Source: Thermoplasmata archaeon (GTDB taxonomy: Archaea; Thermoplasmatota; Thermoplasmata; RBG-16-68-12). Taken from it: 64,000 nucleotides of DNA. The first letter of the stretch is position 1. Each line of letters starts with the position of its first letter. The notes under the pieces were generated by a model. The model saw nothing but the letters and a program-made list of their open reading frames with translations. It did not search any database and had not been told where the DNA came from. A program made the translations under genes and the position numbers. The stretch covers positions 1 through 64,000 of the forward strand of contig DASWDU010000018.1 of NCBI GenBank assembly GCA_036395115.1. Direction: 5' to 3'. Positions 1 to 64,000 of the stretch are shown here, in pieces.

Positions 1-2
1 TC

Positions 3-359
3 GTCCTCCACGATGGCAAGCTCGTCGTCGTCCGCCGTCGGAACGATCCGTTCCGTGGGATGCCCGCGCTGCCCGGCGGCTTCGTGGAACTCGGAGAAAG
101 GGTCGAAGACGCGGCGGTGCGAGAGGTCCGTGAAGAGACCGGCCTCGGAACGCGAGTCTTGCGCCTCGTCGGCGTGTTCTCGGATCCGTCCCGGGACCCG
201 AGGGGCCATGTCGTCTCGATCGCGTATGCGCTCGAGGAGATCGGCGGTGTCTTGAAAGCGGGGAGCGATGCGGCCGATGTGATGCTCATCAATCCGGACG
301 ATCTTCCGAGGATGGCCTTCGACCACGATGAGATCATTCGGCGATGGAAAGGCGACTAG
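3..359 (+). CDS. Nudix hydrolase, 5' end cut by the window
   Basis: The reading frame is open from base 3 and ends with TAG at 357-359, so the first residues lie outside the window. A complete Nudix box is visible, GFVELGE followed seven residues later by REVREETGL, which is the Mg-binding helix that hydrolyses nucleoside diphosphates linked to another group. The spacing G-x5-E-x7-REUxEExGU is exact. The remaining about 70 residues have the expected strand pattern and no other domain. ADP-ribose or a related nucleotide is a typical substrate, but the specificity cannot be read from sequence. It is convergent with, and overlaps by four bases, the membrane protein on the other strand. Confidence 0.88.
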   Translation, partial: VLHDGKLVVVRRRNDPFRGMPALPGGFVELGERVEDAAVREVREETGLGTRVLRLVGVFSDPSRDPRGHVVSIAYALEEIGGVLKAGSDAADVMLINPDDLPRMAFDHDEIIRRWKGD

Positions 360-928
360 AGCTCCGCCCGAGGCCCGGACCAAGTCTGTTTCGCGGTCCC
401 CGGCAACCATCCGAGGACCACGAGGGCTACAGAGGCCGCCAGGAGGATTTCGATGCCTTCTGCGGTCACCACCGCGCCGGGCTGCGTCTGAGCCGCGATC
501 GCGAAAGCAAAGACTCTGCCCACGAACCCCGCGACGCCGGCGATCAAACCGGCGCGCGATCCCGCGGCGACGCTCACCCACACCACCCAGGCGGCGACGA
601 CGATGAGGAAGATGATCGAGAGGCCATAGGGGAAGATCCGTTCGTTCCCGGAAACCAGCACGGGGATGGAAGGGACGGCCAACAGGAAGGCGATCATCGC
701 GAACAACGCGCGATACACGCGACTGTATCCGTAGATGGCCCGATAGTGGCGGCCCACTTCTCGCGGAGAGCCGAGTCCGGAAAACGCGGTGGTCGGATTG
801 TCGCCGTTCGCCGCCATGGATTCCGCGACGTGGCTCCGGAGCTCGCGCAAGATGTCGTCCCGCACCGCAGGCTCCATGCCGGACATCGCGCGACGCACCT
901 GGCTCAGGTAGTCCTCCTGCGGCGTCAT
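356..928 (-). CDS. HAAS/DUF1700-type membrane protein, partner of PadR
   Basis: This 190-residue protein starts at an ATG that overlaps the stop of the PadR gene (ATGA, 925-928), so the two are translationally coupled. Residues 1-50 form a soluble helical head (MTPQEDYLSQVRRAM, ILRELRSHV), which matches the HAAS domain usually coupled to PadR regulators. Four or so hydrophobic segments follow from about residue 70. In other prokaryotes such PadR-HAAS pairs act together, the membrane protein probably antagonising or sensing for the regulator. The signal sensed here is unknown. The last codons overlap the convergent Nudix gene. Confidence 0.75.
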   Translation of the reverse strand: MTPQEDYLSQVRRAMSGMEPAVRDDILRELRSHVAESMAANGDNPTTAFSGLGSPREVGRHYRAIYGYSRVYRALFAMIAFLLAVPSIPVLVSGNERIFPYGLSIIFLIVVAAWVVWVSVAAGSRAGLIAGVAGFVGRVFAFAIAAQTQPGAVVTAEGIEILLAASVALVVLGWLPGTAKQTWSGPRAEL

Positions 929-1281
929 CGGGCGTCCTCCAGGACCGCTGCGGCGCCCGCCGTCATGGCGTCCCAGATCCCGAGGGCTTCCGTGAGCGCG
1001 ACCCGGCCGCGGTCCGTGAGTCGGTAGTACTTCCTCGGCACGCCCGTCTCCGGTTCTTGCCATCGGCTCTCGACAAATCCCCGCTCTTCCAGGCGCCGCA
1101 GGGCCGGGTACAACGTCCCCTCCTTCAGATCGAAGAACCCGTTCGACTTGTCCTTGAGTTCGTGCAGGATCTGAAATCCGTACTTTTCCTGCTTCGAGAG
1201 CAGGGCGAGGAGGCAGAGCTGGATCGAGCCCTTCTTCAGCTCGGCCGTCCACTCCGGCGAGACCTCGGGCATCCGCGGCAC
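925..1281 (-). CDS. PadR-family transcriptional regulator
   Basis: The 118-residue protein has the PadR winged-helix signature: a first helix with LCLLALLSKQEKYGFQI, then DLKEGTLYPALRRLEERG for the recognition helix and wing, and YYRLTDRGRVAL at the end of the wing. Family members repress membrane, efflux or stress genes and dissociate on ligand binding. It is the first gene of a two-gene operon with the HAAS membrane protein. An in-frame second ATG lies three codons downstream (1272), so the start may be slightly shorter. The targets cannot be seen. The palindromic promoter near 2.77 kb is a possible one only because it is close. Confidence 0.88.
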   Translation of the reverse strand: MPRMPEVSPEWTAELKKGSIQLCLLALLSKQEKYGFQILHELKDKSNGFFDLKEGTLYPALRRLEERGFVESRWQEPETGVPRKYYRLTDRGRVALTEALGIWDAMTAGAAAVLEDAR

Positions 1282-1417
1282 CTCGTATCCGTGCCTCGCT
1301 ATTTCGGCTTTCGTGACCCGATTGCGTCGGCGAGGGCAGATTCGTCATCGGCGTCCATCCCTCCGAAGACTTCGATCATCGCGCTGGGATTCGAGAGAAA
1401 AAGGGGGAGGGGAGGCG

Positions 1418-2737
1418 CTACGTTTGGCGCCTCGCCTTCACTCGCAGGTACAGGGCAGGACCCATGGCGATGGCGACAACCGCCAGCTGCGCCGCGAGGA
1501 TCGTCAGGGGAGTCAGGTTCACCGCGGACGGCAGATCGACGAGCGCCTCCGTCGAGAGGACGGGGTCATGCTCGATTGTCTGGCCCTGCGGATACACGAA
1601 TGCACCCCGGAGCCAGAAGCCCACGAAGTACGCGCCCCCGTGCTCCAAGAAAAGGCTCCCGCCACCCTGGAGGTTGAACGTCATCGTCGACGGCCGCCCG
1701 TCTACCGTGACGCTCGTCGCCCACTCGAACCGGCCGATCCGCGTGTAGTTGTCGTCGAAGTACACGCTGTCGCGCGTGTAGAGGCGGGGCCGGGTCCGCA
1801 GCGTGTCGTTCAGGGTGCGCGCATCGCCGACTGTGCTGTTCCCGTCGTCCGCGCGTTCGCGCAGGAGCGCGTGGATGAAGTCCGCCGTCCGTTCAGGGAT
1901 GTAGTTCCCGATGATCAGGTGGGTCTCGAGCGCAAGCCGGCTGTCCGGGTACGCGAAGTCCCAGCCTTCGATCAGGTGGTCGTACTTCGCGCCCATCGCG
2001 ACGGTCGGGCCCGTGACGTTCCTGTAGCCGAGGAAGTCGACGTCTGTGATGTCGTAGCGGTTGCCATCGTCCACGGTCACCTTGAACCACGGGATCTGGG
2101 CGCTCTTGTCGCGCGTGTCCACGGTCAGGTGGAACGTGAACGCGACGTAGTTGAGCATCCCGTCTCCGAGGCTCGTGTTGTCGAGCACGCGCGTGTACGG
2201 CAGGTCGGGCGCACCGACCGTGAAGTTGACGTAGGTTACGTCATCGACGGTCTCGTTCGTCAGGCCGCTCAGCGTCCACGCCGTCACGAGGCTGCGCGCT
2301 TTGATCGGGACATTCTGCGTGAGTGGGACCCCGAAGGTGTCGACGCTCATCAGGTCGAATCCGTCGCTCGCGTTCACGGCGCGGAACTCGATGAAGCGGT
2401 TCAGGCTCTGCGCCAGGACCGTGTACACCGGCACGCCGCGCGTCGCGATGTAGTTGCCCTGTTCATCGACGATCTCTGCTCCGCCCAGGAACCGCTTGTA
2501 CTCCGCGAAGATCACGACGTCGTTCACATGAGCGGTCGTTCCGTACCGTACGCCGAAGACCGCGTTCCCGGCTTTCACACCGACGAGATCGCCGCCACCG
2601 AACCGGTCCGTCGAGATGGGACCGATCACGACCGGCGTGAGGTCGCGCGGTGGGGCCGCCGCGCTCGCCGATCCCATGAAGCCAAGGGGGATCGCGAGCA
2701 GGGCCGCCACGACCAATGCCACCACCAACGTGCGCAT
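1418..2737 (-). CDS. Predicted secreted, membrane-anchored glycoprotein of unknown function
   Basis: The 439-residue protein starts with a signal peptide (hydrophobic residues 3-27, ending in ASA) and ends with one transmembrane helix followed by a basic tail (LRVKARRQT), so most of it faces outside. It carries many N-x-S/T sequons (NAS, NET, NFT, NTS, NVT, NST, NDT, NYT), as expected for an N-glycosylated archaeal surface protein. No catalytic motif was recognised. The middle looks rich in beta strands, like S-layer or adhesin modules. A TATA element lies about 26 bases before the ATG, so the transcript is probably leaderless, and a perfect palindrome lies just behind it. Confidence 0.7.
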   Translation of the reverse strand: MRTLVVALVVAALLAIPLGFMGSASAAAPPRDLTPVVIGPISTDRFGGGDLVGVKAGNAVFGVRYGTTAHVNDVVIFAEYKRFLGGAEIVDEQGNYIATRGVPVYTVLAQSLNRFIEFRAVNASDGFDLMSVDTFGVPLTQNVPIKARSLVTAWTLSGLTNETVDDVTYVNFTVGAPDLPYTRVLDNTSLGDGMLNYVAFTFHLTVDTRDKSAQIPWFKVTVDDGNRYDITDVDFLGYRNVTGPTVAMGAKYDHLIEGWDFAYPDSRLALETHLIIGNYIPERTADFIHALLRERADDGNSTVGDARTLNDTLRTRPRLYTRDSVYFDDNYTRIGRFEWATSVTVDGRPSTMTFNLQGGGSLFLEHGGAYFVGFWLRGAFVYPQGQTIEHDPVLSTEALVDLPSAVNLTPLTILAAQLAVVAIAMGPALYLRVKARRQT

Positions 2738-2758
2738 GCGTTCACCTTCCCCGTGAGA

Positions 2759-2787
2759 CGATATATCGCCTCACTATGGACATAGTG
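2759..2787 (-). promoter_or_regulatory. TATA element and palindromic operator for the glycoprotein gene
   Basis: ATATAT at 2761-2766 sits inside the palindrome CGATATATCG, 26 bases before the ATG at 2737. Directly upstream, 2772-2787 reads CACTATG-GA-CATAGTG, two perfect seven-base arms around two bases. An operator touching the TATA/BRE region is the usual layout for archaeal repression or activation. Confidence 0.55.
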
Positions 2788-2842
2788 TCGCTATGATTGT
2801 ATCTGTACTTAAATCCAGCGAAGCGATTCTCCGGTCAAGCCC

Positions 2843-2848
2843 ATATAG
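2843..2848 (+). promoter_or_regulatory. TATA box of the PIN-riboflavin kinase locus
   Basis: ATATAG is centred about 27 bases before the GTG at 2872. This spacing fits a leaderless archaeal transcript and supports the GTG start over the longer frame that opens at 2797. Confidence 0.5.
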
Positions 2849-2871
2849 TTCGGCACGGATGCACGAAAACG

Positions 2872-3237
2872 GTGTCTCGGCTCATCTTGCTCGACGCGAA
2901 CGCCCTCTTGATGCCTTTCCAGTTCCAGGTCCACCTCGACGCGGAGCTGCGCCGAGTCGTGGGCGATGTCGAGGTCGCGGTCCCGACGCCCGTGCTGGCG
3001 GAGCTGGCCGTCCTCGCCGAGTCCGATCGGGACGCCCGGTCCGGGCTGCGTCTCGCAGGAAAGTACCGCCGGATGGAGGCCCACGGGTCCGCGGACGACG
3101 CGCTCCTCGACCTCGCGACGACGCATCGCGCGGTCGTCGTGACGAACGACCAACCGCTCCTGGAACGACTTCGGGCGGCGGGCGTCCCTCGCGTCTTCCT
3201 GCGATCCCGCAACCACCTCGTCGCGGAAGGCTTGTGA
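2872..3237 (+). CDS. PIN-domain protein, FCF1-like
   Basis: The frame gives a PIN nuclease fold of about 121 residues: LILLDANALLMPFQF at the N terminus with the first metal-binding Asp, a central acidic helix, and DDALLDLA...VVVTND with the later acidic residues. Archaeal PIN proteins of this FCF1/UTP23-like group are thought to work in rRNA processing or RNA cleavage, unlike the toxin VapC types, and no antitoxin gene is adjacent. The GTG start is chosen because TATA lies 27 bases upstream and because the longer N terminus has no PIN-like sequence. The riboflavin kinase gene follows in the same frame after 42 bases. Confidence 0.8.
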   Translation: MSRLILLDANALLMPFQFQVHLDAELRRVVGDVEVAVPTPVLAELAVLAESDRDARSGLRLAGKYRRMEAHGSADDALLDLATTHRAVVVTNDQPLLERLRAAGVPRVFLRSRNHLVAEGL

Positions 3238-3257
3238 CGCTGGAAAGACATAAGCCC

Positions 3258-3278
3258 GGCGCGGGCCTGTCCCGCGCC
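3258..3278 (+). promoter_or_regulatory. GC-rich inverted repeat before riboflavin kinase
   Basis: GGCGCGGG (3258-3265) and CCCGCGCC (3271-3278) are perfect eight-base arms around CCTGT. The repeat ends one base before the proposed CTG start and follows a TATA-like ACATAAG (3249-3255). It could be an operator for the riboflavin kinase regulator itself, or an RNA hairpin ending the PIN transcript. Confidence 0.45.
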
Positions 3279-3279
3279 G

Positions 3280-3936
3280 CTGAAGCCGTACCACGTCGAG
3301 ACGCTCAAGGCGATTGCCCTCACGGGCGGGCTCAAGGACTACGTCAACTTGTCGTCACGCGACCTGGGCAAGCTCGTCGGCGTGAGCCAGCAGAGCGCGT
3401 CGCAGCGGATCCTCGAGTTGATCCGCGAGGGCTTGGTGGCGCGAGACCTCGCGACCCGCCGCCAGCGCATCCGGCTGACGCCGAAAGGCGCGGACGTCCT
3501 CCGGAAGGAGTACGCCGATTATCAGCGGGTCTTCGACATCAAGGAGACGCTCACGATCACGGGGAGCGTCGCGAGCGGCCTGGGGGAAGGCGCGTTCTAC
3601 ATGCGGCAGAAAGGCTACAAGGACCAGTTCCGCAAGAAGCTCTGGTTCGAGCCCTACGAAGGGACACTGAACCTGAAGATCGCGGGCCCGGACCTCGCGA
3701 AGCTGCGGATCCTTCAGGAGAATCCGGGGATCGAGATCTCGGGATTCGAGGCCGCCGGCCGTACGTTCGGCGGCGCGAAGTGTTTCCTCGCGACGGCGGG
3801 CCATGTCGATTGCGCCGTCATCATGCCGATCCGCACGCACCACACGGACGTCCTCGAGGTCATCTCGAAGCACTACCTACGGAGCGCGCTCGGGCTCAAG
3901 GATGGGGACGTGCTCGAGCTCAATGTGACGCTTTAG
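3280..3936 (+). CDS. ribK: CTP-dependent riboflavin kinase with N-terminal winged helix (RbkR type)
   Basis: The C-terminal 130 residues (from GSVASGLGEGAFYM) match the archaeal DUF120 riboflavin kinase, which phosphorylates riboflavin to FMN with CTP. Conserved parts seen are GYKDQF, YEGTLNL and the end LRSALGLKDGDVLEL. The N-terminal part is a winged helix (LSSRDLGKLVGVSQQSASQ), as in the RbkR proteins, which also regulate riboflavin genes in Euryarchaeota. There is no ATG or GTG in frame after the PIN stop. A TTG at 3349 would remove the first helix, while a CTG at 3280 keeps the whole domain and follows a TATA-like element by about 28 bases, so CTG is preferred. Confidence 0.85.
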   Translation: MKPYHVETLKAIALTGGLKDYVNLSSRDLGKLVGVSQQSASQRILELIREGLVARDLATRRQRIRLTPKGADVLRKEYADYQRVFDIKETLTITGSVASGLGEGAFYMRQKGYKDQFRKKLWFEPYEGTLNLKIAGPDLAKLRILQENPGIEISGFEAAGRTFGGAKCFLATAGHVDCAVIMPIRTHHTDVLEVISKHYLRSALGLKDGDVLELNVTL

Positions 3937-3991
3937 GAAACGTCCGTACGTAAACGCAAAGCCCAAGACCGTGGGCCGTGTTCGTCGTGCG

Positions 3992-4486
3992 ATGGCTTTT
4001 CCCAGGGCCCTTCCGCTCCTCGTCGCGGGGTGCATCGTCCTCGTCGCCGCCGTGGCGGCCTGGTTCCCTCATCCCGCGGTGTGGATCTCTGTCCGCGCGG
4101 GACGGACCGTCTACGCGCCCGGGGAGCCGGTGAATTTTACCGCCACACTCGTCGTCGGTGGGAACCGGCCCGTCACCGTGCCGGACGGCCCCGGGGGTCC
4201 GGGTTGTGGAATCTACTTCATCGTGGAGGACGAAAGCCACGCGCAGATATACCCCGGCGACGGGGGATTGCGCTCTTGTCCGCTGATGTTCGCGAGGCTC
4301 CTCCCTCCGGGGGAGACTCGGTCGTGGAATTTCACGTGGCTCCAAGTAAATGCGTCGGGTTCGCCCGTACCGGCGGAGCGCACGTATTGGCTCGTCGCCG
4401 AACTCTTTACGTCGCGCGACATCCAAGTAATCGTGGCGCCCGCCGGTATCTTCGTGGGGATGGGCGGGATGTCGTCGAGCGGTTGA
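3992..4486 (+). CDS. Predicted membrane-anchored extracellular protein with beta-sandwich domain
   Basis: The protein has one hydrophobic N-terminal segment (LPLLVAGCIVLVAAVAAWF) followed by an extracellular domain of about 130 residues. The motif VYAPGEPVNFTATLVV, then LLPPGETRSWNFTW, resembles the intracellular proteinase inhibitor/Ig-like sandwich seen in many archaeal surface proteins. Two cysteines (in GCGIYF and RSCPLMF) could form a disulfide. The ATG at 3992 puts the hydrophobic segment right after MAFPRA. A GTG at 3971 would add seven basic residues. The function is unknown, and the gene stands alone between the riboflavin kinase and the carotenoid gene. Confidence 0.6.
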   Translation: MAFPRALPLLVAGCIVLVAAVAAWFPHPAVWISVRAGRTVYAPGEPVNFTATLVVGGNRPVTVPDGPGGPGCGIYFIVEDESHAQIYPGDGGLRSCPLMFARLLPPGETRSWNFTWLQVNASGSPVPAERTYWLVAELFTSRDIQVIVAPAGIFVGMGGMSSSG

Positions 4487-4528
4487 TGAGCCGCGGTGAC
4501 GGTTTTCGCAGCACGCACCGATCGAGCC

Positions 4529-5389
4529 TCAGGCGCGGTCGTCCTCTTGGGCGATCCGTCGGGCGTTTGCGGCCGCGGTCGCCGGGCTCCACAGATTCGG
4601 GGCGAAGAGTTCGCGCGGCATCAACGCGAGGCGACGCCAGGCGAGCCCGACGACCGGCAGGACGATGCCCAATCCGATGAGGGCGGTCACGAAGAAGCCG
4701 TACGCCGTCGACAGGATTCCGAACTGGAGGGCGGACGTCAGGAGCACGCCTGGTACGATTGTGAGGATTGCGCGGGGCATCTGGGCCGGTGCGCGGACGT
4801 CGCGCGCCCACATCCAACGGGTCGCCGCCGAGAGCCCGGTGACGATCAGGAACCAGCCGAGGAAGTTCGACAACGGGACGCCGTACAGGGTGGCAGGAGA
4901 GAGCCAGGTCCAGAATTGAGACCGGACCGCGACGGGGTCCACGAGCAGGTCCCACGCCGTCGCCACGAGGCCGTCCACCGGCGCGAGCCACAGGGTCGAA
5001 CGGCCCAGCGCAGCCGTCGTCGTGGCGATTGCGAGGTATCCGACGAGAATCCATGCGATGAAGATGAACACCGGCACGAGGCCGAGCACGTACGGGCCCG
5101 GTGCCTGCAGATAGGCGTACGCGCCGTACGGGACGCCTGTGAGGACTCCCAGGAATTCGGATGCGAACGGAATCGCAATCACGAGGCCGACGAACGACAT
5201 CGTGCCCGAGAGGCCGTGCGTCCGCAGCATGCACGCGACGACGAACGCCGATGCGAGGACGGTGGCCCCGGGCACCGTCGCGCTCGTGATCAACTGGATG
5301 ATCGCCGCGCTGAGCTGGATGGCGGCGACGCCGACGAACGCGAAGAGGTAGACGCGGTCGAGCCGGGAACGGCTGGGCACGACCTCCAT
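4529..5389 (-). CDS. Carotenoid biosynthesis membrane protein, CruF-like (DUF422)
   Basis: This 286-residue protein has seven or eight transmembrane helices and the motifs of the DUF422 family: EFLGVLTGVPYGAYAY, VPVFIFIAWILVGY, DGLVATAWDLLVDPVAV and YGVPLSNFLGWF. In haloarchaea the family member CruF hydrates bisanhydrobacterioruberin to give C50 carotenoids. The acidic residues in the second and third motifs are probably catalytic. No phytoene synthase or lycopene elongase is nearby, so the exact carotenoid is unknown. A TATA-like GTTATAT on the minus strand lies about 30 bases before the ATG. Confidence 0.8.
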   Translation of the reverse strand: MEVVPSRSRLDRVYLFAFVGVAAIQLSAAIIQLITSATVPGATVLASAFVVACMLRTHGLSGTMSFVGLVIAIPFASEFLGVLTGVPYGAYAYLQAPGPYVLGLVPVFIFIAWILVGYLAIATTTAALGRSTLWLAPVDGLVATAWDLLVDPVAVRSQFWTWLSPATLYGVPLSNFLGWFLIVTGLSAATRWMWARDVRAPAQMPRAILTIVPGVLLTSALQFGILSTAYGFFVTALIGLGIVLPVVGLAWRRLALMPRELFAPNLWSPATAAANARRIAQEDDRA

Positions 5390-5493
5390 CCAGTCCCGGA
5401 TGCGGACGGCCCGGAGATATAACTATGTCAAGGCGGAGCGCGGAGTCCGTCGATCGTCGAATGCGGAACGGCGGGGCCGAGGTCCGGAGTCGG

Positions 5494-6330
5494 CTAGAAC
5501 CGTCTCTCGACGTACTGCAACACGCCCTCGAAGACGGCTTTCCCGTCGCCGTAGACCGGGTCTCCATCGTCCCTGCGGGTCCAGTCCGGATGGAGGTGGC
5601 GGAAGAAACATCGCTCGGGGTGCGGCTGCACGCCGAAGACGTTCCCGTCGCGATTGCACAGCGCGGCGATGTTGAACGTCGTGCCGCTTGGGTTCCACGG
5701 GTAGCCGGCGTACTTGCCCCGGTCGTCCACGAACCGGAAGACGATCTGGTCGTTGTCGGCGAGCTCCTTCAGCATCTTCTTCTCCCGGTCTTTCGGCAGC
5801 AGGAACTTTCCCTCCGCGTGGGCGGAGATGAATGTGACCACGCCGCCTCGTTTCAGGCCGCGCGTGAAGACGCACGACCCGCCGTTCTCCATCCGCAGGA
5901 AGCTGGGCCGGCACTCGTAGTGGCTTGAGTCGTTCGTCGCGAGGACCGCCTCCGGCTCGTCCGTCATGACGCCACCGAGGGCGGGGAGGAGGCCCGCCTC
6001 CACGAGGACCTGGAACCCGTTGCACACGCCGAACAGCGGCTTGCCCGCCTTCACGAAGGCGACGAGGTCTCTCGAGAGCCTCGATCGGAGCCGGGCCGCG
6101 AAGATCGTGCCCGCGCGGACGTAGTCCCCGGCCGCGAAGCCGCCCGGAATCATGACGATGTCGTAGTCATCGAGGTCCCGCCGGAGTTCCGCGGGCGCGT
6201 CGCCGGTGAGCTGCTTCAGGTGGACCTTCTCCGCGTGGGCGCCGAGGTGTCGGAAGAACGCGACCGACTCGTCCTCGCAGTTCGTGCCTTCGATGTAGAC
6301 GACGCCGACGCGGATCGACGAGCGCTTCAG
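5494..6330 (-). CDS. purQ: Phosphoribosylformylglycinamidine synthase subunit PurQ
   Basis: This is the glutaminase subunit of FGAM synthase in purine synthesis, which supplies ammonia to PurL. The class I amidotransferase triad is visible: the nucleophile in GVCNGFQVL (Cys103) and the His/Glu pair in GVQPHPE near the C terminus, with PGGFAAGDY as the oxyanion region. Strand 1 (IRVGVVYIEGTNC) must be included. The nearest in-frame starts are a CTG at 6330, which overlaps the purL stop as CTGA, and a GTG at 6366 inside purL. The CTG is used here because of the overlap. The gene is coupled to purL. The 278 residues are near normal for archaeal PurQ. Confidence 0.9.
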   Translation of the reverse strand: MKRSSIRVGVVYIEGTNCEDESVAFFRHLGAHAEKVHLKQLTGDAPAELRRDLDDYDIVMIPGGFAAGDYVRAGTIFAARLRSRLSRDLVAFVKAGKPLFGVCNGFQVLVEAGLLPALGGVMTDEPEAVLATNDSSHYECRPSFLRMENGGSCVFTRGLKRGGVVTFISAHAEGKFLLPKDREKKMLKELADNDQIVFRFVDDRGKYAGYPWNPSGTTFNIAALCNRDGNVFGVQPHPERCFFRHLHPDWTRRDDGDPVYGDGKAVFEGVLQYVERRF

Positions 6331-8666
6331 GCGACCACCACCTGCTTCGGGATCGCCTCGCTCCACGCCTTCCGCATCGCGGGGAGGGCGAGGGAGGTCC
6401 ACTGCCGACCGCGGGCGAGGTGCAGCGAGCGCCCGCCCGTCGTGCCCAAGTACGTCGCCGGGACGCCTTCCATGAGGTGCATGAACTCCTCGTACCGGTC
6501 TTTCGGGACCTCGACGAGCCAGCGTCCGTTCGACTCGGAGAACAGTTGCACGTCCCACCGCCCCGGGTCCATCGCCGTGGTCTTGAGGTCGGCGCCGAGG
6601 TCGCCGCCGAGGCACATCTCGGCCGCCGCGACTGCGAGCCCCCCGTGGCTTAGGTCGTGGCACGCGCGCACGGTGCCGGCCCGAATCGCCGCGAGGAGGT
6701 GATCAATCGATGCGCGGAGGCCCGGTGCGTCGACCGCGGGCGCCGGGGCGATCCCCTTCCCGCGCAGCCGGAGGTACTCGGAGCCTCCAAGGTCCGGACC
6801 CGTGTCCCCGACGAGGACGACCGGATCGCCGGGCCGCTTGAAGTCTGACGTCACGCACCGCCGAAGGTCGTCCACGATCCCCACGCCGAGGATCACGGGC
6901 GTGGGCGGGCACGGCCCGATCGCGGATTCGTTGTAGAACGATACGTTCCCCGAGGGGATCGGCACGCCGAGCGCCCGGGCCGTCGCCCCGATGCCGCGGA
7001 CGACCTCGCGGAACGACCACAAGCGGTCGGGCTTCTCCGGGTTGCCGAAGTTCAGGCAGTTCGTCAGGGAGTGAGGCGCGGCGCCGACCGCTACGAGATT
7101 GCGACACACCTCGTCGACCGCGGACGCGCCGCCGGCGAACGGGTCGATCGAGGCGATGTGCGGCGTCGAGGCGACCGCGATCGCGAGCGCACGCCACGAA
7201 TCCGGCATCGGTCGGATGACGGACGCGTCGCCGTGCGCCGCCTTCCCGATCACCCCGTGCATCGGCTTGAGGACGGTCGACGCGCGGACCTCGTGGTCGT
7301 ACTGTCGGATGACGTATTCCTTCGAAGCGATGTTCGGGGACGCGAGCAGCCTGAGGATCGTCGTCCGATAGTCCCGCGGTTCCGGCGGGAGATCGAGCGC
7401 ACCTCGTGGGTTTCGCTTCGGAGGCCGGACATCGCGCGTGTATTCCGGCCCGCCGGTGTAGAATTCCAGGGCCATCTCGAGCACGCCGACACCGCGGTAG
7501 GTCACGCGGCCGACCTTCTCGGGGATCACGCGCCCGACGACCGTCGCCGGGACGTCGTACAGGGCGAAGATCCGCAGCACCTTCTCGACGTTCTCCGGGA
7601 GCACGGCGAGCATCATCCGTTCCTGGCTCTCGGACACCCAGATCTCCCACGGCGCGAGGGCCTCCTCCTTCAGCGGGACCTTCTCGAGGTCGATCTCCGC
7701 GCCGAATCCGCCGCCCAGGGCCATCTCCCCGACGACGCACGAGAGCCCGCCGCCGCCGAGGTCCTTGAGACCGTCGAGGAGCCCCGCCTGCGCGCACTCG
7801 ACGCACGCGTGGATGAGCGGCTCCTTGAGGATCGGGTCTCCCAGCTGGACGGCGCCGGCCTCCCATCCCTCGACGGCTTTCTCCGTGAGGTCGACGCTCG
7901 CGTACGTCACCCCGTGGATTCCGTCCCGGCCCGTCCGGCCGCCGCCGAGGATGAAGACATCCCGCGGCGACCCGACGCGGTTGCGGACGAGCTGGGACTT
8001 CTTCGCGAAGCCGACGCAGGCGACGTTCACGATGATGTTCCCGAGATACCCCTCGTCGAAGACGATGCATCCGGCGACGGTCGGGATGCCCACGCGGTTC
8101 CCGTAGTCGCGGATGCCCGCGACGACGCCGCCGAACAGGTATTTCGGATGTTTCGCCCCTTTCGGCAGCGCATCGAGCGGCGTGTCGAGCGGACCGAAGT
8201 GGAGCGGGTCCGCGAGGGCGATTGGCTGCGCGCCCATCGCGAGGACGTCCCGCAGGATCCCGCCGATCCCGGTGGTCGCGCCGCCGTACGGCTCGACGGC
8301 GGACGGATGGTTGTGGCTCTCGATCCGCAGGGCGTACGCGTGGTCCGCGTCGAACTCCACGACGCCCGCGTCGCCCCGGTCGATCACCCACGGCTGCTGG
8401 ACGGGGAAGATGAACTCTTTCAGGAAGACCTTCGACGACTTGTAGCAGCAGTGTTCCGACCACGCCTGGCCGAGGCTTTGCAGCTCGACGTCCGTCGGGT
8501 CGCGGCCGGCGGCGCGGAAATAGTCCTGGATGCGGCGCATCTCGTCAACGCTGAGGGCGAGCCCCATCCGCTCCGAGATGCCGGCGAGGTCCGCCGGGGA
8601 GGCGTCTCTCAGGAGGACGTCGTGCAGCGGGAACGCGAGGGACCGCCGTCGGAACCGCTCGCCCAA
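6327..8666 (-). CDS. purL: Phosphoribosylformylglycinamidine synthase subunit PurL
   Basis: This ATP-dependent subunit converts FGAR to FGAM in the fourth step of purine synthesis. Its length of 779 residues is that of the small PurL, which needs separate PurQ and PurS. Conserved motifs include LGQAWSEHCCYKSSK near residue 70, IESHNHPSAVEPYGGA, DLGGGGLSC and, near the end, CHDLSHGGLAVAAAEM. These form the two nucleotide sites of the PurM-like fold. purQ follows with a four-base overlap, while purS is 6 kb away on the same strand. A TATA-like CATAATGT lies about 35 bases before the ATG. Confidence 0.96.
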   Translation of the reverse strand: MGERFRRRSLAFPLHDVLLRDASPADLAGISERMGLALSVDEMRRIQDYFRAAGRDPTDVELQSLGQAWSEHCCYKSSKVFLKEFIFPVQQPWVIDRGDAGVVEFDADHAYALRIESHNHPSAVEPYGGATTGIGGILRDVLAMGAQPIALADPLHFGPLDTPLDALPKGAKHPKYLFGGVVAGIRDYGNRVGIPTVAGCIVFDEGYLGNIIVNVACVGFAKKSQLVRNRVGSPRDVFILGGGRTGRDGIHGVTYASVDLTEKAVEGWEAGAVQLGDPILKEPLIHACVECAQAGLLDGLKDLGGGGLSCVVGEMALGGGFGAEIDLEKVPLKEEALAPWEIWVSESQERMMLAVLPENVEKVLRIFALYDVPATVVGRVIPEKVGRVTYRGVGVLEMALEFYTGGPEYTRDVRPPKRNPRGALDLPPEPRDYRTTILRLLASPNIASKEYVIRQYDHEVRASTVLKPMHGVIGKAAHGDASVIRPMPDSWRALAIAVASTPHIASIDPFAGGASAVDEVCRNLVAVGAAPHSLTNCLNFGNPEKPDRLWSFREVVRGIGATARALGVPIPSGNVSFYNESAIGPCPPTPVILGVGIVDDLRRCVTSDFKRPGDPVVLVGDTGPDLGGSEYLRLRGKGIAPAPAVDAPGLRASIDHLLAAIRAGTVRACHDLSHGGLAVAAAEMCLGGDLGADLKTTAMDPGRWDVQLFSESNGRWLVEVPKDRYEEFMHLMEGVPATYLGTTGGRSLHLARGRQWTSLALPAMRKAWSEAIPKQVVVA

Positions 8667-8766
8667 CCCTTCGCCTCGAAGACGACAATCGTGCGGAATA
8701 CATTATGCTTGTCCTAGGTCGGCGTCGGCGAACGTTCAAGTGGTGCGGTACGCCATTTCGCCCGCG

Positions 8767-9711
8767 ATGCCGCCTTCGTTCCGGGACCGGCTCCGCGCGT
8801 CGCCCGTCGTGCTCGAGGTCGTCCCGCCTTCCCGGCGCGCAAGCGAGAAGGCGATCGCGGGGCTCGTCGCGCGCGTCCGTGAGGCCGCGCGCTCGATCCA
8901 GGGACTCGACGCGCTCAACGTGCCGGAGGTCCTCGACGAGAACCACGAAGGCCAGCCGTTCTACCGCAACCTGGACCCGCGCGACTTCGTCACGCGACTC
9001 GGGGCGGATCTCGGCGTCGAGCCGATCGTGAACAAGGTGGTGGCCCACCTCCCGTCGACCGCGGCGTTACGTCGCTGGGCCATCGAGTCGGCCTCCGAGT
9101 TCGGGGTCCGCAACTTCGTCCTCGTTGGCGGGACGACGGGCCGGATCCGCTATCCGGGCCCGTCCGTCGTCGAGGCGAACCGGGTCGTACGGGCGGCGCT
9201 CCGCGGCCGAGCGGATGTCGCCCTGGGAAACATCACGATCCCGGAGCGGGAATCGGAGATCGACCGGCTCATGGAGAAGACCCAGGCGGGATGCGACTTC
9301 TTCGCGTCCCAAGTGCTGTTCGAGGCGGAGCCGATGGCGACCGTGCTCCGGGCGTATGGCCGACGGTGCGCGGCCCAGGGGCTCGAGCCGGCCACGGTGT
9401 TGCTGAGTTTCGCACCCGTCTCCGACTACCAGGACATCGAGTTCCTCGTTTGGCTGGGCGCGACCGTCACCCCGCGGACGGAGGAAGCCCTCCTCGCCTC
9501 GGTCGAGCCGGGATCCGGGCGCCCGTCGTTCGATCGGGCGCGGACCCTCTGGTCCCAGCTGCGGGCCGCGGCCGCGCTCTCCCGCCCGCCGGTGCCCTTA
9601 GGCGTGAACGTCGAGATGATCTCCGCGCACAACTTCGACCTCGCGGTCCAGATGGCCCACGACTTTTGCGCGTCCCGGTCGGCCGCCGGCGCGCCGGCCG
9701 GCGATGTTTAA
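8767..9711 (+). CDS. Methylenetetrahydrofolate reductase-type protein
   Basis: The 314 residues form the MTHFR TIM barrel. VVLEVVPPSR at the N terminus is the usual start (EffPP), followed by VNKVVAHLPSTAAL, NFVLVGGTTGRIRYPGP and CDFFASQVLFEAEPM, all in the right order for the FAD and pterin sites. It would reduce methylene- to methyl-tetrahydrofolate or a related archaeal pterin. The ATG at 8767 is preferred because the upstream frame has no MTHFR sequence. Transcription is divergent from purL. The pterin used by this organism cannot be decided from the window. Confidence 0.82.
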   Translation: MPPSFRDRLRASPVVLEVVPPSRRASEKAIAGLVARVREAARSIQGLDALNVPEVLDENHEGQPFYRNLDPRDFVTRLGADLGVEPIVNKVVAHLPSTAALRRWAIESASEFGVRNFVLVGGTTGRIRYPGPSVVEANRVVRAALRGRADVALGNITIPERESEIDRLMEKTQAGCDFFASQVLFEAEPMATVLRAYGRRCAAQGLEPATVLLSFAPVSDYQDIEFLVWLGATVTPRTEEALLASVEPGSGRPSFDRARTLWSQLRAAAALSRPPVPLGVNVEMISAHNFDLAVQMAHDFCASRSAAGAPAGDV

Positions 9712-9715
9712 ATAT
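9707..9715 (+). promoter_or_regulatory. TATA box before the AAA ATPase
   Basis: TTTAAATAT overlaps the stop codon of the reductase gene (9709-9711). The start site would be near 9738, giving a leader of about 45 bases. A purine-rich GGGGGATC before the ATG at 9783 could serve as ribosome-binding site. Confidence 0.55.
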
Positions 9716-9782
9716 CGGCGCGCCTGTGTTCGCCCGCCGGACCGTGCGGCGGAACGCCGCCGTCCGCCTCGGGGGATCTCGA

Positions 9783-10802
9783 ATGGCGAAGGAGGACCGG
9801 GACGAGTGGATTGTGAAGTGCCCGAAGTGCGGCCGCATCCGAGAGTCGTGCCGGCACGTGTCCCGCGACGACGTGCGCCGGATCGTCCACCTCCTCGACG
9901 CCGGCGTCGAGGTCTACCAGGCCGAAGACGAGCATGAGGCGCCGGAGCCGCACATCCACGAGCCGCCGAGGCCGATTGCGCAGGTCGTCCAACCTCGGTT
10001 CACGATCGCGGACCTCGTCCTCGCTGAGACCACTCGAGAAGGGCTCCAGGACGCGCTGACGGAGTTGCGGAACAAGGGCCTCATGTACCGCCGATGGGGG
10101 CTCCGCAAGGTCATGCGGAGGACGAAAGGGCTCAGCCTCCTGTTCGCGGGGCCGCCGGGCACCGGCAAGACGATGGGGGCGGAGGCAATCGCGAGCGAGC
10201 TGGGCCGGCCGCTGCACGTCGTGAATTACGCGCAGCTCGAGAACATGTGGGTCGGGGAGACGGAGAAGAACATCGAGCACGTGTTCCACGCGGCGCTCGA
10301 CGGCAGCGCGGTGCTGTTCTTCGACGAGGCCGACGCGGTGTTCCAGCGCCGGGGCATCATGTCGACCCCGTGGATGAACCGGGACGTCAACGTGCTGTTG
10401 TCCCAGATGGAGACGTACCCGGGCGTCGTGATCCTCGCGACGAACCTCGCGCGGGTCATGGACAAGGCGCTCGACCGCCGCGTTGACATCGCGGTGGAGT
10501 TCCCGATGCCCGACGCGGATCTGCGGCGGCAGATCTACGAGCGGCTCGTCCCGAAAGAGGCGCCGCTCGCGAGGGGCGTCGACTTCGAATCGCTCGCCCA
10601 GAAGTACCCGCTCAGCGGAGGTTCGATCCTGAATGTCGTGCGCCAGGCGATGCGGAACGCCTTGCGCCGGGGCAAGCGCCATCGGATCACGATGGAAGAT
10701 TTCGTCCGGGCGGCGGAGAGGGAGACGAAGAAGTCCGCGCTCATGTCGACGGACCACCTCCAGGAAGCGCCCCGCCGCGAGCGGATCCGCGGATACGCCT
10801 GA
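9783..10802 (+). CDS. AAA ATPase with N-terminal Cys/His zinc motif
   Basis: This 339-residue protein carries a small Cys/His motif at residues 13-25 (CPKCG, then C and H), a variable linker, and one AAA module: Walker A GPPGTGKT at 123-130, Walker B VLFFDEAD at 177-184, and the conserved second region around TNLARVMDKALDRR with the arginine fingers. The layout resembles Thermoplasmata and Halobacteria AAA proteins related to the proteasome/Cdc48 group, but with one ATPase module and an unrelated N-domain. The C terminus continues as a basic helical tail. The substrate is unknown. No neighbouring partner gene is present. Confidence 0.82.
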   Translation: MAKEDRDEWIVKCPKCGRIRESCRHVSRDDVRRIVHLLDAGVEVYQAEDEHEAPEPHIHEPPRPIAQVVQPRFTIADLVLAETTREGLQDALTELRNKGLMYRRWGLRKVMRRTKGLSLLFAGPPGTGKTMGAEAIASELGRPLHVVNYAQLENMWVGETEKNIEHVFHAALDGSAVLFFDEADAVFQRRGIMSTPWMNRDVNVLLSQMETYPGVVILATNLARVMDKALDRRVDIAVEFPMPDADLRRQIYERLVPKEAPLARGVDFESLAQKYPLSGGSILNVVRQAMRNALRRGKRHRITMEDFVRAAERETKKSALMSTDHLQEAPRRERIRGYA

Positions 10803-10950
10803 GGGCGCCGCGTGTCGCCCGCCGCATCAAAGGCTGGCTCGCTTCCCCGTTGGCCATGGCGGGGCCATGGTCGAGGAGCCGTTCAATACCCCACGGATCC
10901 GCCGCGAAAGCCCGAAGGCGGCGGGTGACGTTCTTGTATCAACCGCCGAT

Positions 10951-11103
10951 ATGATGGACCCGATGCGTCGGGAGGTCGTGGGAATTGTCGTGGCGAAAGT
11001 CCGAATGTCCTCGGCAGATCGCCTCTGCGCACAAGCGCTCGAACTCATTGTTGATACGGGATCCACCCTCACCTGGGTCCCCGCCCGCCCACCGGAACCT
11101 TGA
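10951..11103 (+). pseudogene. Remnant of a clan AA aspartic protease
   Basis: The 50-residue frame ends in LELIVDTGSTLTWVP followed by an early stop. The VDTGSTLTWVP stretch is the catalytic D-T/S-G site of retropepsin-like proteases of prokaryotes, which normally run for another 70 residues after this point (usually continuing with a helix and a second conserved block). Nothing similar follows, because the sequence runs into the broken copy of the neighbouring cassette gene. It is therefore read as a truncated gene at the edge of the island. Confidence 0.5.
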
Positions 11104-11204
11104 GAAAAGTCGACGCGTACCTCGCCCTGGTCACATAGGCGGCCCGAGAAACCATGATGGTGGCCCTTCAAACCGTTCCTGCGACAAATCTGGGCGCGCG
11201 GAGG

Positions 11205-11534
11205 CGGAGAAAGGGTTGCCTTTCCGGCAGGGAAGAAGGTGTCGGGCTTTGGCTCGGTCCAGGGGCCGAATGGCGCTACCACGAACGCGTTGGCCGACGG
11301 GCTTGGGCACTCGAGGAGGACCGTCAATGTCACTGAGGATGGAAATTCACACGGAAGTTCCGGCGCGAAGTGCAAGGAAAACGAGGAACTTCCCGTGAGC
11401 AGCTCGAGCCGCTCGTGCGGCAAATCGATGTCGGGTGGCGCCCCCTCGTTATCGAACAGGCTGGAGAGGGCTAGTCCGTCAAACATACGCGACTCCCGCA
11501 TTGCGTTAGTGCTGAGATGAAGCTTGCCACCGAG
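11205..11534 (-). pseudogene. Truncated copy of the 266-residue cassette gene
   Basis: The minus strand encodes about 110 residues clearly homologous to the start of the gene at 13120-13920. Shared stretches are LGGKLHL, AMRES, PDIDLPHERL, LLT, SSVTL and FFPAGKA. Homology stops after this last motif, where the frame runs on to 10827 without similarity and against the protease remnant. The start Met of the intact copy is replaced by other sequence. This marks an older duplication that was later cut, with a serine recombinase gene now lying between the two copies. Confidence 0.7.
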
Positions 11535-11683
11535 GACGGGATAGGGCTTGGAATGGAGTGAAAGTGCCCCAGATCGAACCGTAGCGCGTCAATGAGGACC
11601 TGATAGGCAATTTCCCCGGGGGAGTCGTCACTTTCTCCTATCTCTAGGGAGAACCCTGATGCGTTCGGGCGTCCAAGAAGAGG

Positions 11684-12571
11684 GTGGAGCCGAACGTGTT
11701 GCCACACGATCGGCCCAGGCAGGTCGATGTTGTGAGCATCGAACCCGACTGTTCCACCCAGTCGCCGAATCGAGGCATCGCCTTTGAAGCTGCTGCCCGG
11801 GTCGCCGGATACATCCGCGTCTCAACGGAGGACCAGGCGCGGGAAGGGTTCAGCTTGGACGCGCAGGCGACAAGACTGCGGAAGTACTGCGAGGCGAAGG
11901 GCTGGTGGCTCGTCCGGATTTACCGAGACGAGACCAGCGGAAGAGCGACGACGAGGCCCGCCTACCGACGGATGATGGCCGACATGGACACGTGGGATGT
12001 CCTGCTCGTGGTGAAGCAGGACCGGATCCATCGCAACGTCCGGAACTTCTACGAGATGGTCGACGAGCTGCGTGCGAACGGCAAGCAGTTCGCCAGCGTG
12101 GAAGAGTCGATAGACACCACTACCGCAATGGGTTGGGCGTTCATCGGCATCCTTGCCATTTGGGCTCAGCTGGAATCGGATCAGATCTCGGAACGGGTCC
12201 GGAAGGCGATGCCTGTGGCCAGGGCCAAGAACTACCACCTGGGCCGTCCGCCGATCGGATTCGTCTGGGTAAAGGCCACGAAGACGTTCGAGCCCACGGA
12301 ATGGGCACTCGCGATTGAGGCGGCCGCGTCCGCATATGGCGTCGTAGAAGCGGGCAAACTCCATCCCTATCCGGACGGCAAACGGGCAGGCGACTCTGTC
12401 TCGGAGAGATCTGTACGACGAGTCTTGGAGAACTTGGAGCTCTACCGGGAGGGTCGCCTTGTCCCGAACGGCCTCTCCGAGGACCGCTACCGCTACAAGT
12501 CGTTGGAGGTCCCGACGGGAGAGATGATGAGGTCGCCCCTTCATGGCGGTTGTGAGAAGATTGGCCTATAG
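11684..12571 (+). CDS. Serine recombinase, short form
   Basis: The catalytic resolvase domain is complete: VAGYIRVSTEDQAREG with the nucleophilic Ser, FSLDAQ, then DVLLVVKQDRIHRN and the long E helix (AQLESDQISERV). After it comes a reduced recombinase domain (HLGRPPIGF, RSVRRVLENLELY), and the zinc ribbon and coiled coil of large serine integrases are missing. At 295 residues it is shorter than typical large serine recombinases. The start is uncertain. GTG at 11684 and GTG at 11732 are in frame, and neither has a clear TATA box. It runs against the three-gene cassette and overlaps its last gene by six bases. Confidence 0.8.
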   Translation: MEPNVLPHDRPRQVDVVSIEPDCSTQSPNRGIAFEAAARVAGYIRVSTEDQAREGFSLDAQATRLRKYCEAKGWWLVRIYRDETSGRATTRPAYRRMMADMDTWDVLLVVKQDRIHRNVRNFYEMVDELRANGKQFASVEESIDTTTAMGWAFIGILAIWAQLESDQISERVRKAMPVARAKNYHLGRPPIGFVWVKATKTFEPTEWALAIEAAASAYGVVEAGKLHPYPDGKRAGDSVSERSVRRVLENLELYREGRLVPNGLSEDRYRYKSLEVPTGEMMRSPLHGGCEKIGL

Positions 12572-13144
12572 GACGCCAGTCACAAGTCTATAGTTGCCGG
12601 GATGCCGATCTCCATGGGGCCTCAATGTTGACACCTTGACAACCTTGACCTTGTGAGTGATTCCAAAGGACGACCGGGGGCGAATGACGTTCGCCTTGAG
12701 GACCGAGATGCCCTCTAAGACCTCGCCTTGCTGAAGAGGAGCGAAACGCACCGACGTGAGACCGACGAGCGGAATGAGCAACCCGCACTGCATCAGGGCC
12801 GAGACCTCTTTTAGACCGCCGTAGTGGGGGTCGGCGGGGGGATATGTTTTGGTATTGACTTCCATGATTTCGCCGTTGAACGCGCACATGGGAGTTCCTC
12901 GAGTCAGCAGCTCGAGAAATCTTGTGGGGGCCCCGACCCCGGTTTCGACTCGTCTCAGGAAGAGGGCCAATGCAACACTGAGGTCGATCTCCAACTCGGC
13001 GTCGAGAGTCGAGCCGATGAGTCTGCTATCTGCCTGCTCCTGGGGATGACGAAGATAATCGCTACTACCCTCCCATTCGGTATCACTCACAAGGAAGGTT
13101 ACTTCCATCTTGCCCGATTTCAGTATGCTGTCCAAACTATCCAT
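12566..13144 (-). CDS. Cassette protein C, unknown
   Basis: This 192-residue protein was not recognised. It is soluble, of mixed helix and strand, with no signal peptide, membrane segment or cysteine cluster. It begins MDSLDSILKSGKMEVTFLV and contains a run of hydrophobic strand segments (CGLLIPLVGLTSVRF). Its first 25 bases overlap the end of the preceding cassette gene, which argues for coupled translation and joint function. Codon use is visibly less GC-rich than in the flanking genes, a sign of transfer. A role in defence or as an effector is only a guess from context. Confidence 0.55.
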   Translation of the reverse strand: MDSLDSILKSGKMEVTFLVSDTEWEGSSDYLRHPQEQADSRLIGSTLDAELEIDLSVALALFLRRVETGVGAPTRFLELLTRGTPMCAFNGEIMEVNTKTYPPADPHYGGLKEVSALMQCGLLIPLVGLTSVRFAPLQQGEVLEGISVLKANVIRPRSSFGITHKVKVVKVSTLRPHGDRHPGNYRLVTGVL

Positions 13145-13920
13145 CCATCGCCGGTTTCGTACCGGACTACGACCCGCAAAGCCCCTGACTGGTAGAGCCA
13201 GTTTCCTCCTTGCGGTATGGGTGTTGAGGTTCTTATGGTGTGCCCAATCGCGCCGAAAACCTCCTCTTCGGATTGGAGGCGTAGCTTTTGCGTTATTTGC
13301 GTGAAGCGGGAGAACGGGGCTTTGGTGCCGACGTCCTCATAGAAATGGAGGACTGTCCGCTCTGGGAATGAAACTATTCTGCCGGTTTGGTCAGCAAATC
13401 TGAACTTGGTGGCCAACCTTCCGAGTTCGGCTCTTTCAAAGAATTCTGCCGTTCCTTGCGGAATCTCGTAGCTCGGCTCCGCGATCAATCGCGCTCGGGG
13501 CGCCTGTCCAATGAATCCTCTCTCTGCCACATAGGCCCTTGAAGCAGCTTCATCAAATCCAGAAAGGCCTGCCTTTCCGGCACCCACTTCAGAAAGGCTT
13601 GCCTTTCCGGCAGGGAAGAAGGTCTCGGGTTTCAGCTCGGCCAATGGGCAGAATGGAGTCGCCACGAACGCGTCGACCAATGGGCTTGGAAACGCGAGGA
13701 GCACCGCCAATGTCACGGACGATACAGAGTCATGCGGAAACCCCGGATCGAAGTGCAACGAAAACGATTCCGTGAGCAGATCGAGCCGCTCGTGCGGAAG
13801 ATCGATGTCGGGCGATGTCTCCTCACCTTCGAACCAGTCAGCGAAGCTTACTCCGTCCAACATGCCCGATTCCCGCATTGCGCGAGAGCCGAGATGAAGC
13901 TTGCCACCGAGGAGGACCAC
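13120..13920 (-). CDS. Cassette protein B, unknown
   Basis: This 266-residue protein was not recognised. It has an N-terminal part (about 1-105) that is also present in the broken copy at 11.2-11.5 kb, a short internal repeat (AGKASLS, AGKAGLS), and a C-terminal part rich in strands and aromatic residues (VLHFYEDVGTKAPF, GDGWIVWTAY). There is no signal peptide or membrane helix. The start ATG at 13920 is 12 bases after the stop of cassette gene A, and its end overlaps gene C, so A-B-C form one operon. Conservation of only the N-terminal half between copies may mean two domains. Confidence 0.55.
   Translation of the reverse strand: MVLLGGKLHLGSRAMRESGMLDGVSFADWFEGEETSPDIDLPHERLDLLTESFSLHFDPGFPHDSVSSVTLAVLLAFPSPLVDAFVATPFCPLAELKPETFFPAGKASLSEVGAGKAGLSGFDEAASRAYVAERGFIGQAPRARLIAEPSYEIPQGTAEFFERAELGRLATKFRFADQTGRIVSFPERTVLHFYEDVGTKAPFSRFTQITQKLRLQSEEEVFGAIGHTIRTSTPIPQGGNWLYQSGALRVVVRYETGDGWIVWTAY
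13561..13620. repeat. Two tandem 30-base repeats with inner palindrome
   Basis: Units start at 13561 and 13591, both beginning AGAAAGGCYTGCCTTTCCGG. Each contains GAAAGGC-NT-GCCTTTC, a perfect seven-base inverted repeat. A third unit lies at 11208-11237 in the broken copy. In the coding frame they produce the AGKASLS/AGKAGLS repeat. Confidence 0.7.
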
Positions 13921-13932
13921 AGGGAGACAGGC

Positions 13933-14214
13933 CTACCAGGGCGGTTTGGGCAGGAACGGATAGTGTGTCTTCAACTGCTCGTAGATCTCCCGTCCGTGCT
14001 TCGGAGACAGGTACACGGCAGGGCCGTGCTTTGTGGACTTGCGGAGGACCGTCCCTTCCCGTTTCAGGGTTTCCAGAGCCGCCTTGAGGTTCGCGATTTG
14101 ATCGGGCGGAAAGCCACGAAGGAGGTTATCCTCGAGCATGTGGTGCTTCCCGAACACTCGATGGCGGTAAAGCTTGTACAGGATCGCGGCTTCGTCCCGT
14201 GAAATGTCTCTCAA
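13933..14214 (-). CDS. Cassette protein A, small winged-helix-like protein
   Basis: The protein has 93 residues, mainly helical, and ends in a probable wing (GTVLRKSTKHGPAVYLSP), which together with the preceding helix NLKAALETLKREG fits a winged-helix DNA-binding fold. The N terminus (DEAAILYKLYRHRVF) could be the first helix. As first gene of the cassette and placed next to the promoter, it is probably an autoregulator or an antitoxin-like part. No close family was recognised. It is divergent from the regulator at 14281, with only 66 bases between the two starts. Confidence 0.6.
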   Translation of the reverse strand: MRDISRDEAAILYKLYRHRVFGKHHMLEDNLLRGFPPDQIANLKAALETLKREGTVLRKSTKHGPAVYLSPKHGREIYEQLKTHYPFLPKPPW

Positions 14215-14237
14215 GCGCGCGGCAATCGGATGAGAAG

Positions 14238-14258
14238 GTATTAGTAGCCAGTGTTAAC
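14238..14258. promoter_or_regulatory. Divergent promoters of cassette and regulator
   Basis: On the minus strand CTAATACC (14238-14245) lies about 27 bases before the cassette ATG at 14214. On the plus strand TTAAC (14254-14258) lies 25 bases before the ATG at 14281. Both spacings suit leaderless transcripts, so the two transcription units share a 66-base control region. Confidence 0.45.
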
Positions 14259-14280
14259 TATCTTTACGCAGGTGTAAGGA

Positions 14281-14718
14281 ATGTTTACAGACATCTTCGG
14301 CAATGCGCCCAGGGTCAGGCTCCTGGATTTCCTGACGGATCACCCCGACTTTGACTACACCATCTCCCAGATGGCGGAGTTCGGTGAGATCGCCCGACCC
14401 ACGGTCTACAAGCTCGTGGAGGAGCTGCTGGGTCAGGACATGCTGACCTTCACCCGTTCGGTGGGGGATTCCAAGTTCTACCGTCTCAATGTCGCGAATC
14501 CTCGGATCGTTTCGATGTTGCAAGTGGACTTTGAAGGCATCAACAAGGAACTGGCCGCCCGGGTGTACAATGAGATGTCCGGTGCCGCGACAGAGCCCAA
14601 GAAGTCCCGCGCCGGTGGCCCCTCGCGAAGTCGCCTCTCCCACCGAGGGCGTGTGGTGCCGGTCCGTGCATATCCGAGGCGTGGCGTTCGAAGAAAGGGA
14701 CCGAAGTCGTCCGATTGA
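14281..14718 (+). CDS. Winged-helix transcriptional regulator
   Basis: The protein has 145 residues. Residues 1-75 form a winged helix: FGNAPRVRLLDFLTDHP, YTISQMAEFGEIARPTVYKLVEELL and a wing ending at FYRLN. Such FGN-type starts are common in archaeal ArsR/MarR-like regulators that decide on early exit from transcription. The last 45 residues are basic and disordered. The ATG follows a TATA element by 25 bases. It faces away from the cassette and could control it through the shared promoter region, but it may equally belong to the chromosome backbone. Confidence 0.75.
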   Translation: MFTDIFGNAPRVRLLDFLTDHPDFDYTISQMAEFGEIARPTVYKLVEELLGQDMLTFTRSVGDSKFYRLNVANPRIVSMLQVDFEGINKELAARVYNEMSGAATEPKKSRAGGPSRSRLSHRGRVVPVRAYPRRGVRRKGPKSSD

Positions 14719-14759
14719 ACCACCGGGGAGCCGGTCCTCGCCGCATGGTCCGATCGGAG

Positions 14760-15005
14760 TTACTTCTCGACGGCGATCTCGTACTCGTGGATGACGGGGT
14801 TCGCGAGGAGCCGACGGCACATCTCCTCGACCTCCTTCAGGGCCGTCTTCGCGTCCTTCGTGACGAGGTCGATCCGAAAGAGCTTCGAGCTGCGGACCGC
14901 CCGGACGCCCTCGAATCCGAGTAGCTTGAGGGCCTTGTGGACGTTGTCCCCCTCCGGGTCCGTGACGCCGGGGCGGAGGCGGACCTCCACTCGGACGCGG
15001 ACCAA
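14760..15005 (-). CDS. purS: Phosphoribosylformylglycinamidine synthase subunit PurS
   Basis: The 81-residue protein has the PurS pattern: RVEVRLRPGVTDPEGDNV, then ALKLLGFEGVRAVR, KLFRIDL and the C-terminal helix-strand EMCRRLLANPVIHEYEI. PurS dimers bridge PurL and PurQ in the FGAM synthase complex and are needed for ammonia channelling. The best start is a TTG at 15005. An ATG slightly upstream is in another frame. The gene is separated from purLQ by 6 kb and instead follows two CARF-type regulators on the same strand, with 36 bases between. Confidence 0.92.
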   Translation of the reverse strand: MVRVRVEVRLRPGVTDPEGDNVHKALKLLGFEGVRAVRSSKLFRIDLVTKDAKTALKEVEEMCRRLLANPVIHEYEIAVEK

Positions 15006-15041
15006 CCCAGGTTCCCCGGAGTCGGCATGGCCTCCCCGTTC

Positions 15042-15656
15042 TTAGGCCTTTCCCGGAGCGGCCGCGAGGTGCGACCGGAACAGCGAGGACCGCTCGGACG
15101 GCCGGGCAAACGACCGACCGGCCCGCACCTCGATCGTCAGGAGGCCCTTCGATGCGAGGGACCGGATCGCCGCGACGGCCGTCCGGCGGCTCATCCCGCG
15201 GGCTCCCGCGCGGGCGACGAGCCCGTCCACGGTCACCGCCCGTCGGACCAGGGCCATGATCGCCCGCTCCGACGCCGGGAACGGCTCTCCCAGGCGGACT
15301 CCGGAGAGGACCGGCAGCCGGATCGGCGTCGTCTCGCAATACCACGTCTCGATCCCCTCCAGGAAGGCCGCGAGGATCGCGGCGTTCGCCAAGATCTTCG
15401 TGCCGCCGCTCACGCTCAGCCGGACGGGTCCCTCCCGCGCCGACTCGAGGATCGTCCGCCGCACGGTCCCGAGCGAATCGAGGAGATCGAACGGACGGAC
15501 GACGACAGATCGGAGGGACGGCTCGAGGTCCTTCAGCCGGCGGAAGCCCGCCGACCGGAAGCTGTCCCGGCCCGCCACGACGACGAGCCGGTCATACGGC
15601 ATGAGGCGCAACGCCGGCAAGACGTGCCGCTCGTCGAAGCCCATCGTGACGATCAG
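15042..15656 (-). CDS. CARF-domain winged-helix regulator, second of a pair
   Basis: The N-terminal 120 residues form a Rossmann-like CARF domain of the HFX_2341/Csa3-like kind: strand 1 IVTMGFDERHVLPALR, and the ligand loop SVSGGTKILANAAILAAF (SGGTK at 83-87). The C-terminal part is a winged helix (RAIMALVRRAVTVDGLVARAG). CARF domains in CRISPR systems bind cyclic oligoadenylates. Here no cas gene is near. The ATG at 15644 would cut strand 1, while a CTG at 15656 restores MIVTMGFDER, in register with the paralogue upstream. The gene follows its paralogue by 19 bases. Confidence 0.78.
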   Translation of the reverse strand: MIVTMGFDERHVLPALRLMPYDRLVVVAGRDSFRSAGFRRLKDLEPSLRSVVVRPFDLLDSLGTVRRTILESAREGPVRLSVSGGTKILANAAILAAFLEGIETWYCETTPIRLPVLSGVRLGEPFPASERAIMALVRRAVTVDGLVARAGARGMSRRTAVAAIRSLASKGLLTIEVRAGRSFARPSERSSLFRSHLAAAPGKA

Positions 15657-15675
15657 CGTGCGTCGGCCCGTCCGT

Positions 15676-16311
15676 TCACCCCACGAGGAGGTCCATTGCC
15701 GGAGCGGGCTTGACGATCAGCTTCCTCGCGTCCCTCGCGTCCGCCAGGCGTTCGATCGCGCCTTTCGCGTCGAGCTCGCGGAGGTGGTGGTTCATCGTCG
15801 CCTTGTGTACGCCGAGCGCCCGGGCGAGCGCCGTCTCCGTGAAGTCCTTCTCCCGGTTCTTCACAAGGAACGTCAGGACCTCCCGCTGTTTCGTCGTGAG
15901 GCCTTCGCCGTACGTGATGCGAAGCAGGGGAAGCGGGATTTCCTGATACGTCTCGTCGTGGACGTAGGTCGCCGGGATGCCCTCGAGGACGCAGACCAGA
16001 AGGGCGGCGCTGCTCATGAGCCGCGTGCCGCCCGCGATGTTGAACCGGAGGTCCGAGCCGCTCGCCCGGTCCTTCCGGATGTCGGCCCGGATCTGCGTGG
16101 CCACGTGCAGCAGGTCGAACGCGTCGCTCACCTCGTTCGCGGTCGCGGACAGGCCAAGGGCGCGACAGAACTCCATGACCTTGGCCCGCGCATCGCGGCT
16201 CTTCGCGTGGTCGCTGTGGTAGAACACGACCCGCTCGAGGCCCTCCGTCGACCGGATCGAGGGGATGAGGCTCTGAGGCCGCCATCCGAGCGTGCCGAAC
16301 AGGACGGTCAT
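15676..16311 (-). CDS. CARF-domain winged-helix regulator, first of a pair
   Basis: The protein has 211 residues with the same plan as its neighbour: strand 1 TVLFGTLGWRPQSLIPSIR, a long helix-rich middle, the loop NIAGGTRLMSSAALL (GGTR at 94-97) and a C-terminal winged helix with TTKQREVLTFLVKN and LARALGVHKATMNHHLREL. The two share architecture but are only distantly similar, so this is an old duplication. Function is inferred: a ligand-sensing transcription factor. It is the first gene of a probable operon with the second CARF gene and purS, a context that suggests nucleotide-linked regulation. Confidence 0.8.
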   Translation of the reverse strand: MTVLFGTLGWRPQSLIPSIRSTEGLERVVFYHSDHAKSRDARAKVMEFCRALGLSATANEVSDAFDLLHVATQIRADIRKDRASGSDLRFNIAGGTRLMSSAALLVCVLEGIPATYVHDETYQEIPLPLLRITYGEGLTTKQREVLTFLVKNREKDFTETALARALGVHKATMNHHLRELDAKGAIERLADARDARKLIVKPAPAMDLLVG

Positions 16312-16392
16312 CGCGACCCGCCGAGAGGCCGTTCCGACGATATGAACTTCCTTCCAACCGCGGACACGGAAGGTCCACTCCGGGCGAAACCA

Positions 16393-16400
16393 TTTTATCG
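16393..16400 (+). promoter_or_regulatory. TATA box of the PH-like membrane protein gene
   Basis: TTTTATCG is centred 23 bases before GTG at 16419, which supports that GTG as the leaderless start over the ATG at 16434. Confidence 0.5.
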
Positions 16401-16418
16401 CGGCCCCGGGTTGGGCAC

Positions 16419-16952
16419 GTGGAAGGTCGCCGGATGGACGCGGGCGAAAAGACGTTGCTGGTCACGCGGCCGACGCGGCTGATCGCCCTACGCTTCTACC
16501 TCGCGATGTTCCTCCTGCTCATCCTCGCGGGGGCCGTGTTCTTCGTCGACCGCCTCGCCCCGTCGTTCCCGGACCCCGCGATCGGCCCGGTGCGGCTCAG
16601 CACGATCCTCGCTGGGTTCGTCGCGGTCCTCGCCCTGCTCGCCTTCTTGACCGCCGAGCTCAAGCGGAAGACGACGCGATACATCATCACGGATAACAAG
16701 ATCATCCGCGAGGACGGCATCCTGAACAAGAACACCGTCATGATCCCGTACACCCAGCTCGAGCGGGTGGACCTCCATCAGACGTTGTCCCAGCGCATCC
16801 TGAAGATCGGGACGATCGTCGTCGACACGGGCGACGACACGATGAACATCGACATGGTCCCGCGTCCGTCCCACATCCAGGAGCTGCTCAGCACCCGCAT
16901 CGGGAGACGCGGCTGGACCGGCCCGCAGCCACAGCCACCGACGACGCGCTAG
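16419..16952 (+). CDS. Membrane protein with bacterial PH-like domain
   Basis: The protein has 177 residues. Two transmembrane helices (about 25-45 and 60-78) are followed by RYIITDNKIIREDGILNKNTVMIPYTQLERVDL, the typical core of the bPH2/YdbT family (TTRYIIT...R.G...). The C terminus is proline-rich. Family members sit in the cell membrane with the PH-like domain in the cytoplasm. Their ligand is unknown. It is divergent from the CARF pair, with about 105 bases between starts. Confidence 0.82.
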   Translation: MEGRRMDAGEKTLLVTRPTRLIALRFYLAMFLLLILAGAVFFVDRLAPSFPDPAIGPVRLSTILAGFVAVLALLAFLTAELKRKTTRYIITDNKIIREDGILNKNTVMIPYTQLERVDLHQTLSQRILKIGTIVVDTGDDTMNIDMVPRPSHIQELLSTRIGRRGWTGPQPQPPTTR

Positions 16953-17018
16953 GTCGGTACCCTCTCGATGGGAAACGTTATTTGCGGCCGGTTCTCTTGA
17001 CCGTCGATTCGCATGCTC

Positions 17019-17366
17019 ATGGCATTCACGTTCCGCGCGAAGCGCGGTAAGGAATCCGAATTCGAGCGCGTGCTGAACAATCCGGAGGGCGGGAAGGTGG
17101 TCGCGAGAGGACTCGGTGCGACCCGGAATGCGCTGTTCCTCAAAGACGGACAGATGATCCGGATCATGGAGTTCCCGGATGGCGCACGGCCGAAGTCTAT
17201 GGTCGAGGTCGCGGAGGCCGACGCGAACCTGAAGGCGTTCCTGCGCCGGCTCGGCCCGCTCGTCGAGGACGGTTTCGATGTCGATGTGCCCGGGAGCCTG
17301 GAGGCGTTCAACCGCCGCATTTCCTTCGCGCCGGCGTACGACGTCCACGTGGGGCCGGGCGCCTAG
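17019..17366 (+). CDS. SchA/CurD-like dimeric alpha-beta barrel protein
   Basis: Of about 115 residues, the N-terminal half (MAFTFRAKRGKESEFERVL) and the end (VPGSLEAFNRRISF) resemble ferredoxin-like monooxygenase or SchA/CurD-like domains. These bind polyketide-like or other hydrophobic substrates, but also occur in many proteins without known function. A second ATG lies at 17013, two codons upstream. A TATA-like GTTATTT at 16978-16984 gives a short leader. It is convergent with the JAMM-like gene and overlaps its last four bases. Confidence 0.55.
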   Translation: MAFTFRAKRGKESEFERVLNNPEGGKVVARGLGATRNALFLKDGQMIRIMEFPDGARPKSMVEVAEADANLKAFLRRLGPLVEDGFDVDVPGSLEAFNRRISFAPAYDVHVGPGA

Positions 17367-17995
17367 TCCGCCCACGGGAGGAGCAGGCGCGCCTCGCGCG
17401 TGTCGACGAGGTCCCATGCCCCGGGCACCCCGTCCGGCTCGCCTTCGATCCAATACCCACCGATCGTCATGTCGTACCCGTGCGTCGGGTCGGTGGCGAC
17501 CGTGCACCCGAGCTTCCGCCGGTATCGGCGGGTCGTCCACCCGGCCGCACGCCGGCGAGACCATTCCCGACGCTTGAGCGCGACGACCACCTCGAGCCAT
17601 TCGGCCCGGTCCATCGAGTGGCTCCGGGACAGGCGCTTCAGTTCGTCGCTGACGTAGTCGAGATCCGTGGCGGAGAGGCTCGCCACCCCATCCGCCCCCG
17701 TGTGGCTGTGGAAGCCGCCGAGGACCGCATACCCGACGTCCGCGCTCTCGATCACGCCTCGCGCGCGACGGAACGCCTTCTCGTTCCCGTGGCTCACCCA
17801 GTTCGGCTTGCGGTCCTCCGTCTGGAGCGGATATGCGGCCCGCAGGACGGTGACCTCCCTCGGCCGGCGTCGCAGGATGCGCGTCCCGCGGTTCCCGACA
17901 AGGAACCCGTTCGTCTCGCGGTTGTACGCCTCCACGGCGGAAGCGACCAGGCCGACGAAGCAACCGCGTTCGATGACGACATCGTCCATGGGCAC
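17363..17995 (-). CDS. JAMM/MPN-like protein
   Basis: The protein has 210 residues. NGFLVGNRG after an N-terminal Glu and GGFHSHTGADGVASLSATD in the middle are the MPN fold signature of Zn-dependent isopeptidases (JAB1/Mov34). In the classical JAMM motif seven residues separate HxH from SxxD, whereas here it is nine if the second Ser-Ala-Thr-Asp is used. The metal residues are all present. The C-terminal 80 residues are basic and unusual for the family. Archaeal relatives remove ubiquitin-like SAMP proteins. No SAMP or E1 gene is near, so activity is inferred. Confidence 0.68.
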   Translation of the reverse strand: MPMDDVVIERGCFVGLVASAVEAYNRETNGFLVGNRGTRILRRRPREVTVLRAAYPLQTEDRKPNWVSHGNEKAFRRARGVIESADVGYAVLGGFHSHTGADGVASLSATDLDYVSDELKRLSRSHSMDRAEWLEVVVALKRREWSRRRAAGWTTRRYRRKLGCTVATDPTHGYDMTIGGYWIEGEPDGVPGAWDLVDTREARLLLPWAD

Positions 17996-18163
17996 CGACC
18001 TCCGGAGAAGGGGACCCCTTCACCCCTCCGGGTCTATAAGAAAGTGATGTCCCGATTGCTGGGAACTCGTTTGGCTTCGCATGAGACGGTCGGATAGTGC
18101 CTTCATTAGTCGACGTCCCCATAAGGAAAAATAATCTGCCGCGAATACGCGCCCGGCGCACGC

Positions 18164-18406
18164 GTGAAGCGGTTCGCGACGGAGCTGATGGGGAAGACGG
18201 TCATGACGGAGGACGGGCAGATCCTCGGCGTGCTATCGGACCTGATGGTCGAGACGAAGTCAGGCCGCATCCATGCGCTCCTCGTGACGGCCGCCGGGAG
18301 CGTCGAGAGGCGGTTCTTCAAGACCGACGCGGAAGGTCGGCTGCTCCTGAACTTCCGGTCGATGAAGGCGGTGCAGGACGTCATCGTGACCGCGCTCGCG
18401 GAGTGA
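18164..18406 (+). CDS. PRC-barrel domain protein
   Basis: The 80-residue protein is one PRC barrel: FATELMGKTVMTEDGQILGVLSDLMVETKSG. Small archaeal members of this family associate with RNA processing or cell-division proteins (CdpB type), while in photosynthetic bacteria the fold is in the reaction centre. It starts with GTG, 32 bases after a TATA-like AAAATAATC (18129-18137). The beta-CASP nuclease gene follows after six bases, so both are likely on one transcript. Confidence 0.8.
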   Translation: MKRFATELMGKTVMTEDGQILGVLSDLMVETKSGRIHALLVTAAGSVERRFFKTDAEGRLLLNFRSMKAVQDVIVTALAE

Positions 18407-18412
18407 CGAGAC

Positions 18413-19768
18413 GTGGCGAAGCTCACGTTCTACGGCGGGGTCGCGGAGATCGGCGGGAACAAGATCCTCCTCGAAGACCGCGACGCCCGCATCTGGCTCG
18501 ACATGGGCGCCCCGTTCGACCTGGGCGAGGACTATTTCGTCGAGTTCCTCGGCCCCCGGGACCGGTTCGGCCTCCGCGACTACTTCGCGCTCGACTTGAT
18601 GCCGCGGATCCCCGGCCTCTACTCGGCCGAGGCGCTCCTCCCGACGGACATGGCGTACGAGCCGCCGGCGTTCTCGGGAATCTTCATCACCCACGTGCAC
18701 TACGACCACACGCAGCACCTCCGCTACGTCGATCCGAACATCCCGGTCCACATGGGCGAGGGCGCCCGGACGATCTTGGAGTCGCTCGATGCGACCGCGC
18801 GCACGCCGATGATGCGCCTCGGGTCCCACGCGTACGCGACGTTCCGGTCGGGCCAGGCGACGACCCTCGACGGGGTCGAGGTCGAGCCAGTCCACGTGGA
18901 CCACAGCGCGCCCGCCGCGTACGGCTACCTCGTGCACACGAGCGCCGGCACGATCGCCTACACGGGCGATCTACGCCACCACGGCCCGATGCGACGCCTC
19001 ACGGACGACTTCATCGAGGCCGCACGGGCCGCGAAACCGATCGCCCTGATTACGGAAGGCACGCGCGTCACCCCGGACGACCCGCGCGCCAGCCTGACGG
19101 AGGCCGACGTCAAGGAGAAGGCGATCCGGCTCCTCGGTTCGGCGAAGGACAAGCTCGCCCTCGTGACGTTCCCGGGCCGCGACGTCGACCGCATCCGGAC
19201 GTTCTTCGAGACCGCGCAGGCGGTCGGTCGGAAGTTCGTCGCCAACGCGAAGACCGCGCATCTCCTCCTGACGCTCAAGAAGGACACGCACATACAGGTC
19301 CCGGACATCGCGAAAGAGGGCGATTTCCTCCTGTACGATCGGCTGATGCGGAAGACGGACCCATGGGAGCGGGAGCTCCAGGACAAGCTCGCGGGCCGCG
19401 TGGTGACGGCCGAAGAGATGGCGAAGCGGCCCTCCGAGTACCTCGTCCAACTCGACTTCTGGCACCTCCCCGAGCTCGTGGACCTCCAGCCGCCGGCCGG
19501 CTCGCCGTTCATCCACTCGAAGAGCGAGCCGTTCGAGGAAGACGACGTCAACGATGCGGTGCTGCAACACTGGCTCGACCGGTTCCACCTCGTGCGGCAC
19601 CAGCTCCACGCGTCCGGCCACCTCAGCGAGAGGGAGGTCGGTGAGATGATCCAGGCGATCGACCCGGAGATTGTCCTGCCGGTACACACGGAACATCCCG
19701 ACCGCTTCACGCGGCTCGCCCGGCACGTCGTCCAGCCGGAGCGCCTCCGGCCGGTCGATTTCTCATGA
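18413..19768 (+). CDS. Ribonuclease J-type metallo-beta-lactamase (beta-CASP) nuclease
   Basis: The 451 residues start with KLTFYGGVAEIGGNKILLED, the typical RNase J opening, and have the metal motif HVHYDH at 94-99, a second metal region VDHSAPAAYGYLV, and Asp in YTGDLRHHG. The beta-CASP part follows. Near the C terminus HASGHLSE and PVHTEHPD give motif C and the last His. Archaeal RNase J has 5'-3' exonuclease activity in RNA decay. It starts with GTG, coupled to the PRC-barrel gene. Confidence 0.9.
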   Translation: MAKLTFYGGVAEIGGNKILLEDRDARIWLDMGAPFDLGEDYFVEFLGPRDRFGLRDYFALDLMPRIPGLYSAEALLPTDMAYEPPAFSGIFITHVHYDHTQHLRYVDPNIPVHMGEGARTILESLDATARTPMMRLGSHAYATFRSGQATTLDGVEVEPVHVDHSAPAAYGYLVHTSAGTIAYTGDLRHHGPMRRLTDDFIEAARAAKPIALITEGTRVTPDDPRASLTEADVKEKAIRLLGSAKDKLALVTFPGRDVDRIRTFFETAQAVGRKFVANAKTAHLLLTLKKDTHIQVPDIAKEGDFLLYDRLMRKTDPWERELQDKLAGRVVTAEEMAKRPSEYLVQLDFWHLPELVDLQPPAGSPFIHSKSEPFEEDDVNDAVLQHWLDRFHLVRHQLHASGHLSEREVGEMIQAIDPEIVLPVHTEHPDRFTRLARHVVQPERLRPVDFS

Positions 19769-19777
19769 CACAACGGC

Positions 19778-20440
19778 TCACGGGATCGGCTGGAAGTACT
19801 GGAGGTACGCGCCTTGCACGCCGAGGAGGATGAACTGGACCGCGATCGCAGCGAGGATGAGGCCCATGATCCGCGAGATGGCGTACGCTCCCATGCGGCC
19901 GATGCGGCGGAAGATGTGATCCGCGTAGGTGAGCATGACCCAGCTCACCACCATCGTCGCGACGATTGACGCCAGGATGATGCCGATCCGCAGCATGTCC
20001 AGCTCGGGCGCCGACGCCTCCGCCATGAGCACCATGACCGTCGTGATCGCGCCGGGGCCGGCGAGCATCGGGATGCCGAGGGGCACCACGCCAACGGCCT
20101 CCTGCTCGAGTGCCTCTTGACGGTCCTGGGGGGTGAGTTGCGTGCGGGACCGCTCGCCCTGCATCATCGAGAACGCGATCGAGAATAGGAGGACCCCTCC
20201 CGCGATCCGGAACGCCGGGATCGAGGTGCCGAACAGGAGGAAGATGTAGTTCCCGACGAACGCGAAGACGAGGAGCGCGATCGTCGCCGCGAGGACCGCC
20301 TTCTGGATCACCCGCGTCTTCATCGCCTTCGGGTAGGCCCGCGTCAGGACGACGAAGAACGTCATCGCCCCGATCGGATTGACGATCGCGAAGATCGCGA
20401 CGAGCGTCGTGACGACGAACGTCGTGAGATCGTAGGCCAT
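19778..20440 (-). CDS. MarC-family membrane protein
   Basis: The protein has 220 residues and six transmembrane helices, with the family motifs AIVNPIGAMTFFVVLT near the N terminus and VPLGIPMLAGPGAITTVMVL in the middle (NPxG and PLxxPxxxGPG). MarC proteins are inner-membrane proteins of unknown substrate, once linked to antibiotic resistance without proof. It ends nine bases from the convergent RNase J gene. The trmI gene upstream is 27 bases away, so the two may be co-transcribed. Confidence 0.92.
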   Translation of the reverse strand: MAYDLTTFVVTTLVAIFAIVNPIGAMTFFVVLTRAYPKAMKTRVIQKAVLAATIALLVFAFVGNYIFLLFGTSIPAFRIAGGVLLFSIAFSMMQGERSRTQLTPQDRQEALEQEAVGVVPLGIPMLAGPGAITTVMVLMAEASAPELDMLRIGIILASIVATMVVSWVMLTYADHIFRRIGRMGAYAISRIMGLILAAIAVQFILLGVQGAYLQYFQPIP

Positions 20441-20467
20441 GGCCCGGCGGCCACACGACCCCCGATA

Positions 20468-21226
20468 TTAGAAGGTGTCGAGCACTTTCCGCGCGAACGT
20501 AAGGTAGCCCGTGTGGCCGAGGGGCGCGAAGGACGGACGGGTCCCAGCCTCTCCCGCAACAATCTCGCGTTCGATGATTTCGATGGTCCGAATCTCAACG
20601 AACGGCCCAGCCCGCAAGGCACCGGCCGTGCGGCTCACTTGCTCCGTGTTCGGTGAGTACGAGGCGAGGTGTCCGCACGGCTTCATCGCCTCCTTCGCCA
20701 TCGCGATCGCCTCCCAAGGATCGGGAATGTCAAAGACGCATGCGTCGGCGTCCCGTTCCTCGATCCCCAATCGCACATCGCCTTGCTTGAACTCCACGCA
20801 TCCTCCGAACCCCGCGTTCAAGACGTTTGTGCGCGCCACCTCCAGAAAGTCCCGACGCATGTCGTACGTCACGACTCGGCCGTCCGGGCCGACGGCCTGC
20901 GCGAGGACGAGGGTCAGCGCCCCGGACCCTGCCCCGGCCTCGACGACGAAATCACCCGACTTGAGATCGCAGTTCCAGACCAGCGTCGCCGCATCCTTCA
21001 GGCCGACGATTTGCGCCTGACGTCGCATCGATGCGACGATGTCCCTGACCGTCGGCGTGAGCACGAGGAAGGATCGACCGCCAACGGACCAACGACGGCC
21101 GATGAGCGCGCGAAGCACCTCCGCGCGGGCCACGCCGACCCCGGGAATGTTGACGACGTCACCGTCCAGGACGACGAGGTGCTTGGCTCCGGCGGGCTCC
21201 AATAGCACGAGTCGATCGGGCTGCAC
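20468..21226 (-). CDS. trmI: tRNA (adenine-N1)-methyltransferase, TrmI type
   Basis: The 252-residue protein has the TrmI layout: an N-terminal beta domain (DRLVLLEP, KHLVVLDGDVVNIPG), then the SAM-binding Rossmann fold with DFVVEAGAGSGALTLVLAQAVG (motif I), VTYDMRRDFLEVARTNV and DACVFDIPDPWEAI (motif IV, DxPxPW). Archaeal TrmI makes m1A at positions 57/58 of tRNA, which helps fold the T loop. A GTG at 21226 is used. The longer open frame upstream has no family sequence, and a TATA-like CTTACAA lies 26 bases before the GTG. Confidence 0.9.
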   Translation of the reverse strand: MQPDRLVLLEPAGAKHLVVLDGDVVNIPGVGVARAEVLRALIGRRWSVGGRSFLVLTPTVRDIVASMRRQAQIVGLKDAATLVWNCDLKSGDFVVEAGAGSGALTLVLAQAVGPDGRVVTYDMRRDFLEVARTNVLNAGFGGCVEFKQGDVRLGIEERDADACVFDIPDPWEAIAMAKEAMKPCGHLASYSPNTEQVSRTAGALRAGPFVEIRTIEIIEREIVAGEAGTRPSFAPLGHTGYLTFARKVLDTF

Positions 21227-21320
21227 GATTCCGGCAAAGCCGCCCCGATTGTAAGACTTTTCTCCCGTGCCGCAAAAAGTTAATGAGGCTCCTCTTGTTC
21301 CTCGCGTGACAGATGATACC

Positions 21321-22472
21321 ATGGCCCATGTCTCCCCGGAATCTCCCGCGCGCTCGAGGTGGGCCGCACTGCGCCCGACCCGCCGCTTTCGGCGACTGCT
21401 CCTCCGGGCGGCAATCGTAGCCGCGATTGGCGTGGCGTTCCTCGGTGGACTCGCATTCGTATTCGGGACCATCATGCTCAAATATGCCCTGGGCGGGCTG
21501 GTCATCAGCAGCATCGTGATTGTCGCGGCGATTGGCCTCACGCTCTTGTACGGCATCCGAGGGTTTGCCAACTTCGCCTACGGGGACACAATGACACTTG
21601 GGGCGTACGTGGCGCTCGTCCTGACACTGAACGGCGTCTCTCTCATCTGGGGGGCGGTCGTCTCGTTCCTGGCCCTCGCCGCCTTCGGGATCGTCCTCGA
21701 ACTCGTCATCTTCTCTCGCCTCGAAGGCCGCGGCCCCGTCGCCCCCCTCGTCGCGTCGGTCGGAATCGGCCTCATCCTCCAAAACGGGATCCGTTCTGTT
21801 GCGGGGACGCAAAAGTGGCTCTATCCCGTCCCCGCGCTGCAAGACATCCCCCTCGCTCCGGGTGTCGGGATCCACCCGGTACGGGGAATCCTGACCCTCG
21901 GCGTCGGACTGCTCTTCGTAATTTCTTCCCATATCCTCCTGAAGTACACGAACCTCGGAAAGGCGATGCGCGCGACGGCCGACAACCTCGAACTCGCGAA
22001 GGCGACGGGCATCGACACGAGGCGCGTGACGTTCGCCGCGTGGGGGGTGAGCACGGCCTTCGCCTCGACCGCCGGGGTCCTCCTGGGCCTCGGAAGCGCA
22101 CTCAGTCCGACGATGGGCTTTGACATCGTCCTCCTGATCTTTGCCGCCGTCATCGTGGGAGGAATCGGGTCGCCCTACGGGGCGATGCTCGGCGGGCTCC
22201 TCGTCGGTCTCTCCCAGGAGATGTCGGTGCCGCTGTTGGTGTGGCTGGAGCGTCCCGACGTGATTGGGTTGCAGTTCGGAAGCGCCTACAAGGTCGCCGT
22301 TCCGTTCATCATCCTGATCCTCGTCTTGATCCTCCGACCTTGGGGGATTGCCGGTCGGAGACCCGCCTTTGCCCGCCGAGCGTTCTTCATCGAACGCATC
22401 ACGCGGTCCTTCGGCGAACAGGTTGGAGCGGGGACCAAGGCACCGGCGAGCAAGGAGGCGACCAAACCGTGA
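21321..22472 (+). CDS. livH: Branched-chain amino-acid-type ABC transporter permease LivH
   Basis: The protein has 383 residues, eight or more transmembrane helices, and the LivH motifs LYGIRGFANFAYGDTMTLG, RGPVAPLVASVGIGLILQN, MRATADNLELAKATGID and GGIGSPYGAMLGGLLVG. LivH with LivM makes the membrane channel for leucine, isoleucine, valine or related compounds. The ATG at 21321 is about 40 bases after TATA-like GTTAATG (21279-21285). A GTG at 21267 would lie before that element. The first 40 residues are a basic, Pro-rich cytoplasmic tail. It is the first gene of livHMGF. Confidence 0.9.
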   Translation: MAHVSPESPARSRWAALRPTRRFRRLLLRAAIVAAIGVAFLGGLAFVFGTIMLKYALGGLVISSIVIVAAIGLTLLYGIRGFANFAYGDTMTLGAYVALVLTLNGVSLIWGAVVSFLALAAFGIVLELVIFSRLEGRGPVAPLVASVGIGLILQNGIRSVAGTQKWLYPVPALQDIPLAPGVGIHPVRGILTLGVGLLFVISSHILLKYTNLGKAMRATADNLELAKATGIDTRRVTFAAWGVSTAFASTAGVLLGLGSALSPTMGFDIVLLIFAAVIVGGIGSPYGAMLGGLLVGLSQEMSVPLLVWLERPDVIGLQFGSAYKVAVPFIILILVLILRPWGIAGRRPAFARRAFFIERITRSFGEQVGAGTKAPASKEATKP

Positions 22473-23812
22473 GCCAAGGCAGCTCAAAGGGTCCTGTCCG
22501 CCGGCCTCCGACGAACGAAGTCCCGTGGAGCGGAGTCATAGTTTTCAGCGTAATCGCAGGCATCATCCTCCTCGGGGTCGTGTCCGCGGCGATCGCGGGC
22601 GCGACGCCCAAAGGGATCCTGACGAACCTCGGCTTCTACGTGAGCATCTCGATCGTCTTCGCGGTCCTCGCGCTCGGTTTCAACCTCCAGTGGGGCTACA
22701 CCGGGTTGTTCAACGCCGGAATCGCAGGTTTCTATCTCATCGGGGCCTACGTCGCGGCGATCGCGATCACGCCGCCGACGCCGCCGATCATCGTGGGGGG
22801 TGTCGTCGTCTTTCCAGGCCACCTCGGCGGCTTCTCGCTGCCCCTGGTCGTCGGGGTCCTCCTCGCGATGCTTGCCTCCGGGGCGACCGCGGCGCTCGTC
22901 GCAGTCCCGGCGCTGCGTCTTCGCGCCGACTATCTCGCGATTGCGACGCTCGCCTTTGCGGTGATCCTCCAGATCGCCACGACGAACTTGCAGTCGATTA
23001 CGGGCGGGAGCATCGGAATCTCGGGGATTCCGCCGCCGATCTACTACCAGGGCCCGGACGCGCAGTTCCTGAACGCGATGACCCTCGTCGGAGTCGGGGC
23101 GCTCGTCCTGGTCGCGTTGATCCTGATCCTCCAGTTCATGGTCGAATCCCCGTGGGGCCGGGTCTTGCGGGCGATTCGGGAGGACGAGGAGGCGACGATG
23201 GCCCTCGGCAAGAACACGTTCAACTACAAACTCCAGGCGTTCGCGATCGGCGGGGCATTGATGGGCCTGGCAGGGGCCCTCTACGCCATCACGCTCGGCT
23301 ACCTCTCACCCTCGTCGAGCTTCGCCCCGTCGGTGACGTTCTCCGTTTGGGTGATGGTGATCGTCGGAGGATCCGGCAACCACCGGGGGGCAATCGTCGG
23401 GGCGTTCCTCATATACGGAATGGAATGGATCTCCGTCCAAGTGCGGGACCAAGCCGTCGTCGGTCTTGCGGCAAACTATGGGTTCATGCGGGACGTGTTC
23501 CTGGGCCTCGGCCTCGCGGCGTTGGTGGCCCTCGGACTTCTCTTCGTGCTCGGACGACTCAGGCCTGCATTGACCTGGGCTCACCCCATCGCACTGTACC
23601 GGAGGAGTGCGGTGACTCGAGGCCTAATCCTCGCCGCCCTGGCGGTCTACGGAGTCGGTTGGGCATTCATCCTCGTCGAACAATTCGCTCCTTTGGCGGT
23701 CGGCGACACCATCTTCTACACCCGGCTCATGTTGATTGGGGTGTTGTTGATCTTACTTGTCGTCTATCGCCCTGAGGGGATCCTCCGTGAGCGCAAGCGG
23801 GTCCTGAGGTGA
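22469..23812 (+). CDS. livM: Branched-chain amino-acid-type ABC transporter permease LivM
   Basis: The 447-residue membrane protein overlaps the livH stop (GTGA), so translation is coupled. The LivM motifs NLQWGYTGLFNAGIAGFYLIGAY, LRADYLAIATLAFAVI, WGRVLRAIREDEEATMALGKN and GGSGNHRGAIVGAFLI are intact. After the usual domain, the last about 75 residues add two more hydrophobic segments before YRPEGILRERKR, making the protein longer than bacterial LivM. It pairs with LivH in the membrane and with LivG and LivF as ATPases. Confidence 0.9.
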   Translation: MSQGSSKGPVRRPPTNEVPWSGVIVFSVIAGIILLGVVSAAIAGATPKGILTNLGFYVSISIVFAVLALGFNLQWGYTGLFNAGIAGFYLIGAYVAAIAITPPTPPIIVGGVVVFPGHLGGFSLPLVVGVLLAMLASGATAALVAVPALRLRADYLAIATLAFAVILQIATTNLQSITGGSIGISGIPPPIYYQGPDAQFLNAMTLVGVGALVLVALILILQFMVESPWGRVLRAIREDEEATMALGKNTFNYKLQAFAIGGALMGLAGALYAITLGYLSPSSSFAPSVTFSVWVMVIVGGSGNHRGAIVGAFLIYGMEWISVQVRDQAVVGLAANYGFMRDVFLGLGLAALVALGLLFVLGRLRPALTWAHPIALYRRSAVTRGLILAALAVYGVGWAFILVEQFAPLAVGDTIFYTRLMLIGVLLILLVVYRPEGILRERKRVLR

Positions 23813-23821
23813 GGCATCGGG

Positions 23822-24586
23822 ATGGCCGAGGACCCGCTCCTGACGGTCGACCAGGTCGAGAAGGCTTTCGGCGGAATCCACGCGGTCGACGGCTGCAGCC
23901 TCTCCGTACTCCCGAAGACCATCACGGGCTTGATCGGCCCGAACGGGGCGGGGAAGTCGACCCTGTTCAACATCATCGCCGGGCTCTATCGCCCCGACGG
24001 CGGCCAAATCCACTTCAACCGCAGGCGAATCGACGGCCTACCGCCGTATGACATCGTCGACCTCGGACTGACCAAGACCTGGCAGATTCCCCACGAGTTG
24101 CGCAACCTGACCGTGCTTGAAAATGTCGTCCTCGCTGCGAAACACAATTCGGGCGAACACCTGCTGAACCTCTTCGTCCATCCGCGCGAGGTCAAGCAGG
24201 ACGAAAAGCGGTGGCGCGCCCGCGCACGAGAGGTCCTCAAGCTGACGCAACTCGACGGCCTCGCGAACGAGCACGCCCGGGCGCTGTCGGGCGGACAGAA
24301 AAAGCTGCTGGAGCTGTCCCGCGCCCTCATGTCCGATCCCACGTTGGTCTTGCTCGACGAGCCGGTCGCAGGCGTGAATCCCGCCTTGGCAGAGAGCCTG
24401 ATGGATCTCATCGAAGGGCTAAGAAAGGGCGGTCGGACATTTTTCTTGATTGAACACGACATGAACGTCGTCATGAACCGTTGCGACTGGGTCATCGTCA
24501 TGCACCAGGGTCGACGGATCGCGGAAGGCCCACCGGAATCGGTGAGAGCCAACGCGGCCGTCATCGACTCGTACCTCGGAGGGTAA
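23822..24586 (+). CDS. livG: Branched-chain amino-acid-type ABC transporter ATPase LivG
   Basis: The protein has 254 residues, with Walker A GPNGAGKS, the Q-loop before NLTVLENV, signature LSGGQKK and Walker B LVLLDEPVAGVNP, followed by LIEHDMNVVMNRCD (H-loop) and the LivG-specific end IAEGPPESVRANAAVIDSYLG. It powers import together with LivF. The gene starts nine bases after livM and ends four bases before livF. Confidence 0.95.
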   Translation: MAEDPLLTVDQVEKAFGGIHAVDGCSLSVLPKTITGLIGPNGAGKSTLFNIIAGLYRPDGGQIHFNRRRIDGLPPYDIVDLGLTKTWQIPHELRNLTVLENVVLAAKHNSGEHLLNLFVHPREVKQDEKRWRARAREVLKLTQLDGLANEHARALSGGQKKLLELSRALMSDPTLVLLDEPVAGVNPALAESLMDLIEGLRKGGRTFFLIEHDMNVVMNRCDWVIVMHQGRRIAEGPPESVRANAAVIDSYLGG

Positions 24587-24590
24587 GCCC

Positions 24591-25367
24591 ATGCTCCTCC
24601 AGGTCGACGCTCTCCACGCGGGGTATGGGGAAATGGAAATCCTTCACGGAGTCTCGATGACCCTCGACGAGGGAGAGCTGGTCACGATCATCGGCCCCAA
24701 CGGGGCCGGGAAGTCGACTCTCGTCAAGGCGATGTTCGGCTTGATACGGCCGATGGGCGGTCGGGTGGAATTTCGGGGGAAGGACATCACTGGCTCGGCC
24801 CCTAGGGACCTCGTCATGATGGGGCTGGGCTATGTCCCGCAGACGAACAACACGTTCCCGACCCTCACCGTCCTCGAGAATCTCGAGATGGGAGCGATCA
24901 CTCGACGAATCTCACCGATCCCGACGCCCTGGAACCGTCCCTCGACCGCGCGGACTCGCTCTCGCATGATGAAAGATGCCGAGATTCGAAAACGGGCGAC
25001 GGATGCCATCGCGATGTTTCCGAATCTCCAACCGAAGTTGCGTGAACTCGCCGGCACCTTGAGTGGGGGCGAACAGCAGATGGTCGCTTTGGCGAAGTCG
25101 ATGATGCTCGACCCCGATGTGCTGCTGATCGACGAGCCCTCCGCGGGGCTCGCCCCCAAGCTGGTCGACGCCGTGTTTTCGAAGATCGTCGAGATCAACG
25201 ACCGGGGAACGGGAATCGTCATCGTCGAGCAGAATGCGAAGAAAGCCCTCGCGATCGCGGACCGAGGGTACGTGCTCGAGACAGGCCGGAACCGCTTCAC
25301 CGGCACCGGCGAATCGCTGCTTCACAACGCGGACGTGGGAAAGCTGTACCTCGGCGGGGCAGCCTGA
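24591..25367 (+). CDS. livF: Branched-chain amino-acid-type ABC transporter ATPase LivF
   Basis: The protein has 258 residues, with Walker A GPNGAGKS, signature LSGGEQQ, Walker B DVLLIDEPSAGLAP and VIVEQNAKKALAIADRGYVLETGR, a LivF-specific block. An insertion of about 25 residues after NLEMGAITRR (PIPTPWNRPSTARTRSRMM) lengthens the region between the Q-loop and the signature. It completes the operon. The solute-binding gene livK lies downstream, convergent, 25 bases away. Confidence 0.93.
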   Translation: MLLQVDALHAGYGEMEILHGVSMTLDEGELVTIIGPNGAGKSTLVKAMFGLIRPMGGRVEFRGKDITGSAPRDLVMMGLGYVPQTNNTFPTLTVLENLEMGAITRRISPIPTPWNRPSTARTRSRMMKDAEIRKRATDAIAMFPNLQPKLRELAGTLSGGEQQMVALAKSMMLDPDVLLIDEPSAGLAPKLVDAVFSKIVEINDRGTGIVIVEQNAKKALAIADRGYVLETGRNRFTGTGESLLHNADVGKLYLGGAA

Positions 25368-25392
25368 GACCGGCGCGAAAGGGGAAAAAGGT

Positions 25393-26841
25393 TCAGAGCC
25401 GCCGGGAGAACCCGACGGTCTGAGCCGAAAGGTATCGCACGCCAAACACCGATCCGAACGTCGTCAGGAGCCACCCGAAGGGCGAACTCCCGAGCATGGC
25501 CGTCGTCGGGATGCTCGAGTCGGGGATGAATGCGACTCGGACGATCTGGAACGTCGAGTCGACCCCCCAGACCTCGTAGCTCCCTCGGACGTCCCCGTTG
25601 GCGTCGAAATCCTCGGAACCTGCCGCTCCTTCCCAGTTCACGTCGCCCCCGCTCGCACCCAGAGCCGCCAACGCGGCCGACCACTGGCCGGGCTTGACGA
25701 CCGTACCCGGCGCCTCCGATACGGCGCGCAGCTGGTCGCGAATCGCGGTTCCGTTCACGGAGCCGGCCTTTTGGGCCGCCAGCGCGATCAGGTATACGGC
25801 GTCGTAGGTGTAGTCCGCGTAGAGGACCGGAGCCTGGCCGCTGTTGTTCGCCTTGTATTGCGCCACGAACGAGTCGTAAATGGCGCCGAACGGCGATACC
25901 GGCGCGGTGCCCAGGATCTTCGTGACGTCCACGTTCACCGAGGGATCATGCAGCTGGTCGATGAACGCCTGGCTCTTCAACCCCTCCGAGAAGATCCACG
26001 GCCGGTTCCACCCCGGATTGCTCGAGAGGCCCGCCTGCCAGTTCGACATGACCGTGATTCCCTCTCCGGGGAATCCGACGAAATAGACCGCCTGCGGATT
26101 CGTCGAGAACAGCTGCGTGAGAGCCACGTCGAAGTTCGGAGCCGCGGGGTCGATAATCACCGTCGTGTTCACGACGCCGGTGAGAGCCGTGAACTTTGCC
26201 TTGACCACTCCGGCGAGTCCTCGACCGTACGAATCGTCGCGCGCGATGAGGTTGACATATCGGTACGACAGGTTTTGATAGAGGTAGTCGGCCGCGACGA
26301 CCCCCTGAAGCGCGTCGGACGGGGCGGTGCGGAAGAAGTAGCCGCCGGTCAGCGAGAGGTTCGACAGTGCGGGCGATGTGGCCGACGGGGAAACCATTGG
26401 AACGAACGCCTTCTTGGCCGTCGAATTGACTGTGGGGATCGATCCACCCGAGAACTGAGCGCCGACAATGGCGTTGACATGGTTGACGTTGATCAGCTTC
26501 GTAGCCGCGGCGACGGTCGCGGTCGCGTCCGTCTGGTCGTCTTCGACGAACATGATGATCGGCTGCCCCAGAACTCCGCCTGCTAGGTTAATCTGGTCGA
26601 CCGCTAGCTTCGCCCCCTTCGTGTCGCCGGGTCCGTATTGGCTGAGCGCACCGGTTTGGGACAACAGCACACCGATGCGAAGCTGCGGCTTCGGCGCGGC
26701 GCTTGGCGAAAACAAGCCCGCGAATGCGGCGGCCACCACGACGACTATGATCACAATCAGAACCGCTATCACGGCCCACAACGCCTTACTCCTCGAGGCG
26801 GGTCTTGCGGCCGCTCCCGATGGTGCCTGCTCCTCCTCCAT
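25393..26841 (-). CDS. livK: ABC transporter solute-binding protein LivK-like
   Basis: The 482-residue protein is membrane-anchored: a basic cytoplasmic start, one transmembrane helix (about 20-45), and then a type 1 periplasmic-binding fold beginning LRIGVLLSQTGALSQYG, with VNAIVGAQFSGGSIP, the hinge region and YTYDAVYLIALA. Several N-x-T/S sequons fit an outside location. It has no lipobox Cys. Its position beside livF suggests that it delivers substrate to LivHMGF. A TATA-like CCTTAAAG on the minus strand (26872-26879) lies 34 bases before the ATG, so it has its own promoter. Confidence 0.88.
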   Translation of the reverse strand: MEEEQAPSGAAARPASRSKALWAVIAVLIVIIVVVVAAAFAGLFSPSAAPKPQLRIGVLLSQTGALSQYGPGDTKGAKLAVDQINLAGGVLGQPIIMFVEDDQTDATATVAAATKLINVNHVNAIVGAQFSGGSIPTVNSTAKKAFVPMVSPSATSPALSNLSLTGGYFFRTAPSDALQGVVAADYLYQNLSYRYVNLIARDDSYGRGLAGVVKAKFTALTGVVNTTVIIDPAAPNFDVALTQLFSTNPQAVYFVGFPGEGITVMSNWQAGLSSNPGWNRPWIFSEGLKSQAFIDQLHDPSVNVDVTKILGTAPVSPFGAIYDSFVAQYKANNSGQAPVLYADYTYDAVYLIALAAQKAGSVNGTAIRDQLRAVSEAPGTVVKPGQWSAALAALGASGGDVNWEGAAGSEDFDANGDVRGSYEVWGVDSTFQIVRVAFIPDSSIPTTAMLGSSPFGWLLTTFGSVFGVRYLSAQTVGFSRRL

Positions 26842-26969
26842 AATGACCCCGCGGGCGAATGCTGCGACATGTCTTTAAGGATTACGAAAGCCCTTTGTCG
26901 TTGGTCAAGTCTCGAACGAAGGCCGGAAATCTCGGCGGCTACATGCCCGCATATTCGGCCGTCGGACCC

Positions 26970-26978
26970 TTTAAATAT
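26970..26978 (+). promoter_or_regulatory. TATA box of the zinc-ribbon membrane protein gene
   Basis: TTTAAATAT is centred 38 bases before the GTG pair at 27012/27015. The expected start of transcription near 27000 excludes the longer frame that opens at 26859. Confidence 0.6.
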
Positions 26979-27011
26979 CCTCATCCGCATGCGCGGCCGG
27001 AGGGCGGGTCC

Positions 27012-27404
27012 GTGGTGTTCGCGACGATTCCGGGCGCGTTCCAGGCTGAGATTTTCAGCGGCGCCGTGTTGGCCCTTTGCGCCGTAATCTTCGTCATATT
27101 CATCCTCGTTGCGATCTGGGTCTACCGGGACGCGGAGAGTCGGGGGATGAGCGGCGTCTTGTGGCTCATCGTCGTCTTGCTGTTCAGTTGGATCGGCCTG
27201 ATCATCTACCTCGTCGTCCGAAAGGACAAGCTCCAGCCGATGATGGCGCCGCCATACGGCCAGCAGCCGTGGCAGCCGCCGCCGTCGGGCGGCGCGCCAC
27301 CACCGGCCGGCCCCGCTCCGCCCGCCCAGATGACGTGCCGGAACTGCGGTTCGCCGCTCGCCCCCGGCGCGACGTTCTGCGGGAAGTGCGGCGCGAAGGT
27401 CTGA
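27012..27404 (+). CDS. Membrane protein with PLD-nuclease N-terminal-type domain and zinc ribbon
   Basis: The 130 residues comprise a first hydrophobic helix, VAIWVYRDAESRGMSGVLWLIVVLL, a second helix ending IYLVVRKDK (this two-helix unit is the PLDc_N domain), a Pro/Gly-rich linker and a C-terminal zinc ribbon CRNCGSPLAPGATFCGKCG. It has no nuclease domain. Its place in the cell is the membrane, with the ribbon in the cytoplasm. A paralogue follows 94 bases downstream. Function unknown. Confidence 0.75.
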   Translation: MVFATIPGAFQAEIFSGAVLALCAVIFVIFILVAIWVYRDAESRGMSGVLWLIVVLLFSWIGLIIYLVVRKDKLQPMMAPPYGQQPWQPPPSGGAPPPAGPAPPAQMTCRNCGSPLAPGATFCGKCGAKV

Positions 27405-27497
27405 GTCGGCCGTTCGGGCGCCGGCATCGTGGCATCCGGACCGGGCGCCGTCCCGAAAGGGATTTCACGGCCCGCGCCGTTCTCGGCCCTGGGTCGT

Positions 27498-27950
27498 ATG
27501 GAGGGCGCCGGGCTGATTTCCTTCGGGCCCACCGCGCTGCAGGTCCTGCCGGTCGGGGCACTGTGCGCGATCGCGATCGCCTTCGCCGTGATGTGGCTCC
27601 TCATCGGCGTACTCGTCTACGAGGACGCGGAGAGCCGAGGGATGACCGGCATCGGCTGGTTCCTGGTCGTCCTCATCCTCGGGCTCATCGGGCTCATCAT
27701 CTACTTCGTCGTACGGAAGGATCGGCTCCCTGGATATGGGCCGCCCGCATCGAATCCGTGGGCGCACGCGCCCTCGTATGACTACCGGCCACTTGCGCCG
27801 CCAGCTCCCGCCGCCCCCGCGGCAAAGCCGCCCGCGACCGCGTCGCAGCCGACGGGTCCGAGTTCCGTCGGCCGTTCCTGCCCGTCGTGCGAGGCGAATA
27901 TCCCGTTCGACGCGATCTTCTGTCCGAATTGCGGAGATCGGGTCACGTAG
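27498..27950 (+). CDS. Paralogue of the zinc-ribbon membrane protein
   Basis: The plan is the same as in the gene before it: membrane helix, VLVYEDAESRGMTGIGWFLVV, second helix to IYFVVRKDR, Pro/Ala-rich linker, zinc ribbon CPSCEANIPFDAIFCPNCG. The helical unit is well conserved between the two, while the linker and ribbon differ, which fits an old tandem duplication. The ATG at 27498 is used. A GTG at 27429 is in frame but would add a Pro-rich tail without similarity. Confidence 0.7.
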   Translation: MEGAGLISFGPTALQVLPVGALCAIAIAFAVMWLLIGVLVYEDAESRGMTGIGWFLVVLILGLIGLIIYFVVRKDRLPGYGPPASNPWAHAPSYDYRPLAPPAPAAPAAKPPATASQPTGPSSVGRSCPSCEANIPFDAIFCPNCGDRVT

Positions 27951-27965
27951 GGCGCGCGGTTCGAT

Positions 27966-27973
27966 GCTTTTAT
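27966..27973 (+). promoter_or_regulatory. TATA box of the HMG-CoA reductase gene
   Basis: GCTTTTAT lies about 38 bases before the ATG at 28008. With a start site near 27996 the leader would be about 12 bases. An earlier in-frame ATG at 27972 overlaps the TATA box and is excluded. Confidence 0.55.
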
Positions 27974-28007
27974 GGCCGGGGAGCCTTCTCCGGCGCGCGG
28001 TGCGCGC

Positions 28008-29294
28008 ATGAAGAGCTCCGACGTGTCCGGCTTCTACAAGAAGAGCCCGGAGGACCGCTGGCAGACGATCCGCGGTTTCGGCGAGCTCACGGACGCGGAG
28101 ATCGACACGATCCGCAACACGGGCGCCCTGAAGTTCGAGCAAGTCGACCGGATGATCGAGAACGTCGTCGGCACGATGCCGGTCCCGCTCGGAATCGCGG
28201 TGAACTTCCGGATCAACGCGCGGGACTACCTCGTGCCGATGGCGATCGAAGAGCCCAGCGTCGTCGCAGCCGCGTCGAATGCGGCGAAGATGGCCCGGGA
28301 CCGCGGCGGGTTCGCGACGAGCTCGACGGGGCCCATCATGATCGGCCAGATCCAACTCGTCGGCGTGCCGGATCCGCACGGCGCGCGCATGACGATCCTG
28401 GCGCATCGCGACGAGATCCTCTCGCTGGCCAACGAGAAGGACCCGATGCTCGTGAAGGTCGGCGGCGGCGCGAGGGACGTCGAGGTGCGCGTCCTCGAGA
28501 CGAACCGCGGGCCGATGGTCGTCACGCACCTCCTCGTCGACTGTCGGGACGCGATGGGGGCGAACGCGGTGAACACGATGGCGGAAGCCGTCGCGCCGCA
28601 GCTCGAAAAATGGACCGGCGGCCAGGTGTACCTTCGAATCATCTCGAACCTCGCCGTGCGCCGTCTCGTCCGAGCGCGGGCCGTCTTCTCGAAAGACGCG
28701 ATCCGATCGGAGGACGTCTCTGGAAAGGACGTGGTCGAGGGCATCCTCGAGGCGTACGCCTTCGCCGAGGCGGACCCCTTCCGGTGTGCGACGCACAACA
28801 AGGGAATCATGAACGGCATCGACGCGGTTGTCGTGGCCACCGGGAACGATTGGCGGGCGATCGAGGCGGGCGCCCATGCGTACGCATCGTGGAAATCCGG
28901 CGGGTATCGCTCTCTCACGGCGTGGGAGAAGGATGCCAACGGCGACCTCGTCGGGACGATCGAACTCCCCATGGCCGTTGGGCTCGTCGGGGGAGCGACG
29001 GCGGTCCATCCGACCGCCAAGGCTAACGTCCGCCTGCTCGGGGTCAAGACCGCACAGGAATTGGGCGAGATCATCGCATCGGTCGGACTCGCCCAGAACT
29101 TCGCGGCACTTCGGGCGCTCGCCACGGAAGGGATCCAACGAGGACACATGTCGCTTCATGCGCGCAACATTGCCGCCACGGTTGGCGCGACAGGCGATGA
29201 AGTCGACCAGGTCGCTCAGCTCCTCGTGAAGGAGCGGAAGGTGAGGATGGACCGGGCGAAGGAAATTCTCGAGGATCTCCGGAAGTCCCACTAA
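28008..29294 (+). CDS. hmgA: Hydroxymethylglutaryl-CoA reductase, class II
   Basis: This enzyme reduces HMG-CoA to mevalonate, the committed step of isoprenoid lipid synthesis. The 428 residues equal the length of the Pseudomonas mevalonii class II enzyme, and motifs correspond: ENVVGTMPVPLGIA, EEPSVVAAAS (catalytic Glu), DAMGANAVNT (nucleotide binding), THNKG (Lys265), ATGND (Asp281) and RGHMSLHARN (His380). Class II enzymes are known from Thermoplasma and Archaeoglobus, while most archaea have class I. The next pathway step found in the window is the dehydratase at 40.7-42.7 kb. Confidence 0.96.
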   Translation: MKSSDVSGFYKKSPEDRWQTIRGFGELTDAEIDTIRNTGALKFEQVDRMIENVVGTMPVPLGIAVNFRINARDYLVPMAIEEPSVVAAASNAAKMARDRGGFATSSTGPIMIGQIQLVGVPDPHGARMTILAHRDEILSLANEKDPMLVKVGGGARDVEVRVLETNRGPMVVTHLLVDCRDAMGANAVNTMAEAVAPQLEKWTGGQVYLRIISNLAVRRLVRARAVFSKDAIRSEDVSGKDVVEGILEAYAFAEADPFRCATHNKGIMNGIDAVVVATGNDWRAIEAGAHAYASWKSGGYRSLTAWEKDANGDLVGTIELPMAVGLVGGATAVHPTAKANVRLLGVKTAQELGEIIASVGLAQNFAALRALATEGIQRGHMSLHARNIAATVGATGDEVDQVAQLLVKERKVRMDRAKEILEDLRKSH

Positions 29295-29591
29295 TATATG
29301 CGGCCACGAATTATTCCGTTACGCAAATTTCATGTCCTGGCTATATATAGATATGTAGACACGATACCTACTCCCCATTCGATATGTCATAGCGAAAGGG
29401 GCGTTTTCCGTGTTACTTCCTGTCACGGCGCCATCGATTCCTGGCGAGTTGGATATGCGTCTCCGAATAAAAATGGCTTCCCACGACGGCGGTCAAACGT
29501 ATCGAGAGACGGCGTGGAGGTCAGCATGAATCGTCAGACTTTCGTCCGACCGGCAGACTTTTTTACCCGCACGTGCCTTCGCCGCCGCGGG
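29295..29591. other. AT-richer non-coding stretch at recombinase island edge
   Basis: No convincing gene is seen in about 300 bases. The sequence is clearly richer in A and T than the flanks (TAATATATG after the reductase stop, CTATATATAGATATG near 29340, and a T-run in GACTTTTTTAC near 29557). The T-run could end transcription. The change of composition marks the border of the inserted recombinase region. Confidence 0.5.
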
Positions 29592-29628
29592 ATGGGCACA
29601 CACGGTCCGCGTCGCGATCTACACTAGG

Positions 29629-30423
29629 GTGTCGACGGAAGACCAGGCGAAGGAAGGCTTTTCTCTCGATGCGCAGCGGGAGCGCCTCCAGGCGTACTGC
29701 CTCGCTCGGGACTGGTCCGTCGCGGCGGCCTACGTGGACGATGGACACTCCGGTCGAAACACGAAGCGCCCCGCCTACCAGCGGATGATGGCCGAGCGCG
29801 ATCGCTGGGATGCGATCCTCGTCATCAAGATGGACCGGATCCACCGCAACGCTCAGAATTTCATGGAGATGATGGACGACCTCCGCGCGTGGGGGAAGGA
29901 CTTCGTCTCGGCGACGGAGTCGCTCGACACGTCGACGGCCATGGGTCGGTTCGTGATGGACATCATCCAGCGGATCGCCCAGCTCGAGTCCGAACAGATC
30001 GGCGAGCGGGTGTACATGGGCATGTCCCAGAAGGCGAAGACGGGTCCGGGAATCCTGGGCTTCCACGCCCCCCTCGGCTACGTCCTCTCGGAGGGTCAGC
30101 TCCTCCCCGACGAACGAGGCGCGTCCCTCGTCCGCGATATCTTCGATCGCTGCATCGAGGGACGCACGCTCGAGGAGATCGCGTCCGACCTCAACGCGGG
30201 CGGTCACCGGACGAGGCGGGGCACCGAGTGGACGGCGGTCAAGGTCCACCGAATCGTCCACAACCCGGTGTACGCGGGCTTCCTACGGTGGGACGGCATC
30301 TTCCGTCGGGCGGAGCACCCCGCGATCGTCCCCGTCGAGACGTTCAACGAAGCGCAGGAACGCCTCCGGAACCGCGCCCTCCTCGCGAACGCAAACGGCC
30401 CCCCGATCCTCCTGGAGACGTGA
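29629..30423 (+). CDS. Serine recombinase, catalytic subunit, 5' end disturbed
   Basis: The frame holds the resolvase domain (RVSTEDQAKEGFSLDAQ, LVIKMDRIHRNAQNF, AQLESEQIGERV) and a recombinase domain (IFDRCIEGRTLEEIASDLN, HNPVYAGFLRWDG, VETFNEAQERL). The zinc ribbon is missing. Sequence similarity continues upstream of GTG 29629 (RVAIYT in frame), but no start codon exists there. ATG at 29592 is in another frame, and removal of one G in CACGGTCC would join it to give MGTHVRVAIYTRVST. So the gene is frameshifted, or the assembly has one extra base. The accessory gene follows after three bases. Confidence 0.75.
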   Translation: MSTEDQAKEGFSLDAQRERLQAYCLARDWSVAAAYVDDGHSGRNTKRPAYQRMMAERDRWDAILVIKMDRIHRNAQNFMEMMDDLRAWGKDFVSATESLDTSTAMGRFVMDIIQRIAQLESEQIGERVYMGMSQKAKTGPGILGFHAPLGYVLSEGQLLPDERGASLVRDIFDRCIEGRTLEEIASDLNAGGHRTRRGTEWTAVKVHRIVHNPVYAGFLRWDGIFRRAEHPAIVPVETFNEAQERLRNRALLANANGPPILLET

Positions 30424-30426
30424 GTC

Positions 30427-31155
30427 GTGGACGGCCGATGCGCGCGGTGCTGGACCCCGAAGAATCTCGTGAACCACGAGGTCGACGCCAATCCGCGGGC
30501 GGATCCGACGGTCCGACGGGAGAAGGTCGTCCTGTGCAAGCACTGCGGGGACGGGGCCCCGCTGGACGCGCTCCTATTCTGGGAGGTCTACATGCGCTTC
30601 GGCTCGACCCGCGAACTCCTGCAGCACTACGGGGCCGACTCGGAAGAGCTCGCTCTGCAGAAGCTGTGCAACGAACGCGGGCTGAACGAGCGCGAGGTCC
30701 TTCGCCGCGCACGCGGACAGCAGAGCGCCGAGGCGCTCAACAACGCCGTCAGGAAAGCGAACGCCTTCCTGACATACGCGAGCCCGTACGGCTACGACTA
30801 CGTGAACGGCGCCCTGCAGGTCCGCCAGGATGAGGCCCGCGTCGTCTCGCTCATCTTCCGCCGGTACCTCGAGGGGAAAGGGATCGCGAAGATCTGCCAG
30901 GAGCTGAACCGCGACGGATACCGCACGAAGACAGGACGCGCCTGGGCAAGCCAGACGATCGCGAACATCCTCAGCAATCCGGTGTACTGCGGCCTCGCTC
31001 GGCTGAACGGCGGCATCAAGCGCGGAAGGCACGAGGCCCTGATCGAGGTCGACACGTTCAACCGGGTCCAAAACGAAATGCAACGTCGGATCCGCCGGCC
31101 GGACCAGAGGAAGCCTCAGCCACCGCAGCTGCGGCTCGAGGATTACTCCGGTTGA
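30427..31155 (+). CDS. Recombinase-domain protein without catalytic domain, zinc-binding N terminus
   Basis: The 242 residues start with a Cys/His module (CARCWTPKNLVNH ... LCKHCG), followed by a helical region, then a recombinase DNA-binding domain: SPYGYDYVNGALQVRQDEA, LIFRRYLEGKGIAKICQELN, NPVYCGLARLNGG, VDTFNRVQNEM. No resolvase Ser domain is present and there is no frame for one upstream other than the separate gene before it. It looks like the C-terminal arm of a large serine integrase made as a separate protein, or a second DNA-binding subunit. It starts with GTG three bases after the catalytic gene. Confidence 0.7.
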   Translation: MDGRCARCWTPKNLVNHEVDANPRADPTVRREKVVLCKHCGDGAPLDALLFWEVYMRFGSTRELLQHYGADSEELALQKLCNERGLNEREVLRRARGQQSAEALNNAVRKANAFLTYASPYGYDYVNGALQVRQDEARVVSLIFRRYLEGKGIAKICQELNRDGYRTKTGRAWASQTIANILSNPVYCGLARLNGGIKRGRHEALIEVDTFNRVQNEMQRRIRRPDQRKPQPPQLRLEDYSG

Positions 31156-31275
31156 GCCATGGCCCCCAGGCGAAGGGCCCGTGAGTCCCGTATGTTCGAC
31201 CCCCTGAGGTGCGGTCCCGTTGCGCCTCGGTCTACCCAATGTGTATGGGGACCGCGGCCAGTCCGTATTGACAAT

Positions 31276-31307
31276 CCATAGTACTATACAGACCCATAGG
31301 ACTATGG
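31276..31307. promoter_or_regulatory. Double palindrome over the promoter of the ribbon-helix-helix gene
   Basis: Two palindromes lie 18 bases apart: CCATAGTACTATAC (31276-31289, with the perfect core ATAGTACTAT) and CCATAG-GA-CTATGG (31294-31307). The TATA-like ACTATAC (31283-31289) sits in the first one, 29 bases before the ATG at 31315. This is the layout expected for autorepression by a small dimeric DNA-binding protein. Confidence 0.6.
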
Positions 31308-31314
31308 CGCGTCC

Positions 31315-31467
31315 ATGACAAAGCGTGACAAGCATCTCACGACGATTCAGCTGACGACCGAAACGCGCGATCGGATCTTCCGCTTGAAATTCCGCAAGAC
31401 CTACGACGAGTTCTTGCGGGAGCTCTGCGACTTGTTCGAGTCGGCTAACGCGGACGCACAAAAATGA
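31315..31467 (+). CDS. Small ribbon-helix-helix protein
   Basis: The protein has 50 residues: a basic start, the strand TTIQLTT, then ETRDRIFRLKF and TYDEFLRELCDLFE as two helices. This is the pattern of CopG/VapB-type DNA-binding proteins, in which the strand contacts DNA as a dimer. No toxin gene follows: the next gene is rfcL on the backbone. It is likely the autoregulator of the island, or an orphan antitoxin. The operator-like palindromes at its promoter support a DNA-binding role. Confidence 0.72.
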   Translation: MTKRDKHLTTIQLTTETRDRIFRLKFRKTYDEFLRELCDLFESANADAQK

Positions 31468-31613
31468 GCCTCGGAGTATCAGTTTACGTCCAACATATAA
31501 TTTGACACACGGTATTGTAGCGGCTATACAAAGCGCACGTCCCGCCTATTTCGCCCCTTTCGCTCGACCCGTTGATACTGTTATCCCGGCCGTCGGCATT
31601 CCGCGTCCGCGCG

Positions 31614-32987
31614 ATGACCGCGTGGACCGAGAAGCATCGGCCGAAGACCCTCGAGGAGATCGTCGGCAATCCGACCGCCGTGGCCGAACTTCGGAAATGG
31701 GCGGACGCTTGGCAGCGGGGCCGCCCGGAGAAACGCGCCGTGGCCCTACAAGGCGACCCCGGGGTCGGGAAGACGAGTGCGGCGCTCGCCCTCGCGAACG
31801 AGATGGGCTGGAGCGTCGTCGAGATGAACGCCTCGGACAGCCGCAACGCGGAGGCGATCCGCACGGTCGCGACCCGCGGAGCGGTCCTCCAGACGTTCAG
31901 CGACACGGGGGAGTTCCTGACGACGGAGAAGGGAGGGCGAAAACTGATCGTGCTCGACGAGGCGGACAACATCTTCGGGCGGGAAGACAAGGGCGGTGTC
32001 GCCGCAATCGTCGAGATGATCCAAGAGACGCAACAGCCCGTCTTGCTGATCGTGAACGACTACTACGCGCTCACCCGCCGATCGGCGTCGTTGAAGCGAC
32101 TCTGCAAGGCCATCAAATTTCAAGGCATTCACGATGACGCGATGAAAAAGATACTCCGCACCATTGCGTCCGGCGAAGGCCTCGATGCGGCGGACGACGT
32201 CCTCGACCTGATCGTAGAGCGGGCGAGCGGCGACTTGCGTTCCGCGATCAACGACTTCGAGTCGATTGCGATTGGCAAGAAGGAGGTCCTTGCACCCGCG
32301 ACGAAGTCACTCGGCTACCGGGATCGGGAGCTCACGATTTTCCCGGTCATCGAGGAAATCTTGCGGTCGGGCGATGCGAGGCGGGCCCGCGAGGCCGTCC
32401 GGAATCTTGACGAGACGCCGGAAGACCTCATCCTCTGGATCGACCAGAACCTCGCCCACGAATTCGGCCGGCCGGACGATCTCACGCGCGGGTACGACGT
32501 GCTGAGCCGAGCCGACCTCTTCCTGGGTCGAGTCCGTCGGCGCCAGAGCTACGGTCTGTGGTCGTACGCGCGCGAGCTCATGTCGAGCGGCGTAGCGGTA
32601 GCCCGGAGAGGACGTGCCCGCGGGGGACAGCTCGAGTTTCCGTTCTACCTGATTCAGATGGCGCGATCCCGGGCGCAGCGCGGCGCCCGGAACTCGGTCG
32701 CGGCCAAGTTCGCCCGCTACCTGCACGCGTCCCAGTCGCTCGTCCGCACGGACATCCTCCCGGTCCTGAAGGCCCTGTTCGCCGGGGACGAGGAACTCCG
32801 GATCCAGTTGACGGCCGAGCTCGGCCTCGATGAGCGCGAGGTCGCGTTCCTCCTCGATGAGGCGGAGGCGAGCCACGCGGTCAAGCATCTCCTGGAAAAG
32901 GCCGCCAAGATCGCCCGCCCGAAGGCCCGCGGGGCGACGGCCGGACGGCTCCACGCATTCGACGAGGGCGAGACGGACGATGCGTGA
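31614..32987 (+). CDS. rfcL: Replication factor C large subunit
   Basis: The 457-residue clamp-loader subunit opens the PCNA ring at primer ends. It begins WTEKHRPKTLEEIVGN, with Walker A GDPGVGKT at 47-54, EMNASDSRN, Walker B LIVLDEAD at 111-118 and the collar region to about residue 400. The lysine-rich C-terminal PCNA-binding tail of other RfcL proteins is reduced to a short acidic end. ATG 31614 is used because TATA-like GTTATCC lies about 34 bases upstream. The small-subunit gene is not in the window. Confidence 0.93.
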   Translation: MTAWTEKHRPKTLEEIVGNPTAVAELRKWADAWQRGRPEKRAVALQGDPGVGKTSAALALANEMGWSVVEMNASDSRNAEAIRTVATRGAVLQTFSDTGEFLTTEKGGRKLIVLDEADNIFGREDKGGVAAIVEMIQETQQPVLLIVNDYYALTRRSASLKRLCKAIKFQGIHDDAMKKILRTIASGEGLDAADDVLDLIVERASGDLRSAINDFESIAIGKKEVLAPATKSLGYRDRELTIFPVIEEILRSGDARRAREAVRNLDETPEDLILWIDQNLAHEFGRPDDLTRGYDVLSRADLFLGRVRRRQSYGLWSYARELMSSGVAVARRGRARGGQLEFPFYLIQMARSRAQRGARNSVAAKFARYLHASQSLVRTDILPVLKALFAGDEELRIQLTAELGLDEREVAFLLDEAEASHAVKHLLEKAAKIARPKARGATAGRLHAFDEGETDDA

Positions 32988-33555
32988 GACGGGCATCCGC
33001 CAGCGGGGCATCGTCGGCCGGCGGATGGCCTTCGATGAGGGGGAGATCGTCACGAAGTACACGGTCCCCTTCGTCGATTCGGGGTGGCGGGTCGCCTTCA
33101 CGGTCGTGGACCGGATCGGCGGACCGCCGCGCGTCGTCGACGCCGTGATCCGGGTCGAAGGGGACCGACTCCGCGCATCGAGCCGCACGGCGGACTTGCG
33201 GCCGATCGAGTCGATCCCGGCGGATCGCTTCGCGGCGCTCGTGCATTTCGATCCATGGTGGGCGTTCCGAGGGGTCTCCGGCGTGGACCGGCGGTGGATC
33301 GAGGCGATCTTTTCGACGAACATCGCACGGACGTTCGTGCGAGAGCATCGAACCCTGAAGGTCCACGACCTGCGCTTCTCCGACGATCTGCGGACGCTCG
33401 ATGCGGTCGTCACGAAGGACGAGGCGTTCCGGCCGATCGAGTTCCGTGCCGGGGAGATCGACCTGCTCCCGCTCCGGCGGCCAACCCATCGGCCCCAGGA
33501 GGCTGAGGCCCTCGGACGCGCGAAAGCCCTTTCTAAGTCGGGAATCGTCCGCTAA
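32980..33555 (+). CDS. Conserved-looking protein of unknown function, coupled to rfcL
   Basis: The 191-residue protein was not recognised. It overlaps the rfcL stop by eight bases, so it is in the same transcript. Strand-rich sequence (WRVAFTVVDRIGGPPRVVDAVIRVEGDRL) is followed by FDPWWAFRGVSGVDRRWIEAIF and a region with regular strands. There is no membrane segment, signal peptide or metal motif. Codon use matches the backbone, so it is probably a native gene. Confidence 0.65.
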   Translation: MRETGIRQRGIVGRRMAFDEGEIVTKYTVPFVDSGWRVAFTVVDRIGGPPRVVDAVIRVEGDRLRASSRTADLRPIESIPADRFAALVHFDPWWAFRGVSGVDRRWIEAIFSTNIARTFVREHRTLKVHDLRFSDDLRTLDAVVTKDEAFRPIEFRAGEIDLLPLRRPTHRPQEAEALGRAKALSKSGIVR

Positions 33556-33560
33556 CGAAG

Positions 33561-34247
33561 TCATGGAACGATATCCTTCGCGGGTTTCAAGAGCTTCAGT
33601 CGGACGCTCTCAATCTTCCGGGCCATCTCGTCCGTCGTCATCGCTCCTTGGTCATACTCGGCCATGATAGCCATGTACGGCGTCAGGGAGTCAACGACGC
33701 GGACTTCGGTGGCGGTGAAGATGCCGCACGGGCCATCGAGCCACTCCGTCTCTTGGTCGCTGATGATTTTCTCGACCTTGCGGTTGCCGGAATACCCGAG
33801 TGCGCCTTCCGTTGCGCTCTCGACCGCATGGCCGCGAAGATACGCGACGAGGACTTGAGGGACACGATCCTGCTGTTGTCGCAACTCGACCCAATGCCGC
33901 AGGTTCGCTACTCGGACCCAAGTCGTGATTCGGTGCCGCGCGAGGAAATTCCTCCATTCCTTGGCCATCGTGTGGTCGTCGCTCTTGACGTTGGTCAACT
34001 TCCCGTGCGGTCTCCTGGGCCAAATCCAATCGGAGGGCGCGTTGTACGGCGTTTCCGCCTTCCACGCCTTCAGGGCCTCGGAGGCGAGCGACGGAAGTCG
34101 AGCGATGACCGGCGAGTCTGTCTTGCACTTCCGGCCCGGCATCGACTCGGCCACAAAGGCTAGCGACCGTCCGAATTCACGGACATCGGACCATCGGAAC
34201 TGTCCGAGCTGATCATCGCTCTCCGTACACTGCCTCGTCCAGGTCAA
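33561..34247 (-). pseudogene. Degenerate tyrosine recombinase
   Basis: The frame resembles the C-terminal half of a tyrosine integrase: FRWSDVREFGRS, then KTDSPVIARLPSLASEALKAW (the region after the first Arg), later NLRHWVEL and VAYLRGHAVESATEGALGYSG, which correspond to HxLRH and LGH...Y. The first catalytic Arg before RWSDV and the usual His of HxLR are absent, and the N-terminal domain is missing, with a stop just upstream. It is read as a remnant of an integrated element. Composition is less GC-rich than that of rfcL. Confidence 0.55.
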
Positions 34248-34476
34248 AATACTTTGGGGTGTCAGAATTACCGGCCCAAAATCATGGTTTCATGTATTCT
34301 GCGGGTGCGACGCCCCCAGCTATCCGCCTCTCGGCTTCGGCGAACTCCATGCTCTCGATTTCCCGGGCCTTCAGTTTCTTCCAAAAGTCGGAACTCGGTT
34401 CCCCGCTGAAACCGGAACTAGAACCTTACGTCGTCGTGGAGGCGAAGATGGCCCGCGAGGTTTCAATAGCGTTCGG

Positions 34477-34848
34477 ATGATGCGGAGGCCAATGGAGAAG
34501 GGAACCAAGCGAATTGTGCTTGTGATTGTCGCGGTTGCTTTGGCTGTCGTCTTGCTGGGATACCATTCGTCAACCCTTATCGTGATAGTGGGCAGCGATC
34601 ATCCCGTGTACCCGATGACGTACACCGTCAACGTGGATGGAAACATCAGGGCGGAAGGTATTCTGGAGCCTGGTCAGTTGGTCCGCATTACGATACCCTT
34701 GTCGTGGTGGGGGCTTGGCTCTTGTGTGGGAGTGAGGCTCCAGGTCACCTTCCAGAGCGCAGACTATGGCCCAGCGACGTTTGGTTCTGGGCTGACACAC
34801 TACGTCTGCGTGGGCCGGACACGGGAGGTAAGGTATGTGGTTCCATGA
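34477..34848 (+). CDS. Predicted membrane-anchored small protein
   Basis: The protein has 123 residues. A basic start (MMRRPMEKGTKR) precedes one transmembrane segment (IVLVIVAVALAVVLLGY), and the rest is a small beta-rich extracellular domain with Cys in GLGSCVGVRL and THYVCVG that may form a disulfide. It has no recognised family. It lies between a decayed integrase and a decayed zinc-ribbon gene, so it may be island cargo. A frame with further strand-like sequence follows after its stop (ending FEVTVKSCVP at 34949), so the original protein may have been longer. Confidence 0.5.
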   Translation: MMRRPMEKGTKRIVLVIVAVALAVVLLGYHSSTLIVIVGSDHPVYPMTYTVNVDGNIRAEGILEPGQLVRITIPLSWWGLGSCVGVRLQVTFQSADYGPATFGSGLTHYVCVGRTREVRYVVP

Positions 34849-34969
34849 GAGGTCGCGTGATTTGCGGCGGGCTACGATCCACCGACTTCCGACCCAAAGT
34901 GGCAGGCGCGGACACGTTCGAAGTAACCGTGAAGTCCTGCGTGCCGTAAGATTCACCTCGGCACCTCGG

Positions 34970-35215
34970 TCAAAGGGTTCCCGTCGCTCGAGTCCCAAAG
35001 ATGGGATTGGACCCAGTTGTCGATATCGTTTCATCCCCGCACTTGCGGCACGGCCCCTGCTCTGTCTTTCCCAATGCCTGCGCAGGATGACTCGGACCGC
35101 TTCTTCCCCTTCGACACAGTCGCAGGGCTCGACCCGATGGTCGTAATAGCCTAGGCTCGGTGATGCCATTCGCCGAGCAGATAATACGCCTCGATTCCGC
35201 ACACGCCACAATGGG
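34970..35215 (-). pseudogene. Frameshifted zinc-ribbon protein
   Basis: Three frames together spell one small protein: HCGVCGIEAYYLLGEWHHRA, then YYDHRVEPCDCVEGEEAVRV, then KTEQGPCRKCGDETI. The two CxxCG pairs would make a zinc ribbon. A stop after HHRA and a second shift break the gene. No single frame has both halves. Confidence 0.45.
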
Positions 35216-35479
35216 AAACGGAGAGTTTTTCGTTCCTGAGGGTCAGGATTGCGGCTCTAAAACTCTCAGGTCAGACCAATCCTATAGCGTTCCCCTTCCG
35301 GTCGCGACAGCGGGATGGGGCGTCCTATCCTCGGTAGCACTTGGATTCTGGAGTCGGTCTCTCGCCGCGAATCCGAAAATGGAAAGGGCCGGGCGGTTGG
35401 GCCCGGCATGCAGGGAACAGGGAAGTCGGGGGTGCGGGACGCGAGTTGTTTATCGGTCGATTTCCGCTCGCGAAAGCCC

Positions 35480-35485
35480 TTTAAC
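35480..35485 (+). promoter_or_regulatory. TATA box of taw1
   Basis: TTTAAC (within CCCTTTAACCC) is centred 27 bases before the ATG at 35509. It rules for this ATG and against the one at 35497. Confidence 0.5.
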
Positions 35486-35508
35486 CCGAGCGGCTCATGC
35501 AGCGGCGG

Positions 35509-36447
35509 ATGGACCCGGAGAAGAAGGACGTCCTCGAGCGGCAAGGCTACCGAATCGTGGGGGAGCACAGCGGCGTCAAGCTCTGCCATTGGACGAAGGC
35601 CAGCCTGACGAAGGGCATCGGCTGCTACAAGCAGACGTTCTACGGCATCGAGAGCCACCGGTGCCTCCAGATGACGCCGACCGTGGACGCGTGCAACCTG
35701 TCGTGCCAGTTCTGCTGGCGCACGCAGGAGTGGGGATCGGACAGCCTGCTCGGAGCGGACGACCCCGCGTTCATCGTGGACGAATCGATCCGGGCGCAAC
35801 GCGAGCTGTTGAGCGGATACAACGGCAACCCGAACGTCAGCCGGGAACGGTTCCTGGAGGCATGGCATCCTTCGAACGTCGCGATCAGCCTGACGGGCGA
35901 GCCGACGCTCTACAAGCGGCTCGGCGAGATGATCGACGAGTTCAAGCGCCGCAACATGTCCACGTTCCTTGTGACGAACGGCACGACCCCGTCGGTCTTG
36001 CGGCGGATGCGCGCGGAGGGCCGACTCCCGACGCAGTTGTACGTCACCGTGGCGGCCCCGAACGAGGAGGTATACCGCAAGCTCGTGGCGCCGAAGTCGG
36101 ACCACGAGTTCCGCAAGCTCAGGGAGACGCTCGCCCTCCTCCCGACCCTCCCCACGCGCACGGTCATCCGCCACACGCTCGTGCAGGGCTGGAACCTGGG
36201 CTGGGAGGACGAATACGCCGAGCTGGACCGCCTCGCGAAGCCGATGTTCATCGAGTGCAAGGGCTATAGCTTCGTCGGCGAGAGCCGCCTCCGCCTCCAG
36301 GCGGACAACGTCCCCTCCCACGCTTCGATCCGGACCTTCGCGGGACGCTTGGCGGACCGCGTCGGGTACCGACCCGCGGCGGAGCGAGAGGACAGTCGAG
36401 TCGTCCTCCTGACCCGGGATGGGCGACTCCACCCTCTTTCCGGCTGA
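35509..36447 (+). CDS. taw1: tRNA 4-demethylwyosine synthase Taw1
   Basis: This radical-SAM enzyme builds the tricyclic base 4-demethylwyosine on G37 of tRNA-Phe from N1-methylguanosine and pyruvate. With this start the radical-SAM cysteines are Cys62, Cys66 and Cys69 (CNLSCQFC), and Cys26, Cys39 and Cys52 hold the second iron-sulfur cluster. These are the numbers known for the Methanocaldococcus enzyme, which confirms the start. YKQTFYGIESHRCLQMTP and SLTGEPTLY are also typical. The 312 residues are a complete enzyme. Confidence 0.95.
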   Translation: MDPEKKDVLERQGYRIVGEHSGVKLCHWTKASLTKGIGCYKQTFYGIESHRCLQMTPTVDACNLSCQFCWRTQEWGSDSLLGADDPAFIVDESIRAQRELLSGYNGNPNVSRERFLEAWHPSNVAISLTGEPTLYKRLGEMIDEFKRRNMSTFLVTNGTTPSVLRRMRAEGRLPTQLYVTVAAPNEEVYRKLVAPKSDHEFRKLRETLALLPTLPTRTVIRHTLVQGWNLGWEDEYAELDRLAKPMFIECKGYSFVGESRLRLQADNVPSHASIRTFAGRLADRVGYRPAAEREDSRVVLLTRDGRLHPLSG

Positions 36448-36465
36448 GAGAATTCACGGCGGCGG

Positions 36466-36474
36466 TTTTTATAA
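36466..36474 (+). promoter_or_regulatory. TATA box of the membrane protein gene at 36507
   Basis: TTTTTATAA is centred 37 bases before GTG 36507, leaving a leader of about ten bases. Confidence 0.6.
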
Positions 36475-36506
36475 CCCCTTCCGGATACGACGCCATTCCT
36501 CTCCAA

Positions 36507-37151
36507 GTGGTGCGCGCCATCCGGCGCGGGTACGACGTTATCGTGGTCCGCGTGAGGAAGCTCGGTCGGCGAAAGATCCTCATCGCGGTCGTCGTCGCCG
36601 CGGTCCTCCTCGTCGTCGGACTCAGCATGGGCCGGGTCGATCTGCTCGGGGTCCTGACCGGCGCCTATGACACGCCTTGGCTCTACATGCTCATCGCCTT
36701 CAGCTACGCAATCCTCGTGGCGGTCATCCTGCCGATTCCGATCGAGATTGCCCTGTTGCCTCCGCTCCTCGATTCCCGATGGGGCTACATGGCTGGCACG
36801 GCCCTCGCGATCGCGGCGGGCAAGACGATCGGCGCGTGGCTGATCTTCTGGTTCGGGCTGAACCTCGAGGGCTCGGTACGGAAGTGGTCGGACCGGTGGC
36901 GGCTTGCCCGCTGGTTCGTCGCGAAGGCGGAGAAGTTCGTCGGGAAGACGGGGTACACCGGAGTCTATCTGCTCCTCAGCGTCCCCCTGATGAGCGACAC
37001 GATCCCGATCTACGTGTACTCCCTCTTCAACGCCGAAGGCAAGGCGCTCGAACGGAACATGTTCCTCATCGCAAATTTCCTTGCCGCGCTGAATCGCGTC
37101 GCCGTCCTGGGCGTGGCCTACGTGATCGGCGCGAACCTGTTCGCCCGGTGA
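36507..37151 (+). CDS. SNARE-associated/DedA-type (VTT-like) membrane protein
   Basis: The 214-residue integral membrane protein has about five hydrophobic segments. ILPIPIEIALLPPLL and the GWGYMAGT-like block followed by AAGKTIGAWLIFWFG match the VTT/DedA core (P-x-E and G..GxxxG region), and VYLLLSVPLMSDTIPIYVYSLF corresponds to the second half with the re-entrant loop. Relatives scramble or carry lipids. The substrate here is unknown. It starts with GTG, and an alternative GTG follows at once. The NOG1-like gene follows after 39 bases with its own TATA. Confidence 0.68.
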   Translation: MVRAIRRGYDVIVVRVRKLGRRKILIAVVVAAVLLVVGLSMGRVDLLGVLTGAYDTPWLYMLIAFSYAILVAVILPIPIEIALLPPLLDSRWGYMAGTALAIAAGKTIGAWLIFWFGLNLEGSVRKWSDRWRLARWFVAKAEKFVGKTGYTGVYLLLSVPLMSDTIPIYVYSLFNAEGKALERNMFLIANFLAALNRVAVLGVAYVIGANLFAR

Positions 37152-37160
37152 CGCCCGAAC

Positions 37161-37167
37161 CCTTATC
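37161..37167 (+). promoter_or_regulatory. TATA box of the NOG1-like GTPase gene
   Basis: CCTTATC is centred 27 bases before the GTG at 37191, in accordance with a leaderless transcript. Confidence 0.45.
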
Positions 37168-37190
37168 CGCGAACGCGGATTGGCGCGGCG

Positions 37191-38174
37191 GTGTTCGAGC
37201 TCCCGTCGATCCTGACCGCGGACGGCCTCCTGGACAAGGCGTTCGGTCGCGCGATGAAGGCGACCGCCAAGGGCCCGGACCGCATGACGCGGGCGCGGAA
37301 CCTCGCGATCATGCGCGTGGGGACCGCCGGAAAGGCGATCGAATCGACGCTGCGCGGATACGTGAAAGGATTCCCGACCCTGGATCGGCTGCCGCCGTTC
37401 TACCGCGAACTCGTCGACGTCCTGGTCGACGTCGGCGCGTTGAAGAAGCACCTCGGTGCGGTCGACTGGGCGGCGCAGAAGGCGGCGGAGATCACGCGGC
37501 AGTACCGCCGCCGGATCGGGCGGGGGCCGGGGACCGACATCGGCGCGCTTCGGCGGGAGGCGTTCGGCCGACTGTCCTCCCTCGTGCATCAGGTGAGCGG
37601 GGACCTCGACGCCCTCGTCGAGGCGCGACGGGCCCTTCGAAAGCTCCCGTCGATCGATCCGGACGTGCCGACGATTGTCGTCGCGGGTTATCCGAACGTC
37701 GGCAAGAGTTCGTTCGTCCGCGCCGTATCGTCCGGTCGGCCGAAGATCGCCGATTATCCCTTTACGACGAAGGGCGTCTCGCTCGGTCACATCGAACGCG
37801 GGGTACGTCGGTACCAGATCCTCGACACCCCGGGGATCCTCGACCGCCCCATGGAAAAGCGGAACCGAATGGAGCGCCAGGCGATCGCCGCGCTCCGGCA
37901 TCTCGCCGAGGCCATCGTGTTCCTCCTCGATCCGACGGAGACGTGCGGCTACCCGCTCGACGACCAGGTGCGGCTCCTCGAGGAGGTCAGGGCCCTCTTC
38001 CCGGACGTCCCGCTCGTCGTCGCGGAGAACAAGGCCGACCTCGAGGGTCCGTCGCGGGGCCACCTGCGGATCTCTACCCTCACTGGCGCGGGGGTCGGGG
38101 ACGTGCTGGACCGGGTCCTCTCGACCCTCACCAGCCGCGATCCTGCATTCGCGCTTCGATCGGCATCGCCTTAG
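37191..38174 (+). CDS. NOG1-like GTPase
   Basis: The protein has 327 residues. The first 155 are helical and match the NOG1 N-terminal bundle ([21 protein letters not shown]). The GTPase domain has G1 GYPNVGKSS at 166-174, G2 region PFTTKG, G3 DTPGILD, G4 ENKADL and a final [11 protein letters not shown]. In eukaryotes NOG1 acts in 60S ribosome assembly, and the archaeal proteins are thought to do likewise. Its 3' end overlaps the convergent pdxS by 47 bases. Confidence 0.9.
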
Positions 38175-39132
38175 CGTCGAGGCCTTTCATCGCCAAGCCG
38201 ATCCCCTTCGAGACCTCGGCGACCGTGCTCGGGTCGTCGAAGTGGGCGACGGCATCGACGATCGCGCGGCCTCGCGTCTCCGGGTTCTCCGACTTGAAGA
38301 TCCCCGATCCGACGAAGACGCCGTCGCAGCCCATGAGCATCATCATCGCGGCATCGGCCGGCGTCGCGATCCCGCCGGCCGCGAAGTTCACGACCGGCAG
38401 TCGCTGGATCTTCTTCACCTCGCCGAGGATTTGGAAGATCCCCTCCGCGATGTCGTCCAAGGTCGCGCCCGCGAATACGACGTCGGCCTCGTGGACGACG
38501 ACGGGCTCCTGGCCGTGCGCGGTCCGGACCTCCCGCAGAAGAGTCGTGAAGCTGTCCGCGAACTTCGTCGCGATCCCGTAGAGCCGGTCGTTGTCCTGCG
38601 ACTTGAGCTCCGCGATCGCCTGCGTCATGAGGCGCATATGGCGGACCGCCTCGACGACGTCGCCGGTGCCAGGCTCGCCCTTCGTGCGGATCATCGCCGC
38701 GCCTTCCCATACACGCCGCACCGCCTCGCCGAGGTTGCGGGCCCCGCAGACGAACGGGACCTCGAAAGCGCGCTTGTTGACGTGGAAGAACGGATCGGCG
38801 GGCGTCAGGACTTCCGACTCGTCGATCATGTCCGCGCCGAGGGACTCGAGTGCCCGGGCCTCGGCCTCGTGACCGATGCGGCACTTCGCCATCACGGGGA
38901 CCGTGACGGCGTCCATGATCTCCTGAATCTTGATGGGGTCCGCCATGCGAGCCACGCCGCCCGCCGCGCGGATGTCCGCAGGCACTCGCTCGAGCGCCAT
39001 CACCGCGACCGCGCCCGCTTCTTCCGCGATCAGCGCCTGCTCGGCGTTCGTCACGTCCATCACGACGCCGCCCTTCTGCATCTTCGCAAAGCCGCGCTTG
39101 AGCAGTTCCGTGCCGAATCGCAGGCGGGTCAA
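38128..39132 (-). CDS. pdxS: Pyridoxal 5'-phosphate synthase subunit PdxS
   Basis: The 334-residue TIM barrel makes PLP from ribose 5-phosphate, glyceraldehyde 3-phosphate and ammonia. [39 protein letters not shown] and [12 protein letters not shown] (with the lysine that binds the sugar), and [17 protein letters not shown] are the family blocks. No ATG precedes them in frame near enough. A TTG at 39132 gives the usual N terminus, [10 protein letters not shown]. The glutaminase PdxT gene is not in the window. Confidence 0.93.
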
Positions 39133-39183
39133 GTCGAGGTCGAGCGGGATGGTTTGCCTCCGGGCTGAGCTACGGGCCGTGCC

Positions 39184-39197
39184 TATTTCTATTTTAC
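39184..39197 (-). promoter_or_regulatory. TATA region of pdxS
   Basis: On the minus strand GTAAAATAGAAATA gives a strong A/T-rich element. Transcription would begin near 39163. A GGAGG follows in the leader, about 20 bases before the TTG, which is too far to be a good ribosome-binding site for it. The 250 bases between here and the small gene at 39446 hold only a stop-bounded fragment (ending in SEWMPPFPWPNA) and no clear gene. Confidence 0.45.
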
Positions 39198-39445
39198 GGG
39201 CCCCGTTCCTTGAAAGCATGTGTCGGTAATGCTGAGACTACTTCGCTGACGCGCCGCTCCGAGTGGTGGACATCTCGGAGTGGATGCCGCCCTTCCCGTG
39301 GCCAAATGCCTGATGCAGCCAAGGAGTCCTCATCGCCACGCGGGCAACTAATGCTTGATAAATTTGCATTGTTTGTGGCCGGCAGGCGACGGAGGAACTG
39401 CCTTGTTGGCTATGCAGCGGAACCGGCGTGGTTCCCTCATTACTA

Positions 39446-39571
39446 GTGCCGCGCAAGATCGGATGGTGGAGTCAACGCGACACTGAGTGCACAGAGTGCA
39501 AGGGCAACGGCAGGCTAGGCTATTGTGCGCAAGATGCGGCCTTCAAGCAGAGCGAAGTGAATCGTCAGTAG
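39446..39571 (+). CDS. Small zinc-knuckle protein, possible remnant
   Basis: A 41-residue frame contains CTECKGNGRLGYC, a DnaJ-type CxxCxGxG knuckle with a third Cys. The start GTG is weakly supported, with no TATA at the right distance. Such a motif might belong to a once larger protein. The DNA is less GC-rich than the neighbours. Given as a low-confidence gene. Confidence 0.3.
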   Translation: MPRKIGWWSQRDTECTECKGNGRLGYCAQDAAFKQSEVNRQ

Positions 39572-39660
39572 GAGGATGAGTACCGGAGTCTGACCGCGGC
39601 CCGCTCCAAGACAATTCGTGCGGTGCTCGATCAGGCGTGCTAGGTCGAGTTTCCGGAAAC

Positions 39661-39667
39661 ACTTAAG
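39661..39667 (+). promoter_or_regulatory. TATA box of the UPF0200 operon
   Basis: ACTTAAG is centred 29 bases before the GTG at 39693, in line with a leaderless transcript for the four-gene run to 42731. Confidence 0.5.
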
Positions 39668-39692
39668 AGAGCCCTCCGTTTCCTCGCGGCCC

Positions 39693-40229
39693 GTGCAGGT
39701 CGTATGCGTCACCGGGATGCCCGGATGCGGCAAGGAGGAGGTCCTGTCCGTGGCGCAGGAGCTGGGTTTTTCGATCGTCCGCATGGGAGACGTCGTGCGG
39801 GAGGACGCCCGACGCCGCGGCCTCCCGATTACCGATGCCGCCGTCGGCGGGCTGGCCCACGCGGAGCGCGAGGCGCACGGGTACGGTGTTTGGGCGGAGC
39901 GGACTTTGCCGCGGATCCAGGGGGAACGGGTGCTCGTCGATGGCCTTCGCGGCCGCGCGGAACTGGATGTGTTCCGCAAGGCGTTCGGGGACCATCTGAC
40001 CGTCGTCGCGGTCCACGCCTCTCCGACGACCCGCTACCAACGGATGATGAAACGCCGCCGAATGGACGACGCGCCTGGCAACGAGGCGTTCCGCGGCCGA
40101 GACATCCGGGAGCTCGGCTGGGGACTGGGCGAGGTCATCGCGACCGCGGACGTCATGCTCGTGAACGAGGGCTCCCTGGAGGAGTTCCGTGGGCAGGCGC
40201 GCGCGACGTTGGAGCGGCTGCATGGCTAA
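39693..40229 (+). CDS. UPF0200 P-loop NTPase
   Basis: The protein has 178 residues with VQVVCVTGMPGCGKEEV at the N terminus (P-loop GMPGCGKE), IVRMGDVVREDARRRG, VLVDGLRGRAELDVF and ARERRMMKRRRMDD-like sequence (here TTRYQRMMKRRRMDD). This is the archaeal UPF0200 family, related to dephospho-CoA and nucleotide kinases, whose substrate is unknown. It is first in an operon with the exosome-associated protein, in the order often seen in archaea, and overlaps it by eight bases. Confidence 0.85.
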   Translation: MQVVCVTGMPGCGKEEVLSVAQELGFSIVRMGDVVREDARRRGLPITDAAVGGLAHAEREAHGYGVWAERTLPRIQGERVLVDGLRGRAELDVFRKAFGDHLTVVAVHASPTTRYQRMMKRRRMDDAPGNEAFRGRDIRELGWGLGEVIATADVMLVNEGSLEEFRGQARATLERLHG

Positions 40230-40656
40230 ATTGCCGGTGCGATGGATTGAGGTCCGCACCTACTGCCATGCGACGGAAGATGAAGCGCGTGTTGCCCAGG
40301 CGCTCGACGCCGTGTGCCCGGTCGGGGAGACCGTGCGGGAATCGCTGGAGGGCCATTTTGGGAACCCGCTCCTGCGGCTGACGCGGCGCGTGGACGACGG
40401 AAAGGCGATCCGCTCGGTCTGGGACCGATGGACCGCCGCCGGCCTCCCTCAAGACATCGGGAGGGACCTCGAGAGCCGCCTCGACGACGACGGGATCCTT
40501 CACTTTCGGATCGACAAGCAGGCCGCCTGCCTCGAGAAGCTCGCGCTCGCGAGGGACGCGGACACGATCGACGTGCGACTCAAGCTGATGGCGTTCCCGG
40601 CGAAGCGGGACGTCGCGAAGGAAGTCGCCCGTTCGGTCCTTGCGGGAGGACCGTGA
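40222..40656 (+). CDS. Exosome-associated RNA-binding protein (COG1325 family)
   Basis: The protein has 144 residues. RWIEVRTYCHATEDEARVAQALDAV, ESLEGHFGNPLLRLTRRV and DDDGILHFRIDKQAACL are typical of the archaeal DUF54/COG1325 family, a ferredoxin-like fold annotated as exosome subunit from gene-neighbourhood studies and weakly characterised. The start ATG lies inside the end of the UPF0200 gene. The aconitase X gene begins directly after the stop, with no gap. Confidence 0.82.
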   Translation: MAKLPVRWIEVRTYCHATEDEARVAQALDAVCPVGETVRESLEGHFGNPLLRLTRRVDDGKAIRSVWDRWTAAGLPQDIGRDLESRLDDDGILHFRIDKQAACLEKLALARDADTIDVRLKLMAFPAKRDVAKEVARSVLAGGP

Positions 40657-41820
40657 GTGCGTCTCACGGCGGCTCAGCGTCGGCTCGTCGACGAAGGCTC
40701 GCCGGCTCAGCGCACTTCGATGCGCCTCCTCCTTGCGGTCGCGCGACTCGGTAACGCCGACAAGTTCGTGCCGATCACCTCGGCACACGTCTCGGGAGCG
40801 TCGTACAAGATGATCGGCGATCCCGGCCTCGAGTTCCTCGAGGACTTCGCTCGGGACGCCCGAGTCGCGGTGCCGACGACCGTGAATCCGCTCGGCACGG
40901 ACCTTGCGCAATGGAGGGAACTCGGCGTGCCGGAGACCTTCGCCGTGAAGCAAGAGCGCATCGCGCACGCCTACGAGGCCATGGGCGTTCGGCCGACGTA
41001 CTCGTGCACGCCGTACGACGCGCTCCCGCGTCCGGCGCTCGGCGAGCATCTGGCCTGGGCCGAATCGAACGCGGTGTGCTTCGCGAATTCGGTGATCGGT
41101 GCCCGCACGAACCGCGAAGGCGGGCCGTCCGCCCTCGCCGCGGCGATCGTCGGCGCCACGCCCGACTACGGGCTGCACCAGGCCGAAGGACGCCAACCCA
41201 CCGTCATCGTCGACGTTCGCACGAGGCCCCGGGGCGTCGACTTCTCGCTCCTCGGACTCGTCGCGGGGGAGCGCGTGGGAGACGGCCTCCCGTACTTCCG
41301 TGGGTTCCGCGCCGCCGAATCGGAGCTGAAGTGGCTCGGCGCCGCACTCGCCTCGTCGGGTTCGTGCGCCATGTTCCACCTCGCCGGCATCACGCCCGAG
41401 GCTCGTCGGGCCCGCCTCCGAGGGCTGAAGGTCCTCTCGATCACCCGGGCGGACCTGCGGGAGGCGCAGCGGCGCTACTCCGACGGCGAGGATGCCGATC
41501 TGATCGCGTTCGGGTCGCCCCAGCTCTCGGCCGACGAATTGCGTGAGGTCGCGGCGCTCGTCGATCGGACACCGCCTCGGATCCCGGTCTGGGTCTTCAC
41601 GAGCCGTGCCGCGCGAGAGGCGCGTCCGGATTCCGTCGCCACGATCGAGCGGAACGGAGGCCGGGTCCTCGCCGACACCTGCCTGGAGGTCACGGTGCTC
41701 GAGCACCGGTTCGGCACCGTCGCGACGCCGTCGGGGAAGGGCGCGTACTATTTGCCAAGCCTGTGCCATCAGAAGGTCATCTTGGACGACGTCCGCGCGC
41801 TCCTGGAGCGGTTCGCATGA
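40657..41820 (+). CDS. Phosphomevalonate dehydratase large subunit (aconitase X)
   Basis: The 387 residues form the AcnX catalytic domain: DKFVPITSAHVSGASYKMIGD, ESNAVCFANSVIGARTNREGG, GSCAMFHLAGITPEA and TDTCLEV-like sequence (here ADTCLEVTVLE), then GKGAYYLPSLC. The cysteines in these blocks hold the iron-sulfur cluster. In archaea the complex with a DUF126 small subunit dehydrates mevalonate 5-phosphate to trans-anhydromevalonate 5-phosphate. The small-subunit gene follows in an ATGA overlap, which makes this function much more likely than that of bacterial hydroxyproline dehydratase relatives. Confidence 0.88.
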   Translation: MRLTAAQRRLVDEGSPAQRTSMRLLLAVARLGNADKFVPITSAHVSGASYKMIGDPGLEFLEDFARDARVAVPTTVNPLGTDLAQWRELGVPETFAVKQERIAHAYEAMGVRPTYSCTPYDALPRPALGEHLAWAESNAVCFANSVIGARTNREGGPSALAAAIVGATPDYGLHQAEGRQPTVIVDVRTRPRGVDFSLLGLVAGERVGDGLPYFRGFRAAESELKWLGAALASSGSCAMFHLAGITPEARRARLRGLKVLSITRADLREAQRRYSDGEDADLIAFGSPQLSADELREVAALVDRTPPRIPVWVFTSRAAREARPDSVATIERNGGRVLADTCLEVTVLEHRFGTVATPSGKGAYYLPSLCHQKVILDDVRALLERFA

Positions 41821-42645
41821 GGATCCGCGCGCGGCCGATTGCGCCCGGTCGGGCGACCGGCACCGCGCTCGTCCATCCGGAGCCGTTCTCGTTCGTCGGC
41901 GGGGTGGACCCGTCGACGGGGGAACTCCTCCATCCCACGCCATCGGCGTCGGGCGGTGCCCTCGCGGGACGCGTGTTCGCCTTCCCGCACGGAAAGGGGA
42001 GCACCGTCGGGTCCTACGTCCTCTACGGCCTCGGACGCCGCGGCGTCGGACCCGCGGCCATCGTCAATGCGCGCGCCGAAGCGATCGTCGCCGTAGGCGC
42101 GGTCCTCGCGGGGATCCCGATGGTCGACCGCGTGGACGTCGGCGGAATCCGGTCTGCGGATCGGGTGACCGTCGATGGGGATCGAGGCGCCGTCGACCTC
42201 CCCGATGTGCGCGCGCGACCCGTCGTCTCCGCGATCCTCCGGAACCGGGGGCGGATCCTCATCGTCCGGCGGAGCGAGGCGGTCGGGAGCTTCCGAGGTC
42301 GCTGGTCCGCCGTGTCCGGGTACATCGAGGGGCGAGAGGACCCCCGGGACCGCGCGGTCCGCGAGGTCCGGGAGGAGACCGGCCTGAGACGGCTCGTCCT
42401 CCGGGCGACGGGCCAGCCGGTATTTGCCCGGACGGACGCCACGGTTTACGTCGTCCATCCGTTCCTCTTCGACGTGGCGAGCCGCACGATCCGACTCGAT
42501 TGGGAGAACACCGATCACGCGTGGATCCGGCTCGAAGACCTCGGCCGATACGACACGGTCCCCCGACTCGCGGACGTCGTCGCGTCCGTCCTGCCCGCCG
42601 CCGCGTCCGTCCCGACGCCCCCATCGCCGCGCCCACGGGACGGGG

Positions 42646-46698
<4,053 letters not shown>

Positions 46699-46780
46699 CG
46701 CAGCCCCGCTCCCGGGGAATTCGGGCGACCGCGGGGCTTCTTCATCGCCCCGAGGAGGCGGTGCGCCCATTCGACAGATC

Positions 46781-46790
46781 CTATAAAAAG
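46781..46790 (-). promoter_or_regulatory. TATA box of ileS
   Basis: Minus-strand CTTTTTATAG overlaps the stop codon of the solute-binding gene upstream (46781-46783). The start site near 46759 would give a leader of about 60 bases before the ATG at 46698, long for this genome and thus worth a look for control elements. Confidence 0.6.
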
Positions 46791-48523
46791 GTGCGCGGCT
46801 CTTTGCTGGCGGGCTCCTCCCGGCTTCCGCGGGCCGGCGACGCCGCGGTCTGGGCGGGTCCAAGCGGTGCCTCCAGGGGGAAGGAACCAGCCGGCAGGAG
46901 GGACACCACGAGGCTCTCGTTGAAGAATTCTTTCGTGTACAGCAGACTCGACGCGTCGAGCGCCCAGACAATGTAGGGGGCAGCGACGTCGCCGAAACCA
47001 TTCAGGTTCGCGGGACCAGAGGCACCTTCGTAGTCGATGTCGCGGCCCGCGGCGAGTTCCTGCAGTGCGATGTTCCATTCGTTCGGGCGGACGACGGTCC
47101 CAGCAGGATCGGCGACACTTTGGATCTTGGCCCGAATTCCCGCACCCCCCGCGAATCCCACCGCCTCGGCGGCGAGGGCGACGAGGTAGGCCGCATCGTA
47201 TGAGTTCGCCGCGAACAATGCGGGCGGGGTGCCGTAAATCGCCTGGTATCGTGCAGACCACGCCGCGAACTCGGGCGGCTCAATCTGGGCGTAGACCGCA
47301 GGCGAGGTGCCCTCGAACGCGCTCACGTCGACGCCGGCGGACACGAGAGGGTCGATGAAATTCGATTGATCGTACACGGCGTCCGAAAACATCCAGCTTA
47401 CATTTGCCCATCCGGGATTCGCCCCGAGTCCCTCCCACCAGTTCCGCATGAGGACGACACCGCTGGGAGGATACACGATCGCGTACACGACCTCTGGAGG
47501 GGGATTCGCGTCCAAGACCAGGTGGAGGTCGCTCGTGTAGTCACTTGCGAGGGGATCGATCAGAACCAGAGACCCCGTGATCACTCCGCCGAAGCGAGTG
47601 AAATTGCTCACGAACGCTGCGGCCGTTCCAACCCCATAGTCGTTGTTCAATGCGATGACGCCGGCCATGGCGAAGGTCCGATTCTCGTGGGCATAAGACG
47701 CCGCGACGGCCGCTTGCAACGCATCCGACGGGACGGTCCTCGCGAACCATCCGCCCGTGTACGCGAGGTCCGAAAAAATCGGGCTTGTGCAGGACGGTGC
47801 AACCTCGAAGACAGCGGTTGCCTTCGCAACCTGCAGCACGGATGCGCACATGAAGGATCCCGTGGCGCCGATGATTGCGACGACCTTGTCGGAGCCGACC
47901 AAGGTCATCGCGGCATTCTGAGCGTCGATCGGGCTCGTGTGATCGTCCATGTGGAAAACCTGGATGGGCTGCCCGAAGACGCCCCCTGCCGCGTTGATTT
48001 CTTCCACCGCCATGTCGACCGCGTTCTGCTGCGAGACTCCAAAGCCCTGCAGGGGGCCTGTAAGGGAGAGGATCGTGCCGACCCGCAGGGGAGCGTGCGA
48101 GACCCTCACTTGCCGAGCCACGGTCGCGGTCAGGTTCCCCGTGTCGATCGCTTCCACGCGGACGGTGTAGTCGCCCGGCTGCGCGAACAGATGGTCTGCG
48201 GCCTTTCCCGTGGACCAGGGCGTGTCCCATGCGCTGTCGTTCTCCCAGTCCCATCGCACCTGAATCGAGCTCGGAGGGTCTCGATCGTCCGAGACGTCCG
48301 CGACGAACGTGAAACTCGTCGTGTTGTCCCCGGCCGCCGGGGTCACGGTGACGTCATTGACAGTCGGAGGGATGTTCGCGGAAACGGGACCAGGCTGCGT
48401 GAGTACGTACAACGAAATTCCCGCAAGAAGGAGGGCGACCGCAACGAACCCGACGATGACCATCGTCCGGGTCCGCCTCCGCCGCGGGCCTTGTGGGGAA
48501 GCGGCGCTGGACGTGTCTCCCAT
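46781..48523 (-). CDS. ABC solute-binding protein with N-terminal PKD-like domain
   Basis: In the 580 residues, a basic start and transmembrane helix (22-42) are followed by a PKD/Ig-like domain (about 50-145: PPTVNDVTVTPAAGD, IQVRWDWENDSAWDT, FAQPGDYTVRVEAID), then a type 1 periplasmic-binding domain (LRVGTILSLTGPLQGFG, VVAIIGATGSFMCASVL, NSYDAAYLVALAAEAVG). It is a distant paralogue of the LivK at 25.4-26.8 kb. Sequons are frequent. No permease gene is adjacent, so it may serve LivHMGF in trans. Its stop lies in the ileS TATA box. Confidence 0.85.
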   Translation of the reverse strand: MGDTSSAASPQGPRRRRTRTMVIVGFVAVALLLAGISLYVLTQPGPVSANIPPTVNDVTVTPAAGDNTTSFTFVADVSDDRDPPSSIQVRWDWENDSAWDTPWSTGKAADHLFAQPGDYTVRVEAIDTGNLTATVARQVRVSHAPLRVGTILSLTGPLQGFGVSQQNAVDMAVEEINAAGGVFGQPIQVFHMDDHTSPIDAQNAAMTLVGSDKVVAIIGATGSFMCASVLQVAKATAVFEVAPSCTSPIFSDLAYTGGWFARTVPSDALQAAVAASYAHENRTFAMAGVIALNNDYGVGTAAAFVSNFTRFGGVITGSLVLIDPLASDYTSDLHLVLDANPPPEVVYAIVYPPSGVVLMRNWWEGLGANPGWANVSWMFSDAVYDQSNFIDPLVSAGVDVSAFEGTSPAVYAQIEPPEFAAWSARYQAIYGTPPALFAANSYDAAYLVALAAEAVGFAGGAGIRAKIQSVADPAGTVVRPNEWNIALQELAAGRDIDYEGASGPANLNGFGDVAAPYIVWALDASSLLYTKEFFNESLVVSLLPAGSFPLEAPLGPAQTAASPARGSREEPASKEPRTFL

Positions 48524-48632
48524 GGGCCGTCATCCGCATCCATGCGAAGAAACTTGTGCCTCGGCCGGATCGCTCGCAACGGGAGGGCTTCGATCTCGAT
48601 CCCGTCGACCATCCGGGCGATCTCGTCGTGAG

Positions 48633-48709
48633 GGCCGGGAGCGAGATTTGAACTCGCGTCAAGGGATCCACAGTCCCCTAGCATAAGACCAGGCTAGCCC
48701 ATCCCGGCC
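48633..48709 (-). tRNA. tRNA-His (GTG)
   Basis: A full cloverleaf is on the minus strand: acceptor GCCGGGA/TCCCGGC, anticodon arm GGGGA-CTGTGGA-TCCCT with anticodon GTG at 48671-48669, T arm GCGAG-TTCAAAT-CTCGC, variable loop of four. The extra 5' G (position -1) opposite C73 is encoded, the identity mark of tRNA-His. The D stem has a weak G-T and a T-T pair. CCA is not encoded and no intron is seen. Confidence 0.93.
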
Positions 48710-48732
48710 GCAGGGCGACGGATGCGGGGGAT

Positions 48733-48741
48733 GAATATAGC
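48733..48741 (-). promoter_or_regulatory. TATA box of tRNA-His
   Basis: Minus-strand GCTATATTC is centred 28 bases before the first tRNA base at 48709. Confidence 0.6.
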
Positions 48742-48876
48742 GTTTTTGAACGCGGTTCCGGAACCTCGACTCAAGCCGCGCTGGACGCCTGCCTCCCCGA
48801 CGAGGTTTGTTTCACCCACCCCTCTTCGCGAGATTGACTATCTTGAGGGCTCTACCGTCGTCCGAGAGGAATCGCG

Positions 48877-49437
48877 TTGTCCGGCCCGAACGCCATTGGT
48901 CGATTCCGCGCTGTCCGGCGAGCCCTCGAGCAACGGCTGAGGCAGACCAGCCTCGTCGCGGTGTTGCTCGGAGCCGAAGGACGCGGTCTCGCCGAGCGGT
49001 CGGAAATCGCCCGTGCTCTCCGGACGCGCGGCATGATTGCCATCATCCCGGAGGCGGACTTCCCGTCCGGAATCGGTCCATCGTTGGCCGAGCGCGTGAT
49101 GCTGACGAGCGACGATGTGGACCTCATCTTCCTCAACGTCCAATCTTGGGGGACCGCCACCGAGCTCGGGCAGTTCCACGCAGACCCCAAAATTGCGGCA
49201 AAACTTCGGCTCCTCGTCGCGCCCGAGTACCACCCGGTCCACAGCACCAAAGGCGGCTATCTGTGAGACCTGTACCTCACGCACCTCGTCGCGTACGACC
49301 ATGTGTATCCGGTGGACGGAGGACGACAGGCGCCCATCCCATCGGCGCTGTCCCTCGTAGCAATGCTCTCGGAGAGACACCGTCAATGGAAGGCCATTCG
49401 CGGCCACCGTCGAACTAAGGTTCTCTATACTACGTAA
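48877..49437 (+). pseudogene. Gene of unknown function interrupted by an in-frame TGA
   Basis: The frame runs from 48877 to a TGA at 49264-49266 and continues open to a TAA at 49435-49437. Protein-like sequence crosses the stop: RLLVAPEYHPVHSTKGGYL, stop, DLYLTHLVAYDHVYPVDGG. The second half has no start of its own. The first half has a nucleotide-binding look (LVAVLLGAEGRGLAERSEIA, DLIFLNVQSWGTATELG), similar to TIR-like or deoxyribosyltransferase-type folds, though no family is certain. A point mutation is simplest. A read-through product of 185 residues is possible. Confidence 0.55.
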
Positions 49438-49442
49438 ATATA

Positions 49443-49450
49443 CTTATACC
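49443..49450 (+). promoter_or_regulatory. TATA box of the regulator gene at 49471
   Basis: CTTATACC is centred 25 bases before GTG 49471, in accordance with leaderless transcription. Confidence 0.55.
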
Positions 49451-49470
49451 TCCAGCCCGATGTTCCGCGC

Positions 49471-49833
49471 GTGCAGAAGCCGCATCTCACCCTCGACACG
49501 GAAACAGAACTCTTGGACCAGCTTCGTGCATACACGGCGTTGGACAACCCGATCCGCCTCCGGGCTTACATTCTGATTCACGACGCTCCTGGGCTACCGT
49601 TCAGAGAAATCGTGAAGGATTTGGGCGTCGAGAGCGGACTCCTGGCGTATCACGTGGCGGTGCTCAAGGCGGCCAACGTGATCCAGGTGGACTATCAGCG
49701 CTCGGGACGAGAAACGACCGCGTACCGGCTGACGAAACGTGGTGAGGAGATCTACACCGCGATGTTCCGGAAGCGTCGCGCCCATCCCAGACGATCGCGA
49801 GTCGAGGCCCGACATTCCACGCCCGCGCGATGA
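49471..49833 (+). CDS. ArsR-like winged-helix regulator
   Basis: The protein has 120 residues: NPIRLRAYILIHDAPGLPFREIVKDLGVESGLLAYHVAVLKAANVIQVDYQRSGRETTAYRLTKRGEEIY is a full winged helix with the recognition helix around SGLLAYHVAVLKAA. There is no Cys metal site, so it is not a metal sensor of the SmtB type. The C-terminal 20 residues are basic. Such monocistronic regulators are frequent in Thermoplasmata. The targets are unknown. Confidence 0.8.
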   Translation: MQKPHLTLDTETELLDQLRAYTALDNPIRLRAYILIHDAPGLPFREIVKDLGVESGLLAYHVAVLKAANVIQVDYQRSGRETTAYRLTKRGEEIYTAMFRKRRAHPRRSRVEARHSTPAR

Positions 49834-49850
49834 GTCGAGCCTTCGGAGAT

Positions 49851-50108
49851 TCACGGTTCGCGTGCCTGCAGCACTTCCGCCAGCGAGGTCCGAACCAATA
49901 GGAACGCTGTGAAGAGCAGGGCGATGCCGATTCCCATGACCCCGAGGAGCGCCGCGACGCTCCCCGGAGACAGGACGACGCCAACGCCGCCCCCGAATAG
50001 CAACGCGATACCCGCGGCCCCGAGCCGCACGCTCTTCTTGCGTCGACGCGCCGCGGCTTCCCGGGCTTCCCGCTCGCGTTCGGCGGGCGTCGTTCGTCTC
50101 GACTCCAC
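49851..50108 (-). CDS. Small two-helix membrane protein
   Basis: The 85 residues comprise a strongly charged helix (REREAREAAARRRKKSV) followed by two membrane segments (LGAAGIALLFGGGVGVVL and VAALLGVMGIGIALLFTAFLL). No family was recognised. It is divergent from argF. The ATG at 50108 leaves about 90 bases for both promoters. Confidence 0.5.
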   Translation of the reverse strand: MESRRTTPAEREREAREAAARRRKKSVRLGAAGIALLFGGGVGVVLSPGSVAALLGVMGIGIALLFTAFLLVRTSLAEVLQAREP

Positions 50109-50197
50109 GGGACCGGATTCGGCCGCTCGCTATTTCAACCTCCGTACCGCGCGGGTCCCGCTGCACAAACGTTTTGTACGACCCGGAGGATGGCGCG

Positions 50198-51130
50198 ATG
50201 ATGGTCACGAAACGCGACCTCGTCTCGATGCGCGATGTCCGCGATGACCTCGTCGGCCTCCTGGAGCTCGCCGGAAAAATCAAAAACCGGACCAAAGCCG
50301 GCGAGCCGTACGAGCCGCTCCGTGGCAAGAGCCTCGCGATGATCTTCGAGAAGGCGTCGACCCGCACCCGCGTCTCATTCGAGGTCGGCATGACCCAGCT
50401 CGGCGGCCACGCCCTCTTCCTGAGTCCGAACGACACGCAGGTCGGCCGAGGCGAGACGATCGCCGACACGGCACGGGTCCTAAGCCGCTACGTCGACGGC
50501 ATCATGTACCGGGCTTTCCGCCGGGATAGCGTCCGAGAGCTCGCCGCGAACGCGACCGTGCCCGTGATCAACGGCCTCGATGACAAGGAGCATCCGTGTC
50601 AGATCATCTCCGACTTGTTCACGATCCAGGAGAGGAAGGGCGTGCTCTCGGGGATCAAGCTCGCGTACGTCGGGGACGGAAACAACGTCTGTAACTCGCT
50701 CCTCCTCGGGGCCTCGATCGTCGGCATGCACATGACCGCCGCGTGCCCGGCGGGCTACGAGCCGGACGCGGAACTCCTCACGGAGGCGCGACGCATCGCG
50801 AAGGCGAGCGGCGCCAAGATCGACGTCAAGCATGATCCGGTGGCCGCGGCGAAGAATGCGGACATCCTGTACACGGACGTCTGGGTCTCGATGGGACAGG
50901 AGAAGGAGAAGAAGGAACGGGAGCGGGCCTTCAAGACGTATCAAATCAACGCGAAGCTGCTCCGAGCCGCCAAGGCCGGCGCCTTCGTGATGCACTGCCT
51001 CCCGGCCCACCGCGGACTCGAGATCACGGACGACGTCATCGATGGGCCACAGTCCGTGGTGTTCGACCAAGCCGAGAACCGTCTGCACGCGCAGAAGGCG
51101 ATCCTCGCTCGGTTCCTCGCGGGCATCTGA
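50198..51130 (+). CDS. argF: Ornithine carbamoyltransferase
   Basis: The 310-residue enzyme of arginine synthesis joins carbamoyl phosphate and ornithine to citrulline. STRTR (54-58) binds carbamoyl phosphate, HPCQ (132-135) is present, and HCLPAHR (266-272) marks the ornithine side. A GGAGGA just before the ATG pair at 50198/50201 gives a good ribosome-binding site, and a TATA-like GCTATTT lies near 50128. No other arg gene is in the window. Confidence 0.96.
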   Translation: MMVTKRDLVSMRDVRDDLVGLLELAGKIKNRTKAGEPYEPLRGKSLAMIFEKASTRTRVSFEVGMTQLGGHALFLSPNDTQVGRGETIADTARVLSRYVDGIMYRAFRRDSVRELAANATVPVINGLDDKEHPCQIISDLFTIQERKGVLSGIKLAYVGDGNNVCNSLLLGASIVGMHMTAACPAGYEPDAELLTEARRIAKASGAKIDVKHDPVAAAKNADILYTDVWVSMGQEKEKKERERAFKTYQINAKLLRAAKAGAFVMHCLPAHRGLEITDDVIDGPQSVVFDQAENRLHAQKAILARFLAGI

Positions 51131-51145
51131 GCTGCGCGACAACCC

Positions 51146-51153
51146 GTATATAC
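51146..51153 (+). promoter_or_regulatory. TATA box of the ABC transporter operon
   Basis: GTATATAC is centred 26 bases before the ATG at 51176 and lies 15 bases after the argF stop, so the transporter has its own leaderless transcript. Confidence 0.6.
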
Positions 51154-51175
51154 GCCCCATCCTTTGCGGGCCGCG

Positions 51176-52861
51176 ATGCGAGGCGCCCGGCGGTGGCTTC
51201 GTCTCGCCGCCAGCATCCTGATCGTCCTCGGAATCGCCGCCGCGCTCTCGAATCCCGGGTCCGCGCTGAACGCGGTCCAATTCCCTCTCCTGGGAGTGTT
51301 TTCGACCGCCCGGATGGTCGTCGCATACCTGCTCTCCCTCCTCTTCGCAATCGTCTTCGGTCACACCGCCGCGACGAACAAGAAGGCCTCCATTGCCATG
51401 TTGCCTCTCCTCGACGTCCTGCAGTCGATCCCGATCCTGGTCTTCTTCCCGGCCGCCCTGCTCTTCTTCGTCGCGACCTTTCACGGGAATCCGATCGGCA
51501 TCGAGCTCGCGGTCGTGTTCCTGATCTTCACGAGCATGGCGTGGAACATGGCGTTCGGCGTGTACGAATCCCTCACGACGATTCCCCAGGACCTCGAGGC
51601 GGCGGCGACCAGCTTCGGCCTTACTGGGTGGCTTCGGTTCCGACTCCTCGCCTTTCCGGCCGTCATCCCCAAGCTCGTCTACAACTCGATTCTCTCCTGG
51701 ACGAACGGCTGGTTCTTCCTCGTGGCGAGCGAGATCTTCTCCGGAAACGGCGCGGAGTTTCAACGGCCCGGTCTCGGGGCGTTCATCGCGATTGCAGGTC
51801 GGAACGGGGACGTCCCCTCGATCGCCATCGGCTTGGCGGTCCTTGCCGCGATCGTGCTCGCGCTCGACGTCTTCGTGTGGCGGCCGCTGAGCGTCTGGTC
51901 CGAACGGTTTCGGATCGATGCCGTGGCGCGCGAGGCGAAGGTCCCGAGGTATGAACCGTTCCGATGGCTGCCTCGCTTCTCTCGCGTGAGGCGCACGATC
52001 GTGACGCATGCACGGCCCGTCGCGGAGACGTACCACCGCGCCTCGGCCCGGCTCGACCGCGTGTACGCGTCGCACCAAGCGGTCGTCCGCGAGATTCGCG
52101 CGGTAGACCTCGTGATGTTCCTCATCGTCTTCACGATCGTCGTGACGACCGGACTCGTCGGCCTGGTGCAGCTCTTCCTCCGTCCGCTGCCCGCCCGGGC
52201 CGGGTCCCTGCCGGAGGCCGCGCTGTTCTCGTTCTCGCGCCTCCTCATCGCCTACGGCGTCGCGTTGGCGTGGACGATTCCGATGGCCGCGCTCCTCGGC
52301 GAGAACGAGCGCGCGTCTCGGCTGCTCACGCCCGTCCTCGAGATTTTCGCGTCTCTCCCCGCGACCGCATTGCTGCCGGTCATCCTGGGATTCTCCCTCC
52401 TCGTCGCGGCCTCCGTCGCCGATACGGCGGCGCAACTCGCGGCGATCCTGATCGCCCTCTTCAGCATGCAGTGGTATCTGCTCTTCAACCTCATCGCTGG
52501 AGTCCGCAGCATCCCGGCGGATCTGCGGGATGCGGCGCGCTCCTTCGGGCTCCGTGGCACGACGTACTGGAAGCGGGTCTTGCTGCCCGCGATGACGCCG
52601 TCCTTGCTGACGGGGAGCATCACGGCGTGGGGAGCTGGCTGGAACGCCCTGATCGTCTCGGAGTACGTGCAGTACGCCCAGCGATTATACGAGGTGCAGG
52701 GTCTGGGATCGCTCCTGAGCGAGTCCGTCTACCTGACGCCCGATGGGGAGATGCTCTTCCTCACCGCCCTCACGATGATTGTGGTCGTGCTCGCGATGAA
52801 CAAGCTCCTCTGGAGGCCGCTCTTCAAGCGCGCCGCGATCCGCTATCGCCTCGAGGTGTAG
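51176..52861 (+). CDS. ABC transporter permease, two BPD domains in one chain
   Basis: The protein has 561 residues and about twelve transmembrane helices. Two binding-protein-dependent permease domains are visible, each with an EAA-type loop: EAAATSFGLTGWLRFRLLAFPAVIP in the first half and DAARSFGLRGTTYWKRVLLPAMTP in the second. The family is that of nitrate/sulfonate/taurine importers. A soluble linker of about 100 residues (Arg-rich) joins them. Next come its ATPase and a regulator-like subunit. No solute-binding gene is in the cluster, so substrate is unknown. Confidence 0.88.
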   Translation: MRGARRWLRLAASILIVLGIAAALSNPGSALNAVQFPLLGVFSTARMVVAYLLSLLFAIVFGHTAATNKKASIAMLPLLDVLQSIPILVFFPAALLFFVATFHGNPIGIELAVVFLIFTSMAWNMAFGVYESLTTIPQDLEAAATSFGLTGWLRFRLLAFPAVIPKLVYNSILSWTNGWFFLVASEIFSGNGAEFQRPGLGAFIAIAGRNGDVPSIAIGLAVLAAIVLALDVFVWRPLSVWSERFRIDAVAREAKVPRYEPFRWLPRFSRVRRTIVTHARPVAETYHRASARLDRVYASHQAVVREIRAVDLVMFLIVFTIVVTTGLVGLVQLFLRPLPARAGSLPEAALFSFSRLLIAYGVALAWTIPMAALLGENERASRLLTPVLEIFASLPATALLPVILGFSLLVAASVADTAAQLAAILIALFSMQWYLLFNLIAGVRSIPADLRDAARSFGLRGTTYWKRVLLPAMTPSLLTGSITAWGAGWNALIVSEYVQYAQRLYEVQGLGSLLSESVYLTPDGEMLFLTALTMIVVVLAMNKLLWRPLFKRAAIRYRLEV

Positions 52862-52862
52862 G

Positions 52863-53624
52863 ATGACCGCGGCCACGCCCCTCCTCGATGTGCGGGACGT
52901 CACGAAATCCTACTCCGAGAACGGGAAGGAATTCAAGGTCTTGGAGCTCATCCGGTTTTCCCTTTCGGAACGCGACTTCGTCTGCGTGGTCGGCCCGTCC
53001 GGCTCCGGCAAGTCGACGCTGCTCCGGATCCTCGTCGGCCTCGAGAAGCCGACGTCCGGCCAGGTGCTGTTCGAAGGTGAGCCAATCCGCGCGGACAACC
53101 CGCAGGTCGCCTTGGTGTTCCAATCGTTCGCCCTGTTCCCCTGGCTCACGGTCACGCAGAACGTCGAGCTCGGTCTCGAAGCGAAGGGGACGCCGCCGGA
53201 GCAGAGGCACGAGCAGGCGCGGAAGTTCATCGAGGCGGTCGGGCTGACGGGGTTCGAGAACGCGTTCCCTCGTGAGCTCAGCGGGGGGATGAAGCAGCGA
53301 GTCGGCATCGCCCGCGCCCTCGCGATCGAGCCGTTGCTCCTGTGCATGGACGAGCCGTTCTCCTCGCTCGACCCCTTGACCGCGCAGAACCTGCGCGACG
53401 AGATCCTGCAGCTGTGGTCCGATCCGGCGCTTCCGCCGAGGGCCGTCCTCATGGTCACGCACAGCATCGAGGAGGCGGTCTACCTCGCGGACCGCGTGAT
53501 CGTGATCTCCAGCCGGCCGGGACGAATGGTCGCCGAGCTCGTCATCGACCTGCCGAGGCCCCGGAACCGCAAGGAGCCCGAGTTCTATGGGTGGGTGGAC
53601 GAAATCTATTCACTGATCGTTTGA
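52863..53624 (+). CDS. ABC transporter ATPase, nitrate/sulfonate type
   Basis: The 253 residues have Walker A GPSGSGKS, Q-loop VFQSFALFPWLTVTQNV, signature LSGGMKQRVGIARAL, Walker B LLCMDEPFSSLDPLT and VTHSIEEAVYLADRV. The sequence FALFPWLT and the end of the chain (LPRPRNRKEPEF) place it with the SsuB/TauB/NrtD group. It starts one base after the permease gene, so both are made together. The AAA-associated protein follows after 16 bases. Confidence 0.93.
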   Translation: MTAATPLLDVRDVTKSYSENGKEFKVLELIRFSLSERDFVCVVGPSGSGKSTLLRILVGLEKPTSGQVLFEGEPIRADNPQVALVFQSFALFPWLTVTQNVELGLEAKGTPPEQRHEQARKFIEAVGLTGFENAFPRELSGGMKQRVGIARALAIEPLLLCMDEPFSSLDPLTAQNLRDEILQLWSDPALPPRAVLMVTHSIEEAVYLADRVIVISSRPGRMVAELVIDLPRPRNRKEPEFYGWVDEIYSLIV

Positions 53625-53640
53625 AGAAAACGTAGGTCAA

Positions 53641-54165
53641 ATGTCTAATATCGGTGACGTTGTTGGACCGGCGAAGCGGGTGACGGGCTTCCACTCCATC
53701 TCCAAGGCGTCGGTAGGCCAGATCCTCGGACTCGTCGAGGCGGTCGACGAGGCCGGAGGGGCCGCCGACGTCGCCACGATTTCGCAGGAGGTCGAAATGG
53801 ACATCGACCGCCTCGGGCCCATCCTCGCCGCCGCGGAATTCCTCGGGCTCCTCGAAGTGGAGGACGGCGACGTGCGCATGACGGACCTCAGCCGGAAACT
53901 CCTGTCGGCCAGCGTCCGGGAGCGAAAGCGCATCGTGCGGGACATCATCAACGCCGTGCCGGTGTTCCGCCACGTGACGGAGATGGCTCGCTCCGCGAGG
54001 CGGCCGCTCGAACGCGAGGAGATCATTGACGCGATTGCGGCCAACGTCGGAAGCCGCCAGGCCGAGGAAGTGTTCAAGGCGCTCGTCTACTGGGGCCGGT
54101 ACGTCGAGCTCGTCCGGTACGACAGCGTCTCGGAACAGCTCAGCCTGCGGACGCCGTCGAAGTAG
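53641..54165 (+). CDS. AAA-associated-domain protein, partner of the ABC ATPase
   Basis: The 174 residues match the C-terminal AAA-associated domain that in many archaea and bacteria is fused to the nitrate-type ATPase. ISKASVGQILGLVEAV, ISQEVEMDIDRLGPILAAAEFLGLLEVEDGDVRMTDL is a winged-helix part. The rest, to FKALVYWGRYVELVRYD, is the second helical module. Here it is a separate gene. It could regulate the ATPase activity in response to a cell signal. The stop is three bases from the convergent secY stop. Confidence 0.75.
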   Translation: MSNIGDVVGPAKRVTGFHSISKASVGQILGLVEAVDEAGGAADVATISQEVEMDIDRLGPILAAAEFLGLLEVEDGDVRMTDLSRKLLSASVRERKRIVRDIINAVPVFRHVTEMARSARRPLEREEIIDAIAANVGSRQAEEVFKALVYWGRYVELVRYDSVSEQLSLRTPSK

Positions 54166-54168
54166 ACG

Positions 54169-55773
54169 TCATCCCGTGGCGCCGAAGAACTCCCGGAGAA
54201 CGGGATGCATCTCCATCATTTGCTCCCGTCCGATCGCCTCGTACAGCTGGATCATGATGCCGACGGAAAGCAACACGCCGGTCCCGGAGGCGTTCCCCAC
54301 CGTCCCGATCATGTCGGCGCCCGCGGCGAGGGCGCCCACGGAGGCCCCGGATATCACCGCCACCACCGGGATGTACCGCTCCAGCACGCGCCGCAGGACG
54401 CGCGGATCCCGACGGAATCCGGGAATCTGCATTCCGCTTGACTCGATTTGGCGCGCGACGTCTTCGGGCCCCATGTTCGTGGTCATGATCCAGAACTTGG
54501 CGAACATGACGGAACCGCCGATGAACACCAGCAGGAATACGAGAAGGTGCACGAGGACCTGCCAGTATTGGAGGCCACGGAGGTACACGTTATACTGGAG
54601 CGGATTGAACAGCGGCAGGAGCCAATCCTGCACGCCGTTGACGTTCGAGAAGTAGTAAGCCAAGCCGCCAATGGGCGTCGTTTGCTGCAGCTGTCGGCTC
54701 AGCACCCGGTTATCGGTCGCGCTCGGATACGCGCCGATGAGCGGGTTGTGTCCGATGAAGGGCCACTCGGGATGCTGCCAGAACAGGAGGGAGAACATGC
54801 TCACGTTCGCGAGGACCGCGGCAACGAGGATGACGGGGATGTTCGACGCGTACATCAACCGGATGGGATAGCGGCCTCGCGCTCCCCGAGCCATCCCGTG
54901 GGCGAGCGGGAGCTCGATCCGCGTCGACTCGACGTATGCGACGATCAGGAAGATGGCCATGGTGCCAATGAGCGCGATGAGCGGATTCGGCGGTGCGACC
55001 ATGAGCTGCTCGATCCCGCCGTTCGCAAGATTACTCACGGAGTAGTTCTGGAAGTACCAGATCGTCTTCGGGATCGCGCCGGCCGGCATCTTACTCCCGG
55101 TGTTCGCGGGCTCGAAGTTGAAGGTCCCCGTGAAGATCTGCTGCGCGACGCCTCCCGCGATGAAGAGCGAAATGCCCGAGCCGATCCCCCACTTCGAGAC
55201 GACTTCGTCCATGAGGAACACGAGGTACGAGCCTGCGAAGAGCTGTACGACGATCAAGAACTTCGCCCACGTGGCGCCTTGGCCGGCGGGCAGTACTCCA
55301 AACAACCCCGAGCCGTTCAACATGGTGACGAACGGCGCGGCGGGGGTCAGGAATCCGTAGACCTGGGGAACCGCCTCGACGAAGATCATCACGATCACGA
55401 GGAACTTCTGGGTTCCCTGGTAGACACTCTTGTCCTCGTCGTCCTGGAGGTTCAAGTTGATGATCTTCGCCCCGGCGAAGAGTTGCATGATGATCGAGGC
55501 CGTCACGATGGGACCGATGCCGAGGTGCATCAGCGAGCCCTGCGCGCCCGCGAGGATCGCCCGGAATGGCGCGAAGAAATCGATCACGGTCGAGGGCTCG
55601 AGTCCGTAGATGAAGATGTTCGTCATGGCGAAGTAGATGACGAGGATCGCCAGGACCCAGAACATTTTCGTGCGGAACTGCACGTGGCCCTCCGGGCGCG
55701 TGACCGCCGGAAGACGGTCCGTCAGCGGTTTTAGCGCGTACAGCCGGCTTTTCTTCTGCTCTTCGAGGGGCAT
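54169..55773 (-). CDS. secY: Preprotein translocase subunit SecY
   Basis: The 534 residues form the protein-conducting channel of the cell membrane, with ten transmembrane helices. Typical blocks are the N-terminal LTDRLPAVTRPEGHVQFRTK, the plug area, GIGSGISLFIAGGVAQQIF, ARGARGRYPIRLMYASNIPVI and the cytoplasmic loop ending with QIPGFRRDPRVLRRVLERYI. It is somewhat longer than the usual 460-490, mostly through external loops after helix 7. It ends the ribosomal operon, three bases after rpl15. Confidence 0.96.
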   Translation of the reverse strand: MPLEEQKKSRLYALKPLTDRLPAVTRPEGHVQFRTKMFWVLAILVIYFAMTNIFIYGLEPSTVIDFFAPFRAILAGAQGSLMHLGIGPIVTASIIMQLFAGAKIINLNLQDDEDKSVYQGTQKFLVIVMIFVEAVPQVYGFLTPAAPFVTMLNGSGLFGVLPAGQGATWAKFLIVVQLFAGSYLVFLMDEVVSKWGIGSGISLFIAGGVAQQIFTGTFNFEPANTGSKMPAGAIPKTIWYFQNYSVSNLANGGIEQLMVAPPNPLIALIGTMAIFLIVAYVESTRIELPLAHGMARGARGRYPIRLMYASNIPVILVAAVLANVSMFSLLFWQHPEWPFIGHNPLIGAYPSATDNRVLSRQLQQTTPIGGLAYYFSNVNGVQDWLLPLFNPLQYNVYLRGLQYWQVLVHLLVFLLVFIGGSVMFAKFWIMTTNMGPEDVARQIESSGMQIPGFRRDPRVLRRVLERYIPVVAVISGASVGALAAGADMIGTVGNASGTGVLLSVGIMIQLYEAIGREQMMEMHPVLREFFGATG

Positions 55774-55776
55774 CGC

Positions 55777-56214
55777 TCACATCCCCGGAGGGGAGGGCAG
55801 GACGACCTCACCGCCCGCGCCCGCGACCTTGGCCACTGCGGCCTCGGACGCTTTCGCGACGGTGATCCGCATCGGCCTCGTTACACGACCAGACCCTAAT
55901 AGCTTGTCGATTCCGGCGGCGGTCAAGTCGACTTCGATTCGAGAGTTGTCCTTCTTCGCGTGACCCGCGGCCTCGAACTCCCCCAGGCGGCGCACGAGAT
56001 CCTCGAGGTCGATCGACGTCGTCTCGCGCATCTGCGCATGCCGAGTGAAGCCGTGTCGTCCGAAGTGATCGGGATCGTACTTGATCATCCACTTGAATTT
56101 GTGCTTGTGAAGACCCGCCATGCCGGTCCCTCCGCGACCGCCCGCGCCGCGGCCGTGTTTCTTGCCGCGGCCGTGAGTCCGACTGCCACGGAGCTTGCGA
56201 GTCCTAGAGACCAT
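55777..56214 (-). CDS. rpl15: Ribosomal protein uL15
   Basis: The 145 residues of the large subunit protein, with the basic Gly-rich start RGSRTHGRGKKHGRGAGGRGG and DPDHFGRHGF, are characteristic of the archaeal/eukaryal form. The ATG lies 11 bases inside the end of rpl30, and secY follows after three bases. Confidence 0.97.
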   Translation of the reverse strand: MVSRTRKLRGSRTHGRGKKHGRGAGGRGGTGMAGLHKHKFKWMIKYDPDHFGRHGFTRHAQMRETTSIDLEDLVRRLGEFEAAGHAKKDNSRIEVDLTAAGIDKLLGSGRVTRPMRITVAKASEAAVAKVAGAGGEVVLPSPPGM

Positions 56215-56692
56215 CGGCCACCTCCTCGACGATCATCCGCTGAAGCAGCGCGTTGATCGCCTTGCCGCGGTACCCGAGATCGCCGCCGTCGTTGTATCCG
56301 CGCTTGATTCCACGGTACCCTCGTCGGGGAGGCGGCAGCCGCAAGACGGGGCGCAACTCGCCGACGTCCGCCAGGGAGGCCTCGCCTTTCGCGATCGCCT
56401 GGCTGAGTTCCCAGATCGACTTGTACTTGCTATGTTCCTTGACGAAAGCATCGTCGATCGGCTTGTCCCCGACCCGGCGCCCGCGCTTCAGCAAGAGCTT
56501 CGCGAGGATCTCCGGCTCGACCTCGCCCCAGGTGACGTAGTCTTTGACGAGCCGGAGCATGCCGATGTACGTCGGCTGCTGCGGAATGATCGAGCAGTGG
56601 TTCTGGCGCGTCAGGTGGAGCATGCGAAGGGTGTCCTTCACATCCCGACGGAGGTCGCCTTTCCCCCGGAGTCTCAGGACGGCGAAGCTCAT
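56204..56692 (-). CDS. rpl30: Ribosomal protein uL30
   Basis: The 162 residues start SFAVLRLRGKGDLRRDVKDTLRMLHL, the uL30 fold, with the C-terminal half of the archaeal long form (GEVEPEILAKLLLKRGRRVGD). Its ATG overlaps the stop of rps5 (ATGA), so translation is coupled. Confidence 0.97.
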   Translation of the reverse strand: MSFAVLRLRGKGDLRRDVKDTLRMLHLTRQNHCSIIPQQPTYIGMLRLVKDYVTWGEVEPEILAKLLLKRGRRVGDKPIDDAFVKEHSKYKSIWELSQAIAKGEASLADVGELRPVLRLPPPRRGYRGIKRGYNDGGDLGYRGKAINALLQRMIVEEVADGL

Positions 56693-57537
56693 TCCTCCTT
56701 CTCCTCCTCTCCGGTTCCGGCGGGCGTCTCCTGCGTGAGGTTCTCGCCCTCGACCTCGATCTCCTCCGGGAGCTCGGGGGCCGTTTCGGGCCCTGCGGCC
56801 GGCGCCGCGGCGATCTTGCGCACGAAGACCTGCTCCGCGCCCGCCTTGATCTTGAGGCGTTCCGTCTGCTCTCCGCGGACCTTGAGTTCCGACGTCCGTC
56901 GGAGCGCCTCGAACGTGGCGAGGGCGTAGTTAACCGTCGTCTTCGTGTGCCCCTTCGTGAAGCCCCAGGCGTCCGTGATGCCGCCGAGGCGGAGGACGCT
57001 CTTCGCCACGTCGCCGACCGCCAGGCCGACGCCCTGCGGGGCGGGCTTCAGGACGACGTCGACGGACCCGCTGCGGCCCATGACCTTGAAGGGGAGCGAG
57101 TGAGCCCGCTGGCAGCCGCACTCCCAGGAGCCGCAGCCCCGTTTGATCTCAATCATGTTCAGCTTCGCGTTGTCGATCGCCCGCCGGATCGAGGGCCCGA
57201 CCTCGCGGCCGCGCGCCCGTCCAAGTCCCGCGAAGCCATCCTTGTTCCCGACGATGCACGTGATCACGAAGTTCACGCGGCGGCCGGAATCGGTCATCCG
57301 CTGCACCATGTTGACGTCGAGGACCTCGTCTTCCGTCTCCGGGAGGAGGATGTCCACGATCTCCGGCTCGCGGATCGGGAGGCCGGTCTTGATCGCGTCG
57401 CTGAGCGTCGTGAGGGTACCGCCGAGGACCAGGCGGCCGAGTTTCGTCTTCGGCGCCCACTGGCTCAGGTCCCGCTCCGGCCGCGCCGCCCGCGCCTCGC
57501 GCCGACGGCCGCGGCCGCCGCCTCGCCGCCCCGGCAT
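56689..57537 (-). CDS. rps5: Ribosomal protein uS5, with extended C terminus
   Basis: The 282 residues contain the double-stranded RNA-binding N-domain (VNFVITCIVGNKDGFAGLGRARG) and GVGLAVGDVAKSVLRLGGI. Archaeal S5 is usually 210-240 residues. Here a C-terminal tail of about 45 residues rich in Ala, Pro and Glu follows VFVRKIAAAPAAG and ends in EEEKEE. The zinc-like CGSWECGC in the middle is a known archaeal feature of the family. One base overlaps rpl18. Confidence 0.96.
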   Translation of the reverse strand: MPGRRGGGRGRRREARAARPERDLSQWAPKTKLGRLVLGGTLTTLSDAIKTGLPIREPEIVDILLPETEDEVLDVNMVQRMTDSGRRVNFVITCIVGNKDGFAGLGRARGREVGPSIRRAIDNAKLNMIEIKRGCGSWECGCQRAHSLPFKVMGRSGSVDVVLKPAPQGVGLAVGDVAKSVLRLGGITDAWGFTKGHTKTTVNYALATFEALRRTSELKVRGEQTERLKIKAGAEQVFVRKIAAAPAAGPETAPELPEEIEVEGENLTQETPAGTGEEEKEE

Positions 57538-58040
57538 CAGCCGCCCTCCAGTTTGGACTTCACCGCGTCGAACTGCTTCGGCACGTCCGCGCCGATGTGG
57601 GCGCCTCGGACGCGGTCTTTCGCCGGCAGCACGTCGGGGCTGTGAGGCACCGCGACGCCCGAGTCGACGAGGCCCTGGAGGGCGGCGAACAGGCGGCCGC
57701 CTTTCGACGGCCTCTGCACGCCGAGGTCGAGCACGGCCTCCTTGACGCCTTTGGCGGACGCTTTCTTGCCGGCGAGGAAACCCGTGAGGTAGGCCGCCGG
57801 CAGATTGCCCGTGCCGCCCGACCAGCCGTGGTCCTTCAGCTCGAGGGACTGCGCCGCGGCGACGACTCGGTCCCCCGCGGGATCCGGGGTCACGAGCTGG
57901 ACGATCGTCTGGGTGAGCGTCTTCCGGACGACGGCTCGCGCCTTCTGGCTCCGGAGGAGCTTCGAGCGGGCTCGGTAGTCCGTACGACCCTCCCGCCGTC
58001 GGCGGAACGGCACGCGGTAGTGCGGACCCTGGCGCGTCAC
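57537..58040 (-). CDS. rpl18: Ribosomal protein uL18
   Basis: The 167 residues contact 5S rRNA. GPHYRVPFRRRREGRTDYRARSKLL is the standard archaeal start. The GTG at 58040 overlaps the rpl19e stop (GTGA). A longer open frame upstream lies in rpl19e and has no similarity. Confidence 0.96.
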   Translation of the reverse strand: MTRQGPHYRVPFRRRREGRTDYRARSKLLRSQKARAVVRKTLTQTIVQLVTPDPAGDRVVAAAQSLELKDHGWSGGTGNLPAAYLTGFLAGKKASAKGVKEAVLDLGVQRPSKGGRLFAALQGLVDSGVAVPHSPDVLPAKDRVRGAHIGADVPKQFDAVKSKLEGG

Positions 58041-58501
58041 GCCTTCGCCTCCTTGAGCGCGCCGGAAGCGCGCAGCTGCTGCTCCAGGTGCGACTTCGAT
58101 TTGAACATGCCGCCCTTCGCCTGCGCGTAGAACCGACGGTACGTCGGCACGTCGATCCGCCCCTGGCCTTTGAGCTCTCGGAGGTACCGACGTATCCCGC
58201 GGATGACGCCGATCCACCGGGTCTTCTGCGGCGTCCGGGCGTTCAACCCGCCCTTCCGGCTTCCGGCGCCCCGCCGCCGTCCTTTCGCCCGCTGCGCGTG
58301 GCGATACCTTGCCCGACCGCGGGACACGCCCCGCTCGGGGCGTTTCTGGATGACGTTCCGGCGGATGAGCCCGCGGATCAGGTCGCGCGTGATCGCGTCG
58401 AGAATGTTGTCCTGTTCCTTCGGGTCCGTGCTGATGTACACGCGGTTGACGCCGACCCCGAGGATCGACGCCGCGAGTCGTCGCTGGTAGTCGAACCTCA
58501 T
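58037..58501 (-). CDS. rpl19e: Ribosomal protein eL19
   Basis: The 154 residues contain DYQRRLAASILGVGVNRVYI and the basic middle with GRRRGAGSRKGGLNARTP, typical of the archaeal/eukaryal eL19 protein, which bacteria lack. The ATG overlaps the stop of rpl32e (ATGA). Confidence 0.96.
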   Translation of the reverse strand: MRFDYQRRLAASILGVGVNRVYISTDPKEQDNILDAITRDLIRGLIRRNVIQKRPERGVSRGRARYRHAQRAKGRRRGAGSRKGGLNARTPQKTRWIGVIRGIRRYLRELKGQGRIDVPTYRRFYAQAKGGMFKSKSHLEQQLRASGALKEAKA

Positions 58502-59307
58502 GCGGTCACCATCCGGTTCAGGACCCGCAGGCCCTTGTCGTCGCACGCCGCCTCGATCAGCCCGCGCTTCCGCGCGCCGACGCCGTGAGCGATCCGGACG
58601 GCCTGCCGATCCGGATCGAGCCCTTCGAGCTCATGGGGGTTGTGGATGAGCACCTCTTGGAACCCGCTCGGATGGAGCCCGCGGACCTCCCGCGGGCCGC
58701 GATAACCGATCGACGGAAGGTTCCACCGATATCCGAAGTGGCGGCGGAGCTTCGACTGGCCGCCCCGGGGCTTCCGCCATTCGTCCCCGAACTTCCTGTA
58801 TCGGAACCATTCTTGGCGGTGGAACTTCGGTCGACGGGCCGCCGTGGTCGCGCGCAAGGCGAGGAGCCGCCGGACGTCCGGCGGGAGCTTCGGCTTCTGA
58901 CGCGGCTCGTGCGGTTCCTCCTTTTCCTCCTCGTCCTCCTTCTTCGCCGCGCGCTCCTTCGCCGCCGGTTTCTTCGCGCGCTTGGCCGGCTTCTTCTCCT
59001 TCGCCTCCGCTTCCCGACGAGGTTTCTTCTCGGCCTCCTCCCCGCGGACCGCAGGCGCTTCTTTCGGCGGGGCGGCGGCCTTCGCCTCCTCCTTCGCGAC
59101 GTAGGCGAGGAGGCGTTTCCGCAGTTCGTCGACCTTCCCTTCGGTCTCGAGACCGAATTTTTCGGACATCGAGACGAGCGTGGCCTTCTTCGCCTCGCGA
59201 ATCTCGTGCGACGTCGGGAGCGCCGCGGGCGGTTCCTTCGGGGCCTCCGGCACCGCCTTCTTCGCCTTCTTTTCTGGCTTCGGCTCTTCCCCTTCCGCCA
59301 CGCTCAC
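58498..59307 (-). CDS. rpl32e: Ribosomal protein eL32 with N-terminal SAP-like extension
   Basis: In the 269 residues, the eL32 core covers the last about 130 (RRPKFHRQEWFRYRKFGDEWRKPRG to the end). Archaeal eL32 is usually 130-240 residues. The N-terminal part contains a SAP-like helix pair (ATLVSMSEKFGLETEGKVDEL, residues 42-70) followed by a long Lys/Ala/Glu-rich stretch to about 140. The start GTG overlaps the rpl6 stop (GTGA). Confidence 0.95.
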   Translation of the reverse strand: MSVAEGEEPKPEKKAKKAVPEAPKEPPAALPTSHEIREAKKATLVSMSEKFGLETEGKVDELRKRLLAYVAKEEAKAAAPPKEAPAVRGEEAEKKPRREAEAKEKKPAKRAKKPAAKERAAKKEDEEEKEEPHEPRQKPKLPPDVRRLLALRATTAARRPKFHRQEWFRYRKFGDEWRKPRGGQSKLRRHFGYRWNLPSIGYRGPREVRGLHPSGFQEVLIHNPHELEGLDPDRQAVRIAHGVGARKRGLIEAACDDKGLRVLNRMVTA

Positions 59308-59849
59308 GCCTCCCCGGCCTTCTTCGTGATGTAGATGCCGTCTTGGAAGATGCGCGGATCGAACCCGCGGATCCGGGTCGCCTGCTCGATGTTCGCGGCG
59401 GTCTGAGAGACCGCTTCGATGTCCGGACCCGTGAGCACGACCTGGTCGCCCTTCACCTCGACCTCGGTCTCCCCGACGATCGTCGTCTTGCGCGGGAACT
59501 TCTCCCCGAGGAAGTTCTCGATGATGAATTCGGGCCCCCTCACGGTCGCCTTGACCGGGAAGTGGCTGTACACGATCTTCATCTCATACGTGAAGCCGTC
59601 CGTGACGCCCACGATCATGTTCTGGAGATGGGCGGCGAACGTCCCGACGAGGGCTCCGTCCTTGCGGCGGGGGTACTCGCAGCGCATCTTGACCTGCTTC
59701 CCGTCGACCCGCATCTGGATCCGTGGATGGGACAGGGTCCGCCGCAGGACGTGCCCCGGTCCCTTCACGACGACGTGGCCTCCGTCAATCTGCACCTGGA
59801 CGCCGTCCGGGACGTTCACGATCCTTTCGATGAAGCCGGATATGGGCAT
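59304..59849 (-). CDS. rpl6: Ribosomal protein uL6
   Basis: The 181 residues, with two similar beta-alpha domains, match the archaeal form: VQVQIDGGHVVVKGPGHVLRR, NMIVGVTDGFTYEMKIVYSHFP and the end QATRIRGFDPRIFQDGIYI. Nine bases separate it from rps8. Confidence 0.97.
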   Translation of the reverse strand: MPISGFIERIVNVPDGVQVQIDGGHVVVKGPGHVLRRTLSHPRIQMRVDGKQVKMRCEYPRRKDGALVGTFAAHLQNMIVGVTDGFTYEMKIVYSHFPVKATVRGPEFIIENFLGEKFPRKTTIVGETEVEVKGDQVVLTGPDIEAVSQTAANIEQATRIRGFDPRIFQDGIYITKKAGEA

Positions 59850-59858
59850 CGAGGCACC

Positions 59859-60248
59859 TCAGTACACGTAGGCGAGGAGCTTCCCGCCCACGCCGATTTG
59901 CTTGGCCTTCGTCTGGGAAATCACGCCTTCCGTCGTCGTGAGGATGAGCACCCCGAAGTCCTGCGCCGGCAGGTAACGGGCCTCGAACTTCTCGAGATCC
60001 GTCCGCCGGACGGCGAAGCGGGGCTTGATCACGCCGCAGTTGTTGATGCTCCCGACGAGCCCGACCCGGTAGAGGTTCCCACGGCCGTCCTCGACGAGCT
60101 CGAACGACCGAATGTACTGGTGCTCCTCCATCACCTTGAGGACGCGACCGATCAGCTTCGACGCCGGATGGATGAAGCATTCCGCCTTGCCGGCGGCTTC
60201 CGCGTTCCGGATCGTCGCCATCGCGTCGTTCAGGGGATCTTGAAGCAT
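59859..60248 (-). CDS. rps8: Ribosomal protein uS8
   Basis: The 129 residues have DPLNDAMATIRNAEAAGKAEC at the start and FGVLILTTTEGVISQTKA at the end, as in archaeal S8, which binds the central domain of 16S rRNA. Nine bases follow rps14. Confidence 0.97.
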   Translation of the reverse strand: MLQDPLNDAMATIRNAEAAGKAECFIHPASKLIGRVLKVMEEHQYIRSFELVEDGRGNLYRVGLVGSINNCGVIKPRFAVRRTDLEKFEARYLPAQDFGVLILTTTEGVISQTKAKQIGVGGKLLAYVY

Positions 60249-60257
60249 CGTCTCGCC

Positions 60258-60404
60258 TCAGCTGTATTTTCGGAAGCCGAGCTCGTACGCGATCTCGCGG
60301 AAGCATTGACGGCACAGATGGAGCCCGTACCGCCGGACGATCCCACGCTTCCGACCGCATCGGAGGCAGCCTCGGACCCGGCCGAAATCCTTCGTCCGTC
60401 TCAC
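60258..60404 (-). CDS. rps14: Ribosomal protein uS14, zinc form
   Basis: The short protein of 48 residues was read directly from the minus strand: [11 protein letters not shown] and [10 protein letters not shown] supply the four zinc-binding cysteines, followed by [11 protein letters not shown]. It starts with GTG overlapping the rpl5 stop (GTGA) and ends with TGA at 60258-60260. The length and order fit archaeal operons exactly. Confidence 0.96.
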
Positions 60405-60910
60405 CCGACCACCTCGACCTTGAAGTGATCCCGCATGAACTCCATGCCCTCGTCCCGGGAGATCCGGTGCCGCCGTGGAATCGGGCGCGGCTTCGTCGCC
60501 CGTCGCGCAATGCGGTATCCGGGACGCTGGAGGACGACGCTCACGTCCATCCCGAACACGCCGACCTCCGGATCGTACTTCATGCCGGGGAAGTCCGTGT
60601 AGTCCTGAATCCCGAATGAGACGTTCCCCCGAGGATCGAAGCTGTACGACGGAAGGCGGTTGTTCCGGATCGCGAGCGCGTCTTTGAGGAACGCCTCCGC
60701 GGGGTCGCCCCGCAAGGTGACGCGCGTGCCGATCGGCATGTTGCGCCGCACGCCCCAGTCACGGACCGCGCTGTGGCTGAGCGTCTGGACCGGCGTCTGC
60801 TTCGCGACGAGCCCGAGGACCTTCTGCGCTTTGACGAGCTTCTCCCCCGCCTCGCCGACGCCAATGTTGATCACGACCTTCTCGATCCGGATGTCCCGCA
60901 TTCCCGCCAT
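60401..60910 (-). CDS. rpl5: Ribosomal protein uL5
   Basis: The 169 residues bind 5S rRNA and the P-site t[41 protein letters not shown] and [19 protein letters not shown] are diagnostic. Met at 60910 and 60901 are both possible starts. The spacing of eight bases to rps4e supports the first. Confidence 0.97.
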
Positions 60911-60918
60911 CGTCCCAC

Positions 60919-61629
60919 CTACAGCGCCGGGACCTCCGGCATACGGATCGTCGGGGCTTCCTTGCCCACGACGAAGACCTTGTCGATGTCGGTCGAGAAC
61001 CCTTCCTTGAACGTCACGATGTTCGACCGCGGGTTGCGCGTGCGCTGAATCGCGAGGACGTGCGCGATTTCGCCGACATGCTGCCCGCCCGTCACGAGGA
61101 CCGGCGCGCCCTCCTCGAGCTCGTAGTGTTCCGCGACCTTCTGATCCGGGAGCTGAATCTTGAGCGTCGTGCCGGTCTTGTACGCATCTTTCGGGAGCAG
61201 CACGTTCCGCCCATCGTGCAGGTTGAGCTGCGTCTTTCCCGCCCGCACGGTCGTCTTGTCCTCGACGCGACAGAGCTTCCACGTCGCGTCGTGCGCCTCG
61301 AGGGGGACGAGCGCCATGCGGCCCCGCGCGTCGACGAGCATGCGGTAGTGCGCCTTCGTGTCACCGAGGGACAGTACGTCCATCAGCCCGACCGAGAACT
61401 TCGGGTCCGTCACGACGCGGCCGTCGACCTGGACGCCCCGGTTGTTCAGGATGTGCCGTGCCTCCCGCGCCGTGTCGCACACCTTGAGCATGTCGCGAAG
61501 GATCAGCCCGAGCGGGACGCTCCGATCGGCGGGATGCGGTCCCGGAGACGGCCGGGACACCCAGAAGTCCGTCTTGCGCGGGACCTTCCAGCTCCGGGGC
61601 GCCGGCAGCCGCTTGAGGTGTTTCTTCAC
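60919..61629 (-). CDS. rps4e: Ribosomal protein eS4
   Basis: The 236 residues comprise an S4-type RNA-binding domain (SVPLGLILRDMLKVCDTAREARHIL, NRGVQVDGRVVTDPKFSVGLMD), the central eS4 domain and a KOW motif (GAPVLVTGGQHVGEIAHVL). It is limited to archaea and eukaryotes. Seven bases follow rpl24. Confidence 0.97.
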   Translation of the reverse strand: MKKHLKRLPAPRSWKVPRKTDFWVSRPSPGPHPADRSVPLGLILRDMLKVCDTAREARHILNNRGVQVDGRVVTDPKFSVGLMDVLSLGDTKAHYRMLVDARGRMALVPLEAHDATWKLCRVEDKTTVRAGKTQLNLHDGRNVLLPKDAYKTGTTLKIQLPDQKVAEHYELEEGAPVLVTGGQHVGEIAHVLAIQRTRNPRSNIVTFKEGFSTDIDKVFVVGKEAPTIRMPEVPAL

Positions 61630-61636
61630 GATCGCC

Positions 61637-61975
61637 TCACTCCTGGAACCGCCGGCGCCGCCAGGCGTCCGTGTCGTCCATGCGCACGATCATCAGATTC
61701 GACGCGTGGATCGGGCGCGCGACCTTCTTCTCGTCGACCTTCTCGATCGTGATGCCTTCGACGACGACGGTCCCGTCCACGCGGTCCACGCTGACGACCT
61801 TCCCCTCGCGCCCCTCGAACCCGCCGCGCATCACGCGGACCGTGTCGCCCTTGCGGACGGGCACGGCCCGAGGCAAGCGTCCTTTCGACTTGTCGTGCAG
61901 CTCCGGCGCGAGGTGCGACGACGCCAGGAGGCGCTTCCGATGGAGCGGGGCGTTCGCCGCCCGCTTCCGTTGCAT
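61637..61975 (-). CDS. rpl24: Ribosomal protein uL24
   Basis: The 112 residues have the KOW domain AVPVRKGDTVRVMRGGFEGREGKV and an N-terminal archaeal extension (HRKRLLASSHLAPELHDK). Thirty bases separate it from rpl14, the largest gap in this part of the operon. Confidence 0.97.
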   Translation of the reverse strand: MQRKRAANAPLHRKRLLASSHLAPELHDKSKGRLPRAVPVRKGDTVRVMRGGFEGREGKVVSVDRVDGTVVVEGITIEKVDEKKVARPIHASNLMIVRMDDTDAWRRRRFQE

Positions 61976-62005
61976 CCGTGCTTTCGCGCTCGCCGTTGGC
62001 CCACC

Positions 62006-62404
62006 TCACACGATCATGCTCGCCGTCGCGGCGACGCGAGGCCACCGCTCCGCGGCCTCTCGGGCGACGGGCCCCTTGATGTCCGATCCTTTGACCTCGC
62101 CCTCGGGAGTCACGATGACGCAGGCGTTGTCCTCGAACTGGACCATCAGGCCCTCCGGGCGCCGGAACGGACGGCGTTGCCGCACGATGACCGCGTTCAT
62201 GACTTGCTTCCGCGTCTCCGGAGTCCCCTTCTTGACCGTGACGACCAAGAGGTCCGCGATGCCTGCCGACGCGAGGCGGTTCCGCACGCCCCGGTATTTC
62301 AGGACCTCGATGATCTCGACGATCTTCGCGCCGGTGTTGTCGATGCATTCGAGGCGCGCGCCTTTCGGCAGCCCGCGCGTCTGCCGGCCGGGCAGCCCCT
62401 TCAT
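62006..62404 (-). CDS. rpl14: Ribosomal protein uL14
   Basis: The 132 residues contain [19 protein letters not shown] and [17 protein letters not shown]-like sequence, with [23 protein letters not shown]. This is the five-stranded barrel near the subunit bridge. The ATG overlaps the rps17 stop (ATGA). Confidence 0.97.
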
Positions 62405-62811
62405 CCCGCCACCGCCTGGTTGTGGATCGCGACGAAATGGACCGTCTTCCCGAGAGGACGGCACTCCATCATCGTGATGCGGTTCCCGACCTGCAGGCCG
62501 AGGCACGGCGGAGCGTGGACGTTCATGCGGTGCGTGCGCTTCTCGAACCGCTCATACTTCCGGATGTATCGCAGGTACTCGCGTTCCACGACGACCGTGT
62601 GCTGCATCTTGGCCGAGACGACGACGCCCTCCAGGCTCTGGCCGCGCACCGGCAGGCGGCCGTGGAACGGGCACTTCAGATCCGTGCACGTCCGCCCGGG
62701 AACGGGCACGTCGATCCCGATGTCCCGGGCCGCCCGCGCCGAGGATTGCGGCGCCGCCGCGGGGGCGGAGGCGGGTTTCTTCACGGCCTTCTTCTCTGCC
62801 ATCCGGATCAC
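62401..62811 (-). CDS. rps17: Ribosomal protein uS17
   Basis: The 136 residues start with an Ala/Lys/Pro-rich tail (30 residues), then the archaeal S17 core: [32 protein letters not shown] and [20 protein letters not shown]. The GTG at 62811 overlaps the rnp1 stop (GTGA). An ATG at 62802 is also possible. Confidence 0.96.
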
Positions 62812-63059
62812 CGTGCCTTCTTCACGCGGTCCTCGGGCCGATAGCGAATCTCGTCGCCCTCGATCTCGAGGCCTCCTTGGACGTCAAATCGGAACCGGCT
62901 CCCGTGCTTCGGGATCCGCTTCTCCTCGCCCGCAATCTCGAGGACGAGCATGTTCCGCGTCTCGTCGACCACCCGGCCGCGCAGGTGCGCCTGGGTCGGA
63001 TCCGTCGCGCCGAGCACCTCGACGCGCAGGCCGATCAACTCGTGCTTCCGGAGGTTCAC
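62808..63059 (-). CDS. rnp1: Ribonuclease P protein component 1 (Rpp29/Pop4)
   Basis: The 83 residues belong to a subunit of archaeal RNase P, which cuts tRNA 5' ends. HELIGLRVEVLGATDPTQAHLRGRVVDET and HGSRFRFDV show the Sm-like barrel. It starts with GTG one base after the SUI1 stop. The position between S17 and SUI1 is conserved in archaea. Confidence 0.94.
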   Translation of the reverse strand: MNLRKHELIGLRVEVLGATDPTQAHLRGRVVDETRNMLVLEIAGEEKRIPKHGSRFRFDVQGGLEIEGDEIRYRPEDRVKKAR

Positions 63060-63060
63060 G

Positions 63061-63357
63061 TCACACCACCTGCACGCGGTAGCCCATGCCTTGGAGGACT
63101 TCTTGGACCCGCTTGCGGTGCTCGCCCTGCAACTCGATGCGGCCCTCCTTCGCCGTGCCCCCGGCGGCACATCGGTTCTTCAGGGTCCGTGCGAGCTCAT
63201 CGATGTCGATGTCCCCGATGTCCAGCCCCTCGACGATCGTCATCGTCTTGCCGTACCGGCGCGTGTCATGACTCACGCGGATCAGCTGCTGCTCCTTCGC
63301 GATTTCCTCGCACACACAAAGCTCGTCCGGGAGGCCGCACGTCGCGCAGATCGCCAT
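63061..63357 (-). CDS. Translation initiation factor aIF1 (SUI1)
   Basis: The 98 residues have an N-terminal zinc-like CATCGLPDELCVC and the SUI1 core: YGKTMTIVEGLD, LARTLKNRCAAGGT, IELQGEHRKRVQEVL. It guards start-codon selection on the small subunit, of special interest in a genome that appears to use CTG starts. The ATG shares one base with the rpl29 stop (TGATG). Confidence 0.95.
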   Translation of the reverse strand: MAICATCGLPDELCVCEEIAKEQQLIRVSHDTRRYGKTMTIVEGLDIGDIDIDELARTLKNRCAAGGTAKEGRIELQGEHRKRVQEVLQGMGYRVQVV

Positions 63358-63611
63358 CAGGTCGCCTCCTTGGATTCGGGCTTTGGAGCGGCCGCCGGTT
63401 TCGCGGTCCCGAGCTTCTCTTCTTCCCGGATGATCGTCAGGATGCGGGCGATGTTCTTCCGGAGTGCGCGGATCTTCCCGGGGTTCGGCGGCGCGCCACC
63501 CATCGCCGCGACGCCCCTCTCGTGCATCAGCTCGTCTTGGAGCTCCGTCAGCTTCTTCGCGAGCATCTCCGCGTCCATCGCGCGGATCTCCTTCGTCCGG
63601 AGGAGCGGCAT
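63357..63611 (-). CDS. rpl29: Ribosomal protein uL29
   Basis: The 84 residues contain EIRAMDAEMLAKKLTELQDELMHERG and the helix RALRKNIARILTIIREEE, the normal two-helix hairpin. A short Lys/Ala/Pro tail of about 15 residues follows. It begins directly after the rps3 stop. Confidence 0.96.
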   Translation of the reverse strand: MPLLRTKEIRAMDAEMLAKKLTELQDELMHERGVAAMGGAPPNPGKIRALRKNIARILTIIREEEKLGTAKPAAAPKPESKEAT

Positions 63612-64000
63612 CTACGATTCGTCGCCTCCTTCGGCTCCGACATCGACGTCGACCCCGAGGTCCTTGACCTCTTTTGCGACTTTCTTCAGTCGCTTCGTCG
63701 CGACCTTGCTCTTCTTCACTTTCTTCGCCGTGTCGTCGGCCTCATCGAGCGGCAACAGCGGCTCGGCTTCCTCGGGCTCCTCGCCCTCTGCGGTGGCGAC
63801 GATCGGGACCTCGGGCGTCGCCTCCACGACCAACGCCGATTCGGCCGCCCGGGCCGCCGCTTCGGCGGCGGCTGCCTCCGCCGCGGCGACGTACTCCGCG
63901 GACGGCTGCTTGACCTCGACCTCGTCGGGCAACCGGGCCCTCGGGCTCATGATCTCCACGGTGACGCCGATGACCCCAGGCTTCAGCTTCGCCACGGCAA
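63612..64000 (-). CDS. rps3: Ribosomal protein uS3, C-terminal part
   Basis: The frame enters from beyond the window. KPGVIGVTVEIMSPRARLPDEVEV is the end of the S3 C-domain. A tail of about 100 residues follows, first Ala/Glu-rich (AAEAAAAEAAARAAE), then Val/Glu-rich, then Lys-rich (KKVKKSKVATKRLKKVAKE) and an acidic end. Such a long tail is not found in most archaeal S3 proteins, which stop soon after PDE. Confidence 0.93.
   Translation of the reverse strand, partial: AVAKLKPGVIGVTVEIMSPRARLPDEVEVKQPSAEYVAAAEAAAAEAAARAAESALVVEATPEVPIVATAEGEEPEEAEPLLPLDEADDTAKKVKKSKVATKRLKKVAKEVKDLGVDVDVGAEGGDES

Follow-up and report, generated by a model that had tools for sequence, protein, structure and literature searches.

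CARF domains have been studied almost only as receivers of the cyclic oligoadenylates made by Cas10. Among the best described are the Csa3 regulators (TIGR01884; structures 2wte, 6w11 and 6wxq), which combine a CARF domain with a MarR-like winged helix and carry a G-x-R/K motif in the pocket. Pocket residues of Csa3 contact cA4, and the substitutions F10A, F14A, G96A and R98A abolish binding, according to two reports (PMC8844856; PMC8699464); the second gives the palindrome TCCC-N8-GGGA as the Csa3a operator (PMC8699464). A precedent for a CARF regulator that senses RNA ends outside CRISPR is RtcR, which activates an RNA repair operon as a sigma-54 AAA+ protein and whose CARF domain binds tRNA halves (PMC7790460). 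The K/R of oligoadenylate-binding CARFs is mostly missing in RtcR, and CARF families typically found away from cas genes, such as MA0186 and DET1451, were already noted in 2014 (Makarova et al.; PMC4012209).

The two genes described here, carfA and carfB, resemble these orphan families in not lying near cas genes. They were found in a stretch of 64,000 nucleotides, called the window throughout, from a 2.4 Mb archaeal MAG in 50 contigs (98.45% complete, 2.89% contaminated). Both proteins belong to the PADLOC CARF3--CARF clusters PDLC01853 and PDLC01856, whose models say nothing of a partner, an operator, a module or a function. Since both match catalogued CARF models, the fold was already known, as were orphan CARF genes; what is new is a 19-bp dyad, a recurrent enzyme module and a putative CRISPR-independent circuit. 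A literature search found no paper on the pair, the operator or the module; the 2020 classification of CARF domains lay outside that search and may describe part of them. The features of the locus are as follows.

15676-16311, minus strand: CarfA, first of the pair, CARF domain and winged helix, 211 aa (PADLOC, AF2, Foldseek, alignment of 41 rows)
15042-15644, minus strand: CarfB, CARF domain and winged helix, 200 aa from the first ATG (PADLOC, AF2, Foldseek, junction comparison)
14760-15005, minus strand: purS (PF02700, E 1.6e-28), downstream neighbour with family-specific linkage, not part of the module
16322-16366, minus strand: carfA promoter block of the window's genus, a TATA-like TTCATAT followed by a GTCGG-type predicted operator half-site (alignment A6 of 13)
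17363-17995, minus strand: JAB-domain (Prok-JAB) protein (PF14464, 4.7e-6), candidate module member in family f1 only
18413-19768, plus strand: RNase J-like metallo-beta-lactamase (MBL; PF12706, 1.8e-11) with a weak RMMBL domain (PF07521, 5.8e-4), candidate module member

Those relatives that carry titles are MAGs of Euryarchaeota, Thermoplasmata and Methanomassiliicoccales archaea, a group called Thermoplasmatota here; many of the genomes compared are incomplete MAGs. Labels such as f1 and g2 denote families and genera, G-numbers genomes and L-numbers loci. Calling genes by the longest ORF is not reliable in high-GC DNA such as this, and several of the ORFs listed are antisense shadows.

A first-pass annotation of the window had described two genes of one plan, a Rossmann-like domain followed by a winged helix, and PADLOC, AF2 and Foldseek all confirm it. 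CarfA matches PDLC01853 (5.7e-106) and CarfB matches PDLC01856 (3.3e-83), each over its full length. Mean pLDDT of the AF2 models is 92.9 for CarfA (alignment of 41 rows) and 90.6 for CarfB (built on 15045-15671; alignment of 40 rows). The comparison with Csa3 that the annotation had proposed gave a CARF fold for both proteins, with Csa3 2wte as the top solved match in Foldseek (E 1.5e-9 for CarfA, 5.2e-7 for CarfB); a structure of another fold, which it had named as grounds against its reading, was not what the models gave. CarfA aligns to CARF domains with Z about 17 and rmsd about 2 over 115-128 residues (VIA-align), and its winged helix to MepR with Z 13.6 and rmsd 1.7 over 79 residues. 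Pfam reports CRISPR-type Rossmann domains in both proteins and a MarR-like winged helix in CarfA (PF12802, 1e-8); the winged helix of CarfB, poorly conserved in sequence, is recognised from its AF2 model. Family cut-offs are passed only in part: CarfA reaches 30.3 bits against Cas_APE2256 (PF09651, gathering score 24.8), for which CarfB is not listed, and both stay below HFX_2341_N (PF19810, gathering score 30; CarfB 27.7, CarfA 24.8 bits). Likewise, the TIGR01884 cut-off of 60.2 bits is missed by both (CarfA 39.3, CarfB 17.4), in which they differ from Csa3, as they do in forming a tandem pair. At 211 and 200 aa, with a CARF domain and a winged helix only, they do not have the architecture of RtcR. 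Judged by predicted structure and by pocket motifs, CarfA and CarfB are members of the CARF superfamily.

Of the two gaps given in the first-pass annotation, that of 36 bases between carfB and purS stands, while that of 19 bases between carfA and carfB fits only a CTG start of CarfB at 15656; counted from the ATG at 15644, it is 31 bases. In relatives, CarfB starts at or just after the CarfA stop and often overlaps it, and beta-strand 1 (RTLIVT) is therefore assigned to CarfB. The corresponding part of the window, 15644-15671, contains no ATG, GTG or TTG. The first ATG is probably preceded by the true start, a CTG at 15656 or an ACG at about 15671; the absence of a common start would reflect such an ACG or CTG start, or else an assembly error.

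The GGT(K/R) loop that had been read as a ligand loop is real. In the CarfA alignment, T7, G9, R11, GG94-95 and T96 are kept in 41/41 rows, as is R/K at position 97; in CarfB, the GG is kept in 40/40 rows, K in 35/40 and G11 in 38/40, and the T is kept too. The first motif of CarfA is T-h-G-(W/F/Y/H)-R and the second GG(T)-R/K, the former differing from motif 1 of Csa3, T-h-G-F-(N/D)-E-X4-R. T-h-G-F-D is kept in part of the CarfB rows, and the CarfB of the window has TMGFDE. When paired by motif, the pocket positions of both proteins would match the F10, G96 and R98 region of Csa3. The invariance of the CarfA residues spans rows with 42-86% identity to the window protein.

A search of 100 relatives found CarfA at E <= 0.001 in 43, many of them distant, and a full CarfA (best E below 1e-50) in 30, with a further contig-end fragment in G034. 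CarfB comes right after CarfA in 42 of 44 loci of named Thermoplasmatota genomes, and the contigs of the other two end within 82 bases; these loci overlap the G-numbered genomes used elsewhere, and the two sets are not independent. It is on this near-invariant order that the pair is called ancient. When 292 genomes of the phylum were searched with a profile, 15 gave CarfA at 1e-25; eight of these lie outside the class and represent seven families. CarfB adjoins it in five of those eight; the contigs of G156 and G284 stop 11 and 307 bases past CarfA with no match to CarfB, and in G132 CarfB is truly absent. A broken CarfA-like paralogue with an internal TAG is present at L176 5584-6072 in G010, a genome that has lost the carfAB locus.

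A repeated element is found upstream of carfA; the operator sequences come from related genomes. The element GTWTNA-N14-GTWTNA, first spotted by eye, is exact in 12 of 21 non-redundant upstreams from outside f1, and at other spacings from 4 to 26 the repeat is found in at most 2/21. With one mismatch allowed it is found in 18/21, compared with a mean of 0.575 and a maximum of 4 in 200 shuffles. In most loci it lies 68-73 bp from the CarfA start. Viewed as a 19-bp dyad, GTNNNA-N7-TNNNAC, it is exact in 8/34 upstreams and within one mismatch in 19/34, while other spacers from 0 to 20 give at most one exact and five one-mismatch cases; in some lineages the same spacer test finds no dyad. A third half-site is often present at a 20-bp period. 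The half-sites drift (GTATTA, GTTTGA, GTCCGA, GTTCGA), and the geometry is constant, L182 and L187 from two out-of-class families included. The promoter block is conserved in the window's genus, in which the dyad itself is degenerate. The dyad at the carfA promoter across lineages points to autoregulation, with a putative operator that differs in form from that of Csa3a. AT-rich sequence just upstream hints at an operator overlapping the core promoter and hence acting in repression; that it represses and does not activate is guessed from where it lies.

Strong copies of the element are scarce elsewhere. Of the 10 sites that a pattern with centre constraints has in 13 genomes, seven are carfA promoters; the reversed control matched none in those 13. 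The carfA promoter is the dominant site of model R1 in 28 of 29 genomes and of model R2 in 13 of 19 f1 genomes, each of the 13 having one strong match to the promoter block; as these hits are largely training sites, only the absence of other sites is informative. No second strong copy was found with R2 in the 19 f1 genomes. The six without a strong match are G003 and G010, which lack the pair, three of genus g2, and G012. In family f8, a second candidate operator faces in reverse before a HAD-MBL gene pair in 6/8 loci at two mismatches or fewer (shuffle maximum 5) and is exact in G024; as evidence for a second operator this is suggestive only. Three individual sites were noted. An opposite-strand candidate copy in G024 (L111, C37 8931-8956) precedes, by about 73 bp, a short ORF that contains a CxxC and is divergent to carfA. 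In G027, a predicted operator-like site that fits the pattern exactly (L112 795-820) precedes a gene for 131 aa by 68 bp, and next after this gene comes an RNase J-like one of the window's MBL family; the site is a lead only, since R1 fails to recover it at E <= 1. The best R1 match outside carfA promoters, which also fits the pattern exactly, is the perfect palindrome CGGTATTAATATTATTAATACCG in G069 (L108, about 1497-1526), in front of a ZIP transporter gene and with a PiT-DUF47 pair (named by eye) on its other side.

The enzymes that recur beside the pair were counted in 56 loci, the 44 named ones and 12 from G-numbered genomes. An RNase J-like MBL is near carfA in 25/56 (families f1, f8, f41 and f45). 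The protein of the window keeps HxHxDH and scores 69.5 bits against RNase J (TIGR00649), short of the cut-off of 400, so that it is called only RNase J-like. A HAD hydrolase is near in 20/56, in 19 of them head-to-head with carfA, and is found beside the pair in families f2, f3, f8, f41, f47, f48 and f49. Motif I of HAD hydrolases is usually DxDxT; the copies beside carfA at L053 8652-9116, L049 7388-7933 and L055 10784-11437 read D-A-E-G-T, and that of G127 reads DLDCT. A small CARF-like gene, carfC, and a PIN protein are present in 6/56 loci (f2, f41 and the L087 lineage). Pfam matches of carfC are below cut-off, and it was assigned through PADLOC: carfC and the PIN protein match the CARF half and the PIN half, respectively, of CARF_PIN (CARF_m1, PDLC01973), with the difference that here they are two genes, located downstream of carfAB, and that the f2 carriers have no Cas10. 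The JAB gene is near in 15/56 loci, all f1. No neighbour is universal: 18/56 loci, mostly Methanomassiliicoccales-like, have none of HAD, MBL, PIN, carfC, JAB or purS nearby (among them L093, L094, L096-L099, L101 and L189-L192). A histone deacetylase-like gene (L101 6264-7370; PF00850, 4.5e-80) is convergent to the pair in Methanomassiliicoccales-like loci. The tightest arrangements are in G127, with carfA-carfB-carfC-PIN-HAD-MBL in that order on one strand, and in G132, where carfA and MBL overlap by 4 bp. Because MBL, HAD and PIN proteins each belong to a large superfamily, some of these neighbours may be paralogues.

Loss of the pair offers a further view of its linkage. In G003 and G010, both of the window's genus, AAA-purS and PH2-PRC-MarC are in place, and carfAB, JAB and MBL are all missing from that part of the genome. 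From the gene order, it looks as if carfAB, JAB and MBL were removed together from three separate places, whereas PH2 and PRC, interleaved with them, remain. In a tree built from six neighbouring proteins the two genomes are sisters (support 1.0), placed beside module-bearing genomes (0.93), which makes this look like a single event.

CARF-winged-helix folds, a near-invariant tandem, a dyad at a fixed distance and linkage to HAD, MBL and CARF-PIN proteins are supported by computation. Taken with the predicted structures, they make it fairly probable that CarfA and CarfB form a CARF circuit that is autoregulated, independent of CRISPR and associated with RNA-directed enzymes, and that responds to a nucleotide or RNA-end ligand. 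The two would be co-inherited transcription factors of Thermoplasmatota, working outside CRISPR. As homo- or heterodimers bound to the dyad, they would keep their own operon repressed; the HAD(-MBL) operon that lies head-to-head with it may be a further target of repression in some lineages. A ligand with negative charge, either a nucleotide or an RNA end, would bind across the pocket of the CARF dimer and alter DNA binding, and the linked enzymes may cut or trim RNA, or destroy the ligand. A bolder form, which we offer tentatively, is that CarfA-CarfB with the HAD, RNase J-like and split CARF-PIN proteins make up a complete, vertically kept archaeal nucleotide-signalling circuit with its own messenger or RNA-end signal, in a role that may predate recruitment to CRISPR. 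The pair is kept across the phylum, with no Cas10 found in the 30 CarfA genomes searched for it, and has an intact pocket, a defined candidate operator and RNA-directed enzymes, and a non-CRISPR role of CARF domains thereby becomes testable at the bench.

A sharper form of this explanation is an RNA-damage sensor like RtcR, with an RNA end (e.g. a 2',3'-cyclic phosphate) or a short oligonucleotide as ligand and RNA processing by the linked enzymes. What RtcR and the pair share is control of transcription through a CARF domain in a setting other than CRISPR, and a tie to RNA enzymes: RNase J-like MBL, PIN and HAD proteins look RNA-directed, and RtcR has its known affinity for tRNA halves (PMC7790460). 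However, MarR-like winged helices replace the AAA+ activator and the enzymes are others, neither MBL nor HAD is linked to any substrate, and CarfA keeps the K/R that RtcR mostly lacks (PMC4012209). This narrower reading is less likely than not. The opposite simplification, a plain autoregulated DNA-binding pair that does no signalling and has its neighbours by chance, would account for a strong candidate operator found essentially only at carfA and for the lack of a universal neighbour. It is nonetheless unlikely, as pocket residues are invariant over the range of identities given above, recurrence beside the pair extends to seven families for HAD, four for MBL and three lineages for PIN, and carfAB, JAB and MBL were co-lost, albeit in one event.

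For the circuit favored here, the source of the ligand is narrowed by the signalling enzymes that the genomes encode. The annotation had reported neither cas gene nor CRISPR array in the window, and this holds: no CRISPR-like triple of exact 20-mers spaced 45-90 bp is present. Its caveat of a type III or I system elsewhere in the genome was followed through the hallmark genes Cas1 and Cas10, neither of which was found in the 50 contigs. Among the 100 relatives, Cas1 is present in 22 and the Cas10 palm domain in one (G049); among the 30 with full CarfA, Cas1 is in G024 only and the Cas10 palm domain in none, a lack of linkage that sets the pair apart from Csa3. Its suggestion of a ligand other than Cas10-made cyclic oligoadenylate is thus likely for these orphan regulators, the genome having no CRISPR hallmarks that were found. 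A Cas10-made ligand is accordingly unlikely across the 30 CarfA genomes. Diadenylate cyclase (DAC) is found in 14/100 relatives and in none of the 30, and c-di-AMP from a DAC enzyme was rejected. SMODS (CD-NTase) matches occur in 17/100, four of them among the 30 (G031, G038, G051 and G077; two above cut-off, frames of 448-475 aa); judged by their length, these four are presumed to be CCA-adding enzymes. Neither Cas10 nor DacZ nor a CD-NTase is a probable source of the ligand.

The pair could still be a CRISPR accessory that answers the cyclic oligoadenylate of a type III system missed or recently lost. Its nearest solved structures are cA4-binding Csa3 proteins, the pocket motifs are retained, and III-A is the most abundant CRISPR subtype of Thermoplasmatota (PMC12669027). 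Yet the counts of Cas10 and Cas1 just given argue against it, G003 of the same genus has Cas1 but not the pair, and a pocket conserved for long without CRISPR speaks against a relic. We regard a CRISPR accessory as quite improbable.

The annotation had also linked the pair to purine synthesis and asked whether it is always beside purS, which proved true only of family f1. In 20 longer loci, purS is near the pair in 10/10 from f1 and 0/10 from outside; in the full count it adjoins the pair in 14/56, all f1. Regulation of purS or of purine synthesis by the pair, with a purine nucleotide as its ligand, has a very small chance of being right: purS does lie downstream on the same strand in every f1 locus whose contig reaches it (the 14), but the linkage is confined to f1, the gap widens to about 280-500 bases in genus g2, purS is single-copy in each of the 12 genomes searched and outside f1 lies on a different contig from carfA, G003 and G010 keep it after losing the pair, and a second strong promoter element is missing from the 19 f1 genomes. 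On gene order, the adjacency is a local accident of one family.

Between the AAA ATPase gene and purS, the window holds a stretch (11684-14718) in which one ORF resembles a serine recombinase (11684-12571, judged by eye), another lies at 13933-14214 and a MarR-like one at 14281-14718. The last two have no match in 12 syntenic loci of family f1, for which reason the stretch looks like a recent insertion.
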